A program made the translations under genes and the position numbers. A DNA stretch of 64,000 bases. It comes from Cyanobacteria bacterium FACHB-502. Its GTDB lineage: Bacteria; Cyanobacteriota; Cyanobacteriia; Elainellales; Elainellaceae. The DNA is taken from contig JACJNZ010000029.1 in assembly GCA_014695325.1 (NCBI GenBank), positions 186,001-250,000 on the forward strand, in the 5' to 3' direction. This document shows, one piece after another, positions 1 through 64,000 of the stretch. Numbering within the stretch: the first letter of the stretch is position 1; every line of letters starts with the position of its first letter. The notes beneath the pieces are model-generated. The model made no database searches, was not told the origin of the DNA, and saw nothing but the letters and a program-made list of their open reading frames with translations.

Positions 1-116
1 GCTATCCGGGCTTAAGCCAAAAACATCCCAGCTTGATCGCAGGCGTTTTATACCGCGATTTTCATCGGGAGCGCGATGATGTAACCGTGTTAGTGGCGAA
101 AGGAACGGGAGCATGA
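1..116 (+). CDS. SpoIIE-type protein phosphatase, C-terminal fragment
   Basis: An open frame runs from base 3 to a TGA at 114-116, and its 5' part lies outside the window. The visible tail reads RERDDVTVLVAKGTGA. An Asp-Asp-x-Thr motif in the last beta strand is typical of PP2C/SpoIIE phosphatases, where an Asp binds metal. The stop overlaps the next start as ATGA, so translation is probably coupled to the kinase that begins at 113. That kinase starts with an RsbT-like ATPase domain, which fits a partner-switching locus. The family call rests on about 37 residues plus context. Confidence 0.6.
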   Translation, partial: YPGLSQKHPSLIAGVLYRDFHRERDDVTVLVAKGTGA

Positions 117-2245
117 CAACCCTTTTCACCCTGGAAATTCATTATGAACAGGATGTGGTGCAGGCGCGGCAGCGAACCCGCGAGTTGGCAGAACATCTGG
201 GATTTGACGTGCAAGATCAGGCGCGGCTGGCAACTGCCGTTTCAGAAATTGCCCGCAATGCGTTTCAGTATGCGAAGGGTGGAACGGTTCAATTTGACGT
301 GGAAGAAAGCCCCCAAACATTTCTGATTCAAATTCAGGATCAGGGAAGGGGCATTCCGCATTTGAGCGATGTTTTAGAGGGACGCTATCATTCCTCGACC
401 GGCATGGGGCTAGGAATTACTGGCACGCGCAGGCTGATGGATTCCTTTGAGGTGGAATCGACAGGGCAGGGGACTACCGTGCGGATAGGCAAAACCTTAC
501 CAAAAAAGCAATCGCCCATTCTCACAGACCGACAGTTGCAGCAAATCCGGGATGCAGTCGCAAAGCGATCGCCCCAAAACCCCTACGACGAAATCCAACG
601 CCAGAACCAGGAATTGCTGCGGACGATGGCAGAACTTCGCAAGCGAGAAGAAGAGCTCACTCACCTCAACCACGAGTTAGAAGATACCAATCGAGGCGTG
701 ATTGCTCTGTATGCCGAATTGGATGAGAAAGCTAGCTCTCTACAACAGGCTAACGAGTTAAAAACTCGCTTTCTTTCCAACATGAGCCACGAGTTCCGCA
801 CACCGCTCAACTCGATTCTGTCCCTATCTCGAATGCTGCTGGCTCACATGGATGGGGATCTGTCCTCAGAGCAAGAAAAGCAGGTGACGTTCATCCAGAA
901 AGCAGCCGATGGATTGTCAGAAATGGTGAACGATCTGCTGGATTTGGCAAAGGTGGAAGCAGGCAAAACAGAGGTGCATCCCAGTTCTTTTGAAGTGAGT
1001 GATTTGTTTGCAACCCTGCGGGGAATGCTGCGTCCGCTGCTGGTTCAGGGATCTTCTATCTCACTCGTGTTTGTGGAACCGGATGGGCTGCCTTCGCTGT
1101 ATAGCGACGAGGGAAAAATTGCTCAAATTCTCCGAAACTTTATCTCAAATGCACTCAAATTTACGGAACGGGGAGAGGTGCGCGTCACGGCAGAACAAGC
1201 CGGTCAGATGATTCAACTCTCGGTGTCTGATACAGGAATCGGTATTGCGCCGGACGACCAAGGGCGCATCTTTGAGGATTTTGTGCAAATTGAGTCTCAC
1301 CTGCAAAAGCAAGTAAAAGGGACGGGGTTAGGACTGCCGCTATCGCGCAAGTTAGCAGAGCTAATGGGGGGCAGCGTTTCCGTTCAAAGTGAACCGGGTC
1401 AAGGTTCCACCTTTTCGGTCTGCATTCCGATCGTTTATCCCAAAGCAGCAGAACTGCCAGACTCACTGAAACCCATTACCTCCCTTAACCCAACCCAACT
1501 GCCCATTTTGGCGATCGAAGACCATACTGAAACGCTATTTATCTACGAAAAACACCTGCAAGCGTCAAGATATCAACTGATTGCCACCCGCACCCTGGCT
1601 CAAGCCAGACAAGCCCTACAGCAACTTCAACCCGTGGCGATCGTTCTAGACATTTTGTTAGAAGGGCAAAACGGCTGGACATTTCTGCGAGAACTCAAAA
1701 GTGATGGAGCAACCCGCAACATTCCCGTACTGGTCATTACGGTTGTGGATAACGAGAAACAGGCACTTGCATTAGGAGCCGATGGATTTTTAATTAAGCC
1801 TGTAGACAGACTACCCTTGCTTACCAAACTCAATATGCTAATCAGTCGGGGTAAAGCTCAAAAACTCTTAGTCATTGATGATGACCCAGTCTACCGATAT
1901 GTGGTGAAGCAGTTGTTAACGAATATTCCATTACAAGTTTTAGAAGCTGCAAGCGGACGAGAAGGATTGGCAGTCGCAGAGAGTGAACAGCCTACTGTAA
2001 TTTTGCTTGACCTTGAAATGCCAGAGCTGAATGGATTTGATGCGCTTGATCAGCTTCGGCACAATCCCGTTACTCAGTCCATTCCTGTTATCATCTACTC
2101 ATCGACACAGTTGAATTTAGAAACCCAGAGCCATTTAACTCAACAAGGTGTCGCTATTGTTTCTAAAGAAGAAACGTCTCAAGCAGAAGCGGCCTTTCAC
2201 CTTCGAGAAGCGCTCGTTAAAGCTGGACTCGTTCTAGATGCTTGA
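113..2245 (+). CDS. Hybrid histidine kinase with N-terminal RsbT/RsbW-like ATPase and two receivers
   Basis: This 710-residue protein has no membrane segment. Residues 1-130 are a small GHKL ATPase of the anti-sigma (RsbT/RsbW) type, with EIARNAFQYA as N box and a GMGLGI glycine loop near 97. A coiled coil follows at about 160-215. HisKA carries His226 in SHEFRTP. The HATPase domain shows NFISNALKF (342), DTGIGI (373) and GTGLGL (403). Receiver 1 (463-580) has its acceptor at Asp513 and receiver 2 (584-700) at Asp633. It overlaps the upstream SpoIIE-like gene by 4 bp and is 9 bp from the next hybrid kinase, so the three are probably one operon. I infer that it links a phosphatase partner-switch input to phosphorelay output; the signal is unknown. 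Confidence 0.9.
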   Translation: MTTLFTLEIHYEQDVVQARQRTRELAEHLGFDVQDQARLATAVSEIARNAFQYAKGGTVQFDVEESPQTFLIQIQDQGRGIPHLSDVLEGRYHSSTGMGLGITGTRRLMDSFEVESTGQGTTVRIGKTLPKKQSPILTDRQLQQIRDAVAKRSPQNPYDEIQRQNQELLRTMAELRKREEELTHLNHELEDTNRGVIALYAELDEKASSLQQANELKTRFLSNMSHEFRTPLNSILSLSRMLLAHMDGDLSSEQEKQVTFIQKAADGLSEMVNDLLDLAKVEAGKTEVHPSSFEVSDLFATLRGMLRPLLVQGSSISLVFVEPDGLPSLYSDEGKIAQILRNFISNALKFTERGEVRVTAEQAGQMIQLSVSDTGIGIAPDDQGRIFEDFVQIESHLQKQVKGTGLGLPLSRKLAELMGGSVSVQSEPGQGSTFSVCIPIVYPKAAELPDSLKPITSLNPTQLPILAIEDHTETLFIYEKHLQASRYQLIATRTLAQARQALQQLQPVAIVLDILLEGQNGWTFLRELKSDGATRNIPVLVITVVDNEKQALALGADGFLIKPVDRLPLLTKLNMLISRGKAQKLLVIDDDPVYRYVVKQLLTNIPLQVLEAASGREGLAVAESEQPTVILLDLEMPELNGFDALDQLRHNPVTQSIPVIIYSSTQLNLETQSHLTQQGVAIVSKEETSQAEAAFHLREALVKAGLVLDA

Positions 2246-2254
2246 GGATGTGTC

Positions 2255-4303
2255 ATGTTTGAACCACAGGAAACTATTCTGCATGTTGATGATAACGAAG
2301 CTAATCGTTACGTCGTGACGCGGATTTTGAAAAATGCAGGGTTTACCGTCGTAGAAGCGGCAACAGGAGCCGCAGGGTTAGCGGCAATCGCTCAACATCA
2401 ACCGGCACTGGTCATTCTAGATGTGAGATTGCCTGATTTGAACGGCTTTGAAGTCTGTCGTCAGATCAAGTCTAACCCTCAAACTTGCTTTATTCCGGTA
2501 CTGCATCTCTCAGCCAGCTTTGTCAAAAGCCAGGATAAGGCAGAAGGATTAGACAGCGGTGCTGATGGTTATTTAGCGCAACCCGTTGAACCGATTGAAT
2601 TGCTAGCAACGGTGCGATCGCTACTCCGAATTCGACAGGCCGAGGAGATGGCTCTGGCGTCAGCACAGGAGTGGCAAACGACGTTTGATGCCATCAATGA
2701 TAGTGTCTGTCTGCTCGATCAGCAGGGTAAGATTCTGCGCTGTAACGAGGTAACAGTGCGACTTTTTGGTAAGCCTGCTGAAGCGATTTTAGGGCAAGTT
2801 CACTATGAGTTAATGAGTACCATCTTGGGGGTGGGAGACGGCACTTGCTTTTACCGTGCTAAAGAAACGCACCAGCGTCAAGTGATAGAACTGCAAAGTC
2901 AAGAACGCTGGTTTTCCAAAACAATGGACCCGGTTCTGAATGAATTTGGAACCTTCACGGGTGCTGTTCTGATTCTGGTAGACATTACAAATCGCAAGCA
3001 GATCGAGGATGAACGCAAGCAAGCAGAGACGATTCTGCAAGAGCGCAATCAACGTCTGGATTTACTGTATGAAACGACTCGTGAGCAAGCGGATCAACTG
3101 AGGCAGGCAAATCGCATCAAAGACGAATTTTTAGCGGTGTTATCTCATGAGTTACGATCGCCGCTGAACCCCATTCTGGGTTGGGCAAAAATACTGCAAA
3201 CGAAACAGCAAGATAAAGCAAAAACGCAGTATGCCCTTGAAACGATCGAGCGAAATGCTAGATTACAAGCACAGCTCATTGAAGACTTGCTCGATGTTTC
3301 TCGTATCCTTCAGGGCAAGCTGAGTTTAAACATCGGTCCAGTCGGTCTACCGTTTACGATTGAAGCGGCACTTGAGACGGTGCGACTCGCGGCTGAAGCA
3401 AAATCTATTCAAATTCAGACCGCTTTTGAACCCGATGTTGGGCAAGTTTTAGGAGATTCTAGCCGTTTACAACAGGTTGTTTGGAATCTAATTTCCAACG
3501 CTGTTAAATTTACACCCCAAGGCGGAAACGTGCAGGTGCGGTTAGAGCAAGTTGAGGAAGTCGAAGAAAAAGAAGAGGCATACGCCAGTGCTGCTTGTTT
3601 CTCTAACGTATCCCCGCATCGCTCCGTTACCTATGCTCAAATTACGATCAGTGACACTGGCAAAGGTATCACCCCTAGCTTTTTGCCCTATGTCTTTGAC
3701 TATTTCCGGCAAGCTGACAGCACCACTACTCGAAGTTTTGGAGGGTTAGGGTTAGGGTTGGCGATCGTCCGTCATTTAGTTGAACTACATGGAGGAACCG
3801 TTCAGGCAGCGAGTCTGGGAGAAGGGCAAGGTTCAACCTTTACCGTGAAGCTTCCTATCATCGCTGTCTCAAAATTGCATTCAGATCATCCCTCTTCTCA
3901 CAATTCCTCAGATTTTCATCTCGATGGATTGCGAGTGCTTTTCGTTGACGATGAAAAAGATTCACGAGAGCTAGTGACCTTTTTGCTGGAACAGTATGGA
4001 GCCAATGTTACTCAGGTCGCATCCGCTAACGAAGCTTTAAGTCAGTTACAGCAAGCAAAGTTTGATTTGCTCCTGAGTGATATCGGCATGCCAGATATGA
4101 ATGGCTACACATTACTTCGCCAAATTAGAGAGCGATCGCCTGACCAGAACGGAAACATTTTGGCGATCGCGATTACTGCGTATGCTGGAGAAATTGATCA
4201 GCAGGAAGCATTCGCAGCCGGATTTCAGCAGCACATCACCAAGCCGATTGAGCCAGAAATACTGTTGCAAACAATTTGGACGCTAGTGCAAAGAAAGGGT
4301 TGA
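2255..4303 (+). CDS. Hybrid histidine kinase, REC-PAS-HisKA-HATPase-REC
   Basis: A soluble 682-residue kinase. The N-terminal receiver (8-125) has acceptor Asp56. A PAS domain covers about 135-250, followed by a short coiled coil. HisKA holds His298 in the motif SHELRSPLNP. The HATPase domain has the N box NLISNAVKF (411) and glycine boxes DTGKGI (467) and GLGLGL (497). A C-terminal receiver (558-680) has Asp609. Between the first two HATPase motifs (about 434-460) sits an acidic, Ser/Tyr-rich insert absent from the three related kinases in this window. It starts 9 bp after the preceding kinase and is probably cotranscribed. A receiver at each end suggests a phosphorelay intermediate that both receives and passes phosphate. 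Confidence 0.92.
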   Translation: MFEPQETILHVDDNEANRYVVTRILKNAGFTVVEAATGAAGLAAIAQHQPALVILDVRLPDLNGFEVCRQIKSNPQTCFIPVLHLSASFVKSQDKAEGLDSGADGYLAQPVEPIELLATVRSLLRIRQAEEMALASAQEWQTTFDAINDSVCLLDQQGKILRCNEVTVRLFGKPAEAILGQVHYELMSTILGVGDGTCFYRAKETHQRQVIELQSQERWFSKTMDPVLNEFGTFTGAVLILVDITNRKQIEDERKQAETILQERNQRLDLLYETTREQADQLRQANRIKDEFLAVLSHELRSPLNPILGWAKILQTKQQDKAKTQYALETIERNARLQAQLIEDLLDVSRILQGKLSLNIGPVGLPFTIEAALETVRLAAEAKSIQIQTAFEPDVGQVLGDSSRLQQVVWNLISNAVKFTPQGGNVQVRLEQVEEVEEKEEAYASAACFSNVSPHRSVTYAQITISDTGKGITPSFLPYVFDYFRQADSTTTRSFGGLGLGLAIVRHLVELHGGTVQAASLGEGQGSTFTVKLPIIAVSKLHSDHPSSHNSSDFHLDGLRVLFVDDEKDSRELVTFLLEQYGANVTQVASANEALSQLQQAKFDLLLSDIGMPDMNGYTLLRQIRERSPDQNGNILAIAITAYAGEIDQQEAFAAGFQQHITKPIEPEILLQTIWTLVQRKG

Positions 4304-4368
4304 ATTTGCTGTTCGGAAATTGGCAGCGCTGGATACTTACAGGCTAATGGGACAGAAGAGGGATAATC

Positions 4369-4491
4369 GGCGTTGCTGAATAAGCGTATGATACGCCCCC
4401 CTAGCCCCCCAAAATTGGGGGGAACCAGAATTCAAAGTCTCCCAGCATTAGGGGATTTAGGGGGCGATACAGAAGCTAAATTTCAGTGCCC
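4369..4491. mobile_element. MITE-like element, copy 1 (degenerate right end)
   Basis: The left end is GGCGTTGCTGAAT, the terminal repeat of the element at 56136-56279. The middle contains the same inverted blocks (CCCCCCAAAATTGGGGGG, then CCCAGCATTAGGGGATTTAGGGGG) as the other two copies. The right end keeps only a weak ATTTCAG-like trace. It lies between a converging kinase gene and dapL, where its G/C-rich hairpins could also act as a transcription barrier. It has no coding capacity. Confidence 0.75.
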
Positions 4492-4539
4492 ACCCCGGAG
4501 AATTTAAAAATTGACTACCCCAGAGGGGAACTGCATCGC

Positions 4540-5775
4540 CTACGCCTGAAACTTCTCGGTAATCCGGCGCATCGCTTCTTCGACATTTGCCCGACTGTTA
4601 AAGGCAGAAATGCGGAAATAGCCTTCGCCTGCTGCACCGAACCCCGATCCGGGAGTGCCGACGACGTTACAAATTTGCAGCAACTTATCAAAGAAATCCC
4701 AGCTCGACAGCCCGTTGGGCGTTTTCACCCAGACATAGGGCGCATTTACCCCGCCATAAACCGAAAGACCTGCCTGACTCAGCTTGTCGCGGATAATGCG
4801 AGCATTTTCCATGTAGAAGTGGATGAGTTCTTTGATTTGCGATCGTCCGGCTTCGGAGTAGACTGCTTCTGCACCGCGCTGCACAATGTAAGAGACGCCG
4901 TTAAACTTGGTGGACTGGCGACGGTTCCACAGCTTCCAGAGTTCGACCTCTGAGCCGTCTGCCGCTTTTGCCTTCAGCGTTTTGGGCACGACCGTAAAGG
5001 CACATCGGGTTCCGGTGAATCCAGCATTTTTAGAGAAAGAGCGAAACTCGATCGCACAATCCCGCGCTCCTTCGATTTCATAAATGGAGTGGGGCAGCGA
5101 TGGATCGGTGATAAAGGCTTCGTATGCTGCATCAAAGAAAATAATCGACCCGTGCGATCGCGCATAGTTGACCCAGGCTTCCAGGTGTTCGCGGGTGGCG
5201 ACGGCTCCGGTGGGGTTATTGGGAAAACAGAGGTAGATCAGATCAACCTTGCGATCGGGAATCTGAGCAGTGAAGTGATTTTCGGCGGTGATAGGCAGAT
5301 ACACCAGTCCGCCATATTCGCCCTGCTCGTTCGCATCGCCCGTGTGTCCTGCCATAACGTTGGTATCGACATACACGGGATAGACCGGATCGGTAACGGC
5401 AATCGTATTACTATCCCCAAAAATATCGAGAATATTGCCCGTATCGCACTTGGAGCCATCTGAGACAAAAATCTCGGAAGCATCAATGCCGCAGCCGCGA
5501 GCCTGGAAATCGAACTGAGCTATCTTTTCGCGCAGCCAGCCAAAGCCCTGCTCAGGACCATAGCCCTGGAAGGTCGATCGATCGCCCATTTCTTCAACGG
5601 CTTTGATCATTGCGGTGCGGCAGGCTTCGGGCAGGGGTTCGGTTACATCCCCAATCCCTAATCGAATGATTTTTGCGTCTGGATTTGCCTCCGCAAAGGC
5701 ATTCACGCGCCGCGCAATCTCTGGAAACAGATAGCCTGCCTTCAGCTTAAGGTAATTGTCGTTAATCGTTGCCAT
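4540..5775 (-). CDS. dapL: LL-diaminopimelate aminotransferase
   Basis: This enzyme converts tetrahydrodipicolinate directly to LL-diaminopimelate using glutamate, in the lysine and peptidoglycan pathway used by cyanobacteria. The protein is a fold-type I PLP aminotransferase. It starts [20 protein letters not shown], as in the family, and has the [10 protein letters not shown] segment (105), the FPNNPTG motif (184) and the Schiff-base lysine K249 in [12 protein letters not shown]. Its length of 411 residues matches the family. An in-frame ATG ten codons upstream exists, but the family N-terminus begins at the ATG at 5775. prmA lies upstream on the same strand, 75 bp away. Confidence 0.96.
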
Positions 5776-5850
5776 GATAGATTCTCTGCGTCTAATCAGA
5801 ACCATTATTCCTTAGATAGGGGAGACGCAGACAATTCTCTTGATGTGGCG

Positions 5851-6891
5851 TTAATTACGTCGCTGATGCACCAGCGCGATCCACTCTTCGGATTGCAATC
5901 GATCGATCGCTTCTAATCCAGCAGCAGTCATCGCTTCGTCAATTTGTTCTTGGTAGTCCAGCGTGTAGCCTGAGGTGATCAAAATGCCATTTTGAGGCGA
6001 GGTGTGCCGGAGTGCCTGGGCAAAACTGTCTGCCAGTGTGGTTTGAATTCGGGCGTATACATTGCTGACAATCAAATCAAAATCATTTTGAGGATTCAGC
6101 GTAGGCACTGCTTGGGGAAGATCGCCGCCCATCCAATGTCCTAGCTCGCTGCCACTGCCCAAACTGCCTGCCATTGCTTGAATTTGTGCGGTGACTTGAT
6201 TGTGCTGTGCGGCAGCGGTGGTTGCCTGGACTGCAACAGGGTCATTGTCGATCGCCAAAACCTGCGCCCCCAGCTTTGCCAGACTAATGCTGAGAATGCC
6301 AGAGCCAGAACCCAGGTCGAGCGTGCTCATTCCGGGCTGAACGTATCGCTCTAGCAGTTGCAGGCAGAGCATGGTCGTCGGGTGAAGCCCGCTGCCAAAG
6401 GCAAGACTCGTGCCCATTTTTAAGATCACTTCGTTGGGCGTTTGTGGCAGATAGTGGGCAGCAGTTTGTTCTATGGAATTTGGCTCTGTGGAATCCGGTT
6501 CTGTGGAATTTGGTTCTGTGGAATCTATGAAAGAGGGGCTTTGGAGCGGCACAATAACAAAGCGTTGTCCGACACGCTGAATCTGGTTTAGAGCTGCTTC
6601 GTGACTGGCTGGCTTTTCTTCAACATGAGCGAATTCGGCGCGGGTGGTTAATCCGGTGCGATAAAGCGGAAACAGCAAATCATCAATGCGATTAATTTGT
6701 GCCTGACTGCCACCCTGTTCCGGGAAGTAAAGACAGACTGTAAACACCCATCGTTGAGGATTGTTTTGCTCCTGCAAAGCGTCATATTTTGCAGTGTGAA
6801 TCTCGCCCTGATAATCGATCGAGGCAAGCAGTGTACTCACCCAATCGATCGCCTCAGCCGTGGTGTGAATTCTTAACTCTATCCAGGACAT
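5851..6891 (-). CDS. prmA: Ribosomal protein L11 methyltransferase
   Basis: A SAM-dependent methyltransferase that trimethylates ribosomal protein L11. The N-terminal substrate-recognition domain starts MSWIELRIHT. The catalytic domain shows the SAM-binding loop DLGSGSGILSISLAKLGAQV, the acidic IDND, and the catalytic-loop region DLIVSNVYARI; most PrmA proteins have NIL or NIV here. At 346 residues it is longer than the roughly 290-300 of typical PrmA. Part of the excess is a Ser-Thr-Glu-Pro-Asn repeat linker encoded by a 15-bp tandem repeat at 6468-6527. It is probably cotranscribed with dapL. Confidence 0.93.
   Translation of the reverse strand: MSWIELRIHTTAEAIDWVSTLLASIDYQGEIHTAKYDALQEQNNPQRWVFTVCLYFPEQGGSQAQINRIDDLLFPLYRTGLTTRAEFAHVEEKPASHEAALNQIQRVGQRFVIVPLQSPSFIDSTEPNSTEPDSTEPNSIEQTAAHYLPQTPNEVILKMGTSLAFGSGLHPTTMLCLQLLERYVQPGMSTLDLGSGSGILSISLAKLGAQVLAIDNDPVAVQATTAAAQHNQVTAQIQAMAGSLGSGSELGHWMGGDLPQAVPTLNPQNDFDLIVSNVYARIQTTLADSFAQALRHTSPQNGILITSGYTLDYQEQIDEAMTAAGLEAIDRLQSEEWIALVHQRRN
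6468..6527. repeat. 15-bp tandem repeat, four units, inside prmA
   Basis: Four consecutive 15-bp units are variants of GTTCTGTGGAATTTG. They are in frame with prmA and encode repeats of Ser-Thr-Glu-Pro-Asn/Asp in the interdomain linker. The unit length keeps the frame open whatever the copy number. Confidence 0.9.
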
Positions 6892-7024
6892 CGATAAATT
6901 TTTAATTTAGCCCAATAGTGTCACGCATTTTAATTAACTTTGAATCAACCGATCGACGTAGAAAAGCAAAAGAAATCCTTAATTTCTGCGGTTTCCGTTT
7001 CAGTTTTCAAAACAATCTATCAAA

Positions 7025-7034
7025 TCGTTAACGA
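7025..7034. promoter_or_regulatory. Possible operator palindrome upstream of the fructose PTS operon
   Basis: A perfect 10-bp palindrome TCGTTAACGA, extended imperfectly by AAA and CTTT, lies 83 bp before the fruB start in the 225-bp leader. A fructose operon is usually controlled by a repressor that responds to fructose-1-phosphate, but no such repressor gene is visible here. The palindrome may be chance. Confidence 0.25.
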
Positions 7035-7116
7035 CTTTCCCAGAAAACAAGTTCAGAAACTAAGCTGAGATTAATTGGGCTTTTGATAAAAAAATAACAA
7101 TTAATTACTGCGAGAT

Positions 7117-9603
7117 ATGCTCGTTCTAGAAAAAAACGGTGTCAAGCTTGGTGCGTCTGTCACCAACAAAGCGGATGCGATCGAGCAGGTTGGGACGTTG
7201 CTGGTGAATACCGGGCACATGAAGCCCGGATATGTTCACAGCATGATGGCGAGAGAAAAAGTTGCGAATACTTATTTAGGCAACGGCATTGCCATTCCCC
7301 ACGGGTTACCCCAGGATCGAGAACTGATCGAATCGACTGGAATTGCTGTCCTTCAAGTTCCCAACGGCGTGGAGTGGAATCCGGGGGAGACGGTGCATCT
7401 GGTGATTGGAATTGCAGCAAAGTCAGACGAGCATCTAGATATTCTGGCGAACCTGACGCAGGTTTTGGGCGATGAGGAAGCGGTGCAGCAGCTTGCCCAT
7501 ACGACTGAGCCGATCGAGATTGTGCAGCGTCTTACCAATGGAACCCAAACCCGATCGCAAAACGGTCACGCCTCCCCAGCAGCAGACGCAGAATCAGAGC
7601 TAGACTTCGATCGCGCGACGCGGGTGACCCTTCCCGGTAAACTTGGGCTCCATGCTCGTCCTGCCTCGGTTCTGGTGGATCTGGCAAAGCAGTTTCAGTC
7701 AGAGGTCGGCATTCGCTATCGGGGGCAGACCGGAAACGCGAAAAGTCTAGTTTCACTGCTAAAGCTAGGTGTCGCAGGCGGAGAAACGATTCAGATTTTT
7801 GCGAAAGGAAGTGATGCTGATCGCGCCGTTGCTGAGCTTCAGCAGGCGATCGAATCCGGGTTAGAAGACGAGGCAGAATCAGATTCAGCTGCGGCTCCTG
7901 TTCGCTTGTCTCAGTCCTTCACCTTTTCCACGCCGCCAATTCCCGGTATTGCCGCATCTCCTGGTATTGTCATCGCGCCCGTTTATCAGCTTCGGCGGGG
8001 CAAACTAGAATTTGCTGAGACCGCAACCGATCGCAACGCAGAAATGCATCGACTTCAGCAGGCGATCGTCACGGCAAAGCTCCAGCTTCAGGATTTGTAT
8101 GAGTCGGTGAAAGAGAAGGCAGGAGCGGCAAAGGCAGCCATTTTCCTCGCGCAGCAGCAGCTTCTAGAAGACCCGGAATTGCAGGATGCGGCGATCGAAA
8201 ATTTAGGAAACGATCGGAGTGCAGCCTGGGCATGGCAGCAGGCTTATGAACAAAAAGCAAAAGGAATTGAGCAGCTTGCCGATGCCCGCATTGCCGGACG
8301 AGCCGCTGATTTGCGCGACGTGGGACAGCGCGTGCTGCGGCTATTAGCCCATCGGGTCGAGGAAGTGCCGCAGATGCCTAATCAGCCTGTGATTCTGGTG
8401 GCAGAAGACTTGACTCCTTCGGATACTGTGAGTCTCAATCCGGCTTTGACGCTGGGCTTTTGTACGGCTTACGGCGGCACGACTTCTCACTCAGCAATTA
8501 TTGCCCGATCGCTTGATATCCCGGCGATCGTGGGGGTGGGCCCATCGGTGTTGGAAGTGGCAAACGGAACGCAGTGCATTCTGGACGGGGAAAGCGGCAA
8601 TCTGTACCCGAATCCGAGTGAGGCAGACCTGGCAACGGCACAAGCAGCACAGCGCGACCTCCAGGCACAGCGAGAAGCGGAACGACTGAACTGCTATCAG
8701 CCTGCCCTGATGAAAGACGGACTGCGGGTGGAAGTGGTGGCAAACATCGGCGCACCCCAGGAGGCAGAACGGGCAGTGAATGCAGGCGCAGAGGGAATCG
8801 GACTGCTGCGAACCGAGTTTCTATTTCTGAATCGATCGGAGCCGCCGACCGAAGAAGAGCAATTTGCTGCCTATTCCCAGATGACCCAGGCACTCAACGG
8901 ACTGCCCCTGATCGTTCGCACGCTGGATATCGGCGGCGATAAGGCCATTCCCTACCTGAATCTGCCTGAGGAAGAAAATCCTTTTCTGGGAGTGCGGGGC
9001 ATTCGGCTCTGTTTACAGCGACCGGATTTATTCCGAACCCAGCTTCGTGCCATTTTCCGCGCCTCCCAAACCGGCTCAATCAAAATTATGTTTCCCATGA
9101 TCGCCATGCTGGAGGAGTTTCTTCAGGCGCGTGACATCGCGGAATCGGTGCGATCGGAAATTGGGGCTGATCCGGTCGATTACGGCATGATGATCGAAGT
9201 TCCCTCGGCGGTGCTGATGGCAGCAGAGTTTGCGAAGGAAGTGGCGTTTTTCTCGATCGGCACAAACGATCTGACGCAGTACACCCTGGCAATGGATCGC
9301 GGACATCCGGCACTGGCAAAACAGGCAGACGCACTGCATCCGGCAGTTCTACGGCTGATTGAACAAACCGTGCGGGCAGCTCAGATTGAGGGCAAATGGG
9401 TGGGCGTGTGCGGTGGCATTGCGGGTGAACCTCTGGGCGCAGCGATCCTCACCGGAATGGGCGTTACAGAACTGAGCGTCAGCATTCCCAGCGTGGCGGC
9501 AGTCAAGGCAAAGCTTCGCAGTCTGGCATTCTCCCAGGCACAAGATCTGGCGCGTCGGGCACTGCGCTGTCGGACGGCTCAAGAAGTTCGGGCACTGAGA
9601 TAG
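7117..9603 (+). CDS. fruB: Fructose PTS multiphosphoryl transfer protein, EIIA-HPr-EI fusion
   Basis: This 828-residue fusion carries phosphate from phosphoenolpyruvate to the fructose permease. EIIA of the fructose/mannitol type (1-145) has active His62 in GIAIPHG. HPr (168-250) has His179 in LGLHARPAS and keeps a Ser210 site in NAKSLVSLL. Enzyme I (275-828) has phospho-His458 in GGTTSHSAIIAR, then the PEP-binding barrel with IGLLRTEFL, GTNDLTQYTLAMDRGHP and VGVCGGIAGEP. All three phospho-histidines are present, so the protein looks active. It is first in the operon with fruK 12 bp downstream. This domain order is known from proteobacterial FruB. Confidence 0.95.
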   Translation: MLVLEKNGVKLGASVTNKADAIEQVGTLLVNTGHMKPGYVHSMMAREKVANTYLGNGIAIPHGLPQDRELIESTGIAVLQVPNGVEWNPGETVHLVIGIAAKSDEHLDILANLTQVLGDEEAVQQLAHTTEPIEIVQRLTNGTQTRSQNGHASPAADAESELDFDRATRVTLPGKLGLHARPASVLVDLAKQFQSEVGIRYRGQTGNAKSLVSLLKLGVAGGETIQIFAKGSDADRAVAELQQAIESGLEDEAESDSAAAPVRLSQSFTFSTPPIPGIAASPGIVIAPVYQLRRGKLEFAETATDRNAEMHRLQQAIVTAKLQLQDLYESVKEKAGAAKAAIFLAQQQLLEDPELQDAAIENLGNDRSAAWAWQQAYEQKAKGIEQLADARIAGRAADLRDVGQRVLRLLAHRVEEVPQMPNQPVILVAEDLTPSDTVSLNPALTLGFCTAYGGTTSHSAIIARSLDIPAIVGVGPSVLEVANGTQCILDGESGNLYPNPSEADLATAQAAQRDLQAQREAERLNCYQPALMKDGLRVEVVANIGAPQEAERAVNAGAEGIGLLRTEFLFLNRSEPPTEEEQFAAYSQMTQALNGLPLIVRTLDIGGDKAIPYLNLPEEENPFLGVRGIRLCLQRPDLFRTQLRAIFRASQTGSIKIMFPMIAMLEEFLQARDIAESVRSEIGADPVDYGMMIEVPSAVLMAAEFAKEVAFFSIGTNDLTQYTLAMDRGHPALAKQADALHPAVLRLIEQTVRAAQIEGKWVGVCGGIAGEPLGAAILTGMGVTELSVSIPSVAAVKAKLRSLAFSQAQDLARRALRCRTAQEVRALR

Positions 9604-9615
9604 GTCTTAAAGTCA

Positions 9616-10557
9616 ATGAATCCTGCGATCGTCACCGTTACTTTAAATCCTGCGATCGATCACACGGCAGCCATTTCAAATTTTCGGGCTGGGGAAGTGA
9701 ATCGAGTCGCGTGGGAACAGGCTGATCCCGGCGGCAAAGGCGTTAACGTGGCTTCGTTTCTGGCGGATTTCGGCTTTTCCGTTACGGCAACCGGAATTCT
9801 CGGTCAGGAAAACGCAGCCATCTTTGAGGGCTTGTTCGATCGCAAAAACATTGGCAATCAGTTTGTCACCGTCCCCGGACGCACTCGCACCAATATCAAA
9901 ATTATTGATGAGGTTCAAGATCAGGTCACAGACATCAACTTTCCGGGACTGTTGCCTGAAGCTGAGGACGTGCAGCGATTGCATGAGGCGATCGATCGAT
10001 TAGCTTCAACCCATGACTGGTTTATTTTGTCGGGCAGTCTGCCAGCAGGAATGACGACTTCGATCTATGCCGACCTGATCAAGCGGCTCAAGGCACAGGG
10101 CAAAACCGTGGTACTGGATGCCAGCGGTGAAAGTCTGCGGCAGGCAATTCCGGCGGCTCCATTTATGGTGAAACCCAATCTCGAAGAGTTGCAGGAGGCA
10201 ATCGGACGATCGCTTTCCACGCTGGACGATCGCCTGGAAGCGGCCAGAGAGCTATTGGCTCAAGGCATTTCGACGGTGGTCATTTCGCTGGGGGCTGAGG
10301 GTGCGCTGTTTGTTGAGGCCGCATCGGCAGTCTGGGCACGTCCACCCCAAATTGAAGTGATCAGCACCGTGGGCGCAGGGGATGCGATGGTGTCTGGATT
10401 TGTGACCGCGAAACTGCGTCGATTGAGTTTATCCGACTGTGCCCGGTTAGCGACCGCTTTTTCGATCGGTGCGTTAAGTCAGGTCGGTCCGCGTCTTTCC
10501 CCAAAGGAGGTAATTGAGTCGTTTGTGAATCAGGTGAGCGTTGAGGTTTTGAATTAA
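9616..10557 (+). CDS. fruK: 1-phosphofructokinase
   Basis: It phosphorylates fructose-1-phosphate, the product of PTS uptake, to fructose-1,6-bisphosphate. This is a PfkB-family kinase of 313 residues starting MNPAIVTVTLNPAIDHTA. It has the first signature GGKGVNVASFLADFG (near 38) and the second signature with the catalytic Asp in STVGAGDAMVSGF (near 255). It lies 12 bp after fruB and 81 bp before fruA. Tagatose-6-phosphate or 6-phosphofructokinases of the same family are alternatives, but the PTS context settles the role. Confidence 0.95.
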   Translation: MNPAIVTVTLNPAIDHTAAISNFRAGEVNRVAWEQADPGGKGVNVASFLADFGFSVTATGILGQENAAIFEGLFDRKNIGNQFVTVPGRTRTNIKIIDEVQDQVTDINFPGLLPEAEDVQRLHEAIDRLASTHDWFILSGSLPAGMTTSIYADLIKRLKAQGKTVVLDASGESLRQAIPAAPFMVKPNLEELQEAIGRSLSTLDDRLEAARELLAQGISTVVISLGAEGALFVEAASAVWARPPQIEVISTVGAGDAMVSGFVTAKLRRLSLSDCARLATAFSIGALSQVGPRLSPKEVIESFVNQVSVEVLN

Positions 10558-10638
10558 ATCTGCGATTTAGAGCCTTAAATCAGTCGTTAATGCAATCAGG
10601 AATGCAAGCAAGATTTTTGTGAATGAGAAGGAAACAAA

Positions 10639-12471
10639 ATGGTAACACCTAAAAGAATTGTGGCGGTGACTGCCTGCCCAACCGGAATTGCCCATACGGT
10701 GATGGCAGCAGAAGCACTGCGGAAGACGGCTGAGATGCTGGGTTATGACATTAAAGTTGAAACCCAAGGAGCAGACGGCGTTAGAAACGCGCTATCAGAT
10801 GCGGATATTGCAGCGGCGAATTTAGTGATCCTCGCAGCAGATATTCACGTTAATCTCGATCGCTTTCAGGGCAAACCGCTCTATTTAGTCTCGACCAGCA
10901 CGGCAATCCGCGATACGCGCCGGGTGGTAGAACTGGCAGTTATGCAGGCACAGGAACAGTCGGCTCCATCTCGTGCCCCGACCAGCGAAGCGTCAACCAG
11001 TGCATCCTCAACTGGCGCACCCGCCGATAGCGGAACATCGAAATATTTGGTAGGCATCACCTCCTGTCCCACGGGCATTGCCCACACCTTTATGGCGGCA
11101 GAAGCTCTGCGAAAAGGTGCGGAAGATCTGGGCTATGACATTAAGGTTGAAACTCAGGGATCGGTTGGCGCAAAAAATCAGCTCACTGGTGAAGAGATCG
11201 ATCGCGCCGATGCAGTCGTGATCGCGGCAGATACTTATGTTGACACTTCACGCTTTGGCGGCAAACGACTTTACCAAACCTCGACCAATCATGCCCTGAA
11301 AGATGGGAAAGGCGTGATTCAATCTGCCCTGGCACTGCCCAATCCCGACCCGGCAGAAGACGGTGAAGCAAACTATCTGGCATCGGTGCGGCAGGCAAAG
11401 GCAAATCAGTCAGCGCAGCGATCGGGTCCGTATAAGCACCTGCTGACCGGGGTATCTTATATGCTGCCCGTGATTGTCGCAGGCGGTTTGATCATCGCGC
11501 TGTCGTTTGTGTTTGGCTTAACGCCGGAGCCAGGAACGCTCGGAGATGCACTGCTACAAATTGGCGGTAAGTCTGCCTTCGCGCTGATTGTTCCGGTTTT
11601 GTCGGGCTTCATTGCTTTTTCGATCGCCGATCGTCCGGGCTTGGCTCCCGGTTTAGTGGGCGGTTTGCTTGCCTCAAATCTGGGCATGGGCTTCTTAGGC
11701 GGAATCGTGTCGGGCTATCTGGCGGGCTATATTGCCAAGTTCGTGCGAGATAAAATTAACCTGCCGCAAAATCTGGAAGGCTTAAAGCCTGTGCTAGTGA
11801 TTCCCCTGCTCTCGACGCTGGTGGTCGGCTTGCTGCTGATTTATGTGTTTGGTGGTCCGGTCAAAGCAATTCTGGATGGCATGACAGCGTTCCTGCAAAA
11901 CATGGGACAAACCAACGCTGTGATTCTGGGCTTGATCCTGGGCGGCATGATGGCAGTAGACATGGGCGGACCCGTTAACAAAGCGGCTTATACGTTTGCG
12001 GTTGGTTTGCTGGCAAGCAATGTGTTCGCGCCGATGGCAGCAGTGATGGCAGCCGGAATGACGCCGCCGCTGGGCTTAGCTTTAGCGACGCTGATCTCTA
12101 AACGGCAGTTCTCCGACGATGAGCGTCAGGCGGGCAGAGTGGCTTCGGTGCTGGGCATTTCCTTTATTACTGAAGGGGCGATTCCGTTTGCAGCAAAAGA
12201 TCCGGTTCGCGTTTTGCCTGCTTGCGTTGCTGGGTCAGCCATAGCAGGTGCGCTGTCGATGCTGTTTGGCTGTACGCTGCGTGCGCCTCATGGCGGCATC
12301 TTTGTTCTGGCAATTCCAAATGCGATCAGCAATGGCGGCTTGTATGTGGTGGCGATTGCGATCGGTACATTAGTGACGGCATTGACAGTTACCCAGCTCA
12401 AGCGAATGCAGCGCAAGACACAATCGGCTGACACCGCTCAAGAACGGGAAGCTGTGCCGCTGGTTCGCTAA
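10639..12471 (+). CDS. fruA: Fructose PTS permease EIIB'BC
   Basis: A membrane permease that imports fructose and phosphorylates it at C1. Two EIIB-fru domains come first: residues 4-100 with Cys13 in ACPTGIAHT, and 134-235 with Cys143 in SCPTGIAHT. A Ser/Ala/Thr linker separates them. EIIC (about 255-600) starts YKHLLTGVSYMLP and has about eight or nine hydrophobic segments, with the conserved GGPVNKAAY and FITEGAIPFAAKDP loops. In E. coli FruA the first domain is degenerate, whereas here both keep the phosphorylatable Cys. The gene is followed by a strong terminator. Confidence 0.96.
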   Translation: MVTPKRIVAVTACPTGIAHTVMAAEALRKTAEMLGYDIKVETQGADGVRNALSDADIAAANLVILAADIHVNLDRFQGKPLYLVSTSTAIRDTRRVVELAVMQAQEQSAPSRAPTSEASTSASSTGAPADSGTSKYLVGITSCPTGIAHTFMAAEALRKGAEDLGYDIKVETQGSVGAKNQLTGEEIDRADAVVIAADTYVDTSRFGGKRLYQTSTNHALKDGKGVIQSALALPNPDPAEDGEANYLASVRQAKANQSAQRSGPYKHLLTGVSYMLPVIVAGGLIIALSFVFGLTPEPGTLGDALLQIGGKSAFALIVPVLSGFIAFSIADRPGLAPGLVGGLLASNLGMGFLGGIVSGYLAGYIAKFVRDKINLPQNLEGLKPVLVIPLLSTLVVGLLLIYVFGGPVKAILDGMTAFLQNMGQTNAVILGLILGGMMAVDMGGPVNKAAYTFAVGLLASNVFAPMAAVMAAGMTPPLGLALATLISKRQFSDDERQAGRVASVLGISFITEGAIPFAAKDPVRVLPACVAGSAIAGALSMLFGCTLRAPHGGIFVLAIPNAISNGGLYVVAIAIGTLVTALTVTQLKRMQRKTQSADTAQEREAVPLVR

Positions 12472-12501
12472 ACCCTAACGCTTTTGCACGAGAATATGGA
12501 C

Positions 12502-12547
12502 CCGGTGAGGAATCTGATTCAGTATCAATCCTTCACCGGATTTTTTT
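12502..12547 (+). terminator. Rho-independent terminator of the fructose PTS operon
   Basis: The arms CCGGTGAGG (12502-12510) and CTTCACCGG (12531-12539) pair with one bulge. They are followed by ATTTTTTT. The site begins 30 bp after the fruA stop. Confidence 0.85.
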
Positions 12548-12642
12548 CAGGCAGGAGATAGAGGGCAGAAAGATGACGAAGCGCGAAGCTGATAAAAATC
12601 GAAGAATGAACCACAAAGTAGGACAAACACAGGATTAATAAT

Positions 12643-12879
12643 ATGAGCGAGCCAGAGAGTAGCCCAGAGAGTAACCCAAAAAGTGAGCCAACCCTGAATC
12701 AGCCAGATAATCAGCCAGATAAAGCTCGGCAGCAGGCACAGCAGATCGATCGTGAATTGCAAACCTTACAGCAGCAAATTGATGCCGTGGATGATGAAAT
12801 GACGTCCGATCGCATCAATAAGATTATGCAGGAGAGCGACAAAAATGCGGATGAACTGAATCAGCCTAAGAAGGGTTAG
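12643..12879 (+). CDS. Small hydrophilic coiled-coil protein, unknown
   Basis: A 78-residue frame. The first 30 residues are a low-complexity Ser/Pro/Glu/Asn stretch encoded partly by 12-bp direct repeats. Residues 30-70 form a probable amphipathic helix rich in Gln, Asp and Glu. There is no signal peptide or membrane segment, and no Shine-Dalgarno site is evident. It lies after the fru terminator, so it would need its own promoter. I recognise no family; it could be a chance frame. Confidence 0.45.
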   Translation: MSEPESSPESNPKSEPTLNQPDNQPDKARQQAQQIDRELQTLQQQIDAVDDEMTSDRINKIMQESDKNADELNQPKKG

Positions 12880-13328
12880 ACGCTAATTTTCCTGCGGAAG
12901 TTGATGAACTCATGAACGAGTTTGCGAATGGAATGAGAGAAAGGTAGTCAGGATGCAAATGATTATCCTTTGCTGCGTAAAGATTCCAGTCTTAGAGTTG
13001 TTCTTTCTTCCAAGGCTGACACTGTTGGCAAAACATTGCTTAACGCACTGAAGGACCTGAATCTTCGTCGTTCGCTGGCTGAAACTCACTGGGTTTTGTA
13101 AGTTGAACAACGACGGAATGGGCGGTTTAGCCACGAAAAAATAATTCACTGACAGTATCCAATGCTAAGCAATGCCCAATTACACCTTATTTAATCCACA
13201 TTCCTATCGATTACCGATTGGGCACACGCTCTGCGAGAATTAGCCCCCTTCCCCCTGCTAAATTATTGCCAGTGCGATACGGTACAAATGATCCAGTGTG
13301 GCTATTATCGTGCTGATACCTTAACCTT
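12880..13328. other. Intergenic region, no convincing gene
   Basis: No supported gene lies in these 449 bases. On the plus strand, from about 13193 into the 3' end of the minus-strand BMP gene, a frame without an ATG has protein-like composition (ITDWAHALRELAPFPLLNYC). It could be a decayed 3' remnant, but I cannot assign a family. Confidence 0.4.
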
Positions 13329-14531
13329 CTACGATTTAACGTCTCCTTCTATCCCTTCTACAAACCAATCGATCGCGTTGAGCCGTGGGTCACCCTGTTG
13401 GTAAGATTCCCCGGCGGCGATTACCACATTGCCCTTGTTATCCTTTAGCTCGCCTTTGAAAATCGTCAATTGCCCAGACAGAATCTGCTGCTTTGCCTTG
13501 TCTACGGCTGCCTTTGCTTCTGGTCTCACTGCTGTCCCGTAGTCGGAAATTTTGGAGAAGGATTCCTTCAATCCGCCGGTGACTACTTGCGCTACGCCGC
13601 CATTCATCAAGGTTTTACCGTTTTGAAACATTTCGGCATAGTTCTTGTAAATTTGCTCCCAGTTCCATTCCACACCCGTTAAAAATCCCTTTGGCGCAAT
13701 GTCCTTTTCATTAACGTGATATCCGCAGCTATAAATTCCTCGTTGTTCAGCAGTTGTGATTACCGTTTTGGGGCTGTCTACTCGCGTAATCACTACATCT
13801 ACCTGCTGGTCTACCAGACTGTTAGTTGCCTCGGCTTCCTTAAGCGGCAGTGACCAATCTCCAGTAAAAATGGCTTGTACCACAATGTTCGGATTGACGC
13901 TTTTTGCCCCCAACGTGAAACTATTCACCTCTTTCAGCACCACTGGAATTGGTTTGGGAATGACAAATCCTAGCTTGCCCGTTTTAGACATGGAGGCTGC
14001 TACAATCCCTGTAAGATAGGCGGGTTCCATCAGGGAACTGAAGTAGGAACCGACATTTTGGGGATGAGATGGCTCTAAGGGGTGGTTGGGATGGAAAAAC
14101 TGCACCTTTGGATATTCTTGAGCCAGTTTCAGACTGTGGGGCTCAAAATATCCCCAGGAAGTAGGGAAAATTACTTTGGCTCCATCTTGCTCAATCATGT
14201 TGCGCATGGTTTCTTGCACAGCAGTGGATTCAGGCACGCTTGCCTCCTCTACCAACTTGATCCAGGGAAAATCACTCGCCATTCGCGCTGCTGCTGTCGC
14301 ATGGGCCTGGTTGTAGCCATAGTCGTCTTTCGGACCCACATAGATAAACCCGATCGTCATTGGTTCAGTACTACCAGCAGTAAAAGAGGATGGACTGGGG
14401 AAATCACTCGTGGAAGAAGAGGAAGAAGTACACCCCGTCCAAATTTGGGAAGTGATACTAAAAGCTCCAACGGAAAGCAACCCACGAATCACGTTACGAC
14501 GAGGCAGAATCAGACGGCGAGGCTGAGACAT
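13329..14531 (-). CDS. BMP-family (PnrA/Med-like) substrate-binding lipoprotein
   Basis: A predicted exported binding protein for an ABC importer; known BMP-family proteins bind nucleosides and related molecules. The N-terminus carries twin Arg (11-12), a hydrophobic stretch and a lipobox-like QIWTGC with Cys34, then a Ser-rich linker. The BMP fold runs from about 57 to 390, with TIGFIYVGPKDDYGYN, IFPTSWGYFEP, VGSYFSSLMEPAYLTGIVA and GFLTGVEWNWEQIY. No permease or ATPase gene is adjacent. It lies 148 bp downstream of the MBL gene on the same strand, so the riboswitch at 15733-15856 may control both. The ligand is unknown; guanidine or a derivative is a hypothesis from context only. Confidence 0.88.
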   Translation of the reverse strand: MSQPRRLILPRRNVIRGLLSVGAFSITSQIWTGCTSSSSSTSDFPSPSSFTAGSTEPMTIGFIYVGPKDDYGYNQAHATAAARMASDFPWIKLVEEASVPESTAVQETMRNMIEQDGAKVIFPTSWGYFEPHSLKLAQEYPKVQFFHPNHPLEPSHPQNVGSYFSSLMEPAYLTGIVAASMSKTGKLGFVIPKPIPVVLKEVNSFTLGAKSVNPNIVVQAIFTGDWSLPLKEAEATNSLVDQQVDVVITRVDSPKTVITTAEQRGIYSCGYHVNEKDIAPKGFLTGVEWNWEQIYKNYAEMFQNGKTLMNGGVAQVVTGGLKESFSKISDYGTAVRPEAKAAVDKAKQQILSGQLTIFKGELKDNKGNVVIAAGESYQQGDPRLNAIDWFVEGIEGDVKS

Positions 14532-14679
14532 AGAGGAAATTCCTTCAATAGTGAATAGTGTCTTGGTTCCCCTTTTATTTAGACGCTTGCAGTTCCTCGA
14601 AGAGTAGGAAACTAAGGGGAGCGGTTCGAATGAGTGATTCCAATGAGTGAATGGTTAGGACATGAAGCGCTCAATGCTA

Positions 14680-15645
14680 TTAAGCCGGACGCAAATCACC
14701 GGGGGCAGCATTAGGGTCCATGTTTTCGTAGCTGAAGTAGCGATCGGGAATACTGTTATAGATAATGTAGTCATCGAAAGCGTAAATACCGGGAGCTCCG
14801 TTAATTTGGGCGATTGCCTCTTTCACAGAATGCAGCTGCGCTACGGTCATTTGCAGGGGACGTTCATGAGGTTGGTAGTTGGTACGGATTAAGTAATCCA
14901 ATCGTGGATAAATTGACATTTCCACATGACATCCCAGCAAGTGGGTGATAGGGTGGGTATCGGTGAAGGCAATCATGCGATCGATGCTGTTGCAAAAGGC
15001 GTCCCAGTCACGAATGTAGAGCCGCCCCGGATAGAGCAGATCACCCGTAAAAAAGAGTTGTGTATAGGGGTCATAGATCGAGACTTCTGCATCTTCATGA
15101 CCAGGGGTTCCCATCACTTGCAGCACCCGTCCCCCTAAGTCAAACGGTACCACTTTATTGGGCCAGTCCTGAAACCCATAAAACGCGATTGTTTCAGCCA
15201 AACTATGACCCACGATTATTGTATTGGGGCGATCGAAGAACTGAAAATCACCCTCAAAGTGATCGCGATGCAAGTGGGTATGTGCCACCACCAGAGTATA
15301 GTTGTCGCGCGGATATTTGGTTAACCACCGGTCAATCAAGTCATCCACCGTTTGCCGCAGGGGAAAGAACTCTGGCGATCGGGTTGCTCCAGTATCTAGC
15401 AAGATAGCGTGATTGTTGCCAAACAACAAAAATATGAACGGCGCTTCATAGTGCACTGCCATGTTTTGCCGCAAAATATAGGTGTGTTCGTTGTAAGCAT
15501 GAACCTGGATATCGGGATCAGTATTATGCTTCGCTGAGATGGAGCCATGAATCCAATGAACATTGAGATCACCTAGTGCAGGACAATCCAGAATGAAGTT
15601 AATTGATTCAACTGCGTTTGTTTGTAGGGATGAATTCATGAGCAA
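14680..15645 (-). CDS. Metallo-beta-lactamase-fold hydrolase under a guanidine-I riboswitch
   Basis: A 321-residue MBL-fold protein with no signal peptide. Metal ligands are visible: His124, His126, Asp128 and His129 in the HTHLHRDH motif, His183 in GTPGHEDAEV, Asp202 in FFTGDLLYPG and His240 in LLGCHVEM. A dinuclear Zn or Fe hydrolase is therefore expected. The C-terminal 60 residues are specific to this protein. The leader (15646-15860) holds a ykkC-type riboswitch and attenuator reading into this gene, so expression should rise with the ligand. The substrate is unknown. MBL enzymes are not among the guanidine-utilisation families I know (carboxylase, agmatinase-like hydrolase, EmrE exporters). 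A second start two codons downstream is possible. Confidence 0.88.
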   Translation of the reverse strand: MLMNSSLQTNAVESINFILDCPALGDLNVHWIHGSISAKHNTDPDIQVHAYNEHTYILRQNMAVHYEAPFIFLLFGNNHAILLDTGATRSPEFFPLRQTVDDLIDRWLTKYPRDNYTLVVAHTHLHRDHFEGDFQFFDRPNTIIVGHSLAETIAFYGFQDWPNKVVPFDLGGRVLQVMGTPGHEDAEVSIYDPYTQLFFTGDLLYPGRLYIRDWDAFCNSIDRMIAFTDTHPITHLLGCHVEMSIYPRLDYLIRTNYQPHERPLQMTVAQLHSVKEAIAQINGAPGIYAFDDYIIYNSIPDRYFSYENMDPNAAPGDLRPA

Positions 15646-15689
15646 TACCTCGATAAAGAGAAATGAACGCTAAGTGCAATAACCTGATC

Positions 15690-15746
15690 AAACAACAAAG
15701 CCCAAGAGAGCTGCACCTTAAGCAAGATGTCTGGCTTCTCCCGGGC
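15690..15746 (-). terminator. Riboswitch expression platform (attenuator)
   Basis: Read on the minus strand, the 3' end of the aptamer, GCCCGGGAGA (15746-15737), can pair with TCTCTTGGGC (15709-15700) over 10 bp with two G-U pairs. The U-rich tract TTTGTTGTTT (15699-15690) follows. This is a terminator that competes with the folded aptamer, so ligand binding should allow read-through into the MBL gene. Confidence 0.85.
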
Positions 15747-15856
15747 TTTTATCCCGCCGTGTAGCTAGCTCCGTTGTACGGAGATACAACTATGCCAGCC
15801 TGCCTCTCTCGGACCAGCGCTGCTTGCAATTCTGCCCAGCCGGAACCCTAGAGGCG
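15733..15856 (-). ncRNA. Guanidine-I (ykkC subtype 1) riboswitch aptamer
   Basis: On the minus strand the conserved blocks appear in order: CTAGGGTTCCGG (15851-15840), CTGGTCCGAGAG (near 15817-15806), then ACACGGCGGGATAAAAGC followed by CCGGGAGA. These match the guanidine-I consensus. The ppGpp/PRPP subtypes known to me have CGGACCGAG and AGGGACAAAAGCCC variants instead. A variable hairpin (CTCCGTACAACGGAG, preceded by GTTGTAT) joins the blocks. The aptamer lies about 90 nt before the MBL start. Known function: it senses guanidinium and turns on detoxification or utilisation genes. Confidence 0.93.
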
Positions 15857-16091
15857 ATAGTAATCACTTGAGATTGGCTTTAAAGAGGTTAGATTAGCTT
15901 GAGTAATTATTAGAAGATTCAATATAATATATGCTCGAGGATGTCCTGCAAAATTGTGTTGATCGCTACAAATAATCAGATATATAGTAACTTTTCGTTG
16001 CTGCCAAAAGATTAGGAGCAAGGACGATCGTTAAGGGGGTTGTGTCACAAAAACTCTTTAAAGACAAACGATATCTATCAAGGTCATCGTC

Positions 16092-16302
16092 TTAAGCAGT
16101 TACTCCAGAGAGTGCTTCGATAAATCTGACCTGAGATACAATACCCCCTCGATTGATGCCATTGACTTGTCCTTTGCGGATCATATTCATCGCTTCAATC
16201 CCGCTCAACGTTCTTCTCGCGCTGTTGAACGACTTAAACCCCATCATCAGTTTCACAATTCGCTTGATGTTCCGATGATCCTGCTCAAAGAATCGCAGAA
16301 AT
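16092..16302 (-). pseudogene. IS6-family transposase, C-terminal remnant
   Basis: A minus-strand frame ending at TAA 16092-16094 reads EQDHRNIKRIVKLMMGFKSF followed by NSARRTLSGIEAMNMIRKGQ. This is the characteristic C-terminus of IS6/IS240-type transposases: the catalytic Glu sits in the VEQDHR-like motif and the GFKSF block follows. Upstream the frame hits a TGA and the rest of the transposase is missing. It is a dead fragment abutting another transposase remnant on the opposite strand. Confidence 0.8.
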
Positions 16303-16305
16303 TGC

Positions 16306-16509
16306 CGTCACTTAAACAGATGGCATCGCAGACAGAACAAGTTTGGCAAGCGATGGGAACAAACGAAGGTGACGACGCGGTTAATGGTGAGTTATTTCAA
16401 CTGGATTTGGCAGCATAGCCGGTTAAAGACTACTGCTGCCCAGCGAGCAGGATTAACGCAACGACCTTGGACTTGGCATGATCTTGTGACTTACCCCACC
16501 ATTATTTAA
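16306..16509 (+). pseudogene. Transposase C-terminal remnant of a second type
   Basis: A plus-strand frame to TAA 16507-16509 reads RLMVSYFNWIWQHSRLKTTA then AQRAGLTQRPWTWHDLVTY. The pattern of an aromatic-rich helix, then TAAQRAGL and a Trp-rich tail, is that of cyanobacterial IS transposase C-termini. No start or catalytic domain precedes it; it is cut off where the IS6 remnant begins. The family assignment is uncertain. Confidence 0.6.
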
Positions 16510-16959
16510 TGCACTACCGATTTCTGTCGCAATTTGCTGACTGGTCCGCATAGATAAGATTTAACTTCAAAAGCAAGCGTGAGGAATTGGCAAGCTGAGA
16601 TTTCCTCTTTCTGACGAGCAAGTACTTGCAGAGACGGCGAACACAGTATATTTGCTGATCCTCTTGCTAGTTTAGCGTGCCTACCGCATCGTGAATTTTC
16701 CTAGTGCATCTTCAGGAGAGCTTTTTTGCGAAAGTGTCAAAACTGAGTACTCAAATCCCGATTCTCAATAGGGTAGTGTTCTAAACCTGTGTAAGTTTCT
16801 AGGGACTAGTCATTCAGACTGTAACAACAGATTAAAAAAAGATTAAGAACAATACCTCCTCTTCCTTCTACCTCCTCTTCCTTAGGAGTGTAGAACAGGT
16901 TATCCCTTGTGTCCTATGGTGTAATAAGTGACCTTGTGGAGCAAGTGACAATCGCAGCA
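16510..16959. other. Intergenic region upstream of the XRE/kinase pair
   Basis: No gene is supported. A 16-bp direct repeat (TACCTCCTCTTCCTTC at 16853-16868 and 16869-16884) lies about 80 bp before the XRE start and could affect its promoter. The rest is AT-rich sequence with no structure I can assign. Confidence 0.5.
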
Positions 16960-17205
16960 ATGCCTACCGCATCTCTACCCATCGCAGACTTAGTTCGCCA
17001 TCTGCGACAGCATCTCAACCTGTCTCAGGAAAAATTTGCTGCAAAATTAGGCGTTTCTTTTAAGACGGTGAATCGCTGGGAGAAGGGGCATTCACTGCCT
17101 TCACCAATGGCACTGAAGCTGATCGAAGATTTGTTGAAAACGATCGGCGAAGCGGGGAAAGCCTTGTTGGAGGAGTATTTTCCAGAGGGGAAATCGGATG
17201 TCTGA
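16960..17205 (+). CDS. XRE-family helix-turn-helix regulator coupled to a hybrid kinase
   Basis: An 81-residue DNA-binding protein. The HTH_3 domain covers about residues 8-65: LRQHLNLSQEKFAAKLGVSF (helices 1-3), then KTVNRWEKGHSLPS. The start at ATG 16960 precedes the domain by a normal distance; a GTG at 16909 would add 17 residues that look unlike the family. The stop overlaps the next start (ATGTCTGA), so the two are translationally coupled. It probably reports to, or regulates, the downstream sensor kinase. Nothing shows its target. Confidence 0.85.
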   Translation: MPTASLPIADLVRHLRQHLNLSQEKFAAKLGVSFKTVNRWEKGHSLPSPMALKLIEDLLKTIGEAGKALLEEYFPEGKSDV

Positions 17206-20200
17206 AACGTCATGCTCTGTGGGTTTGAACGATATTTTGATTACAGCAGCGTTAGCACAAAGGTCGCCCCGAACCCCAAACCTACAAGCGGAGACTCAAG
17301 CCCTACATACATTGGCGCGGCAGTTTGCAGAACAATCCCAAACCCTGCTCAAGACACTAGTGACGGTGGCGAAAGATCTGTGCCAGGCAGAAGCCGCCGG
17401 AGTCAGCTTACTGGAAGTGACGCCCGATGGGGAGGAAGTCTTTCGCTGGGTTGCCGTGGTTGGAACATTAGCAGACTATGAGGGGAGCACAGCACCCAGG
17501 CACTTTAGTCCCTGCGGAGTCTGTTTGGACAACCGATCGCCGCAACTGTATTCCTATCCTGAGCGGTATTTCACGTATATTCAGAAAGCGAAACCGACGA
17601 TCGTTGAGGGTTTGGTAATTCCGTTAATAGGCGCAAATCAGCCATTTGGCGCGATCTGGATTGTGTCGCATGACGAAACCCGGCAGTTTGATCGCGAAGA
17701 TGTGCGTGTCATGACCAGCCTCGCCGACTTTACCGCTGCTGCTTTGCAGAATCTGCATCTGCGTCAAACAGCAGAGGTTGCTTTGCAGCATGAGCAAGCT
17801 GCCCGTCGAGAAGCCGAAGCCACCCGACAAGCCTTGGATGAATCGGCACAGCGAGCGATTGAGATTCTAGAAAGCATTACTGATGCCTTTGTATGTGTGG
17901 ATCAGGACTGGCGAATCACCTATGCCAACCAGGAAGCCGCTCGGCTAGCCAATTTGCAACCCGAAGAACTGCTTGGAAAGTCGCGCCAGGAAATGCAGAC
18001 CTTCACAGATCCCTGCACAGTGCCAGGTAATTCTTGCGATCGGGTAATCGCGGCCGTTCTTGAACAAACCTATGATCGAATTACCGCAGAGTCGGGGGCA
18101 ACCCACTTTGAGACGTTCGATAATGCCTCCAGGATGTGGCTGGAGGTTCATGCTTATCCCTGTAAGGTAGGCTTCAGTATTTATTTTCGAGATATTACGG
18201 GGCGCAAACAAGACAAAGTCATCCACCAGCAAACAGAAGCCGCCTTGCGCGAGAGCGAATCTCGCTTTCGTTTGATTGTTGAAAGCGTGAAAGACTATGC
18301 CATCTTTACGCTCGACCTTAATGGCATCGTCACGAGCTGGAATCCCGGAGCCGAACGGATATTGGGTTACGAAGAGTCTGAAATTATCGGTCAACCGAAT
18401 TACATCATCTTTACGCCCGAAGATCGAGAGACTGGACAAGCCGACCAGGAACTTCAGACGGCGCTTAATGAGGGACGAGCAGAGGATGAACGCTGGCATC
18501 TTCGCAAAAATGGGAGCCGTTTCTTTGCCAGTGGCTTGATGATGCAACTGCGTGATGAAGCAGGCAAGGTTCAGGGATTGGTCAAGATTCTGCAAGATAT
18601 CACCCAAACGCACCAGGCACAGGAGCGGGAGCGGTTTTTGTCTCAGGCAAGCGCGGTATTAGCGGGGACACTCGATTACAAAACCACGCTGTTTAACATT
18701 GCGCGGCTCGCAGTTCCGTTTTTGGCTGATTTTTGCTTCTTTGATATCCTCAGCACCCGTCAGCAGATTGAACGAGTGGCATGGCATCACCGCGATCCGG
18801 GAAAGCGAGATTGGTTTGAGCAGCTCCAGCGATATACTCCTCCCCAGGAGCGGGAGAACCACCCAATCATAAAGGTTCTGGTCACGGGTAAGGCAAATCT
18901 GGTTTCTCATGTGACTGATGCATGGATGGAAACAGCCGCGATCGATCCTGACCATCTGCAATTTATGCGCGAGTGTGAGCTGCGATCGCTGATTACGGTT
19001 CCCCTGATCGCGCATGGTCGAAAGCTGGGCGCGTTAACCGTTTGTTCAACCGCAAGCTCGAATCGCCACTACACGCAGATCGATCTAGCACTGGTAGAAG
19101 AATTGGGACATCGGGCAGCGTTGGCACTCGATAACGCCCGGTTGTATCAGCAGGCGCAGGAAGCCAACCAGATGAAGGACGAGTTTTTGGCAGTGCTTTC
19201 GCACGAGCTACGATCGCCCCTCAACCCAATTCTGGGCTGGATACAGCTTATGCGGAAAGGGAACTTAAACCCCGCAAAAACTGCAAAAGCCTGGGAGACG
19301 ATCGAGCGCAATGCCAAACTGCAAGCCCAGCTCGTTGAAGATCTGCTGGATATGTCGCGCATTCTTCGCGGCAAGCTGAGCCTTAACGTAGGACAGACGG
19401 ATTTGGCAGCAATCATTCGCGCTGCAATTGAAACGGTACAGGTTGCAGCCCAGGCGAAGGCGATCGAAATAGAGACAAGGCTCGATCCGCAAGTTCCAGT
19501 CGTGATGGCAGATGCGACCCGATTACAGCAAGTCGTTTGGAATCTGCTCTCAAATGCGGTCAAATTTACACCAGAAGCAGGACGGATCGAAGTCTGGTTA
19601 GAACAGGCGAATCACCAGGCTCAGATTATTGTCCGCGATACGGGCATCGGCATTCACCCGAACTTTTTGCCTTATGTGTTTGACTACTTCCGGCAAGCCG
19701 ATGGCGCAACGACTCGTCGATTTGGCGGACTGGGGCTGGGGTTGGCGATCGTGCGTCAGTTGGTGCAGGCGCATGGGGGAACGGTGTGGGCAGAAAGCCC
19801 AGGAGAGGGGCAGGGCGCAACGTTTACAGTCACGCTACCGCTGATGCTTGCTGAACCCGCCGCGATTCCAGACAACCCACCCTCCGAGGATGCTTTTAAT
19901 CTACAGGGCACTCAAATTTTAGTGGTCGATAACGAGCCAGATGCGCTAGAGTTTGCGGCTTTTGTGCTGGAGCAAGCTGGAGCCAAAGTGATTCATGCAA
20001 CTTCCGCCACCGAAGCGTTAGCCCTGTTGCCCGAGTCGCATCCAGATGTGCTGCTGAGCGATATTGGGATGCCCGATATGGATGGCTACATGCTGATGCG
20101 GCAAGTGCGATCGCTTTCCCCGGCGCAAGGGGGACAAACTCCAGCGATCGCGCTCACGGCTTATGCCGGAGACATTAATTCTCAGCAAGCACTCTCAGCC

Positions 20201-20290
20201 GGGTTTCAGCAACACCTGACTAAACCGGTCGAGCCAGAGACATTAATTCGAGCGATCGCAGATCTAATTCAGCAACAGCAGTGTCAATGA
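17198..20290 (+). CDS. Hybrid histidine kinase, GAF-PAS-PAS-GAF-HisKA-HATPase-REC
   Basis: A soluble 1030-residue sensor. The first GAF domain (about 40-195) has a CGVCL motif. Two PAS domains follow at about 220-335 and 350-475, then a second GAF at 490-645. HisKA carries His669 in SHELRSPLNP. The HATPase domain has NLLSNAVKF, DTGIGI and GLGLGL motifs. The C-terminal receiver has Asp955 in LSDIGMPDMDGY. The last 400 residues closely match the kinases at 2255, 29829 and 38617. It overlaps the XRE gene by 8 bp and converges with the Crp-like gene 27 bp downstream. The signals are unknown; the first GAF resembles those that bind tetrapyrroles, but I cannot confirm a chromophore. Confidence 0.93.
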   Translation: MSETSCSVGLNDILITAALAQRSPRTPNLQAETQALHTLARQFAEQSQTLLKTLVTVAKDLCQAEAAGVSLLEVTPDGEEVFRWVAVVGTLADYEGSTAPRHFSPCGVCLDNRSPQLYSYPERYFTYIQKAKPTIVEGLVIPLIGANQPFGAIWIVSHDETRQFDREDVRVMTSLADFTAAALQNLHLRQTAEVALQHEQAARREAEATRQALDESAQRAIEILESITDAFVCVDQDWRITYANQEAARLANLQPEELLGKSRQEMQTFTDPCTVPGNSCDRVIAAVLEQTYDRITAESGATHFETFDNASRMWLEVHAYPCKVGFSIYFRDITGRKQDKVIHQQTEAALRESESRFRLIVESVKDYAIFTLDLNGIVTSWNPGAERILGYEESEIIGQPNYIIFTPEDRETGQADQELQTALNEGRAEDERWHLRKNGSRFFASGLMMQLRDEAGKVQGLVKILQDITQTHQAQERERFLSQASAVLAGTLDYKTTLFNIARLAVPFLADFCFFDILSTRQQIERVAWHHRDPGKRDWFEQLQRYTPPQERENHPIIKVLVTGKANLVSHVTDAWMETAAIDPDHLQFMRECELRSLITVPLIAHGRKLGALTVCSTASSNRHYTQIDLALVEELGHRAALALDNARLYQQAQEANQMKDEFLAVLSHELRSPLNPILGWIQLMRKGNLNPAKTAKAWETIERNAKLQAQLVEDLLDMSRILRGKLSLNVGQTDLAAIIRAAIETVQVAAQAKAIEIETRLDPQVPVVMADATRLQQVVWNLLSNAVKFTPEAGRIEVWLEQANHQAQIIVRDTGIGIHPNFLPYVFDYFRQADGATTRRFGGLGLGLAIVRQLVQAHGGTVWAESPGEGQGATFTVTLPLMLAEPAAIPDNPPSEDAFNLQGTQILVVDNEPDALEFAAFVLEQAGAKVIHATSATEALALLPESHPDVLLSDIGMPDMDGYMLMRQVRSLSPAQGGQTPAIALTAYAGDINSQQALSAGFQQHLTKPVEPETLIRAIADLIQQQQCQ

Positions 20291-20317
20291 ACCGGGCAAA
20301 ACTGAAGCACTCTCCCG

Positions 20318-21016
20318 CTACTGGTGTCCCAGTAAGCGATCGTATTCTGTTTTGGTTCTTCTAAAACATTCACAGCCGGAAGCTTCTAGCCCAGCCTGGT
20401 TAATAATTTGAACACTTCCCCGGCGATATTGAATCAGTTTGCGCTCCTGAAGTTTTTGTGCGGTTTGCGTCACTCCTGCCCGGCGTACGCCCAGCATGGT
20501 GGAGAGAAATTCCTGCGTGAGCGGCAAATTATCGACATAGAGCCGTTCTTGGGCTTCCAGCAGCCAACGAGACAACCGTTGCTCTAGCGGGTGGAGGGCA
20601 TTGCAAGCCGCCGTTTGAGAAACCTGCGCCAGAAATGCCTGCAAACAGCGCAGAATCACGTCGTGCAGTTCACCATTGCGATCGAATTCCTCTCGCACAG
20701 TCTGAACGTCGATCTTCATCGCACTGCCTGAAATTTGTGCCATAACCTCGGTCTGGGTTCCTATGTCGTTTCCCAACAGCGCATGAATGCCCAGCACTTC
20801 TCGACTGCCCACCATTCCAACCTCTGCGGTTGCACCGTTTTGCATCGTAATCGTGACCGAAAACAGACAGTCGATCGGGAAATAAAGGTGGGTTAACCGT
20901 TCTCCGGATGTATAAATAACCTCGCCCCGTTCCAGGGTGACATGATTCAGATGAGGGGCAAGTCGATCGAATACAGCAGGGGAGAGGGCAGCCAGTATCC
21001 GATTTTCAGGAATCAT
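20318..21016 (-). CDS. Crp/Fnr-family transcription regulator, paralog 1
   Basis: A 232-residue protein with a cyclic-nucleotide-binding fold (10-130) and a C-terminal winged helix (about 160-215: LTQEFLSTMLGVRRAGVTQT). The beta-roll lacks the Arg-Ser-Ala phosphate-binding signature of cAMP receptors; the segment reads GNDIGTQTEV. It therefore probably does not bind cAMP in the classical way. It has no CxxC iron-sulfur set. It is strongly similar over its whole length to the gene at 21465 and more distantly to that at 23365, which points to local duplication. The target is unknown. Confidence 0.88.
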   Translation of the reverse strand: MIPENRILAALSPAVFDRLAPHLNHVTLERGEVIYTSGERLTHLYFPIDCLFSVTITMQNGATAEVGMVGSREVLGIHALLGNDIGTQTEVMAQISGSAMKIDVQTVREEFDRNGELHDVILRCLQAFLAQVSQTAACNALHPLEQRLSRWLLEAQERLYVDNLPLTQEFLSTMLGVRRAGVTQTAQKLQERKLIQYRRGSVQIINQAGLEASGCECFRRTKTEYDRLLGHQ

Positions 21017-21464
21017 TTACGAGAGGCTCCAAAATGGATGAGAGGCTCTCCATAGAACTCATCTCAAGAGTTAAAGATCAAAATCTATCAACTGATCAGC
21101 AGGAATTGGTAAACTTCTTAAGCTTGCTAATTCTAAACCTGTTGATTCTAAACCTGTTGATTCTAAGCTTGTTGATTCTAAGCTTGTTGATTTTAAGCTT
21201 ATTAATTCAGTGTAGCGATTGTTACGATTGACTTATGTAGGTCTAGCGACCTAAAGATCTTTAAGGTGAGAAGTTTTTTTAGGATGCGTTAGCGTGTAGC
21301 GCATGGTTTTCAGAGAGTTGAGGAATTGTTGCGTTACGGGTTGCGCTATAGAATGCGTTAGAACGACTGCCTAATATAGGCTACAGCCTATAATGTCTAT
21401 CGATTGAGTTTCTAATAGCCTGAATCTATTGTTTCGTTGTACTGCTTTGTTTTGTACTGCTTTG
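21017..21464. other. Intergenic region between two Crp paralogs, with tandem repeat
   Basis: These 448 bases contain a 15-bp tandem repeat (21123-21209) and otherwise AT-rich sequence with short direct repeats (GTACTGCTTTGTT near 21440-21460). It is the leader of Crp paralog 1 and the trailer of paralog 2. A plus-strand frame over the repeat encodes only Leu/Ile/Asn repeats and is not supported as a gene. Confidence 0.6.
21123..21209. repeat. 15-bp tandem repeat, nearly six units
   Basis: Units are variants of CTTGTTGATTCTAAG, with small differences (CCTGTTGATTCTAAA, CTTGTTGATTTTAAG). The array lies about 107 bp upstream of the minus-strand Crp paralog 1 start, so copy number could change its promoter spacing. 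Confidence 0.92.
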
Positions 21465-22163
21465 TTATTGTTGCCCTAACAAGCGATCGTATTCTGTTTT
21501 GATTCTTCTAAAGCATTCACAGGCAGAAGCTTCCAGCCCAGCCTGGTCAAGGATCTGCACATTGCCGCGACGATATTGAATCAGTTTGCGTTCCTGAAGC
21601 TTTTGAGCCATCTGCGTAACGCCTGCCCGACGTACGCCCAGCATCGTTGCGATAAATTCCTGCGTGAGCAGCAGATGATCAGAGTGAATTCGCTCCTGCG
21701 TTTCGAGTAGCCAGCGGGGAAGGCGTTGTTCTAGCGTATGAAGTGCGTTGCAAGCTGCCGTTTGGGAAACCTGCGCCAGAAATGCCTGCAAACAGCGCAG
21801 AATCAGGTCGTGCAGTTCACCATTGCGATCGAATTCCTCTCGCACAATCTGAACGTCGATCTTGATCGCACTGCCTGGAACTTGTACCACAACCTCGGTC
21901 TGGGTTCCTACGTCGTTTCCCAATAGCGCATGAATGCCCAGCACTTCTCGACTGCCCACCATTCCGACTTCTGCGGTTGCACCATTTTGCATCGTAATCG
22001 TGACCGAAAGCAGACAGTCGATCGGGAAATAAAGGTGGGTTAACCGTTCTCCAGGGGTATAAATAAACTTGCCTTGCTCCAGGGTGACGTGATCCAGATG
22101 AGGGGCAAGTCGATCGAATACAGCAGGGGAGAGAATCGCCAGTATTTGATTTTCAGCGGTCAT
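21465..22163 (-). CDS. Crp/Fnr-family transcription regulator, paralog 2
   Basis: This is a close paralog of the gene at 20318 with the same length from the aligned start MTAENQILAILSPAV; an upstream ATG ten codons earlier is less likely. The cNMP-like fold covers 10-130 and the winged helix LTQEFIATMLGVRRAGVTQM about 160-215. The canonical cAMP phosphate-cassette Arg-Ser is again absent. Recognition helices of paralogs 1 and 2 are nearly identical, so they may share or compete for sites. A receiver-only gene lies 76 bp upstream on the same strand. Confidence 0.88.
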   Translation of the reverse strand: MTAENQILAILSPAVFDRLAPHLDHVTLEQGKFIYTPGERLTHLYFPIDCLLSVTITMQNGATAEVGMVGSREVLGIHALLGNDVGTQTEVVVQVPGSAIKIDVQIVREEFDRNGELHDLILRCLQAFLAQVSQTAACNALHTLEQRLPRWLLETQERIHSDHLLLTQEFIATMLGVRRAGVTQMAQKLQERKLIQYRRGNVQILDQAGLEASACECFRRIKTEYDRLLGQQ

Positions 22164-22239
22164 TAGAAGTCTTGGAAGCTTTAAAAAGAGCACTGAGAGG
22201 CTCTATAAAGAACATATCTCAATATTGAGAGAAATTGGG

Positions 22240-22662
22240 TTATTGATAAGCAGTTACTGCCTGACCGAAGTTTGTTACGCAAGCGACGGCTGCAATTAAC
22301 TCATCAAGGTTTACGGGTTTCGATAAGTGCTTGCAAAAGCCAGCAGCAAGAGATTGTATCCGATTGTTTGCAGTGGTGCATCCAGTCAGGGCGATTGTCG
22401 GAATGTGCAGGTTGTGAGCAAGTTCAAGGGCTTTAATGTGGCGTATCAGAGAGTAGCCATCTTCACGGGGCAAAGCAAGCTCGCTAATCACAAGATCGGG
22501 GGGATTGTGCTGCATGATCTTGAGCGCTTCACTAACGCAATCTGCCGCGATCGCTTCAACCCCGTATTCTTCAAATAAGATTATTAATAGGTCTCTGGAG
22601 TCCGCATTACTATCGACCACGAGCACTCGCAGACCACTCCGTAACCCGGTTAGACTCCACAT
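22240..22662 (-). CDS. Receiver-domain protein with acceptor Asp replaced by Glu
   Basis: A stand-alone receiver. The beta1 strand LRVLVVDSNADSRDLL has one acidic pocket Asp where two are normal. The acceptor motif reads VISELALPREDGY, with Glu where related kinase receivers in this window have Asp (SDIGMPDMDGY). The Thr (IALTGC) and Lys (LSKPVN) switch residues remain. Glu at this site often mimics phosphorylation, so a constitutive output is possible. I chose ATG 22662, ten residues before the fold; an upstream ATG at 22785 would add 41 residues with no recognisable domain. It resembles the C-terminal receivers of the hybrid kinases and may be a detached copy. Confidence 0.8.
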   Translation of the reverse strand: MWSLTGLRSGLRVLVVDSNADSRDLLIILFEEYGVEAIAADCVSEALKIMQHNPPDLVISELALPREDGYSLIRHIKALELAHNLHIPTIALTGCTTANNRIQSLAAGFCKHLSKPVNLDELIAAVACVTNFGQAVTAYQ

Positions 22663-22881
22663 AGCAGGGAATATTTTCACAGCAAAAGGGTTTAGTACAA
22701 CGGATGTAGACAAGACGCACATTCCCCAGGATTCCACAATAAGGCGATAAGGTTTACACCCTAGACTTAGAATAATTCTTAACAAGGGCGGAGTCGGTAC
22801 GGTTTCGTACGATCAAACAAAATAGCTCAGATATCGTTACCCCTGGCAGTGTATTAGTTGTACCAAATTAGTTGTGCCCAA

Positions 22882-23289
22882 TTAGCTGTGGCAAACCGGG
22901 CAAAGCTGGTATAGAAGCTGCCGGAGCTGCTGCCCATCTTCCAGATAAGTCACATACTCGCTTTCACCCATCTGCACGTTTTGCCCTTCTAGCTCAACGC
23001 CATACTGCTCTGCCATGATCACAATGGGGGTGGTGCTAGAAACGTCTGCCTCTTGGCGAATGTTACGCCCGATGTCGATAAACTCCTCGATCGATCGCCC
23101 AAATTGATTCATCAGAAGCAGGTCAAAAAGTTTGCCTTTCCCCCTGATCCATTGAATTGCGTCTGCTACATCGAGCGTCACGATGACATTGTAACCCCAA
23201 TTACGAAGGTTCTCGATGAGAATAGGTCTAACGCTGTCATCTGGCTCAACCAGCAAAATAGTTGGCAAAATGGATTGCTTCTGACTCAC
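22882..23289 (-). CDS. Pseudo-receiver protein (Asp to Asn)
   Basis: A 135-residue receiver-like protein. Strand 1 is TILLVEPDDSVRPILIENL. The expected acceptor segment reads FDLLLMNQFGRS, with Asn in place of Asp, so it cannot be phosphorylated normally. The switch Thr position is Met-Ala (IVIMAEQY) and no clear switch Lys is seen. The C-terminus ends in CPVCHS, a Cys pair that could bind metal or form a disulfide. It probably acts as a protein-interaction module. It lies on the same strand as the neighbouring Crp and receiver genes. Confidence 0.75.
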   Translation of the reverse strand: MSQKQSILPTILLVEPDDSVRPILIENLRNWGYNVIVTLDVADAIQWIRGKGKLFDLLLMNQFGRSIEEFIDIGRNIRQEADVSSTTPIVIMAEQYGVELEGQNVQMGESEYVTYLEDGQQLRQLLYQLCPVCHS

Positions 23290-23311
23290 AGTTTCGCGAC
23301 CTTACTTCAGC

Positions 23312-23363
23312 AACACATGCTCCAGTAATCAATACTCTATTAACACATGCTCCAGTAATCAAT
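23312..23363. repeat. 22-bp direct repeat, 30-bp period
   Basis: AACACATGCTCCAGTAATCAAT occurs at 23312-23333 and again at 23342-23363. The period of 30 bp is twice the 15-bp unit common in this window. It lies in the short gap between the pseudo-receiver gene and Crp paralog 3. Confidence 0.95.
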
Positions 23364-23364
23364 G

Positions 23365-24078
23365 CTACGGTACCATACCTGAATTCACTGGTAGAAGGCG
23401 ATCGTATTCTTCTCTTAAGGTCTGAAAGCATTCACAGGAGTATGCCTCTAACCTTGTTCGATCCTGAATGTGGATGTGCCCCCGGTTGTAGCGAATGAAA
23501 CCTTTCTCTTGCATAATTTGAGCCCTTTGCGTTACCCCAGCCCGACGGATCCCCAGCATATTTGCAATAAATTCTTGCGTCAGGGCGAGGTCATCTCCCT
23601 CCACCCGGTCATGCACTTCCAGAAGCCAACGCGCCAACCGCTGGTCTATCTGGTGCAAACTATTGCAGGCACTTGTCTGTGAGATCTGGGCAATAAAGGC
23701 TTGGGTATAGCGCAGTATCACATCGCGCAGGTCTTTGTTCTGATCAAACTCATTACGCAAGATCTCAGAATCGATTCTTAAAGCTTTGCCTGGAATTTGC
23801 ACATTATAGGTCGTTTGCGTGGTTTCTTGACCTCCCATCAGGCTATTGATGCCTAACACTTCTCGATTGCCAACCATGCCAGTTTCAGCGGTTGTACCAT
23901 CCCACATAACGATCGTAATTGACAGCGCACAATTGAGTGGGAAGTACAGATGGCGAATCTCATAACCCGGTTCGTGGAGGCGATCGCCCGATTGTAGCGT
24001 GACCTCTCTCAAAAAAGGAGAAAGCTTGTTAAATAGTGCCTGAGGCATCGCATTCAGCAAGCGATTTTTAGTCCTCAT
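23365..24078 (-). CDS. Crp/Fnr-family transcription regulator, paralog 3
   Basis: The third Crp-like protein, 237 residues from MRTKNRLLNAMPQALFNKLS. The cNMP-like fold and winged helix (LTQEFIANMLGIRRAGVTQR) match the paralogs at 20318 and 21465, at lower identity. The frame stays open 48 codons further upstream, but that part is only Glu-Asp-Thr-Asp-Ile-Lys repeats encoded by the tandem array at 24094-24186. I place the start at 24078, which aligns with the paralogs. The cAMP-binding Arg-Ser motif is absent here too. Confidence 0.86.
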   Translation of the reverse strand: MRTKNRLLNAMPQALFNKLSPFLREVTLQSGDRLHEPGYEIRHLYFPLNCALSITIVMWDGTTAETGMVGNREVLGINSLMGGQETTQTTYNVQIPGKALRIDSEILRNEFDQNKDLRDVILRYTQAFIAQISQTSACNSLHQIDQRLARWLLEVHDRVEGDDLALTQEFIANMLGIRRAGVTQRAQIMQEKGFIRYNRGHIHIQDRTRLEAYSCECFQTLREEYDRLLPVNSGMVP

Positions 24079-24093
24079 CACGTTTTGTACTCC

Positions 24094-24186
24094 ATCTTCT
24101 ATATCTTCTGTATCTTTTATATCTTCTGTATCTTTTATATCTTTTATTTCTTCTGTATCTTTTATATCTTCTGTATCTTCTATATT
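24094..24186. repeat. 9/18-bp tandem repeat upstream of Crp paralog 3
   Basis: Alternating TATCTTCTG and TATCTTTTA units form an array of about 93 bp starting 16 bp before the Crp paralog 3 start. It would lie in the leader mRNA or promoter. The unit length is a multiple of three, which is why the frame remains open through it. Confidence 0.85.
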
Positions 24187-24486
24187 ATGTCTTATCTTGT
24201 GGTCAGAAAGCAGACCCCGCACTCCGGTTAGAGATTATCATCCGAAGCGGAAGGAGTTAAGGCAAAATGCACTGAAGAAAGCGCATCCGACCTTCACCTG
24301 ACCCTTTCCTTTGTCCGATACCGTACTGAAATTTGCTTGCAGAGGGACTATTCTTCGGGGGGGGGTAAAATCTACCTCAGTCAAGATCTGAAACTAATTG
24401 CGTTGTCAATCTTGTTGATGCTTGAACCCTTTTACTCTCCCGAAAGAGATGACGTTGGCGTTTTCTCCGATACTTGATTCTCCTAC

Positions 24487-25440
24487 ATGCCTATGGTTCC
24501 AACATTAGCAGCAACTGAGTTAGAAGACTTGCTGATTTATCTCAGCCAGGTTCATTGCGTTGACCTCAGAGGCTACAAACGCTCTACACTCCTGCGTCGT
24601 ACACGGGTGCGCATGCAGTGCCTCAAGGTTGAAAATTATCAAGATTATCTTGATTATCTAGAGCAGCAGCCCGATGAGGTGCCCCAGCTCTTAGACACCA
24701 TTTATATTAACCTCACCGGCTTTTTTCGCGATCGCTTCGTTTGGGATTATCTGGCAAATGAGATTATCCCGCAGATCATTGCGAACAAAGCACCCCACGA
24801 ACCGATCCGCATCTGGAGTGCGGCCTGTGCATCAGGAGAAGAAACCTATTCACTGGCGATTCTATTCGCAGAAGCCCTGGGCATCGAGCAATTTCAGCAG
24901 CGAGTACAGATCTACGGCACAGATGTTGACCCAGATGCCATTCGGCAAGCGCGTCAGGGTTATTATCCCGCTTATGCGATCGAAGCGATTCCGCCTGCCC
25001 TACAAGCGCAGTATTTTGAGCATCGTCAGGATCTCTACTGCTGGCGGCAAGATCTTCACTGCTCGATCAATTTTCAGCTTCATAACCTGATTCAAGATCC
25101 GCCCCTGCCTCAGATCGATCTACTGGTTTGCCGCAATCTGCTCATTTATCTCACCCCAGAAACCCAGCTTCGGGTGCTGGCTCGCTTGCATCAGAGTTTA
25201 GAGCAAACCGGATTCTTGCTGTTAGGACAGGCAGAGAACCTGGTGACTCCTCCTGAAACATCGCTATTCACGCCGCTTCATCTGCGAGCCAGGGCATTCA
25301 CCAAAACGCCAGGAACGACCAAGGCTTATCGTGCCGGACGCTCACCCAAGGTAAAGGTATCGGCTCAACTTGCAGCTAATTCACTTGCAGCTAATTCACT
25401 TGCAGCTAATTCAGTGCTTCTTGACTCAGTCAGCATATAG
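24487..25440 (+). CDS. CheR-type methyltransferase
   Basis: A SAM-dependent glutamate methyltransferase of the chemoreceptor-modifying family. The N-terminal helical domain is followed by the INLTGFFRD motif (about 75), and the SAM site is WSAACASGEETYSLAIL (near 110) with YGTDVD. The C-terminal part shows DLLVCRNLLIYL and LLLGQAEN. No chemoreceptor, CheB or CheA gene is nearby, so this is an orphan and may modify a sensor kinase instead. The C-terminus is three LAANS repeats from a 15-bp tandem repeat that also encodes the end of the converging radical-SAM gene; the two genes overlap by 76 bp. Confidence 0.9.
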   Translation: MPMVPTLAATELEDLLIYLSQVHCVDLRGYKRSTLLRRTRVRMQCLKVENYQDYLDYLEQQPDEVPQLLDTIYINLTGFFRDRFVWDYLANEIIPQIIANKAPHEPIRIWSAACASGEETYSLAILFAEALGIEQFQQRVQIYGTDVDPDAIRQARQGYYPAYAIEAIPPALQAQYFEHRQDLYCWRQDLHCSINFQLHNLIQDPPLPQIDLLVCRNLLIYLTPETQLRVLARLHQSLEQTGFLLLGQAENLVTPPETSLFTPLHLRARAFTKTPGTTKAYRAGRSPKVKVSAQLAANSLAANSLAANSVLLDSVSI

Positions 25441-26963
25441 CGTGTGAGTTGAGTTTCAATTTCATCGCGCACAATCTGACGATAGTCGATGAAATGCTCT
25501 AAGTGAGCGCAGTTGGTCAGGTAATGCTTAAACACGCCTGGGTTATGGCGAATGATAGAAAAGAGCTGTTGCCAAAACTGCCAGCGCGTATTGCGCTTTA
25601 ACCCCTGTCGCCAGCAAATGAGAAACAGTGCCCGCAGGTCTGCCAGTTCAGGCAGCTTAAACTTTTTCTTGCGATGCTGAGGCGTCATGTCAATAAAGTG
25701 ACGATAGACCCGCGCCAGGTAGCGATCGGGTTCATACAAATCCCAGAAGCATCGAATGTATTCACGCGCAATTTCTTCAACCGGGCGAGTGGGAACAAAA
25801 TTAATCAACGTCGTCTGGTGAATATTCGCTTCGTTTCCGGTGTCCAGCAAACGCCCTTCTTTTTGCAAACGATGCGACAGTGCAGTGTTGGGTAACGCTT
25901 GCAGCATACTGAAAAGTGCCTGCGGAATTGCAGTCGCTTCTACAAAATCGATAATGCGATCGCCTGCACCCGATTTTTCGCCATCAAACCCGATAATGAA
26001 TCCTGCCATGACGCGCAACCCGGTTCGGTTGATGGTTTTCACCGACTCGATCAGCGAGTTGCGGGTATTCTGAAATTTTTGCGTCAGTGATAAACTGTCG
26101 GTGTCGGGCGTTTCAATGCCCAAAAAGACCGCCGTAAAATTCGCAGCAATCATCAGATCCAGGAGTTCCTGATCCTGCGCTAGATCAACCGAAGCTTCGG
26201 TCGAAAGACTAAACGGATAGCCCCGCTCTGCCATCCAGGGAGCTAACTCTCGCAGCAGCAGTTTGACATTCCGCTTATTGCCAATGAAGTTATCGTCTAC
26301 CACAAAGATCGATCGCCGCCAGCCTAGGTCATACAAAGTCTGCAACTCTGCCAGCAGTTGAGCCGGGGTTTTTGTTCGCGGCTTCCGCCCATACAGCACA
26401 ATAATGTCGCAGAACTCGCACTGGTAAGGGCATCCGCGCGAGAACTGAACCGACATATCGCTATAGGCCTTGAGATCAAGCAGGTCAAAGCGGGGAACGG
26501 GCGTAAAGGTAACATCTGGCTTTTCACCATTGGCACGAAACACACCCGATGTTTCTCCTCGCTCCAGTGCTTCAACAAAGAGCGGCAGGGTAATTTCCCC
26601 TTCATCCAGCACCAAAAAGTCTGCCCCTGCCTCTTGAGCGGCTTCAGGAACAGAAGTTACATAGGGTCCACCTACAGCAACCTGCTTGCCACGACGTTTT
26701 GCTTTCTCAATCAGATACAGCATGTCGTCTTTTTGCACGATCATGCCGGAAATGATGATCAGGTCTGCCCAATACCAATCGGCTTCACTTTCATAGCCAA
26801 CGTTGCGATCGACCAGCCGAAACTCCCAGGATTGCGGCAGAATTGCGGCAACCGTAATCAAGCTTAGCGGAGGAAGAGAGACTTTGCGCCCAATCAGTTC
26901 CAGAGCTTTATCAAAAGACCAGAACGACTTGGGGAAGAGAGGATACAGTAATAAAACTCGCAT
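25365..26963 (-). CDS. B12-binding radical SAM protein (DUF4070 type)
   Basis: A 532-residue protein. The cobalamin-binding-like domain (1-140) starts MRVLLLYPLFPKSFWSFDKA. The radical SAM core has CPYQCEFC (three Cys in a CxxxCxxC arrangement, near residue 180), VVDDNFIGN and LSTEASVDL. The C-terminal part matches the DUF4070 arrangement. Hopanoid C-2 methylase HpnP has this architecture, but many cyanobacterial paralogs do not act on hopanoids and no hopanoid gene lies nearby. The start is ATG 26963; a TTG five codons upstream is weaker. The C-terminus ends in ELAAS repeats encoded by the shared tandem repeat. Confidence 0.88.
   Translation of the reverse strand: MRVLLLYPLFPKSFWSFDKALELIGRKVSLPPLSLITVAAILPQSWEFRLVDRNVGYESEADWYWADLIIISGMIVQKDDMLYLIEKAKRRGKQVAVGGPYVTSVPEAAQEAGADFLVLDEGEITLPLFVEALERGETSGVFRANGEKPDVTFTPVPRFDLLDLKAYSDMSVQFSRGCPYQCEFCDIIVLYGRKPRTKTPAQLLAELQTLYDLGWRRSIFVVDDNFIGNKRNVKLLLRELAPWMAERGYPFSLSTEASVDLAQDQELLDLMIAANFTAVFLGIETPDTDSLSLTQKFQNTRNSLIESVKTINRTGLRVMAGFIIGFDGEKSGAGDRIIDFVEATAIPQALFSMLQALPNTALSHRLQKEGRLLDTGNEANIHQTTLINFVPTRPVEEIAREYIRCFWDLYEPDRYLARVYRHFIDMTPQHRKKKFKLPELADLRALFLICWRQGLKRNTRWQFWQQLFSIIRHNPGVFKHYLTNCAHLEHFIDYRQIVRDEIETQLTRYMLTESRSTELAASELAASELAAS
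25369..25413. repeat. 15-bp tandem repeat encoding both converging C-termini
   Basis: Three perfect units of CTTGCAGCTAATTCA. Read on the plus strand they give LAANS three times at the end of the CheR-like protein. Read on the minus strand they give ELAAS repeats at the end of the radical-SAM protein. Confidence 0.97.
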
Positions 26964-26978
26964 AATATATTTACTCAA

Positions 26979-27403
26979 TTCAATTTCGGTTCAATCTTTG
27001 TTTAGTCTCGGTTCAAGTCCGGTTCAAGTCCGGTTTAATCCCGGTTCAGTCCCGGTTCAATCTATTCAGTCTTTGTTATCAACATTTGTAGCATTCTCAA
27101 TTCGCCTCATCATCCTGTGATTCAAACCTGTTATCCAGACCTGTTACTTAGAAGGTAAACCTAAACGTTACTCTATCGGCTACTCTATCGACTACTGCGG
27201 GTCAAGTTAAGTTTCTCTTGTTCTGTTTTAGATTCTTTTAAGATTTTGAAATAGACGTTTACACTGTTTACACTTCAGTTTAGGCAACCTTCGCCTGATA
27301 ATCAACCTGTTCATTAAAAAATCGAGTGCTGTCGCTTAAGGCAGTAACTTTACCCCGTTTGCATACAGCACTCAAATGTTTTGCCTGCGTTTAATCCTGA
27401 GCG
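26979..27403. other. Intergenic region with 11-bp repeats
   Basis: These 425 bases are the leader of the radical-SAM gene and the trailer of desC. From about 27005 to 27062 a degenerate 11-bp tandem repeat (GTCCGGTTCAA and variants) lies 40-100 bp before the radical-SAM start. Short direct repeats (CTACTCTATCG, TGTTTACACT) lie near 27170-27280. There is no gene. Confidence 0.6.
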
Positions 27404-28249
27404 TTATCCTGCGGTCGGCGGCAGAATGATTCTCTTCGCCAGCCCCAGCTGCTTCAGACTCACGATCGCCCACCAGGTCATATCAATTTCCCACCATTTC
27501 CAGCCTGCCTTGGCGACATTGGGATAGGCATGATGGTTGTTGTGCCAGCCTTCCCCGTAGGTAAGAATCGCTGCCCACCACAGATTTCGCGAGTTATCAT
27601 CTACCTTATGGCTGCGGTAACCCGTGATGTGACTTGCAGAATTAATCAACCAGGTGCTGTGCCAGAGGATCACCGATCGGAAGAAAAGTCCGTAAATCAC
27701 AAACGACCAGCCCCCAAACAGGTACAGCACAATTCCAAGCGGAACTTGCAGCAGCAGGTAATTGCGATCGAGCCAGCGATAAAACGGATCTTTTGCTAAA
27801 TCCGGTGCGAATTTGCGGTTGGATTCGTACTCAAAAAATTCTGGACGTTTGCGAAATAGCCAACCCATGTGACTCCACCAAAAACCCCGTTTTGCAGAGT
27901 AGGGATCTTTGTCAATGTCTTCAGTGTAGGTGTGATGCCGACGATGCCCCGCAACCCAAAAGATCGGACCACCCTGTAGTGCCAAAGCCCCCAAAAGGGC
28001 GATCGCATATTCCAATCCCTTCGGAACCTGAAAGCTGCGATGCGTCAGTAAGCGATGATATCCCAGACAAATGCCAATACTGCCAAACAACCAGTGCAGA
28101 AAGAGGGCAACTCCCAGAGCTGACCAGGAGAAAAACCAGGGGGCTAATAAAGCCAGACCATGAATTGCCGCAAAAAATGCAATGCTCGTCCAATTGAGCA
28201 TAAGTGACTGATCGTTCTTTTGATCAGCATTAGAAATATTGAAAGTCAT
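27404..28249 (-). CDS. desC: Acyl-lipid delta-9 desaturase
   Basis: A membrane di-iron desaturase that introduces the first double bond into acyl chains of membrane lipids, using ferredoxin. The three histidine boxes are intact: HRLLTH (65-70), HRRHH (102-106) and HNNHH (236-240). About four hydrophobic segments surround them. The length of 281 residues is usual for cyanobacterial DesC. Cold exposure commonly induces these genes, and the cold-associated rbp/rpsU pair lies about 1 kb upstream on the same strand; co-regulation is an inference. Confidence 0.95.
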   Translation of the reverse strand: MTFNISNADQKNDQSLMLNWTSIAFFAAIHGLALLAPWFFSWSALGVALFLHWLFGSIGICLGYHRLLTHRSFQVPKGLEYAIALLGALALQGGPIFWVAGHRRHHTYTEDIDKDPYSAKRGFWWSHMGWLFRKRPEFFEYESNRKFAPDLAKDPFYRWLDRNYLLLQVPLGIVLYLFGGWSFVIYGLFFRSVILWHSTWLINSASHITGYRSHKVDDNSRNLWWAAILTYGEGWHNNHHAYPNVAKAGWKWWEIDMTWWAIVSLKQLGLAKRIILPPTAG

Positions 28250-28585
28250 GAAAATCCTATTACTACTCTGTCTAGTTCATCGATTACGCTTTTAGCTGAC
28301 TTAGGGATTGTGCTACTAAAGCTCATCTAGAAATTGAGGCGATTGCACTGCTAAAGCAAGAGCGATTAAAGCAAGAACAATTACTCTGTTATTTGTCATC
28401 AGGGACACACCCAGAAGTTGATTAATTCACTGGGCGGATCACTGGCCACATCACTAAGCAGATCACTGGGCTGACTACAGAGAAGACGATCGACCCAGAA
28501 AAGACGATCGACTCTCAATCAGCAATCATTAATCAGCAATCATTAATTAATAATGTAGCCTCTCTGGTGCCGAGCGAGTACGCTC
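28250..28585. other. Intergenic region with short direct repeats
   Basis: No gene is supported. A 15-bp direct repeat (TAAAGCAAGAGCGAT at 28352-28366, then TAAAGCAAGAACAAT) lies about 110 bp upstream of desC. Further short duplications are AGACGATCGAC (near 28485 and 28503) and TCAGCAATCATTAA twice near 28518-28546. Confidence 0.6.
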
Positions 28586-28948
28586 CTAAGACAGAGAAAC
28601 ATTGAGAGGATTAGAAGGTGTACTGGGATACATGTCCTTCGGGATCGTCGCTCCACGCAAGCAGGCTCGATTCAGCTTAGCCGATGCCAGGCTGGTGTCA
28701 CTTAAGTTGGCATCCACCAGATTTGCGCTTGTCAAATTTGTTTCAGTTAAATTTGCCCCAGTCAGGATTGCACCCGTGAGATTTGCCTGACTCAAGTTTG
28801 TTTTGGTGAGATTTGCCTTTGTTAAATTGGCACCGCTGAGATTAATGCCAGCCAGGTTCAGGTTTCTCAAATTTGCTGCCATCAGGTTCAGGTTTCTGAA
28901 ATCTCGTTGTCCTGCTGAATAGCGGCTGCAAAGTTCTTTAGTATTCAT
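28586..28948 (-). CDS. Pentapeptide-repeat protein
   Basis: A 120-residue protein. From about residue 15 to 100 it is built of A(N/D)Lxx pentapeptides (ANLRN, INLSG, ANLTK, TNLSQ and so on), which fold as a right-handed quadrilateral beta-helix. The start at ATG 28948 (MNTKELCSRY) is the usual one for this family; an upstream start would add 18 unrelated residues. There is no signal peptide. The function of small cyanobacterial pentapeptide proteins is mostly unknown. It lies downstream of rpsU on the same strand with a 54-bp gap. Confidence 0.9.
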   Translation of the reverse strand: MNTKELCSRYSAGQRDFRNLNLMAANLRNLNLAGINLSGANLTKANLTKTNLSQANLTGAILTGANLTETNLTSANLVDANLSDTSLASAKLNRACLRGATIPKDMYPSTPSNPLNVSLS

Positions 28949-29002
28949 AGTCAAATATTTCCAGAATAAATGAATTCGATCGCCCTTAAACTCAATTCCC
29001 AA

Positions 29003-29191
29003 TTATGGTCGAAACTTTCTCTTGCGCTGTTTATGCTTTGCAAGCTCTTTGCGCTTCCGTTTTTCGATTGGGGTTTCAAAATGGCGATGCTTCCTCATAT
29101 CTGGAAAAATTCCTGCTCTGGAAACTGCTCGCTTAAATCGACGCAATGCTGACTCAATTCCTTCATTCTCACCAGGAATAACTTGGGTCAT
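29003..29191 (-). CDS. rpsU: 30S ribosomal protein S21
   Basis: A 62-residue basic protein starting [20 protein letters not shown], with the typical [13 protein letters not shown] motif and a Lys/Arg-rich tail. S21 binds the platform of the small subunit. AAGGA lies a few bases before the start. It follows the RNA-binding-protein gene at 119 bp, an arrangement known from Anabaena (rbpA1-rpsU), where the pair is cold-regulated. Confidence 0.97.
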
Positions 29192-29217
29192 TCAATTTCC
29201 TTATTTAATTAGATCAA

Positions 29218-29271
29218 CTAAGGCTGGTGAAGAAAAATGCTTGCTTCTAAAAAGCCACCAACCAGCCTTAG
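29218..29271 (-). promoter_or_regulatory. Perfect hairpin between rbp and rpsU
   Basis: CTAAGGCTGGT (29218-29228) and ACCAGCCTTAG (29261-29271) form a perfect 11-bp inverted repeat with a 32-base loop. No U-tract follows directly on the minus strand, so this looks more like an mRNA processing or attenuation element than a simple terminator. It could set the rbp to rpsU transcript ratio. Confidence 0.65.
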
Positions 29272-29310
29272 ACTTGAGCGTTCAAAAAGCGATGATTTTA
29301 ATTCCCGAAT

Positions 29311-29622
29311 TTAGTAGCGTCGAGAAGAATTACCCCGGTTGCCCCAACCGCCGCCGCCACCGCCGCCAGAACCTCTTTCTTCACGGGGTCTTGCTTTATT
29401 GACTTTTAGATCGCGTCCCATCCATTCTGCGCCGTCAAGTGCTTCGATCGCGGCAGTTTCTTCTGCATCGGTTCCCATTTCAACAAAAGCAAATCCACGG
29501 AGCCGACCTGTTTCGCGATCGGTCGGAAGTTGAACTCGTTTCACCGTTCCGTATTCTTGAAAAACCTGATTCAAACCATCCTCCGTGACCTCGTAGGATA
29601 GGTTGCCCACATAAATTGACAT
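29311..29622 (-). CDS. rbp: Glycine-rich RNA-binding protein (single RRM)
   Basis: A 103-residue protein. One RRM covers residues 1-80 with RNP2 IYVGNL (3-8) and RNP1 RGFAFVEM (about 42-49). A Gly-rich tail with Arg/Ser follows. Cyanobacterial proteins of this type bind RNA and many are cold-induced; some direct mRNAs to the thylakoid surface. A leader of about 200 bp precedes it and rpsU follows. The Gly-rich tail places it with the RbpA type. Confidence 0.95.
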   Translation of the reverse strand: MSIYVGNLSYEVTEDGLNQVFQEYGTVKRVQLPTDRETGRLRGFAFVEMGTDAEETAAIEALDGAEWMGRDLKVNKARPREERGSGGGGGGGWGNRGNSSRRY

Positions 29623-29828
29623 AAAGATTCTCCAAAACCATCAATGTAGAGAATTAGATTCGGAGAAACGCTGGTGGAACGAATTACACGCCCGAAAATA
29701 AGCCTTACCTAAGACGGTAACACAGAATAAGAAATCGTGGAGAACAGGGGAGGTGACAGAACGATCGCGATTCTTGCCACTTCTGACCCAATGGTGCTGT
29801 CTTAATCCTAGCCGGTTAAAGCTGCTCA

Positions 29829-32800
29829 TTATGCTTCAACGTTCAACAATTCAGTGATCCCGCTGATCAAAAGGTCTGGTTCGATCGGCTTTGCCATATG
29901 GCGTTGAAATCCGACCTGTTGTGCCTGTTGCTGATCCCCTTCTGAGGCATAGGCGGTCAGGGCGATCGCCGGAATTTGTCCACCTAAAGCGGGTGCAAGT
30001 GCCCGGATCTGCCGCATGAGCATATAGCCATTCATCTCCGGCATTCCAATATCGCTGAGCAGCACGTCCGGCGGGGATCGCGTGAGTGCCAAAAATCCTT
30101 CTGTTGCAGTCGAGGCAGTCGTGACATTGGCTCCTGCCTGTTTCAAAACAAACGCAACAAATTCTCGCGAGTCCATTTCGTCATCAATCACCAGGACGCG
30201 CAATCCGCTGAGAGGATGAGGGGATAAGACGGTGAGGGAATGGGTTGCTCCCCGTTCCCCCGTTTCCCCATCTCTCCCACTCCTTAACAGCGGCAGTTTG
30301 ACGGTAAACGTCGCTCCCAACCCTTCTCCAGGACTTTCAACTTGCACTGTGCCGCCGTGCAGTTCGACAATTTGCCGCACGATCGCCAGCCCCAACCCCA
30401 GTCCGCCAAATTTGCGCGTGGTTGAGCCGTCTTCCTGTCGGAAATACTCAAACACATGGGGCAGAAAGGATGGACGAATGCCCACGCCATTATCAATCAC
30501 TCGAATTTGCGCAAACTGATCGAGCTGACGCAATTCGACAGTCACGTTTCCGCCCGCTGGCGTGAATTTAACCGCATTCGTCAGCAAGTTCCACACCACC
30601 TGCTGTAAACGGGCTGCATCGCCCGAAACCGGAGCAATCGCCGAATCAAGGTCAGGCAAGATGTCGATGTTTTTGGCTTCGGCTGCCAGCCGCACCGTTT
30701 CGATCGCCGACGAAATCACAAACGCTAAACTGACCGGCGCCGCTGTAAGAGATAACTTGCCCTGCATAATGCGGGAAATGTCGAGCAAGTCTTCAATGAG
30801 CTGCGATTGCAGTTTGGCATTGCGTTCGATCGTGTTTAAGGCTTCAGCTTGGCGAGCAGGGGCGAGTTTGCCGGTTTGCAGCAGGCGAGTCCAGCCCAGA
30901 ATGGGGTTCAGGGGCGATCGCAGCTCGTGGGACAGAACAGCGAGAAACTCGTCTTTGATGCGGTTTGCCTGGGTTAACGCTTCGGCGCGAACCTGTAGCT
31001 CGGTGAGCAGGCGCGATCGTTCTAAAGCTGCCGCCACTTGAGCTGCCACTGCCTGCATTAACTCCAGTTCGTCGGGGGTAAAGCGGTCGCGCTGATACGT
31101 CCCCAGCCCCAGCGTACCCATCACTCGATCGCCTACGATGAGCGGATGACTGGCATAGGCTCTGATGCCCAACGACTGAAGCGGTAAGGCAAGCGGTTCG
31201 GTGGCTTCCAGGACATTTTCAACCACGATCGGACAGCGACGCTGCACTGCATTGCCACACACTCCCTGACCCAACTCTAAAAATTGAGCGGCGGCAGCAA
31301 GGTCTTCTGAAATTCCGCCATAGGTATGCAATTCTAATTGCTGCTGCTCTTCCTGGAAAAAGTAATTGAAGTAAACTTCAAGCTGCAAATGCGCTGCGAT
31401 TTTTTCAAACAATGTCGCTAAATAAACCTTCGGGTCTTCAACAATCAGCAAATTGCTGGCAGATTCTGCCAACAGTTTAAACTGTTCATTGCTCGCGTGA
31501 ATCGCCGCTTCTGCCTGTTTGCGATCGGTAATATCTGCCAGTGCTCCCGGAAAGGCGATCGGCGTGCCATCTGGGGCATACTCGACCTGACCTCGTGCCT
31601 TAACCCATCGCTCTTCGCCAGCCGCAGTTTGAACCCGGTACTCTGCCGTGTACACTTCACCTGTTTCGATCGCCTGTTGAATTTTCGCTGAAACGTGAGG
31701 ACGGTCTTCCTCGTGCATCGAATTGATAAAGAACTCGATCGGCAATCCTTCTGCCGTGGCGATCGCAACATCTACGTTAAATAAACCAGCAAACGCCGAG
31801 TTCACAACGATCCGATTGGCAGAAATATTCCACCGCCAGGTATAAACGCCGCCTGCCACTAAAGCTGCTTCGAGCTGCACATGGGCTTCTCGCAGATCTT
31901 GTTCAGCTTTTTGGCGCTCGGCTTCATGCTGCTTCGCGGCGGTAATGTCTCGCGAAATTACGACAAGCTGCACAACCTGTCCGACGGCATCTCGCACTGG
32001 CGTAATCACGCTATCCCACCACTTGGGCGTGCCTTTCACAGTCGGAAGATAGCCTTGAAATTGTCCGACATTTCCTTCTGTGGCGGCAGCGATCGCCGCT
32101 TGTGCCTTTTCCCGATCTTCGCCCTGCCATCGCTCCAGCCAACGGGTATGCAAAATCGAACAGAAATCATCGATTTCCAGTAGCCGTAGCCCTCCCGGAC
32201 TGATATAGGAAATTTCGGTGTTTAACGCTAGAAGTTTGATGCAGTCTTGACTGCTCTCTAGAATGCGATCCTTTAGCTCCTCACTTTCTCGTAAGGCGGC
32301 TTCAGACTGTTTGCGATCCTGTTCGAGGTGCTTTGCGACGGTGATATCGACAGCAGCCCCGTAAAAAACCTGTTCTTCAGGATAGGGCTGCGCTCTCCAC
32401 AGCAACCATCGATAAGAGCCGTCTTTGTGTCGATAGCGGTTCTCAAAGGCAAAGGTTTCGCTGCCGGAGAAAAGGGCGTCGGCTTCCGAAACTGAGGGGC
32501 GGATATCGTCGGGGTGAACAAAATCAGTCCAGGGGCGAGAAGTCATTTCCGCCTGCGTCCAGCCCAGCATCCGCTCAAAGCTGGGGCTAACCCACTGAAA
32601 GTAGCCGTCTGTTTTTGTAATCACCTGCAAATCAGACGCGACGGCAAAAAATCGCTCCTGCTCTTGGTCGGACATTTTGCGATCGGTAGTGTTATTAAAA
32701 ATGATCGCAACTCGATGGTGGTGCGCCCCCTCTACTTTGAAGACGTAGAAATCGTACCAGCCTTTCAGCGGCTCGGTATAAAATTGGTGGCGTTCGCCAA

Positions 32801-34094
32801 TACCAGTCTGGACAACTCTTCCATAGGTTTCCCACCATTGGGATTCGTACCCTGGGTCAAGCTCGCGCAGTCGTTTTCCTACGAAATCCAGTCCGGTGAG
32901 GCGCTGCACAGCCGGATTTGCTTCAAGATAAAAAACATCGATTGGGCGATCGTTTTCGTCGAAAATCACATCTGCCAGAAGATAGCCTTCGTCGATTGAC
33001 TCAAACAGCCTGCGGTATTTTTCCTCGGATTCGCGCAGGTCTATCTCCGCCTGCTGACGCTCTAGCTCGGTGGCAATGCGATTGGCAAAAACGGTTAACA
33101 GAGATTTCGTCAGATGAACGTCCTCTAGCGGCTTGCCATCCATCACGCTCAACAATCCCAGTGGATTACCGTTCGAGTCGAAGAAGGGAACCCCTGCATA
33201 GCTTTCGACCGAGAGCAGCTTCAGCAAGGGCGCCTGGGGAAAGAGAGCCTGCACATGGTGCGGATAGCAGCAAACTCTGCCCTGCCGAATCACTTCCCAG
33301 CAAGGCGTATCTTGCAGCGGGTATTGGAGATTATCAACAATTTGTCCCCCGGCACAGGTGGCGATCGTTTTCAACTGATGAGCGCTATTCTCATCAATCA
33401 CACCGATGGAGACATAATCAGTGTTGAGAACCCTGGCAAAATGCTGCACCAATGCCTCGAAAAACGCTTCACCCGTCACCGATGCAAGTCCTTGCGTAAT
33501 CTCCAGCAGGGCGTTGTCCACTTGAGCAACTTTTTGCGCTGCCAGTCGCAATTCCAGTTCATCCACCACCATTGCTGCCAGATCTACCAGAGTCGCTTCT
33601 TGCTCTGCAGTCAACGGCTCGTGGGGCTGGCCATCGAGCAAACAAAGCGTTCCCAACTGGAAACCATCCTGACTGATCAGCGGCGCACCTGCATAAAACC
33701 GCACCCCCGGTTCACTCTGCACAAAGGGATTACAGGCAAAGCGAGCGTCTTTTTGCGTATCGGGAATAATCAGCGGCTCATCGTTTAAGACGGCAAAGCT
33801 GCAAAACGTGGCATCTCGTGGCACTTCACTTGCGCCAAAGCCAACGCAGGACTTAAACCAGGCTCTCGACTCATCAACCAGCGAAATGAGGGCGATCGGC
33901 ATCTCAAATAGCCGTGCTGCCAGGCGGGTAATGCGATCGAAAGCGGCTTCGGGGGGCGTATCAAGAATCTTGTAGCGATGCAGGGCTGCCAGCCGCTCGG
34001 TTTCATTTTCAGGAATAGGAGTGGAAAGCGTGGACGGCAGGGTATCGGTCATAAAGAGCGACGAGGGCAGGGGATGGGAGTTAGCGGGAGTCAT
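29829..34094 (-). CDS. Hybrid histidine kinase with multiple GAF/PAS domains and C-terminal receiver
   Basis: A 1421-residue soluble sensor. Domains in order: GAF (about 35-190), GAF (200-350), four PAS domains (360-480, 490-600, 620-735, 750-870), GAF (885-1030), HisKA with His1056 in SHELRSPLNP, HATPase with NLLTNAVKF and GLGLGL, and a receiver with Asp1348 in LSDIGMPEMNGY. The C-terminal 400 residues are close to the kinases at 2255, 17198 and 38617. It stands alone between rbp and a 2OG-oxygenase-like gene. The input signals cannot be told from sequence. An internal Met at residue 15 is an alternative start. Confidence 0.93.
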   Translation of the reverse strand: MTPANSHPLPSSLFMTDTLPSTLSTPIPENETERLAALHRYKILDTPPEAAFDRITRLAARLFEMPIALISLVDESRAWFKSCVGFGASEVPRDATFCSFAVLNDEPLIIPDTQKDARFACNPFVQSEPGVRFYAGAPLISQDGFQLGTLCLLDGQPHEPLTAEQEATLVDLAAMVVDELELRLAAQKVAQVDNALLEITQGLASVTGEAFFEALVQHFARVLNTDYVSIGVIDENSAHQLKTIATCAGGQIVDNLQYPLQDTPCWEVIRQGRVCCYPHHVQALFPQAPLLKLLSVESYAGVPFFDSNGNPLGLLSVMDGKPLEDVHLTKSLLTVFANRIATELERQQAEIDLRESEEKYRRLFESIDEGYLLADVIFDENDRPIDVFYLEANPAVQRLTGLDFVGKRLRELDPGYESQWWETYGRVVQTGIGERHQFYTEPLKGWYDFYVFKVEGAHHHRVAIIFNNTTDRKMSDQEQERFFAVASDLQVITKTDGYFQWVSPSFERMLGWTQAEMTSRPWTDFVHPDDIRPSVSEADALFSGSETFAFENRYRHKDGSYRWLLWRAQPYPEEQVFYGAAVDITVAKHLEQDRKQSEAALRESEELKDRILESSQDCIKLLALNTEISYISPGGLRLLEIDDFCSILHTRWLERWQGEDREKAQAAIAAATEGNVGQFQGYLPTVKGTPKWWDSVITPVRDAVGQVVQLVVISRDITAAKQHEAERQKAEQDLREAHVQLEAALVAGGVYTWRWNISANRIVVNSAFAGLFNVDVAIATAEGLPIEFFINSMHEEDRPHVSAKIQQAIETGEVYTAEYRVQTAAGEERWVKARGQVEYAPDGTPIAFPGALADITDRKQAEAAIHASNEQFKLLAESASNLLIVEDPKVYLATLFEKIAAHLQLEVYFNYFFQEEQQQLELHTYGGISEDLAAAAQFLELGQGVCGNAVQRRCPIVVENVLEATEPLALPLQSLGIRAYASHPLIVGDRVMGTLGLGTYQRDRFTPDELELMQAVAAQVAAALERSRLLTELQVRAEALTQANRIKDEFLAVLSHELRSPLNPILGWTRLLQTGKLAPARQAEALNTIERNAKLQSQLIEDLLDISRIMQGKLSLTAAPVSLAFVISSAIETVRLAAEAKNIDILPDLDSAIAPVSGDAARLQQVVWNLLTNAVKFTPAGGNVTVELRQLDQFAQIRVIDNGVGIRPSFLPHVFEYFRQEDGSTTRKFGGLGLGLAIVRQIVELHGGTVQVESPGEGLGATFTVKLPLLRSGRDGETGERGATHSLTVLSPHPLSGLRVLVIDDEMDSREFVAFVLKQAGANVTTASTATEGFLALTRSPPDVLLSDIGMPEMNGYMLMRQIRALAPALGGQIPAIALTAYASEGDQQQAQQVGFQRHMAKPIEPDLLISGITELLNVEA

Positions 34095-34347
34095 GTGCGG
34101 TAACGGAGCGATCGCATTCCAGACCGGATTTTGAGGCAGAGCATCGGTCGCACTCCTGCTTCTGGTTCCCCAGATTTACTCAAACACTTCAAACGCTGTT
34201 AATGTCCCTATTGTATCGACTTTAACTATATCGGCTCTGTATTATATTAGCTCCGTATCGGTTGCTAAGGATCCGCTGCTCAGTAGTACAACAAAGTAGT
34301 ACAACAGATTAATACGATCGCGGTGGGAATTCTGGGCAGCACGAGCT

Positions 34348-35385
34348 TTAAGAGTGGCAATAAGCTTTCTCCTGCTTTCGCTGCGGTAAAAGGTTCTGAT
34401 ATTCCCAGAGCACTTCTCGCTGTCGCGCTGTAAATGGGTGATCCATGAAAGGAATCCCTGATTTGAAAGAGAAAGTTTTACAGAGTTGCGGATTAGTGGG
34501 CTGTCGGCTCGTGTAATGGTAGGAGGCTGCAATTCGCTGTCGATTCGAGCGCGGAACCTTACCATGATGAAACACCTGAGCGGCTGCGGCAAAAATAATG
34601 GTTCCGGCTAAACCCGTACAGGCTTTCCACTGGCAAGGCGGAACGGCTGCCGCCATCGCGTCATCATCAATAACATAATTTGAGGCTTTGAATGAGCGCA
34701 TTGAGGGAGTTAAAGATTTGGGAATGTATTCAAAAGGACTATCCTCAATCCCAACATCATTGAGATAAATGCTGATGCGAATAATATTTCGATCGTCTTG
34801 ATCTCGATGCCATAATCTTGTGCCAACCTGCTTCCCGTCATTCGCCTCTTTTCGGGCAATGACCCCATGATAAGCAATAGGTAAACCAATGCAATTTTCG
34901 ACAATATTGAGAATTCGATCGTCCAGCCCCCACAAATAAAGCGCTGGATACTCCTTTGCAATCCGGCTGGGATTAACCGGAGCGCAATGCCGAAAACCCT
35001 CTTCGTATTCTATCTCCTCCGGATTTGCGAATGCTGATTTTCCCAGATTTTGAATCAAACGGTTAGATGCTTCTTGCAGGGATGGAGTCGAAGAAAAGCA
35101 CAAATCGTCTAGCGATCGAACAGCAACCCCCTCATGATTAATTTCATCCACAATCTGGCGATCAACCGGAGATAGAGCGGGCAGTTTTTGAGCATATTTC
35201 ACCTGCTCCAACCGATAGCTAAAATCGGAAGCTGTTTCGGAAATCTTCTTCTGAACTTTATGCAAAATAGGCTTCATATTAAACTTCAACTTATCTTCCA
35301 GAGGGTTCTTCCAGGCAAAAAGCTTGCTATTTGGTGAATCGAAGCCGAACTTCTGATAGCAAGACAGCGAATTATCTTGATGCAA
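34348..35385 (-). CDS. Phytanoyl-CoA-dioxygenase-like 2OG/Fe(II) oxygenase
   Basis: This protein has the pattern of the PhyH-like oxygenase fold. The probable iron ligands are His and Asp in RLWHRDQDD (about 195) and the distal His in VFHHGKVPRSN (about 275), with the 2-oxoglutarate-binding Arg in NRQRIAASY. The N-terminal 60 residues are Lys-rich and helical. There is no signal peptide. The substrate is unknown and neighbours give no pathway. The frame opens with TTG at 35385; ATG 35277 (MKPILHKVQ) is a good alternative that keeps the whole catalytic domain. Confidence 0.75.
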   Translation of the reverse strand: MHQDNSLSCYQKFGFDSPNSKLFAWKNPLEDKLKFNMKPILHKVQKKISETASDFSYRLEQVKYAQKLPALSPVDRQIVDEINHEGVAVRSLDDLCFSSTPSLQEASNRLIQNLGKSAFANPEEIEYEEGFRHCAPVNPSRIAKEYPALYLWGLDDRILNIVENCIGLPIAYHGVIARKEANDGKQVGTRLWHRDQDDRNIIRISIYLNDVGIEDSPFEYIPKSLTPSMRSFKASNYVIDDDAMAAAVPPCQWKACTGLAGTIIFAAAAQVFHHGKVPRSNRQRIAASYHYTSRQPTNPQLCKTFSFKSGIPFMDHPFTARQREVLWEYQNLLPQRKQEKAYCHS

Positions 35386-35989
35386 CCCGGAGAAACGTTA
35401 TTCCTAACTTCATTCTCAGCTTCATGCTTTGCCTCTTAAAGCAACCAATACCGCAGATAAGCAAAGCTGCCTTGTAGATTGCAGTGGATTGCAAAAGCTG
35501 GTGCTGTGAAATGGCTTTAGCACTCCTGTTAAATATGGCTTAACCCTGGAGAAGCAATTTTCTCTGGAAACACAGCCCAACTCCACGAACAATAAATCAC
35601 ATTAATGATTAGATACTTCTAATCTAGTCAGGCAGAACTAGAAATACATCTGACAAATGGAGGACTAACGATCGCGTGAGATCTAGCTTGCGAAGGGCTA
35701 ATATTTCATCAATTTAGAAGGCGGATTTTATCTTTATAGCAACAGCCTTCCCCTATAATTTCGCCTATAGTTTCGAACTTTCTAGACCATCAAGCCACAA
35801 TGTTGGTAGATACCAGGTACAGAGCGGAGGAAGTGGCAATGGTGCAGGCAGGATTAACCGCCGGAAGTGGAAGTAAGAAGTGGAAATAAGAAGTAGAAGT
35901 AAAAGTTCAATCAGGAGTTCTATCGATCGACAGTCCTTCACTCCTGCACAGACAGCCCCAAATAGAGATAGTTTTTCTTAATTCTGCTT
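35386..35989. other. Intergenic region, no gene seen
   Basis: These 604 bases between divergent genes hold no supported gene. Near 35865-35905 a purine-rich run has repeated GAAGTGGAAGTAA/GAAATAA units of about 12 bp, upstream of the DUF4345-like gene. I see no riboswitch or RNA motif. Confidence 0.5.
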
Positions 35990-36346
35990 GTGGAAACCTT
36001 TATCCAGCTTGCCCCTAGTTTTGCCGCCGTGTTCCTGCTCCTTCTCGGAACCGCCGCGTTGCTCTTTCCCAAACCGATGGCTGCGTTTGTCGGCATTCAA
36101 CCCATTGCCCCCATTGGCGTTTCTGAAATTCGATCGACGCTGGGGAGCTTTTTTATCGGGTTAGCCGTAGCCTGTTTATGGCTACAGTCGGCGGAGGCAT
36201 TTACGGTTCTGGGGGTTGCTTCCCTGGGAGCTGCGATTGTCCGCTTAATGTCTAGTGTGGTCGATCGTAGCGTCACCGTTAAGAACCTGGGTGGGGTTGT
36301 CACAGAGCTACTGCTGAGTGTGCTGTTTCTCCTAAGCTGGAGTTAA
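35990..36346 (+). CDS. Small four-helix membrane protein, DUF4345-like
   Basis: A 118-residue protein with about four hydrophobic segments (7-28, 45-65, 70-85, 100-117). The motif GVSEIRSTLGSFFIGLAVA resembles the conserved segment of the DUF4345 family. It starts at GTG 35990; no ATG in frame gives a complete first helix. The function is unknown. It stands alone, with a repeat-protein gene converging from the other side. Confidence 0.65.
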   Translation: METFIQLAPSFAAVFLLLLGTAALLFPKPMAAFVGIQPIAPIGVSEIRSTLGSFFIGLAVACLWLQSAEAFTVLGVASLGAAIVRLMSSVVDRSVTVKNLGGVVTELLLSVLFLLSWS

Positions 36347-36561
36347 TTAATGCCAGATACAGGAAGGTAGGGAGACAAGTCCAGGCTTACCTCCCACACC
36401 ATTAATCTGTTTTTGTGACTGAACCAGGAATGTTGCACTGAATCAAACAATTGGGAGAACAGCTTCGAGTCATTCGGGTAGAAACTGCCTTGCAACGATC
36501 ACGAGTTTATCCCCAACCGTCATCACTCAGTGGCCACACGATCGATTAGCTCTTAAGCTAA

Positions 36562-37104
36562 TTAGCTGTTAAGCGTTTCGTAGCGTTCCTGCTCGGCACG
36601 GGAATTTCGGGCATTCAGCGTTTCATTCCGCTCTTGTTCCCGGCGAGAGTTTCGAGCATTTAGCGTTTCGTAGCGTTCCTGCTGGGCACGCGAGTTTCGA
36701 GCATTCAGCGTTTCATTCCGCTCTTGCTCCCAGCGAGAGTTTCGAGCATTTAGCGTTTCGTAGCGTTCCTGCTGGGCACGCGAGTTTCGAGCATTTAGCG
36801 TTTCATTCCGCTCTTGCTGGGCACGCGAGTTTCGAGCATTCAGCGTTTCATTCCGCTCTTGCTCCCAGCGAGAGTTTCGAGCATTTAGCGTTTCGTAGCG
36901 TTCTTGCTGGGCACGCGAGTTTCGAGCATTCAGCGTTTCATTCCGCTCTTGTTCCCGGCGGGAATTACGGGCGTTGAGTTGGTCTTGTTGTCCTTCGCTG
37001 ATCGTCTGAGAAACTGCTCCAGAATGAACGAAATTGCTAAATGCGGGCGTTGCAGCAGAGACAAGAACGATCGCAGACAGTGTTGCAAAAATAGAACGTC
37101 TCAT
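36562..37104 (-). CDS. Exported protein of 15-residue tandem repeats
   Basis: A 180-residue protein. A clear signal peptide (1-23: basic start, hydrophobic core, cleavage near AFS-NF) is followed by a 20-residue linker and nine repeats of 15 residues (44-178). The consensus is NARNSR-x-x-QER-N/Y-ETL, where x-x is AQ, WE, RE or AE. Asn and Tyr at one position largely alternate between units. The repeats are highly charged, and unit length suggests helical or coiled structure. I recognise no family. It may be periplasmic or cell-surface. The DNA is a 45-bp tandem array prone to length change. Confidence 0.8.
   Translation of the reverse strand: MRRSIFATLSAIVLVSAATPAFSNFVHSGAVSQTISEGQQDQLNARNSRREQERNETLNARNSRAQQERYETLNARNSRWEQERNETLNARNSRAQQERNETLNARNSRAQQERYETLNARNSRWEQERNETLNARNSRAQQERYETLNARNSRREQERNETLNARNSRAEQERYETLNS
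36571..36975. repeat. 45-bp tandem repeat, nine units, coding
   Basis: Nine units of 45 bp lie inside the exported repeat protein. Units are nearly identical at the DNA level (GAGTTTCGAGCATT core), which indicates recent expansion or homogenisation. Confidence 0.95.
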
Positions 37105-37334
37105 GATTGATACCCCTTGGGTTTTGTTGAATTGAATGTAGATTCAAAAGGATAAACTGAGTTGATAAGTGATCGATTCACTCTCATGACATAATTTCAA
37201 ACGGAAATAATCGCAAAAGAGATTCTGGTTTGACGCACTGCAACTGGAAAGCGTGTAGTGGGCTAAAGTTGTACAGTCATCGTTTGAGTTAAAGCGATCG
37301 CAATTTGATTCAACGATGCACAAATCAAAGCAGA
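37105..37334. other. Leader of the repeat-protein gene
   Basis: AT-rich sequence, 230 bases, with no gene. It includes the promoter region of the exported repeat protein. I see no clear motif beyond two HIP1-like CGATCG sites. Confidence 0.4.
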
Positions 37335-37541
37335 CTAGAACAAAATGGTTCCATCAATAAGCAAAAGCGGTACTCTATTGGATGAAGAGGTTGGGTTGGA
37401 TGAAGGGGTTGGCACACACGTTGGCTGATTGCCGAAATTAACAGACTCACGATCCAGAGAATTGGATTTCTCCATGCGCGTCACGATTGAATGCTGGCGA
37501 TCGAAACCGAACCGGGGGCGGATGAGTTTAAGGTTGAGCAT
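37335..37541 (-). CDS. Small protein of unknown function behind a strong ribosome site
   Basis: A 68-residue frame starting MLNLKLIRPRFGFDRQ. Its ATG is preceded by GGAGGTG at a suitable distance, partly overlapping the stop of the SnoaL-like gene, which suggests translation in the same operon. The C-terminal half is Ser/Pro/Asn-rich and ends in a hydrophobic LLLIDGTILF. I recognise no family. It could be a real small protein or a frame opened by chance behind a fortuitous Shine-Dalgarno site. Confidence 0.4.
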   Translation of the reverse strand: MLNLKLIRPRFGFDRQHSIVTRMEKSNSLDRESVNFGNQPTCVPTPSSNPTSSSNRVPLLLIDGTILF

Positions 37542-37555
37542 CTGGACAACACCTC

Positions 37556-37930
37556 CTACGCTCCGTAATAAAACCGTTCGTGGAATACTTTGCCGTCTCT
37601 CCACTGCTGCACCGAGACCTGGTGGTAAGTGCGCTTGCCCCAATCCTGATGCGTGTAATCGTAGAACCACTCGGAGATAATGACGTTTTCGCCAAAGGCA
37701 ACATTCTTGAGTTCGCCCGCCCGAAACTCGACAATCTTGCTAAAAAATTCCTCTTCTCGTTGACGGTTGGCGTCCTTGCCGATCGTGGGCGGATGTTCGT
37801 TTTCTTGCATGACAACATCATCCCCGTAGTACTTCTCAAAGGCTTCCATTGCTTTGCCTGACAGCACTAGATTTTTGATGTCCTCGAAGGCAGCTTTGAG
37901 ATCAACCGTTGTTTCCAGATTCGTAGTCAT
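37556..37930 (-). CDS. SnoaL/NTF2-like protein
   Basis: A 124-residue protein of the NTF2-like cone fold (MTTNLETTVDLKAAFEDIKN). Features are the N-terminal helix pair, YYGDDVVMQENEHPPTIGK, and the strands VIISEWFYDYTHQDWGKRTY and QWRDGKVFHERFYY. Such proteins act as small hydrolases, isomerases or ligand binders. The start at ATG 37930 fits the fold; a longer frame adds an Asn/Thr-rich stretch coming from the 15-bp repeat region. It is divergent from a MarR gene with palindromes between them, so MarR control is likely. Confidence 0.85.
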   Translation of the reverse strand: MTTNLETTVDLKAAFEDIKNLVLSGKAMEAFEKYYGDDVVMQENEHPPTIGKDANRQREEEFFSKIVEFRAGELKNVAFGENVIISEWFYDYTHQDWGKRTYHQVSVQQWRDGKVFHERFYYGA

Positions 37931-37980
37931 GATTGAATGCCTCCAAAAAGGGGTGGATAGAGTAGTTCCAGATTTGATGA

Positions 37981-38024
37981 TTGCGTTTGGAGTGGTTGCA
38001 TTTGGAGTGATTGCATTTGCAACT
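37981..38024. repeat. 15-bp tandem repeat in the SnoaL/MarR intergenic region
   Basis: TTGCGTTTGGAGTGG, TTGCATTTGGAGTGA and a partial third unit, TTGCATTTGCAACT, lie between the two divergent starts. Confidence 0.85.
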
Positions 38025-38044
38025 AAAACTAAGTTAACACCCTT

Positions 38045-38062
38045 TAGTTGAAAGTGCAACTA
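38045..38062. promoter_or_regulatory. Probable MarR operator
   Basis: A perfect inverted repeat, TAGTTG, six bases, CAACTA, lies 22 bp before the MarR start. A third half-site, CAACTAAA (38020-38027), pairs with TTTAGTTG (38043-38050). MarR proteins typically bind such palindromes in their own divergent promoter. Confidence 0.6.
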
Positions 38063-38083
38063 TTTTTTTGGCATACTGGGCGT

Positions 38084-38551
38084 ATGAACACTCAACCTCA
38101 ACTCAATCAGCTTTATAGCTCGGTCTGGCGTTTGTTTCTGACTGCTCACAAACGACTATCTGACCAGATTGAGCAACAATTAGCTCAGGCAGAGTTGCCG
38201 CCACTGGAATGGTACGATGTGCTGCTGAGCTTAAAGGAAGCTCCGAATCATCAGCTCCGCCTGAGTGAGCTAGCAGACAAAACATTGCTCAGTCGCAGTA
38301 ACCTGACTCGCTTGGTCGATCGTCTGGAGCAGGCAAAGTTGCTTTGTCGTAAATCTTGCCCCAGCGATCGTCGGGGAACCTATGCTGCGCTGACTCCTGC
38401 TGGGCTGTCGATGCAGGAGCAAATGTGGTCAGTTTATGCAGCGGGCATCGTCGAGTACTTTGCGGCTCATGTCAGTGAATCAGAAGCCAAAACCCTACAG
38501 CAAGTTCTCCAGCGTCTTCTGGCGGCGGCAGAAACAAGAGTAGACCCGTGA
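38084..38551 (+). CDS. MarR-family transcription regulator
   Basis: A 155-residue winged-helix protein starting MNTQPQLNQLYSSVWRL. The recognition region reads RLSELADKTLLSRSNLTRLVDRLEQ, followed by the wing CPSDRRGTYAALTPAG. N- and C-terminal helices form the dimer. It is divergent from the SnoaL-like gene, which it probably represses together with itself through the palindromes at 38020-38062. A frame extension upstream would run through the operator and is rejected. Confidence 0.93.
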   Translation: MNTQPQLNQLYSSVWRLFLTAHKRLSDQIEQQLAQAELPPLEWYDVLLSLKEAPNHQLRLSELADKTLLSRSNLTRLVDRLEQAKLLCRKSCPSDRRGTYAALTPAGLSMQEQMWSVYAAGIVEYFAAHVSESEAKTLQQVLQRLLAAAETRVDP

Positions 38552-38616
38552 TATTAACTGGTGAATCAGGTGCAGCTCCGAGCAATGAAAGATCGTCCTC
38601 CAGATGCAGAAATTGG

Positions 38617-41600
38617 CTAACTCTGAAGCAGTTCTGCGACCGTCTGCACTAGATTTTCTGGCTCAATGGGCTTGGAAAGATGCCGCTGATAGCCTGCTGC
38701 CATTGCCTGCTGATAATTAATCTCCCCGGCATAAGCGGTGAGGGCGATCGCGGGAACCTGTCCGCCCTGCTCTAGGGGCAGTGATCGAATTTGCTGCATT
38801 AGCATATAGCCATCCATATCCGGCATGCCAATATCACTGAGCAGCATATCCGGCGGGGATTGGGTGAACATTAAGAATCCTTCGCTAGCAGTTGAGGCAG
38901 TTGCTACCGTTGCGCCTGCCTGCTCCAGCACAAATGTCACAAATTCACGGGAATCTATTCCGTCATCAATGACTAACACCTGGATTCCATTCAGGTTCAG
39001 CGATGATTCAGTAAGGGGGCGATCGGAACTTGCCGTTGGCGAAGAAGACATCAACGGCAGCTTCACCGTGAACATTGCGCCCAACCCTTCACCCTCACTC
39101 TCGACTTTTACAGTACCACCGTGGAGTTCGACCAGATGACGCACGATCGCCAATCCCAGTCCTAACCCGCCAAATTTCCGGGTGGTTGCACCGTCTTCCT
39201 GGCGGAAATAGTCAAACACATAAGGCAGGAAATTTGACGGAATGCCTTTGCCACTGTCGCGAACGGTGATTTGCGCTTGACCGTCTACCGGTTCTAATCG
39301 CACCTCGACTTGTCCCCCAGCAGGCGTAAATTTGACGGCATTCGAGAGCAAGTTCCACACCACCTGCTGCAAGCGAGTAGCATCCCCAAAGACCTGCCCG
39401 ACTTCAGTATCCAGATGGGCTGCGACTGAAATAGATTTTGCTTCTGCGGCAAGACGCACTGTTTCGATCGCTGATTGAACCGTGGCAGCTAAATTGATTG
39501 GACTGACATTGAGGCTGAGTTTGCCCTGAAGAATGCGGGAGACATCGAGCAAGTCTTCAATCAGTTCCGCCTGGAGTTTGGCGTTTCGTTCGATTGTGCT
39601 GAGTGCCTGGAAAGTTTTAGCAGCATCCAGTTTGCCCGTTTGCAGCAGCCTTGCCCAGCCCAGAATGGGGTTCAGGGGCGATCGCAGTTCGTGGGAGAGA
39701 ACCGCGAGGAATTCGTCTTTGATCCGGTTTGCTGCCTGTGCTTCTTCACGGGCCATTTCTGCGTTCGATCGCGCCTGCTGTTCGGCTTCATAGAGCCGGG
39801 TATTTTCGATGGCGATCGATGCCATTTGGGCAAGCTGCACCAGGATAGACTCATCGGTTTCGGTAAACTCGCCTTCGTATTTGTCCGAAAGCTGGAGCAA
39901 TCCAATGTTCTGTCCGTTGCGTCCGATCAGGGGAGCCGCGAGCCAGCCGCGCATGGGGGGATGTCGGTCTACTGCTTCGCCAAATCCTTTCCAGTGCGGG
40001 TGAGCCTCTAGTTCGGCTTGGGTCATTCGCAGCGGGCGATTCAGATGACAGACGCAGGCATAAATGCCCGTTCCATTGGTCAGTTCGTTGTAGTCTCGCC
40101 ACTGAGCATACTTCTCTGACAGGGAAACGGCAGTAATTGCCTGTGCCCAGTTCTGGTTGATGGTCAGACTGGTAACAGACTGGTGAGCACCGATAATCGC
40201 AGCCGCCTGATCAGTGACGACTTGCAGGACTTCTTGCATCGAAAGAGCAGAATTGATGCTAAGTGCGGCGATCGTGAGCTCCTGCGACTGATTTACATAA
40301 TGACGTTCACGCGCCAGTAAAGCTTCACGTTCCAGCTCGGCTTGTTTACGAGCGGTAATGTCCCGCTGAGTGCCCCAGACACGCACCAATTTCCGGTTTT
40401 CAATGATGCCAATCAGGTTATTCAAAAAAATCTTGGGATTCCCCTGTTGATCGACCTCGTAAGACTCTGCATCACTGAGCCGAAAGCCGCCGCGAATAAA
40501 GGCACGTAAATACTCCAGATTGCGAGAGTCTGCTGGCGCAAAAAAATCCGTTAGCCTTGCTCCAATGAGATCTTGAGGAGAGGCAACGCCATACATCTCA
40601 GCAAACCTCTGGTTGCACTCTGCTAGGTAAGCGTGTTGGTAGAAGCATTCTAGCTGCTCTGCCTCAGGGCGATCGATTTCGATGGGTTGCTCGACTTCAA
40701 AACGCCAAATGCCTTCTGAACTCTGCTGCACAAAGGCTCGATAGCGTTCTTCACTTCGTTCTAACGTTTGGGAGACTTCTCGCCGCAGTTGTGCCAGCTT
40801 CAAAGTCGCCTCCACGCGCGCCAGCAATTCACGGGCAGAAAAAGGCTTGACCAAATAGTCATCGGCTCCCGCTTCGAGTCCTTCAATGCGAGCCTCTTCC
40901 CCAGCACGGGCAGACAGCAGAATAATGGGAATTTCTCTGGTTTGTGGGTCGGTTCGCAAGGCTTGCAGCAAACCAAAGCCGTCCAGGTTGGGCATCATGA
41001 CATCCGTGAGAACCAGATCAGGAGGTTGCTGACGAATTGCAGCCAGAGCCAATGCCCCATCTGGGACTGCTTTGACTTCGTACTGCTGACTCAACAACCG
41101 CCGCACATAGTCGCGCATATCGGCATTGTCGTCGGCAAGGAGAATGCGAGCGGCAGCGGCAGGGGAAAGGGAAGAGGGGGGAATGGGGAGTGAGGCGGTG
41201 GAGAGTGGGGGAGATAGGGTTATGACTGATTCGTTGCCTGTGCTTACCTCCGATAGCCAGCGAAGGGCTTCTTCCAGGTAGGGGTTCGAGTTGAGTGCCG
41301 TCGAGACAAGGGTGCGAGCTGCGGTTAGGCGATCGGCTTCGCTGTGTTGTAGGCGTTCGGGCGGGAGATGAGCCGTTCCCGTGGGAATAGAGAGGGTAAA
41401 GCAGGTTCCTTGTCCTTCGATGCTCCTCACAGCGATCGTTCCACCATGAAGCTTCACCAATTCCTGCACCAGAGAAAGCCCGATTCCCGAACCTTCAAAG
41501 CTGCGTCCCTGTGCGCCTTTAACGCGATGAAACCGCTCAAATAAATGGGGTAGCTCGGCGGCGGGAATGCCAATACCCGTATCCCGCACCCGCAGTTCAA

Positions 41601-43086
41601 CATGGTCGTGCTGCCACTGTAAACTGACCGCAATTTCGCCTGTAAAGGTGAACTTCAAGGCGTTTGAGAGCAGGTTAAACACCACCTTCTCCCACATTTC
41701 GCGATCGACATACACCCATTCTGGAAGGGGCGGACAATTCACCAGCAGGCGCATTCCTGCCCGCTCAATCACCGATCGAAACACTGAAGCTAATTCTGCG
41801 GTGAAGGTTGCTAAATCGGTGGGTTCATAGGAAGCCTGCACCCGTCCCGCTTCGATCCGGGAAAAATCCAGCAGCGTATTGACAAGCTTGAGCAATCGCA
41901 TCCCATTGCGCTGCACCGTTTGAATACGCTCCTGCTGGTTTGGCGACAAGGGTTCGTCTGGATCGTTTAGCGCATCCTCAGCCGGAGCCAGCATCAGGGT
42001 CAGGGGTGTGCGAAATTCGTGGGAGACGTTGCTAAAAAAGACAGTTTTGGCGCGATCGATTTCTGCGAGTGCCTCTGCCCGTTTGCGTTCTTCCTCATAC
42101 GCCTGAGCATTGGCAATACTCGCCGCAATTTGACCCGCCACCAGATTGATAAAGCCCTGATAGCTATCGTCAAATAGCCGCAGAGGATTTAGCCCAACCA
42201 CTAAGACTCCCGCTCGTCCGGTTTGTCCAGAAGGGGCAATGGGTACGGCAACGGCTTGATGGGGCGGACGCTCCCAGGCTCCCGTGGGGAGATGACTCCA
42301 TCTCGCAGTTAAGTCACGGATTAAAACGTTTTTTTGCGTTGCCAGCACTTCAGCAAGCGACCAAGCAGAGGGAGAGTCTAGATCAGCAGTTTGCAGCACC
42401 GCAGGATGACCCGGATCAATGCCGCTTGTCCCTGCTAAAACAATCTGCTGCTGGTCGGGATCGACCAGATAAATCATCGCAAAGGGCAAATCATAGGGAT
42501 TGCTATACAGAGCTTCGATGCTGAGACTGCAAGCCTGGTCAAAGGTGCGGGCATCTGCTGTTTTTGCAGCGAGTTCTCGCAGCAGTGCGAGTTGACGTTC
42601 GCCCACAATTCGCTGAGTGTCGTCGGTACAGGCGCAAAGCAGCCCGCCAATATCCTCACGATCGCCCGGAATGGGGCTGTAGGAGAACGTCACATAGGTT
42701 TCTTCCGGGTAGCCTTTGCGCTCCATAATAAAGGGCAAGGCTTCGTCAAACGTTCCCTCGTTTTTGTGAATCACCGATTCGATTCGGGGTTCAAGCTGAT
42801 CCCAGACTTCGCGCCAAACTTCAGTTGCAGACTGTCCCAGCGCGGCGGGGTGCTTGGCGTGGAGAAAATCCCGGTAGGCATCGTTGTAGAGATTAATCAG
42901 GTCTTCGCCCCACCAAACAAACATGGGTTGCCGTGAAGTTAGCACAATCCGCAGCGTGGTTTTTAGACTCTGCGACCAGGTTTCGACCTCACCCAATGGC
43001 GTTTTTGACCAGTCCATCTGGCGCATCAGGCGTCCCATCTCGCCACCGTTGGCAAACAGATTGTTGGAGATTGAAGCAGTATCCAT
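38617..43086 (-). CDS. Double-module hybrid histidine kinase, two HisKA-HATPase units and two receivers
   Basis: A 1489-residue soluble kinase. It has a PAS-like domain (about 15-140), GAF (165-325), HisKA 1 with His356 in SHEFRTPLTL, HATPase 1 (about 460-575), and a receiver with Asp695 in LTDVMMPNLDGF. PAS (780-915), GAF (935-1100), HisKA 2 with His1132 in SHELRSPLNP, HATPase 2 (1235-1350) and a final receiver with Asp1418 follow. The first half has its own architecture; the second half closely matches the kinases at 2255, 17198 and 29829. The protein looks like a fusion of two complete hybrid kinases. It converges with the MarR gene. Confidence 0.93.
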   Translation of the reverse strand: MDTASISNNLFANGGEMGRLMRQMDWSKTPLGEVETWSQSLKTTLRIVLTSRQPMFVWWGEDLINLYNDAYRDFLHAKHPAALGQSATEVWREVWDQLEPRIESVIHKNEGTFDEALPFIMERKGYPEETYVTFSYSPIPGDREDIGGLLCACTDDTQRIVGERQLALLRELAAKTADARTFDQACSLSIEALYSNPYDLPFAMIYLVDPDQQQIVLAGTSGIDPGHPAVLQTADLDSPSAWSLAEVLATQKNVLIRDLTARWSHLPTGAWERPPHQAVAVPIAPSGQTGRAGVLVVGLNPLRLFDDSYQGFINLVAGQIAASIANAQAYEEERKRAEALAEIDRAKTVFFSNVSHEFRTPLTLMLAPAEDALNDPDEPLSPNQQERIQTVQRNGMRLLKLVNTLLDFSRIEAGRVQASYEPTDLATFTAELASVFRSVIERAGMRLLVNCPPLPEWVYVDREMWEKVVFNLLSNALKFTFTGEIAVSLQWQHDHVELRVRDTGIGIPAAELPHLFERFHRVKGAQGRSFEGSGIGLSLVQELVKLHGGTIAVRSIEGQGTCFTLSIPTGTAHLPPERLQHSEADRLTAARTLVSTALNSNPYLEEALRWLSEVSTGNESVITLSPPLSTASLPIPPSSLSPAAAARILLADDNADMRDYVRRLLSQQYEVKAVPDGALALAAIRQQPPDLVLTDVMMPNLDGFGLLQALRTDPQTREIPIILLSARAGEEARIEGLEAGADDYLVKPFSARELLARVEATLKLAQLRREVSQTLERSEERYRAFVQQSSEGIWRFEVEQPIEIDRPEAEQLECFYQHAYLAECNQRFAEMYGVASPQDLIGARLTDFFAPADSRNLEYLRAFIRGGFRLSDAESYEVDQQGNPKIFLNNLIGIIENRKLVRVWGTQRDITARKQAELEREALLARERHYVNQSQELTIAALSINSALSMQEVLQVVTDQAAAIIGAHQSVTSLTINQNWAQAITAVSLSEKYAQWRDYNELTNGTGIYACVCHLNRPLRMTQAELEAHPHWKGFGEAVDRHPPMRGWLAAPLIGRNGQNIGLLQLSDKYEGEFTETDESILVQLAQMASIAIENTRLYEAEQQARSNAEMAREEAQAANRIKDEFLAVLSHELRSPLNPILGWARLLQTGKLDAAKTFQALSTIERNAKLQAELIEDLLDVSRILQGKLSLNVSPINLAATVQSAIETVRLAAEAKSISVAAHLDTEVGQVFGDATRLQQVVWNLLSNAVKFTPAGGQVEVRLEPVDGQAQITVRDSGKGIPSNFLPYVFDYFRQEDGATTRKFGGLGLGLAIVRHLVELHGGTVKVESEGEGLGAMFTVKLPLMSSSPTASSDRPLTESSLNLNGIQVLVIDDGIDSREFVTFVLEQAGATVATASTASEGFLMFTQSPPDMLLSDIGMPDMDGYMLMQQIRSLPLEQGGQVPAIALTAYAGEINYQQAMAAGYQRHLSKPIEPENLVQTVAELLQS

Positions 43087-43501
43087 AGCGGGCGGAGAAG
43101 TGGGGGAATCGATCGAGCGTTAATTCAGTTTGGCAAGTTGGACAACCGGTTAAATATTGCTGAACAATCTTTCTCAGCGTGATTCTGTTTATTCGCGGGT
43201 TCACTGAAGCAACCCATCAGCCAATGACGGAATCCGATTGGCAGCAAGGTCTTTAAAGAATAATTATTATTACCGGATCGTGCAAATCTATCTTTAGGTA
43301 GGGGGGCAAGAGATTAGGTAGAGGGGCGAGATATCGATGCCATTCTGCCCCTTACCGCTGCTGCTTGCACAGGTGTGATATTACGATGCCAGGTGAAAGC
43401 AGTTAGACAAAAAATTCCCCGAAACGTTAAATGCTCCGGGGAAGGCAATGCTCATCAGGTTTAACAGATTCGACAGATTAGAAAATTAGATAAAATTGAG
43501 A
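43087..43501. other. Intergenic region with one terminator
   Basis: These 415 bases hold the leader of the double kinase gene and the trailer of the stress-protein gene, with the terminator at 43408-43443. A near-duplicate AGGGGCAAGAGATTAGGTA / AGGGGCGAGATATC lies near 43300-43335. There is no gene. Confidence 0.6.
43408..43443 (-). terminator. Rho-independent terminator of the stress-protein gene
   Basis: On the minus strand TTCCCCG, a 15-base loop, CGGGGAA is followed by TTTTTT, about 60 bp past the stop at 43502. Confidence 0.85.
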
Positions 43502-44053
43502 TCAGGATTCAGCGGGTTGATAAATTCCCCACTCTGACATTCCACGATTGCTAAGGATTTCTTCTGCCGGGCGAATCTCGTCCTCAGTTCCTTCCACCAT
43601 GATCAGGTACTTACCGCCTTGCAGTTCGTCACTATATGCCCGGGCTTTTTCGTCTGGAATTCCCATCTTAATGAGTGCTTGAACTAACTGATTCGCTGCA
43701 ACTGCCGCAACTCCTGTACTTGCTACCGTGGCAACCATCGCTGCTCCTAAACTTCCGGCGGCAATGATAACCCCAAGTCCAGGGAGAGCTAAGCTTGATA
43801 GCCCTAATAGGGTAAACCCGGTCGCACTAATCGTCGCAGTATCCCCGACGATCGCGTTTGCTTTATTAACTTTGGTGTCTCCCAGATGGTCGCTAATCTC
43901 AACCTCACCAACTGTTTTGTTTTCCAGGTGTTTTCCGACCACTGAAACCTGGCTCATTGGAAAACCAGAATCGTTCAAGTGATTTAGCGATTCCTCAAGG
44001 TCCTCACGTTTCTTGAATATGCCAATTGCACGTTTTTGCTGAGTTAAAACCAT
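43502..44053 (-). CDS. General-stress-protein-17M-like protein
   Basis: A 183-residue protein starting MVLTQQKRAIGIFKKREDLE. The N-terminal domain (8-45) resembles the YflT/GSP-17M domain. A long hydrophobic Gly/Ala-rich segment (about 75-130) looks like a glycine-zipper membrane region. The C-terminal domain ends in YLIMVEGTEDEIRPAEEILS. An ATG six codons upstream overlaps the Shine-Dalgarno GGAGGAG that serves the ATG at 44053, so the shorter start is preferred. It probably acts in the stress response; the exact role is unknown. It has its own terminator. Confidence 0.8.
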   Translation of the reverse strand: MVLTQQKRAIGIFKKREDLEESLNHLNDSGFPMSQVSVVGKHLENKTVGEVEISDHLGDTKVNKANAIVGDTATISATGFTLLGLSSLALPGLGVIIAAGSLGAAMVATVASTGVAAVAANQLVQALIKMGIPDEKARAYSDELQGGKYLIMVEGTEDEIRPAEEILSNRGMSEWGIYQPAES

Positions 44054-44261
44054 TTTCTCCTCCGGACTCAATCAACTGCATTAATAAAGACTGATTCTCA
44101 TCTTTTTGCATTGGCGATATTTTTACAGACTTGACAAAGCCATTCATTGATCTGGGGAAGGAGTTTAAAGGGTTATCAGAGAATCTTCTTGTCTAATACT
44201 CGCGTCATCGTTTTTAATTTCCTAAAAATTAATTGCTAAACCGTTTTAATCCTTAAGATGA

Positions 44262-45149
44262 GTGAATTCAATTCTCCAGTGGCTTAGCATAAATAAAGAG
44301 CTTAATCGCACTCCCGTAATCATTTTGGCTTCTTACTGGACAAGGCGTAGTTTTCTCCAATGTGGAATTGGGGCTGCTTTGGCGATCGCCCTCAAGGAGG
44401 AATTGTTTTGCAGCATCCCTTCTCATCTCATCGGCTATGTAAAACGAGACAGATTCCCAATGAAAACTGTGAGACCAGAAAGTTTCGCGACAGCAGGGCG
44501 GCTACAGGCTCGCCCCACTCAGCCCACCGCAACAGGTTTTCCCGGACTGCATCCCCTAAATCTAGAGCGTCAGCGCGACGGATTAATCTATGTGCCGCCA
44601 ACCTATCGAGCAAATCAGCCCGCCCCGCTATTGCTCATGCTGCATGGTGCAGGTGGCGACGCAGAAGGGGCACTGAGAATCGTTCGGGAATTAGCAGATC
44701 CTTTTGGAATGATTGTGTTAGCGGTAGACTCACGCCAGCAAACCTGGGATGTGATTATCAACGATTACGGTCCTGATATTGCCTTTCTCGATCGTGCACT
44801 GGCTCAAACCTTCGATCGGTATGCAATCAACCCAGATCAGGTGGCGATCGCAGGATTTTCAGATGGCGCGTCCTATGCCCTTTCCGTTGGCATTACGAAC
44901 GGCGATTTATTTCCCCACATTCTTGCCTTTTCACCCGGATTCATGACTCCTGCCGCGCGGAACGGAATGCCTCGCTGTTTTATTTCCCACGGTAATCGAG
45001 ACACGGTGCTGCCGATCGATCAATGCAGCCGTCGAATTGTGCCGCAGTTGCAGCGAGCAGGCTATGACGTGGTGTATCGAGAATTTGATGGTCCTCATAC
45101 TGTACCTGGGACGATCGCCCGCGAAGGCATTAACTGGTTTACAGCTTGA
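44262..45149 (+). CDS. Alpha/beta hydrolase (esterase/depolymerase-like), possible Tat substrate
   Basis: A 295-residue protein. The hydrolase domain (about 95-290) has LLLMLHGAGGD for the oxyanion region, nucleophile Ser in AGFSDGASYAL, Asp in SHGNRDTVLP and His in FDGPHTVPG: a complete Ser-Asp-His triad. The N-terminus contains TRRSFLQCGIGAALAIA, which resembles a Tat signal, though it begins 26 residues in; a start at a nearby TTG would place it normally. The family includes polyhydroxyalkanoate depolymerase-like and phospholipase/carboxylesterase proteins; the substrate is unknown. It is monocistronic. Confidence 0.82.
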   Translation: MNSILQWLSINKELNRTPVIILASYWTRRSFLQCGIGAALAIALKEELFCSIPSHLIGYVKRDRFPMKTVRPESFATAGRLQARPTQPTATGFPGLHPLNLERQRDGLIYVPPTYRANQPAPLLLMLHGAGGDAEGALRIVRELADPFGMIVLAVDSRQQTWDVIINDYGPDIAFLDRALAQTFDRYAINPDQVAIAGFSDGASYALSVGITNGDLFPHILAFSPGFMTPAARNGMPRCFISHGNRDTVLPIDQCSRRIVPQLQRAGYDVVYREFDGPHTVPGTIAREGINWFTA

Positions 45150-45647
45150 TTAGAAAATGAATACAGGAATGATTTCAAATCGATTCACCGATGGGATAAA
45201 AGGGTTTGGAATGAAAGAGCTTGGGACAAAAGGGTTTGGAATAAGCGAGTGTATGGTATAAGAGAGAGCTTGTGAATTGTGCTGGCGATCGCGCTGTAAA
45301 ACGAAACGACGAACGTTCAGCAAATGAATTCAAAACATAAGCCAATCTAAATTTTGGAATTGGGAAAAACGCCAAGCGAAACTGACTCAGAAAAAAGATT
45401 TACTGGTGCGGCTCGATGAAATTATTCTTTGATAAGCAATTTCGCCCCACGTCAGAACTAATTTATAAGAACCAATTCATAGCAAACCACGCAAGAGCAA
45501 TGCGAGACGGAAAGCGATAGATGTCGGGATGATGTTCAAACTACTGCTCCTGCAAAAATTGATCCTGCAACAGTTTTATAACAATGCTGTATAACAATAA
45601 AAGGGATTGCTGTGAATGAAGTTGCTGATGTCTTAACTGGAAATTCA
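45150..45647. other. Intergenic region with 30-bp repeat
   Basis: No gene is supported in these 498 bases. Two 30-bp direct repeat units lie at 45193-45252. The rest is AT-rich, leading to the glycosyltransferase start at 45648. Confidence 0.6.
45193..45252. repeat. 30-bp direct repeat, two units
   Basis: Units begin GGGATAAAAGGGTTTGGAAT and GGGACAAAAGGGTTTGGAAT and are each 30 bp long, twice the 15-bp unit seen elsewhere in the window. Confidence 0.9.
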
Positions 45648-46826
45648 ATGAGCGCGATCGAGTGGATACTTACAACTTGGGCAGTGCTTTCTTGCCTTGC
45701 TTGGGGCTTAAGCTACCTCAAAGCGGTTCATGGAGTTTGATCGATACGACTGCTCAAGCAGTTGCAACCACAATCGCCTCAAACCTTTCCAAGGCTTAGT
45801 ATTATTATCCCAGCTTGTAATGAAGGTGACACCCTTGGGCAAGCCTTGACGACGCTTCTCAAGCAGGACTATCCCAATCTAGAAATCATCCTCATTAACG
45901 ATCGCTCCACCGACAACACAGGCGACATCGTTGACCAGTTAGCGAGCCAAGACGATCGCATCGTGCCTGTGCATATCACTCATCTGCCTCCAGCATGGCT
46001 GGGAAAAGTTCATGCGCTGCATCTTGGCAGTCAGAGGGCTACGGGAGACTGGCTTCTCTTTACGGATGCAGACGTTCATTTTCAGCCGGGTGTTTTGAAG
46101 AAGACGATCGCCTTATGCCTTGAAGAGCAGCTTGACCATCTTTCCGTAGCAGCTGAGGCTTATAGCCAGTCGTTTTGGCTTGATGTAACGCTGGCTGCCT
46201 TCGGTCTCCTGTTCTTGAATAGTATCAACGCCTCTGAGATCGGCAAACCCGAATCGGACAGTTTCGCTGGCAATGGAGCCTTTAACCTGGTGCGGAAATC
46301 TGTTTTTGATCGAACCGCTGGGTTTGCTTGGCTGCGAATGGAAGTTGTTGACGACTTAGGACTTGCGCTGATGATGCAGCAGGCTGGAGCGTGGAACTGC
46401 TTGGTGTTCGGAACTGATGAGATTGGTTTAACCTGGTATCCCTCTTTATCTACAATGGTGCGCGGCTTAGAGAAAAATCTCTTTGGTGCGGCTGCCCATT
46501 ATCGCTATTCCAGTTTGTTTATCACGGTGGTGCTGCTCTGGCTGCTTAATCTGGGTTGGGTTGTTGCAATTCTACAGCAACCAGGATCCTGGCTGTGGGG
46601 ATTTGGGATTGCTGCCTATGGATGTTTGCTGCTTTATGCTTGGGCGGTGTGGGCTAAGCTAAGGCGTTTTACCTTTGGCATGTTGTTGATTCCAGTCGGG
46701 CAGCTCATTCTCTCGGTTATCCTGCTGCGTTCAGCGTTCTCCTGTTGGCAACAGCAGGGCATTGTTTGGCGCGGCACTTTATATCCTTTGCAGCAGTTGA
46801 AGGATGGGCAGCGAGTCAAAATTTAG
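45648..46826 (+). pseudogene. Membrane glycosyltransferase (GT2) interrupted by an in-frame TGA
   Basis: From ATG 45648 a frame encodes a hydrophobic helix (MSAIEWILTTWAVLSCLAWG), then hits TGA at 45738-45740. The same frame continues without another stop into a full family-2 glycosyltransferase. That part has FPRLSIIIPACNEGDTLGQA, the nucleotide-sugar motif NDRSTDNTGD, the metal motif TDADVHF and an acidic VVDDLGLAL, then three C-terminal membrane helices. GT2 enzymes of this kind have an N-terminal helix, so the stop appears to split one gene (CGA to TGA would do it). Translation could restart at TTG 45762, giving a 354-residue enzyme without the anchor. A sequencing error is possible. Confidence 0.72.
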
Positions 46827-47034
46827 CGCATTGAGCGTATTGATATTACGCCGAATCGTCTGATCTGAGTGAACACGGCAGCGAAACTATCCGCAATCAC
46901 CCAACAAATGTTTCCTACTCCAGGGGGAGTCGCCCCATCTTGTTGGACAGGAAACTTATCTTAGGGGTATATAGTGGGCTGGTCAATCTTGCTCAAAAGA
47001 ATTTTCTTAATGATTAGCCAAACTTGAGAAGATT

Positions 47035-48024
47035 ATGACGATGCTACAAGGTACTCCGTGGCTATTGGCTCATCGATCGATGCTGAAGCCAAATCAGCCT
47101 ACGAAAGTTTCGCTGTATGGCAACGATTACGTCTTATGGCAGGATGACAACGGGAACATCAGTGCTTTGCCCAACGCCTGCCCTCACATGGGCGCAATGC
47201 TCTCTGAAGGCTGGTGTGTTTCTCGTTCAGATGGGCGCAGTGCGATCGTATGCCCATTTCATGCTTTAGAGTTTGACCATACCGGATGCACAGTTTTACC
47301 CGGATCAAACAAACCTACAAAATCGCTGCTGAAGCCGTTAGAGCTAATTGTTCAAGGGGACTTCGTTTGGTCGTATGGTGGGGTCGAGCCAAAGATTTCG
47401 ATTCCGAATATTCTGAATCAAATTGCAGCCGAATATGATTTTATTGGCTTTGTTGCTGATTGGAGCGTTAAGACTGATTTGCTGTCGATGCTATTAATTA
47501 TGCACGACTACAATCACCCCAACGGAACCCATCGTGCATTATTTGAAATTGAAGAAGTACACTTCAAAAAGTTTATTGATAACGGGCTACATTCCCATGC
47601 TTACTACGACACCCCAAGAGCAAAAAACAAATTTCAGGACATCTTAAAGCATCCGGCTATTCTAGCACTGCCAAAAGTTCTGAATATTCATGTCGAAAAC
47701 TTTTTTCCTGCGATCGTCATACTACACGAAGACGCCTCGCTCGGAAGCGTGAAGCAATGCCATCTCTTTGTTCCTGAATCCGAAACGCATACCCGCACTT
47801 ATGTTTTAATGTTTGGAAAAGCAAAGTATCCGATCGCCAATTTAGCAAAACACAATTTTCTAAAACTGGTAGGAACCGCTGTCGAACAAGATACTGATAT
47901 TTTAAGCAAGCTCTATCCTAATAGCCCTAAGCATATCAAACTCAATAACGAAGTTGGAATGGATTGGGTGAAACGAAACTTTGAGAATTTTCCGGCGATC
48001 GTCGAGCCAAATTTATCTCAATAA
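47035..48024 (+). CDS. Rieske-type non-heme iron oxygenase
   Basis: A 329-residue oxygenase alpha subunit. The Rieske [2Fe-2S] site is CPH (49-51) and CPFH (73-76). The mononuclear iron ligands lie in MHDYNHPNGTH (His161 and His166, with the bridging Asp158 in DxxHxxxxH spacing). It resembles phenylpropionate/chlorophyllide-type ring oxygenases but is shorter than most (about 350-450 residues). No reductase or ferredoxin gene is nearby, so it probably uses cellular ferredoxin. The substrate is unknown. It follows the glycosyltransferase on the same strand by 208 bp. Confidence 0.88.
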   Translation: MTMLQGTPWLLAHRSMLKPNQPTKVSLYGNDYVLWQDDNGNISALPNACPHMGAMLSEGWCVSRSDGRSAIVCPFHALEFDHTGCTVLPGSNKPTKSLLKPLELIVQGDFVWSYGGVEPKISIPNILNQIAAEYDFIGFVADWSVKTDLLSMLLIMHDYNHPNGTHRALFEIEEVHFKKFIDNGLHSHAYYDTPRAKNKFQDILKHPAILALPKVLNIHVENFFPAIVILHEDASLGSVKQCHLFVPESETHTRTYVLMFGKAKYPIANLAKHNFLKLVGTAVEQDTDILSKLYPNSPKHIKLNNEVGMDWVKRNFENFPAIVEPNLSQ

Positions 48025-48121
48025 ACAGTGACTTTTCACGGGTGCAAGCTACCAGAACAGTAAAAATTCACGGCTGATCAACTGATTGACCTCAGCAAAC
48101 GCCTATAGAAATAGGTGCATT

Positions 48122-48583
48122 CTACAAAAGCTTTTCCATTGCATAGTTTATGAATCCCTCACCCCGGCGCATCACTTCTTGCTCCTTGACCACTGCAAAC
48201 CCCATACGTTGAAAAAATGGTTTTGCGGTAATGCTTGCCTCAACAAATAACCGATTCAAGGACAGTTCATACGCCTTTGCTTCAATGGCTTGATAAATTC
48301 GGCTGCCTACTCCGCAACGTTGATAGTTTTTATGGCAGTAGAAACAATCAATATGCCCGTTCGGCTCTAGCTCTCCAAATCCCGCAATTACGCCATCATC
48401 GTCAGCAACATAGGTGAATCGATTTGAGCACACTTCTACCCAATTTCTAAATTGAATATCTTCAGGTGCCCATGCTTTGACTTGGCTGTTTGAATAATCA
48501 CGCACATTAATTTCACGTACTGTTTCATGAAACAACCGTGCAATCTGTTCAGCATCTTGGGTTTGAAACAATCTTACTTCCAT
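48122..48583 (-). CDS. GNAT-family N-acetyltransferase
   Basis: A 153-residue acyl-CoA-dependent acetyltransferase. The core shows VIAGFGELEPNGHIDCFYCH (strands 4-5) and the acetyl-CoA loop YQRCGVGSRIYQAIEAKA, then LFVEASITAKPFFQRMGF, as in the YafP-like subgroup. The substrate is unknown. It lies 25 bp downstream of the membrane-protein gene on the same strand, so it may be the last gene of the amidase/reductase cluster. Confidence 0.9.
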   Translation of the reverse strand: MEVRLFQTQDAEQIARLFHETVREINVRDYSNSQVKAWAPEDIQFRNWVEVCSNRFTYVADDDGVIAGFGELEPNGHIDCFYCHKNYQRCGVGSRIYQAIEAKAYELSLNRLFVEASITAKPFFQRMGFAVVKEQEVMRRGEGFINYAMEKLL

Positions 48584-48608
48584 ACGTCAATCAAGGTTTC
48601 CTAGCAAC

Positions 48609-49046
48609 TCATCTCTTTTGCATTGTCACAAAGAAAAGCAAGACGATCGGGAGCAACGCCACAAGTCCTAGAGAGCTGAGCTGTGTCACATTATCGAATA
48701 GCGAGAAGTGGTGAGTTTGTGTCAGGTGAAAGATGAGGTGCGGCACTGCGAAGGCGAACCAACTCACCAGTGCAACTTGGATGATTTGTCGTTCGAGCAA
48801 AACTGCTGCCGCAGCCAGTAGTACCCCGAAGCCAAGATTGTTTGCACCGTAGTCCCGAACTAGATGTTCGTTGTAGGGCCCCAGAGTTGAAACCCAATTT
48901 CTACCAGGGAGCGGGAAGATTTCATAGAAGTGATAGGGAGCCAAAAAAGCCCAGAAGCCAATGAATAGAGGAACAACCGCTAGGAGCCATAAACCCCACT
49001 GAATCCAACTACCACGCATTAAATGTTGATCGAACTTGCTGTTCAT
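48609..49046 (-). CDS. Small membrane protein, unknown
   Basis: A 145-residue protein with four predicted membrane helices (about 17-37, 65-85, 88-105, 120-140). The motif YNEHLVRDYGANNLGFG, between helices 1 and 2, resembles a segment of DUF4345-like or DoxX-like small membrane proteins, but I do not assign a family. The start at ATG 49046 (MNSKFDQHL) lies 4 bp after the amidase stop; the longer frame would overlap it by 44 bp. It is probably cotranscribed with the amidase. Confidence 0.75.
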   Translation of the reverse strand: MNSKFDQHLMRGSWIQWGLWLLAVVPLFIGFWAFLAPYHFYEIFPLPGRNWVSTLGPYNEHLVRDYGANNLGFGVLLAAAAVLLERQIIQVALVSWFAFAVPHLIFHLTQTHHFSLFDNVTQLSSLGLVALLPIVLLFFVTMQKR

Positions 49047-49050
49047 ACTT

Positions 49051-50529
49051 TCAATAACGTGGAGGATGTTGAAATGTGCCAATGACCTGATCAAGCTGTT
49101 GAGCGATCGCTATTAATTCCATCTCTCTCCACCGCTTGCCCACAATCTGGATTCCAATCGGTAGCCCATCCTGCGTTTGCCCAATGGGAATGACGATGAC
49201 TGGATGCCCGCTTAAATTAAACGGCATGGTGTACGCTCCATTGGCAACTCCGTATGGGTAAGCTCTGCCATCGACCTCAACGGCACTCCAGGGGGGACGA
49301 TGGGTGAATGCAGCCGTTGCAGCCACTGGCACTAACCAAACATCCCATGACTCTAATGCCGTATCCAGTTGAGCAATGAAGCGATCGCGCTCGGTCAGCG
49401 TTTCAAAATATCCCTTCAAACTGGGATTAAGTAGCTCTGGAAGAAATCGGCTGAAGTCTCCCAATTGTCTGAGTTTCTTGTCACCTTGGGTGGCTGTACG
49501 AGCGATCAACCCTAAACTGCGTCGAATGTTGTAGCGATCTCTCGGTTGAGCATAGGTGTTGTTATAGGCTGCAACTCGCATGTACAGGTTCAACATCTTT
49601 GAGGTATCAAAGCCTTGGGGAAGCCAGCGTTCTACCTTCGCCCCTGCATTTGCCAGCGTTTGAGCTGTTTTCTGCATGGCGGTTCGGATATCAGCAGCGA
49701 CTGGAATTTCACTCCACTCATCAATCCAGGCAATCTTGAGATCAGACAATGCTTTGCCAGAAGGCGTATCTAGGGGAACCGGAGGAACATCTGGACGGCG
49801 CACATCTGCTCCTGCAATCAGCGAAAAGCAAAGCCGAATGTCTTCCAAGGATCGCGCAAAACATCCAACGGTCATCATCTGTCGAACACACAAGGGCATA
49901 CCAGGAACTTCAGGAATCATGCCGGCGGTGGAAATGCGGCGATCGGTGGATTTAAGTCCATAGACACCACAAAAGTGAGCAGGTTGACGCACAGACCCGC
50001 CAAAATCATTTCCCAGATCAAGGGGTGAAAGACCTGCAGCGATCGCGGCAGCACTGCCCCCTGAACTTCCTCCAGGCGTGTAGGCTAAATTCCAGGGATT
50101 GTTGACTGGCGGAAACAGAGAATTAATACTCTGGTAATCGGCTGCGAGTTCGGCTGCGTTGGTTTTTCCCAGGATAATTGCTCCTGCTGCTCTAAGTTTG
50201 GCAACGACTGTCGCATCCTGCTTGGGAATGTAATCTCTAAGGGGAATATAGCCTGCGGTTGTGCGGAGTCCAGCTGTTTCAAAAATGTCTTTAATCGTGA
50301 CCGGAACTCCATGTAATGCGCCCCAATCTTCACCTTTTGCAAGAGCCTCATCTGCCTGCTTTGCTCTAGTTCGGGCATTTTCCGCATCAAGGGTGCAGAT
50401 AGCATTCAATTTCGAGTTGTGTTGAGCAATTTGTTCCACATGAGCGTCCAGAAGTTCGACCGCAGAAATTTGGCGATCGCGGATCATTTGAGCCAGTTCA
50501 ACAGCGGACTTAAATACAATCTCGTTCAT
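49051..50529 (-). CDS. Amidase (amidase-signature family)
   Basis: A 492-residue hydrolase of carboxamides. The Ser-cisSer-Lys triad is visible: Lys80 in VTIKDIF, cis-Ser in TPGGSSGGSAAA (near 155) and nucleophile Ser179 in NDFGGSVRQPA. It resembles GatA, but no gatB or gatC neighbour exists and the length and context fit a stand-alone amidase. There is no signal peptide. It sits in a minus-strand run with two NAD(P)-binding proteins, probably a catabolic or detoxification unit. The substrate is unknown. Confidence 0.92.
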   Translation of the reverse strand: MNEIVFKSAVELAQMIRDRQISAVELLDAHVEQIAQHNSKLNAICTLDAENARTRAKQADEALAKGEDWGALHGVPVTIKDIFETAGLRTTAGYIPLRDYIPKQDATVVAKLRAAGAIILGKTNAAELAADYQSINSLFPPVNNPWNLAYTPGGSSGGSAAAIAAGLSPLDLGNDFGGSVRQPAHFCGVYGLKSTDRRISTAGMIPEVPGMPLCVRQMMTVGCFARSLEDIRLCFSLIAGADVRRPDVPPVPLDTPSGKALSDLKIAWIDEWSEIPVAADIRTAMQKTAQTLANAGAKVERWLPQGFDTSKMLNLYMRVAAYNNTYAQPRDRYNIRRSLGLIARTATQGDKKLRQLGDFSRFLPELLNPSLKGYFETLTERDRFIAQLDTALESWDVWLVPVAATAAFTHRPPWSAVEVDGRAYPYGVANGAYTMPFNLSGHPVIVIPIGQTQDGLPIGIQIVGKRWREMELIAIAQQLDQVIGTFQHPPRY

Positions 50530-50570
50530 GATATTTCCTCTAATTCAGTGAAATGCTTTGTCTCTCCTGG

Positions 50571-51338
50571 TTATTCTTTTTTGGATAGTTGGCGCAAAAA
50601 CTCATTCCAGCCAACTTTGCCGTACTTCTGGGTAGGGCAGAGCTGTGCTCCTGAACGAAATGCTTGCGCAATCTTGCCAGGAATGGGAACTTCTACAACG
50701 TTCCGTTTCCGTCCAGTTGCTTTGAAATACGCTCTAGCAAGATCGCCTGCTGTCCAAACTTCGGGTCCACCGATGTCGGTCACTCGTCCGGCAGGAGCTG
50801 AAAGAGCTAGTTCCACCAAGCGATCGGCAACTTCACTTGCTTGAATGGGCTGAAGCAGGAAGCCTTTAGGCATGAGCATGATCGGGAGACGATCGAGGAA
50901 TTGAATCAGCGTCAATGCAAATTCATGAAATTGCGTCGCTCTGAGGATTGTCCAGGGAATTGCAGCCTGTTCGATTATTTGTTCAGTTTCAAATTTCATT
51001 CCGTAGTAGGGGTAGAAGGGGTTGCGATCGACTCCGACGATCGAGACATAAACGATGTGAGATATCCCTGCGCGTTCTGCTGCTTGAAGCAACCGCCTTG
51101 TCCCTTCAACATCGACTTGACGGGGATTGGTGGGGCTTGAAGCACAATGGACAATGACATCAATCCCTTCAACGGCTTGCTCCAATCCCTCACCCGTCAG
51201 TAAGTCTCCTTGAACAGTGCCAGGACGTTTACTGTGGCTGAGCACCTGGACGTTACAATCAGCAGTTTGCAGGCGATCGACTACTAGAGAACCGAGGGAG
51301 CCTGTCCCCCCTGTAACTAAAATTTTTGATGCGTTCAT
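50571..51338 (-). CDS. NAD(P)-binding NmrA-like reductase
   Basis: A 255-residue atypical short-chain dehydrogenase. The Rossmann motif is ILVTGGTGSLGSLVVDRL near the N-terminus. The segments VIVHCASSP, VYVSIVGVDRNPFYPYYGMK and the Pro-Thr-Ile-like IPWTILRATQFHEF are typical of NmrA/YtfG-like proteins, which often lack the catalytic Tyr-Lys and sense or reduce quinones. Here YYGMKFETE keeps a Tyr and a Lys. It lies 41 bp upstream of the amidase in the transcript. Confidence 0.9.
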   Translation of the reverse strand: MNASKILVTGGTGSLGSLVVDRLQTADCNVQVLSHSKRPGTVQGDLLTGEGLEQAVEGIDVIVHCASSPTNPRQVDVEGTRRLLQAAERAGISHIVYVSIVGVDRNPFYPYYGMKFETEQIIEQAAIPWTILRATQFHEFALTLIQFLDRLPIMLMPKGFLLQPIQASEVADRLVELALSAPAGRVTDIGGPEVWTAGDLARAYFKATGRKRNVVEVPIPGKIAQAFRSGAQLCPTQKYGKVGWNEFLRQLSKKE

Positions 51339-51361
51339 TTTGAAACTTCCTGATGGGAAAG

Positions 51362-52375
51362 TCAGGGTTTAAGCGTGGCTGTATTAACCCAATTTGTCTT
51401 GTTTGGGTGTGATTGACGCGGTTCATTGGATCGAGATTGAGTTTGAGTGCGATACCAATCGAGTGTCTGGCGAATTCCTTCCTGGTAAGAAGTCACTGTG
51501 GCTTTCCCGAAGGCAGATTGGTACTTGCTGCTGTCAATAACAAAGGGTTGTTCAAATTGATAGATCATTTCTGCCCCTTCCCGCGCTAAAGACCAAAACA
51601 GCCCCAGTGCTTTCACGACTCTAGAGCCATAAGCGATGACTCTCGGAACTCTTCCCACTTCCTCAAAAATCAGGCGGACAAACTCTCGCCCTGTAATCGG
51701 CTCAGGGGTAGGAATATGCCAGACCTTCCCGATCGCCTCATCCTGCTCAGCCAGGGTTATCAACCCTCTAGCAAAATCATCAATAAAGAGCGGTGTTAAT
51801 GGCAGATCTAGATTGCCAAACCACGTGGCTCGCTTGCTTGACAGAGCGGCTCCGAACAAATTTTGCCCCAGCACTGACTCAACCAGTGGGCCGTATAACT
51901 CGCCACCACGACCAATCACTGCCTGCACTTGACCTTTGCTGTGAGCTGCAAGCAGCATTTCTGCTAACCAGGCACGTAATACCCCTTTGTTGCTGACGGG
52001 TCTGCAAGGTAAGTCCTCAGTCATTGGTCCGTTTACTTTGCCGTACATCCAGGTATCATCTGCAAACACATACTTGGCATTGGCAGCAGCGGCACCTGCG
52101 ATCGTCGCTTCCATCACGGCTGGAAATAGCTCAGTCCATTGAGTAAACGGCGGATTGACGCAGTTATAGACCACCGTTGCCCCTTGGCAGACTTCGCGTA
52201 TGTGAGTGGGATCTGTTGCATCGGCTTTGAGGATTTCGATATCGAAGGGAAAATTGGCATGACCACTGCGGTTCACGCCACGAACCTGTTTTCCTCGTGC
52301 AACCAGTTCTCGCACGATCGCACTCCCCGTTCCACCACTCGCTCCAATGACGACGTGCAGTTCGTTTGAGGTCAT
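51362..52375 (-). CDS. NAD-dependent epimerase/dehydratase-family protein
   Basis: A 337-residue extended SDR. The nucleotide site is HVVIGASGGTGSAIVRELVA. The segments VYNCVNPPFTQW and VFADDTWMYGKVNGPMTEDL replace the usual YxxxK region, so catalysis may be altered. The C-terminal half has PLFIDDFARGLITLAE and HIPTPEPITGREFV, which resemble epimerases. The gene is separated from the next reductase by only 23 bp. The role is unknown, presumably in the same pathway as the amidase and VOC protein. Confidence 0.88.
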   Translation of the reverse strand: MTSNELHVVIGASGGTGSAIVRELVARGKQVRGVNRSGHANFPFDIEILKADATDPTHIREVCQGATVVYNCVNPPFTQWTELFPAVMEATIAGAAAANAKYVFADDTWMYGKVNGPMTEDLPCRPVSNKGVLRAWLAEMLLAAHSKGQVQAVIGRGGELYGPLVESVLGQNLFGAALSSKRATWFGNLDLPLTPLFIDDFARGLITLAEQDEAIGKVWHIPTPEPITGREFVRLIFEEVGRVPRVIAYGSRVVKALGLFWSLAREGAEMIYQFEQPFVIDSSKYQSAFGKATVTSYQEGIRQTLDWYRTQTQSRSNEPRQSHPNKTNWVNTATLKP

Positions 52376-52529
52376 GAGATCCTCCTCCCTATCGGGAATC
52401 GATACCGTACTTTGAATTTAGTTAGCTTCTATGTCTTTCCATCCACCCCACGGTTTCCTCCAGCCTTGAGTCTTCTGCCGGTATAGGAGATGCGTCGCCA
52501 GACCCGCACGTGGAAGAAAGCATTAATGT

Positions 52530-53036
52530 CTAGTAAAGCCAGCTTTGATACTGGGGATGAGCCTGTCTCATATCCTCATAGAGCCACACCATACGGTCAA
52601 GAAACCACAGTTTGCTCAGATAAACGAGGGCACATCCCAGAAGCGTGAGACAACCATCAAGTGTGACTAATCCCCAGATCACAACCGCCATACCAATCAC
52701 TGAAACCAAGCTCAGTACATTGGGAACCCGTTGATGGTGTTCTGGAACAGGAACGGTATCTCGATTCAACCAGACCCGTTCACCCAATACGCCTTTAGAA
52801 GCCCAATGATTAGTGGATTGAGGTTTCGCAAAGATGCGGGGATTGATCCACATCCAGAACAGGGCGATCGCGATGGGAACTAATGACCACCAACCCAGCC
52901 AGACACGGCTCCAGATTACCAAAATCAGAATCGGCAGGACAGTGAAACGAGTCCAAACGCTCCAGGGATTGGCATGACGTGCCCAGGTTTCCTCATCCAT
53001 GTGAAACGTGTTGGCAATCTTACGTTCTACGGTCAT
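52530..53036 (-). CDS. Small membrane protein, DUF6653-like
   Basis: A 168-residue protein with three or four membrane helices. The N-terminal motif HMDEETWARHANPWSVWTRF and NPRIFAKPQSTNHWASKGVL resemble the DUF6653 family; I am moderately sure of that number. The start at ATG 53036 has AGGAGGAC at good spacing and fits better than a start 16 codons upstream. The function is unknown. It belongs to the same minus-strand run as the reductases and VOC protein. Confidence 0.8.
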   Translation of the reverse strand: MTVERKIANTFHMDEETWARHANPWSVWTRFTVLPILILVIWSRVWLGWWSLVPIAIALFWMWINPRIFAKPQSTNHWASKGVLGERVWLNRDTVPVPEHHQRVPNVLSLVSVIGMAVVIWGLVTLDGCLTLLGCALVYLSKLWFLDRMVWLYEDMRQAHPQYQSWLY

Positions 53037-53391
53037 CGCTATTGTCCTCCTCAAAATTGCAGGTTCTCTTCTAACCAAATTCAAACTTCTGCTTCAAAGG
53101 TCAACCGAACCGTTTGCCCTGTTTTGGGAAGGTAAACATTCGACCAGGAATACCCAAACCAACCATTGGATTGCCAATTTTGGGTTCATCTTGAGTCGTT
53201 AAGTATTGGACAATGAAGTGTCTACCCTGAGCAAGCCAGTTTTTGAATCGATTGCTGTTAAAGTCGAAAATGGGTTCAGTAATTTGTTTAAGTGTGCAGT
53301 TAAAAATCACTTTGTGCTTGTGTTTGCATCGTGGTTCCTCCTTATAGCTTTAAATTCATGTTCAATTTCAGTGACAATTAGAGCTATTTTC
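53037..53391. other. Intergenic region, no gene seen
   Basis: These 355 bases between the DUF6653-like gene and the MITE hold no supported gene or structure. Confidence 0.5.
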
Positions 53392-53522
53392 GGCGTTGCT
53401 GAATTGGAGTATGATTCGCTCCCCTAGCCAGCCAAAATTGGGGGGAACTGATCCTCAAAGTCCCCCAGCATTAGGGGATTTGGGGGACGATGCAGGGTCT
53501 CAAGCTGTGTCTTCATACTTCG
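53392..53522. mobile_element. MITE-like element, copy 2 (right terminus missing)
   Basis: It begins GGCGTTGCTGAATTGGAGTA and matches the reverse complement of the copy at 56136-56279 through CTTCATACTTCG. The last 13 bases of the terminal repeat are absent: the sequence instead runs straight into the TAG stop of the VOC gene at 53523. It is probably an older insertion whose right end was lost or overwritten. Confidence 0.85.
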
Positions 53523-54011
53523 CTAAGCCCTTGCTTCAACCTGAGCGATATCCAGCATGAGTTGTTCTAAGTTGTTGGGATGCATTGCATTGAGATATTT
53601 GTGAGCGAGCGCGGGGGTTAGCAACTCCAACATCAATTGGTTTTCAACCCAAAACTCAATCACATCAAATAAGCCATCTCGGCTACAGGGCAACACCCGC
53701 CATCCCTCTCGTGCAGCGATACGTTCAATCTGCTCCAGGTTAGTCGGCACAGAAATTGCCGCATGAACAGCACTGTAGCTTGCCGCATGAGCATCTTTTT
53801 GAAACCAGGCTTGGCCATCGCCCTGCCCTGGAACAATGACGCTATCGGACGGATAAATTTCAATGAGCGTGCCGTATTCATCACCTGCCACCACCATGTA
53901 ACTGTCAGGGTTCGGTGGAAAAATTCCAACTTTTCCATCAAAAACTTCTGCTAGCACCTGAGCAACGTGTAGCGGGTTACTTGCCGGAATTGAAATGTGG
54001 TGAATCATCAT
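53523..54011 (-). CDS. VOC/glyoxalase-fold protein
   Basis: A 162-residue protein starting MMIHHISIPASNPLHVAQVL, the usual N-terminal strand-helix of the vicinal-oxygen-chelate fold. It has GDEYGTLIEIYPSD and a second half with IERIAAREGWRVLPCSRDG and FDVIEFWVENQLMLELL, so two beta-alpha modules are present. Metal ligands may be His (IHHI), Glu (LIEIYP) and Glu (LMLELL). Its function is unknown. AGGAG precedes the start. It is divergent from a MarR gene with an operator-like palindrome 56 bp upstream. The stop codon abuts the MITE. Confidence 0.85.
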   Translation of the reverse strand: MMIHHISIPASNPLHVAQVLAEVFDGKVGIFPPNPDSYMVVAGDEYGTLIEIYPSDSVIVPGQGDGQAWFQKDAHAASYSAVHAAISVPTNLEQIERIAAREGWRVLPCSRDGLFDVIEFWVENQLMLELLTPALAHKYLNAMHPNNLEQLMLDIAQVEARA

Positions 54012-54066
54012 AACGGTTTCTCCTTGCAGTAGCATTGATGAATATCATCAGGTTCTCTGACCATAT

Positions 54067-54085
54067 TAGTCAGGCAAACTGACTA
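54067..54085. promoter_or_regulatory. Probable MarR operator
   Basis: A perfect inverted repeat, TAGTCAG, five bases, CTGACTA, lies between the divergent VOC and MarR starts (56 bp and 86 bp away). This is the size and form of sites bound by MarR dimers. Confidence 0.65.
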
Positions 54086-54170
54086 CTGATTCGCCCGATC
54101 GATTCACCTTACTGGGTAAGCACTGGGTGAACCACTGGGTGAGCCACGCTAATTCAACTCAATACTGTTG

Positions 54171-54647
54171 ATGATGAAAATGGAGCAGCGTGAAAACGTG
54201 ACAGAGCAGGTTAAAACAATCGGTGCATTACTGCGACTCCCCTTTGAGGTTTTGCTCGATCGAGTTTACTCCAAAGTCGTGACGAGCGGATTTGAGGATA
54301 TTCGTCCGGCGCATGGCAATGTATTTCGCTACATCTCACCCCATGGCTCTCGCCTGACAGAACTGGCAGACAACGCCCAAATGACAAAACAAAGCATGAA
54401 TTATCTGGTTGAATACTTGCACAATCATGGGTATGTCGAGATGATTCCAGATCCAACGGACGGACGAGCAAAGTTAATTCGCCTCACCGATCAAGGACAA
54501 GAAGTGCAGCAAATGGCGATTCAAATCAGCCGACAAGTCGAAGCGGAGTGGGCAGCACAATTAGGGCAGCGTAAAATGTCTCAGCTTCGTCACTTACTGG
54601 AAGAATTATCAGATGTTCTCGACGAGCGCAATCCAAACAAGCGATAG
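54171..54647 (+). CDS. MarR-family transcription regulator
   Basis: A 158-residue winged-helix protein. The DNA-binding region reads RLTELADNAQMTKQSMNYLV, with the wing DPTDGRAKLIRLTDQG. Flanking helices form the dimer. Three Met codons crowd the start (54171, 54174, 54180), so the exact start is uncertain. It is transcribed away from the VOC gene and probably represses it, and perhaps the whole minus-strand cluster down to the amidase, through the palindrome at 54067. The inducer is unknown. Confidence 0.92.
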   Translation: MMKMEQRENVTEQVKTIGALLRLPFEVLLDRVYSKVVTSGFEDIRPAHGNVFRYISPHGSRLTELADNAQMTKQSMNYLVEYLHNHGYVEMIPDPTDGRAKLIRLTDQGQEVQQMAIQISRQVEAEWAAQLGQRKMSQLRHLLEELSDVLDERNPNKR

Positions 54648-55202
54648 TCATTGCTTGAACGCACCAGAACTCGACAACCGCATTCGACCACCCTTAGCTG
54701 ACATATTCCTCAGCTCGATAGTCCTCCAGGTTAAGCATTTGTTTTCGATTCAGTATCTCAAGCGAACGCAACAGAGGCAGAAGACCTGTCCTCCGTCTAA
54801 CTGTACTGATCGAATTTCGATCGCTCAATGCTCAATAATCGATCGACTGACGGCTGTGACGATGAGTTTCATCCACGCCGATATCAAAAAATCTGCCGTG
54901 TCGCCGTTCAGGTAAGCTCTCGAACCAGTATTATCTGGCAAACAAAAACTGATTAACCAAACAAGCCAGAACTATAAATTATAATTCAACTTTATAGTAG
55001 AAGGGATTATTGGAAAAACATAGTTTCTTTATCAGTGAGTCGTCAAATTATCATTAGATTAAATTGAGTTTGTCAATCTATTATCAATTCACCAGAAGTT
55101 AAATTTTTATTAGGTGATACTGTCATATTTAGGTTTCCTTCTGGAATGCAATAAGCTTTACCTGATTCTCCTAACAACTCCAACAATTACCAGGAGGTTG
55201 CC
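54648..55202. other. Intergenic region, no gene seen
   Basis: The first 250 bases carry open frames without homology or ribosome sites. The rest is very AT-rich and contains the leader of the nuclease gene, whose start has a clear AGGAGG (55191-55196). Confidence 0.5.
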
Positions 55203-56075
55203 ATGCCCCTTATTCTCATCAAAGGAACTTTTTCCATTAAAGGAACTGCCCCTGACGGTGACTCTGTTCGATTTATTCCCAAGAATCCCGCTCTATGGCG
55301 AAAGCTAGAAAACCGAGTACGTGCCAATCGCCTAGGAGGGGTACAGCTGCGCCTTGATGCGATCGACGCACTGGAAACCCATTTTCAAGCGCGAGTCGGT
55401 GCATTTGGAACCCAGCGTCAACCCGAAGAATTCGGTAACAAAGCTGCTGCTCATCTGCTCGATCTGCTGGGCTTTGATAGCAAAACGATTCGGCGAGGAC
55501 CGAAGGAAATTGTGCAGGATGCCGCTCCCAACACAGTGAATGGATACATTCTGACTCGCTTTGCTGATATCTACGGACGAGCGATCGCCTTTGCTTTTGC
55601 CGGAGATCTCGATGAAAGCGATGGAGCCTCTGTTTTCGTCACTGAAGATCTCCTGAAGCAGAGTGCAAATTACCAGCTTGTTGCCGAGGGTTTGCTATAT
55701 CCCACGTTCTATTCAAAGCTCTACATTGACCTGAGAAAGGCTCTGGCAGCTGCAACTGAATCAGCCCGCTCTGCTGGGTTGGGCTTGTGGACAAAAGATG
55801 TGACCAATCGCGGATTTGAACTCGAAAGTCTGAAAACCATCATTGAGGAGGCTGTTATTCTGCCGAAGCTATTTCGCCGCTTGCTTAGCTACCTGGCAAT
55901 TAACGATGACAGTGTTGATTTATCTGGATTTATCGACTACCTCAATAGTAACGACGATCGCGTTCTTGTCCTGCCTGAAGGCAAGATTACGGGGTTTGAT
56001 AATTTGATTGAAGTCAACGGTCAAACCTTGAGGTTAACTGAAAAACCTGAGGATCTGGTATTTATTGAGAAGTAA
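55203..56075 (+). CDS. Staphylococcal-nuclease-like protein
   Basis: A 290-residue protein. An SNase-type OB fold (about 5-200) has the calcium-site-like PDGDSVRF (17-24), Arg50 and Glu58 in QLRLDAIDALETH, which fit the first catalytic Arg and the Glu, and Arg126 in YGRAIAFAF for the second catalytic Arg. The domain ends in SARSAGLGLWTKD. A C-terminal extension of about 90 residues (FRRLLSYLAINDDSVDLSGF and after) is absent from simple thermonucleases. No signal peptide is evident, so it may act in the cytoplasm. A strong AGGAGG precedes the start. Confidence 0.82.
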   Translation: MPLILIKGTFSIKGTAPDGDSVRFIPKNPALWRKLENRVRANRLGGVQLRLDAIDALETHFQARVGAFGTQRQPEEFGNKAAAHLLDLLGFDSKTIRRGPKEIVQDAAPNTVNGYILTRFADIYGRAIAFAFAGDLDESDGASVFVTEDLLKQSANYQLVAEGLLYPTFYSKLYIDLRKALAAATESARSAGLGLWTKDVTNRGFELESLKTIIEEAVILPKLFRRLLSYLAINDDSVDLSGFIDYLNSNDDRVLVLPEGKITGFDNLIEVNGQTLRLTEKPEDLVFIEK

Positions 56076-56135
56076 GAGCCTTCAATGTAAGCGTGTAAAT
56101 TTTCTATGGCTCGATCGCAGAGGAGACTGTACCGC

Positions 56136-56279
56136 GGCGTTGCTGAATCGAAGTATGAAGACACAACTTAAGACCCCGCATCGCCCCCTAAATTCCCCAA
56201 TGCTGGGGGACTTTGAGGATCAGTTCCACCCAATTTTGGGGGGCTAGGGGGGCGAATCATACTCCAATTCAGCAACGCC
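56136..56279. mobile_element. MITE, complete copy 3, 144 bp, with target duplication
   Basis: Perfect 13-bp terminal inverted repeats (GGCGTTGCTGAAT and ATTCAGCAACGCC) extend further inward with small mismatches. The whole element folds into a long hairpin around CCCCCAAAATTGGG-type blocks. It is flanked by a 9-bp direct repeat, CTGTACCGC (56127-56135 and 56280-56288), the mark of transposition. It has no coding capacity, so it must be moved by a transposase elsewhere in the genome. Confidence 0.95.
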
Positions 56280-56363
56280 CTGTACCGCTTCTCCTAGCTC
56301 TGTTGATCACTGCTGGACTGCTGGCAGCAGGGTTTTGCGAGGGGGCAGACTGATGAGTCGTGT

Positions 56364-57083
56364 TTACTGCGATCGATCAGGATGAAGATAGGCTCCATCA
56401 ATCAGGGTTGGAACACAATTGCTAGCATTGAATGCTGCGGCAAGTTCAACATCTTGCGGGAAGCCTCGTTCAATCAGTTCTTTGCCAGAGCTGCACTGCG
56501 GCATGAGCTGCGTTAGACGGTGCTGAAGTCCCTGGAAGGCGATCGCAGCGGCTTCTGCTTCAGGGGACAAATTGCCGCTTAGATAACGAATGATTGCCCC
56601 TGCTCCGATCCAGTCTTCAAAAGCGGGACGGAGGCTGCCATCACTCCATTTTTCGCCTGCTGGAACGATCGCAATTTTTCGCCCGTAAGCCATCGCGGCT
56701 AAGGCAACGGCGCGACCGTTTCTCAGACATCCGGCTAAGGTTGGAGTCTTTCCAGTGGATAAACTCAACGCTGAACCGTTGGGCGAAGGAAGTACGAGGC
56801 GCAAACCTTGGGGAACCGACAGCAAAGAAGCAGGAGAGAGGGAATAGCCATTGCCACCACGCTGGTTTGCCAGTTTCGCGTTAATTGACTCAGCGAATGC
56901 TGTTACCGAATCATCTTTGTATTGATAGGGATAAACAATTGCCCCTCGAGAATTTGCAATCTCAACGCAAGTTGAAAACGAAAGCACGTCAACGATGACA
57001 ATGACATCGCTAATAGAGGCTAGATGGAAAATTCCCTGTTCGCCCCATTCACATCGCACATCAAATTGAGATTGATTGAACAC
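56364..57083 (-). CDS. comB: ComB-family phosphatase (2-phosphosulfolactate phosphatase-like)
   Basis: A 239-residue protein of the ComB fold. It has VIVDVLSFSTCVEIANSRG, the phosphate-site-like LVLPSPNGSALS, AIVPAGEKWSDGSLRPAFEDWIGAG and a C-terminal CVPTLIDG. In methanogens ComB makes sulfolactate for coenzyme M. Cyanobacteria carry homologs but not that pathway, so the substrate here is uncertain. It lies on the same strand as the MBL gene, 68 bp downstream of its stop. Confidence 0.88.
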   Translation of the reverse strand: MFNQSQFDVRCEWGEQGIFHLASISDVIVIVDVLSFSTCVEIANSRGAIVYPYQYKDDSVTAFAESINAKLANQRGGNGYSLSPASLLSVPQGLRLVLPSPNGSALSLSTGKTPTLAGCLRNGRAVALAAMAYGRKIAIVPAGEKWSDGSLRPAFEDWIGAGAIIRYLSGNLSPEAEAAAIAFQGLQHRLTQLMPQCSSGKELIERGFPQDVELAAAFNASNCVPTLIDGAYLHPDRSQ

Positions 57084-57151
57084 GATCAGAAATGTGCTTC
57101 TACAATCGAAAAACAGAATGATAGAATCTTGTCAACGTTTTACTGATTGCG

Positions 57152-58003
57152 TCAACGTTCGATCAAGCGATTCGTTTGAGACTTTTCTGCCAGGGATTGG
57201 TATTCGATCGCATCATGGCTGCAAAAAAGACGAACCTCGTTTTTGTGATTGCGTGAAAGCTGTCGCAGACGGTCTTGATTATGGAGGCGAGCTTGGCGAT
57301 CGACTTCCATCATGGTTTGGTAGGCACGGAGACCGGGAGTGCATTGGCGATTTGCGCCGTCCATTTCGTGACGGTAGAAATAAGCATCGCCTGCATGAAG
57401 CAGCCAGCCGTCTGAGGTTTGAATTGCAACTCCGGCATGACCAGGGGTATGTCCAGCCAGGGGAATTAAGAGAATTTCGGGGGGCAAGCCTTCCAGATCG
57501 CGGACTGCCTCGAATTCAAACCAGGGATCGCCGCCTGCTGCGTAGTATTTCCAGTTTTTCACTTCGTCCCACTGTCCGGGACGGTATCGCCGCTTGCCAA
57601 TAAAGCCGTGCCGAGTTCGAGCGGCGGCTGCTTCGCTTTGCATCAGATGCACGGTGGCTTCGGGAAAATCTTCCAGACCGCCAGCATGATCAAAATCTAG
57701 ATGAGTCAGCACAATATGGCGCACATCTCGCGCTGAGAAGCCGAGCCGCTCAATTTGATCGATCGCCGTATATTTCTGCTTAAACTGGATGTTATTAAAA
57801 TAGATAAAAAATGGGCTGAGACGGGAGTGGGGAGCTTGCACGTCGCGCAGTCCAAACCCGGTGTCTACCAGCACTAATCCTTGATTTGTTTCGATCAAAA
57901 GACAGTGGCAAACCAGATGAGCCGTCAGACCCCGACTGAAGCCATCAAACAGTGCCCCACCCAAAGGACACATACAGCCACAATTGAGATGATGAATTCG
58001 CAT
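57152..58003 (-). CDS. MBL-fold hydrolase, lactonase-like
   Basis: A 283-residue metallo-hydrolase starting MRIHHLNCGCMCPLGGALFD. Ligands are in VLTHLDFDHAGG, in LAGHTPGHAGV (His), in HAGDAYF (Asp) and in FCSHDAIEY (His), the pattern of quorum-quenching lactonase relatives. GGAGG sits before the ATG at 58003; an upstream frame extension of 48 codons is Ser/His-rich and lacks a domain. The substrate is unknown. It is unrelated in detail to the riboswitch-linked MBL gene at 14680. Confidence 0.9.
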   Translation of the reverse strand: MRIHHLNCGCMCPLGGALFDGFSRGLTAHLVCHCLLIETNQGLVLVDTGFGLRDVQAPHSRLSPFFIYFNNIQFKQKYTAIDQIERLGFSARDVRHIVLTHLDFDHAGGLEDFPEATVHLMQSEAAAARTRHGFIGKRRYRPGQWDEVKNWKYYAAGGDPWFEFEAVRDLEGLPPEILLIPLAGHTPGHAGVAIQTSDGWLLHAGDAYFYRHEMDGANRQCTPGLRAYQTMMEVDRQARLHNQDRLRQLSRNHKNEVRLFCSHDAIEYQSLAEKSQTNRLIER

Positions 58004-58355
58004 GAACCCTCCAGGTTGCTGATCGAACGTTGACGCCGCAGAACTATGACGATTGAACGATGAAATAGAGCTGTGAGATAGAGCCGTGACGATTGCTTGC
58101 CGCTCTGCGATGCGAAGCAGTTTTCGGTTGAGTATCGGTTGAGTCAATGGCTGAACCGCTTCGATTGCTCCGATCGTAAGAAGGGAACCGTGAGATATCT
58201 TCTTTCCAACGGAGTAGGTCGAACCCGGAAGGAGGAATTGCGGTCAATTCGGGAAAAAAGCCTTGCAGCGAGAGTAAACTAAGTTTTGGCATCGGTTCCA
58301 GGATGCGAAAGCGTCTTTAGCGTCTTTTGATTAGCCCCCTGCCGTTAAATTCCCT

Positions 58356-60149
58356 ATGAAGCTGCGTCCTTTTCTCACCGTTCTCTTGGCGATCGTGTTT
58401 GTTCTGATTTCTGCCAGCGTGGTTGGGGCAGTGTGGCTCAAGAGCCAGAGCCCGCTGCGGCTCGACGATACGCGCATTTCGAGCAGACCGGAAGCCGCGC
58501 TGTTTGTTTCCCGGCAGGCTCCGCTGATGCTGTCGCTTCAGGTAAATCCCGATCGGCTCAAGGCATATCGCTTAACCAATACTCGCATCGGGCAACGGGC
58601 ACAGGTACAGGCACAGTTTGATCGCTGGCAGCGTCGCTTGCTGGGGGAACCGAAGCTGAGCTATGGCGATGACATTGCGCCCTGGGCAGCCGATGAAATG
58701 ACCCTGGCCTTGATGAATCCTGATGTCGATCGCGATTTTGAGAACGGGCAGCAGCCGGGCTATTTGCTGGCAGTCGAAGTCGCTGACCCTACTCAGGCAA
58801 AAGTCTCACTGCAACGGTTTTGGCGCAGTCAAGCGTCTGCCCAAAATCAGGTAAAAGAGACGTTTGCGGGGGTGGAGTTGACTTATGCAAAGCCAGAGCC
58901 GCGCCGCCGATCGGATTCAGACAAAGCCCCGGAACTGCCGTCTTTAACCACTGCGCTCGTCAGCGATCGATTTGTGCTGTTTGCTAATTATCCCAAGGTG
59001 CTGCGGCAGGCGTTGAACAATGTGCAGGCGACAGAGCTGAGTTTGAATGCCGATCGCACCTATGAGCAGGCAATTGACCAGTTGAGCGATCGCCGAATCG
59101 GAGTAGCTTTTGTGAATGTGCCCCAGTTTGCCACTTGGCTGACGGCACAGCGTCCCGAGCCGAGCGAAATCCGTTTGATTGCGGCATTGCAGCCCACATC
59201 CCAGGGCATTTTAGCGAAGCTGAGCTTGCTGTCCGCCCCCGGTTCATCCCACCGTTCAGCGGAACAAGGGTTCGCCGAAAGTTTGCTTGATTTCTCTAAC
59301 TCAGCAGAATCGTTGCCCGCCCCTTCTTCGGCTGATGCAAAAGCGATTTTGAAAAACCTGCCTGCAACCAGTGCTTTTGCGTTAAGCGGGGTCAATATTG
59401 GACAGACCTGGGAACAGTTCCAGAAGTCGGGTGCGTCCTGGGCAACTCCGGTGCGGGAGGCGATCGATCGATTACAGCAGCAATGGGGCGTAGAGTTTGC
59501 CGCCGATCTGTTTCCCTGGATGCCGGGAGAATTTGCTTTAGCACTGGTTCCCCGCAGCGGAAATCAAGGTGCGAATGCGGCTGACAAAACGGCTTTGCTT
59601 CAGCAGTTCGATGCAGCGTTTATCACTGAGCAGTCACCCAACATAAAAGCAGGACTGGAGCAGCTCAATGCGATCGCCGCTCAGCAAGGACTTAGCAGTG
59701 GCACATTTCAGCTTGGCGAACAGGAGGTGTTTGCCTGGACAAAGCTCACGCCGCTCCGGGGGAGAAATAACCTTTCCCTAGAAGCAACGGTTCAAGGACT
59801 ACACACCCAGCTTGGCAATTATCAGGTTTTTGCCACTTCAGTTGAAGTGATGCGGCAGGTCATCGAAGCCAGCACTGCCGAGACTCCTGCTTCCTTACAG
59901 CAGATGATCGCCCAACTTGAAGATGCGGGTGCGCCGAGTCAGGGTCGTTCGCAGATTTATCTGGATTGGACTGAGCTTCGCGCTCGCTATGGCAATCAGC
60001 CGATCGTGCAGCGTCTAGAGCAAACGGTGAAGCCTCTGTTCGAAAGCTTGCAGACAGTGGCGTTTACTGCGAAGGGTTCAAATTCAGAGGGTTCAGGTTC
60101 GGATCGATCGCTAGGTGCGCTGCTGCTCAGGTTTCAGGAACAGGAATAA
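58356..60149 (+). CDS. DUF3352-family membrane-anchored protein
   Basis: A 597-residue protein. One N-terminal membrane segment (8-28) is followed by a large extracytoplasmic part. Signature features of DUF3352 are EAALFVSRQAPLMLSLQVNP, YGDDIAPWAADEMTLALMNP, ATSAFALSGVNIGQTWEQF and FAADLFPWMPGEFALALVP. The family is common in cyanobacteria and its function is unknown. It stands divergent from the MBL gene (352 bp apart) and is followed by a long non-coding stretch. Confidence 0.9.
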   Translation: MKLRPFLTVLLAIVFVLISASVVGAVWLKSQSPLRLDDTRISSRPEAALFVSRQAPLMLSLQVNPDRLKAYRLTNTRIGQRAQVQAQFDRWQRRLLGEPKLSYGDDIAPWAADEMTLALMNPDVDRDFENGQQPGYLLAVEVADPTQAKVSLQRFWRSQASAQNQVKETFAGVELTYAKPEPRRRSDSDKAPELPSLTTALVSDRFVLFANYPKVLRQALNNVQATELSLNADRTYEQAIDQLSDRRIGVAFVNVPQFATWLTAQRPEPSEIRLIAALQPTSQGILAKLSLLSAPGSSHRSAEQGFAESLLDFSNSAESLPAPSSADAKAILKNLPATSAFALSGVNIGQTWEQFQKSGASWATPVREAIDRLQQQWGVEFAADLFPWMPGEFALALVPRSGNQGANAADKTALLQQFDAAFITEQSPNIKAGLEQLNAIAAQQGLSSGTFQLGEQEVFAWTKLTPLRGRNNLSLEATVQGLHTQLGNYQVFATSVEVMRQVIEASTAETPASLQQMIAQLEDAGAPSQGRSQIYLDWTELRARYGNQPIVQRLEQTVKPLFESLQTVAFTAKGSNSEGSGSDRSLGALLLRFQEQE

Positions 60150-60916
60150 AACCTGCCCGATTCACATCGTGTCGGCTTGCCAGCAGGCGACCAGACAGCG
60201 AGAACCGTCCCCTCGCTCTTGATCAGAGTGCCAGCAGGCGTTTAGACATCGATTGCTTGCAAGGAGGAACTGCGCTGCAACGTTCCGCTGCAGAATCCTC
60301 GCTCTGGCACGGTAGGAACGACAGGAGTAAGCAGGGCTTGATGGACTGCGATGATGTTTACCGATCGTGATAGAACTAGCATTGGGCTCAACAGGGCAAA
60401 TTTTCATAACCAACTCAAAGTAATCTAGAGAACGTAGCAGGAATCATGGCATCTGTATTCTTGATTGCTTGACAATAAACTTCCTGCTATGAATTTCCTT
60501 CTGTATGGTGATCCATCAGGATGGAAGCTTTCTATAGACATCCTTCCCAAAGAATTGAGAATCACACCATTTGCAGCAGCACGATCGGTCACTGGCAAAT
60601 GTCAGTCTTTCAGAACAAATCAACAAGGTTTTTAACAATTCAAGCAGCCGTTCAATCTGAGCAACAGAATGGATTTCTAAAATCTTCTAAAAGATGGATG
60701 TTTTTTAGAATTACGCAATAAACGGATACATAAAAGGCAATTCACCAATCTCACTCCAAAATATTTCTTGCTGTATCTACTTAAAACTAAACTTCTGGCG
60801 CATTCCTTTCCTTTAGTTCTCCTTAAGATTACTTAAAAGTCCCCCAGGAGGGGATTGAATTAAATTGCTAAATTTGCGAATTTACCCGTAATATTTTCAA
60901 TTGTCTCAGCAGATTT
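60150..60916. other. Long intergenic region before the Co/Ni transporter operon
   Basis: No gene is supported in 767 bases. From 60150 to 60415 the sequence is GC-rich, with GTGCCAGCAGGCG-like repeats (near 60176 and 60228) and several small inverted repeats. An unannotated small RNA is possible but unproven. From 60420 the sequence is AT-rich. A small hairpin (CCCCCAGGAGGGG near 60842-60854) precedes cbiM. I see no cobalamin or NiCo riboswitch consensus. Confidence 0.5.
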
Positions 60917-61654
60917 ATGGTTCAAGCTGTACCTTTTTTCATTGGCTTTTCTCATTACCCGCAGTTAGCCCTGCACGTTCCCGATGGTTTTCTGAATTTG
61001 CCTGTTACCCTAATCACCTGGGTCGTTTCGATCGCGTTAATCGCGCTGTCGCTAAATAAAGTACAGGCAGAATACAAAGAGCGAACCGTGCCGCTGATGG
61101 GCGTTTGCGCTGCGTTTATCTTTGCGGCTCAAATGATTAACTTTCCGATTCCGGGCGGCACTTCGGGTCACTTAATGGGCGGGACGCTGGCAGGCATTCT
61201 GCTGGGTCCCTGGGCAGGATCGCTAGTGATGTCAGTTGTCTTCATTGTGCAGGCGATGCTGTTTCAAGATGGAGGCTTAACCGCGCTGGGCGCAAACATT
61301 TTCAATATGGGCTTGATTGGGACTTTTGCAGGCTACTACCTGTACAAAGTAATTCGCTCCAGTATCGGCATGAACCACTGGCGAGGGATGTCAGTTGCTT
61401 CTGCTGGGGCTGCCTGGATCAGCGTCGTTGTGGCGGCGATCGTCTGTGCGTTTCAGCTTGCTTTGTCAGGCACAATGCCGCTGGGCGTGTCGTTTACGGC
61501 AATGACAGGCTGGCACGTATTAATCGGCATCGGCGAAGCCCTGATTACGCTGGTCGTGCTGAGCTATATCTGGCGCAGCCGCCCAGACCTGCTGTTTGAC
61601 CCGCCCCGTCGTCGTGCAATGGATACGATGCCTCGTGCGATTTCTCCTCGCTAA
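60917..61654 (+). CDS. cbiM: ECF-type cobalt/nickel transporter substrate component CbiM
   Basis: The membrane S-component that captures Co or Ni. It has about seven hydrophobic segments and the motifs FPIPGGTSGHLMGGTLAGIL, FQDGGLTALGANIFNMGLIG and TGWHVLIGIGEAL. In the family the protein begins Met-His and the N-terminal amine and His2 bind metal. Here the matching LHVPDGFLN lies 18 residues in, after a short hydrophobic stretch. Either the extension is cleaved, or translation starts at CTG 60971. The operon continues with PDGLE, CbiQ and CbiO. Metal identity cannot be decided from the sequence. Confidence 0.93.
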   Translation: MVQAVPFFIGFSHYPQLALHVPDGFLNLPVTLITWVVSIALIALSLNKVQAEYKERTVPLMGVCAAFIFAAQMINFPIPGGTSGHLMGGTLAGILLGPWAGSLVMSVVFIVQAMLFQDGGLTALGANIFNMGLIGTFAGYYLYKVIRSSIGMNHWRGMSVASAGAAWISVVVAAIVCAFQLALSGTMPLGVSFTAMTGWHVLIGIGEALITLVVLSYIWRSRPDLLFDPPRRRAMDTMPRAISPR

Positions 61655-61736
61655 CGATCGCAACCCATTCTCTGCGCTTCACCGCCTAACTCGATCTTTA
61701 TCAATTTCAATCTGAGTGTTTGAAGGAAATATTGCT

Positions 61737-62090
61737 ATGCGTCAGTCTTCTCGCAATCGCGCTTTCACCGTACTGGGACTCAGCGTGGCTCTTTTGATTG
61801 CCGTGTTTCTCTCGCCGTTTGCCAGTAGCAATCCTGACGGACTCGATCGCGTTTCACAGGACTACGGCTTTGATCAAAAAGCGGCTGAAAATCCCCCGGC
61901 TCATAGGTTACCCTTTTATTCCATTTTTGAAGAATACGCGCTTCGCGGAGTGCCGGATGCTGTTGCTACACCGCTGGCAGGCTTGCTGGGAACCCTGGCA
62001 ACCTTTGGCATTGCCTGGAGCATGGGCAAACTGCTGGTCAAAGGCGATGCGCCTGCTCCGATCGATCGAATTCCGCCTGGGGATGAGTAG
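61737..62090 (+). CDS. PDGLE-domain protein, CbiN-like accessory
   Basis: A 117-residue protein with two membrane helices (about 10-28 and 78-97) and the motif SSNPDGLDRVSQDYGF between them. It is the accessory subunit that replaces CbiN in many Co/Ni ECF transporters. The start at ATG 61737 has AAGGA upstream; a GTG seven codons earlier is less likely. It lies between cbiM (82 bp) and cbiQ (60 bp). Confidence 0.93.
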   Translation: MRQSSRNRAFTVLGLSVALLIAVFLSPFASSNPDGLDRVSQDYGFDQKAAENPPAHRLPFYSIFEEYALRGVPDAVATPLAGLLGTLATFGIAWSMGKLLVKGDAPAPIDRIPPGDE

Positions 62091-62150
62091 CCTGTTTGCA
62101 GTCCCCAATCTCCCTTTGCTCCACCCTTCGATTCACTAGGATTTCGCTGA

Positions 62151-62927
62151 ATGCTGCTCCACATTGGCGCATTTCATCTGGATATTGATAGCCAGCAAAC
62201 GACCCCCTGGCATCGGCTCATTCCCAGAACACGGGTAATTTGCGCTTTGCTGTTTGTGTTTGCCACAGCCCTCACCCCCAACGGACGCTGGCTCACCTGG
62301 CTGGTGTATGGTCTGGGGTTATTGAGCTTAATCCTGACGGCACGATTGACCCTGCCTGTTCTGCTCAGACGGGTGGCGGTCGAGTTTACCTTTGTGGGTG
62401 TAGTGATTGTGGGAACGCTGTTTCGCGAGGGGGGAACGGTGCTGTGGCAGTGGGGCTGGCTGAAGGTGACCACGGTCGGACTCACGGTGTTGGGAAGCGT
62501 TGCACTGAAGGCATTGCTGTCTTTGCTGATGCTGAATTTGCTGGTGCTGACGACTTCGATCCCCGCACTGCTGAATGCCCTGGCTGACCTGAAAATGCCC
62601 CCGTTGCTGATTGCGATCATTGCGTCGATGTATCGTTACATCAATGTGCTGGTCGATGAATTTAACACGATGCGACGAGCGGCACAATCCCGTAATCTAT
62701 TAAATCATCGGGGCAGGCAGCGACTTGTATTCGGCAACATGATCGGATCGCTGTTTGTTCGCACTTATGAGCGGGGCGATCGCATCCATCAGGCAATGCT
62801 GTCTCGCGGCTATCAAAACATACCGCCCCTGCAGGAACACCCCCGCCCTGGTCGGATCGATACGATCGCCATTACCATGATGATTCTGCTGCTGCTGCTC
62901 GGTCAGGCAGTTTTGCTCGGATTCTAA
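62151..62927 (+). CDS. cbiQ: ECF transporter transmembrane component CbiQ
   Basis: A 258-residue T-component with about five or six membrane helices. It carries the two cytoplasmic coupling motifs: MRRAAQSRNL (near 181) and ERGDRIHQAMLSRGY (near 208), each with the Ala-x-x-x-Arg-like pattern that contacts the ATPase. The order M-PDGLE-Q-O is standard for Co/Ni uptake. Confidence 0.95.
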   Translation: MLLHIGAFHLDIDSQQTTPWHRLIPRTRVICALLFVFATALTPNGRWLTWLVYGLGLLSLILTARLTLPVLLRRVAVEFTFVGVVIVGTLFREGGTVLWQWGWLKVTTVGLTVLGSVALKALLSLLMLNLLVLTTSIPALLNALADLKMPPLLIAIIASMYRYINVLVDEFNTMRRAAQSRNLLNHRGRQRLVFGNMIGSLFVRTYERGDRIHQAMLSRGYQNIPPLQEHPRPGRIDTIAITMMILLLLLGQAVLLGF

Positions 62928-62969
62928 ATTCATCTGCTGCGTTCACCCCCAACGTCATTTACCGTAAGA

Positions 62970-63770
62970 ATGCACCATAACCCAATTAGCATTGAGCAGC
63001 TTTGCTACACCTATCCTGACGGCACACAAGCTCTCCAAGACATTAACTTATCTATTCGTGCTAGCGAAAAAGTGGCGATCGTCGGCGCAAACGGCTCTGG
63101 CAAGTCCACTTTTTTGCTGCATCTAAACGGGCTGCTGCTGCCCCAAACCGGGCAGGTTGTCATTGGCGAATTACCTGTCACTGAGAGAAATCTGACTGCA
63201 ATCCGAAACTTTGTCGGCGTTGTGTTTCAAAATCCTGACGACCAGATTTTCATGCCGACCGTCTGGGAAGATATCACCTTTGGTCCGATGAATCAGGGCT
63301 TGCGCGGCAAGGAACTTACCCATCGATCGCAGCACGCTATGCACGCGATCGGACTGGAACCCGATCGATTTGCCAACCGCAACGCGATGAATTTGTCGGG
63401 CGGCGAAAAAAAGCGGGTCGCGATCGCAGGCGTTCTGGCAATGCAGCCGCAGGTTTTAGTGCTGGATGAACCTACCGCTCAGCTTGATCCCCGCTCTCGC
63501 CGCCAGTTGATTCAGCTTTTGCGGGTGCTTCCCCTGACCCAGCTTATCGCCACCCACGATCTGGATTTAGCGGTAGAGCTGTGTAGCCGCACGGTGGTTC
63601 TCAGCAATGGACAAATCGTGTACGATGGCGCAACCGAATTGGTGATGAACGATCGCGAATTTCTGGAACAGCACGCCCTGGAAACGCCGCTTTGCTACAC
63701 TCGCCCTTATTGCCAGCTTGACGATCGCCCGATCGACCGACCCCATCCGGCAACGCTGGGAGAATTGTAG
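62970..63770 (+). CDS. cbiO: ECF transporter ATPase CbiO
   Basis: A 266-residue ABC ATPase. Walker A is GANGSGKST (39-47), the Q-loop VVFQNPDDQIFMPTVWEDI, the signature LSGGEKKRVAIAG, Walker B VLVLDEPTAQLDP and the switch THDLDLA. The NPDDQIF motif is typical of ECF ATPases. It is probably a homodimer, as only one ATPase gene is present. It lies 42 bp after cbiQ and ends the operon. Confidence 0.96.
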   Translation: MHHNPISIEQLCYTYPDGTQALQDINLSIRASEKVAIVGANGSGKSTFLLHLNGLLLPQTGQVVIGELPVTERNLTAIRNFVGVVFQNPDDQIFMPTVWEDITFGPMNQGLRGKELTHRSQHAMHAIGLEPDRFANRNAMNLSGGEKKRVAIAGVLAMQPQVLVLDEPTAQLDPRSRRQLIQLLRVLPLTQLIATHDLDLAVELCSRTVVLSNGQIVYDGATELVMNDREFLEQHALETPLCYTRPYCQLDDRPIDRPHPATLGEL

Positions 63771-63922
63771 TTCACGCTGACCAAGCTCACGCTGGCAAGC
63801 TTTGCAAATCCAGTTTGATGGATTCTTAGGTGCATTCTTAATAAGGGCAAGATTAAGGACAGAGGCAAAATAAGGGCAGATTGAGCAGACATCTCAAACT
63901 ACCCTCTCGTCAACCTCGCTTC

Positions 63923-64000
63923 CTACGCCGGACTGCTAAAATCCGCTCGCGTAATCTGATTTGCAGAAACACCGCGTACCAGTGCCAGAACATCATTCCG
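63923..64000 (-). CDS. Unknown gene, C-terminal fragment at the window edge
   Basis: A minus-strand frame is open from the window edge to TAG at 63923-63925, reading RNDVLALVRGVSANQITRAD then FSSPA. Composition is protein-like, but 25 residues are too few to name a family. Confidence 0.4.
   Translation of the reverse strand, partial: RNDVLALVRGVSANQITRADFSSPA

Follow-up and report, generated by a model that had tools for sequence, protein, structure and literature searches.

Two converging genes share their 3′ ends in the window, the 64,000-nucleotide stretch of DNA analysed here. A CheR-type methyltransferase gene occupies 24487–25440 on the plus strand (317 aa; Pfam CheR 1.4e-52, CheR_N 3.5e-9), and a B12-binding radical-SAM/DUF4070 gene occupies 25365–26978 on the minus strand (537 aa; Pfam DUF4070 2.2e-51, Radical_SAM 1.6e-16, B12-binding 1e-10). 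The two frames overlap convergently by 76 bp (25365–25440), and wholly within this overlap sits a tandem array of three perfect CTTGCAGCTAATTCA units (25369–25413) that is read on both strands, as LAANS on the plus and as ELAAS on the minus strand. Before its stop the CheR-type protein ends in ...SAQ-LAANS-LAANS-LAANS-VLLDSVSI, and the radical-SAM protein in ...SRST-ELAAS-ELAAS-ELAAS. Both features had been reported by a sequence-only reading of this DNA; the overlap was borne out by the ORF coordinates, and the units by the sequence, the ORF list and a TRF call (25368–25413: period 15, 3.1 copies, 100% matches).

The unit can be tolerated by both proteins because its 15 bp are a multiple of three and both the LAANS and the ELAAS frame are open. 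Since it lies in the gene overlap, the two lengths are coupled: as the earlier reading stated, a whole-unit change would alter each protein by 5 aa per unit. Its description of the unit as stop-free on both strands is right for the two frames used but not in general, with three of the six frames through the unit open and three running into a stop. Such two-strand openness is unremarkable, because a random 15-mer that is open in one frame has a given antisense frame open as well 84% of the time.

The array is non-random and bears the signature typical of local tandem duplication. All three exact occurrences of the unit in the 6.6-Mb genome fall within it, and a reversed control gave 0 occurrences in the same sequence; as no copies exist elsewhere in the genome, a mobile or dispersed repeat was rejected. 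A terminator or hairpin was rejected as well: no hairpin, inverted repeat or terminator-like site was found at the array, and its folding is no better than that of shuffles. Tandem repeats occur at other places in the window too, the largest being a nested 45/90/135-bp array of 8.6 copies (36572–36956), and an 11-bp imperfect array of 7.6 copies (26979–27062) lies immediately upstream of the radical-SAM ORF start.

Analysis of the radical-SAM family (the tails of about 50 relatives) revealed a core that is highly conserved up to residue 513–520 or thereabouts, followed by a short tail that differs among relatives. An informative one is Centralia MAG 596 (L095), whose protein has 94% amino acid identity to that of the window and ends in ...SRSTELAAR before the stop, with a single unit (TCA AGA AGC ACT GAA TTG GCC GCA CGC TGA GC). 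The window gene has the same first codons, then GAA TTA GCT GCA AGT three times, and then the same TGA GC. One unit thus stands at the homologous site of the relative in an identical stop context. The unit therefore represents the five codons with which the radical-SAM gene natively ends, and the window carries two copies more, 30 bp beyond the single unit of the relative; any two of the three may be the new ones. The same-genus genome G001 stops earlier (...QLANYS) and has no tail, so the radical-SAM tail is dispensable in evolution; the tails of other orthologues vary freely.

The residues of the CheR-type protein can be aligned with orthologues up to about position 274, and the nearest of these (G001, G004, G017 and G055; 59–66% identity) end about 10–20 aa beyond that point, at or before residue 295, from which onwards the window protein is read from the antisense of radical-SAM. 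The window protein is about 23–33 aa longer than these four orthologues, a 3′ extension whose residues 295–317 (25369–25437), the (LAANS)3 repeat among them, come entirely from radical-SAM sequence read in antisense. Residues 275–294 do not align with the orthologues, and neither this stretch nor the joint showed similarity of note to the other sequences fetched. These tails are missing from the homologues of either protein. Both lie fully outside the conserved domains, in unconserved ends, and are probably neutral.

That a gene running into this strand should find a long open frame is not surprising. Among 50 radical-SAM 3′ ends, some of which are one locus fetched twice, the antisense frame used by CheR is open for at least 14 codons in 34% and for at least 24 codons in 10%. 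In Centralia MAG 596 it is open for 18 codons, though no convergent CheR gene is present. The antisense openness is accidental, and CheR overruns of this kind are to be expected.

Comparison of the gene neighbourhoods suggests how the two 3′ ends came to face each other. In G001, G004 and G017 the CheR gene is accompanied by the Crp-type and response-regulator neighbours seen in the window (23365–24222 and 22882–23289), but is not next to the radical-SAM gene. The latter, in G001, retains its upstream neighbours (window equivalents 28586–29002 and 29311–29622) and is followed, in place of CheR, by an unrelated ORF that we call SDR-like from its N-terminal sequence and not from a family search. 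The CheR block and the radical-SAM block are thus each syntenic in G001, separately, and the convergent pair is therefore a joint between blocks that was made in this lineage; the breakpoint itself would fall within 25310–25365. The CheR/radical-SAM junction was absent from 60 relatives, 36 family members and 80 GTDB loci of other genomes, and none of the relatives fetched has a CheR gene convergent with the radical-SAM gene or the overlap. Among the 36 family members and 80 other-genome loci there was also no conserved association of repeat and genes: array and junction are private to the window genome.

The Crp-like gene beside CheR is the last of three consecutive paralogues (20318–21016, 21465–22193 and 23365–24222) that belong to a signalling cluster of hybrid kinases and response regulators recurring in relatives; a 6-copy 15-bp array (21119–21208) lies between two of them. 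The N-terminal 48 codons of ORF 23365–24222 (DTEDIKDTEE...) contain a 9-bp array of 10 copies that are 80% alike (24094–24185). Its true start is probably the internal Met at residue 49, because homologues align only from residue 48–49 onwards, and this array would then lie in the intergenic space from which the Crp-like and CheR genes diverge.

Stop-codon movement is an accepted route to convergent overlaps (PMC4161906), and of 178 convergent overlaps longer than 60 bp, 124 have been attributed to 3′ extension of one or both genes relative to orthologues, extensions which that study treats as misannotation or error (PMC2478687). The CheR-type gene fits the 3′-extension pattern of the latter study. 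Like other prokaryotic overlaps that arose by 3′ extension or stop loss (PMC2478687, PMC4161906), the present one is a tail-to-tail arrangement in which one gene runs overlong into the opposite strand of its neighbour; unlike them, it holds a small in-frame tandem array that lengthens both ends. The array itself resembles in-frame intragenic tandem repeats with units that are multiples of three, in that it has perfect 15-bp in-frame copies and a single unit in a close relative, but it serves as coding sequence for two genes, one on each strand. A literature search for precedents of such a repeat found nothing directly on point.

Within the genome, both features stand out against the local baseline, although their kind is familiar. 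In a 1.25-Mb sample, with genes called by a simple home-made method based on codon usage, only one of 170 convergent pairs overlaps by at least 30 bp, namely the CheR/radical-SAM pair, and only one of six perfect arrays (period 9–60, about three or more copies) is located in two genes, namely the one described here. That two independent accidents should have struck one 76-bp stretch is somewhat surprising and counts mildly against the origin proposed below, although a rearrangement joint could favour both.

Taken together, we consider it very probable that the locus is an evolutionary by-product at a private junction, formed by rearrangement, overrun of CheR past a lost stop and triplication of the unit, with tails that are probably neutral. 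A rearrangement, to which the synteny points, would have set the CheR 3′ end, with its Crp-type and response-regulator neighbours, tail-to-tail with the resident radical-SAM 3′ end. CheR, which has no stop at its ancestral length, reads 23 codons antisense to radical-SAM until the first in-frame stop at 25438; the length difference from the orthologues is consistent with the loss of a stop, presumably near 25365, either at the joint or through mutation. At the end of the radical-SAM gene, the five codons for ELAAS that precede the stop would have been tripled in tandem from the single-unit state that Centralia MAG 596 retains, presumably through slippage during replication, adding 10 aa to each protein. 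This triplication may have preceded or followed the rearrangement and the CheR overrun. The 76-bp overlap is the expected outcome of CheR stop loss at a new gene junction.

It is unlikely that the CheR extension is an artefact, with a frameshift or sequencing error near 25290–25365 having erased the true stop and the repeat then belonging to the radical-SAM protein only. Such an error would explain why residues 275–294 fail to align with orthologues, and Palleja et al. count many long convergent overlaps as errors of this sort (PMC2478687); however, no other frame yields an obviously orthologue-like CheR end, and the unaligned gap is explained equally well by a true rearrangement joint, as the synteny suggests. 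Less probable still is antisense interference between the two transcripts: the converging genes do share 76 bp with no terminator-like site between their ends, but this is generic to all overlapping convergent pairs, and the repeat shows no regulatory signs, having no inverted repeat and folding no better than shuffles.

We regard as very improbable a contingency element whose slippage shifts both C-termini jointly and tunes CheR and radical-SAM activity or the stability of both proteins. The geometry permits coupled in-frame change and the perfect copies imply an expansion that is recent or still active, but the array is short, with only three units, the tails are unconserved and missing in homologues, the two genes are paired in this genome alone, and the two enzymes have no evident functional link. 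The "coupled variable tails" of the sequence-only reading are not supported as a trait: in the single genome of this kind that could be examined no copy-number polymorphism was seen, and among relatives Centralia MAG 596 with its one unit and G001 with its earlier stop differ by lineage, and as neither has CheR opposite, no coupled change was observed. With no variation seen and no conserved association, the array does not qualify as a contingency locus. It is scarcely credible that one array sets the length of two unrelated enzymes encoded on opposite strands, with selection acting on what its copy-number changes do to both. The original observation is correct; its interpretation holds only in part and was partly over-read.

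Only joint variation in population data would give the locus a broader significance, and the overlap with its array looks like an ordinary evolutionary accident of traceable history and not like a working system. As such it neatly illustrates how genes come to overlap convergently and acquire new protein tails, through a rearrangement joint, a missing stop and a local duplication, with the single-copy state of the duplication still visible in a relative.
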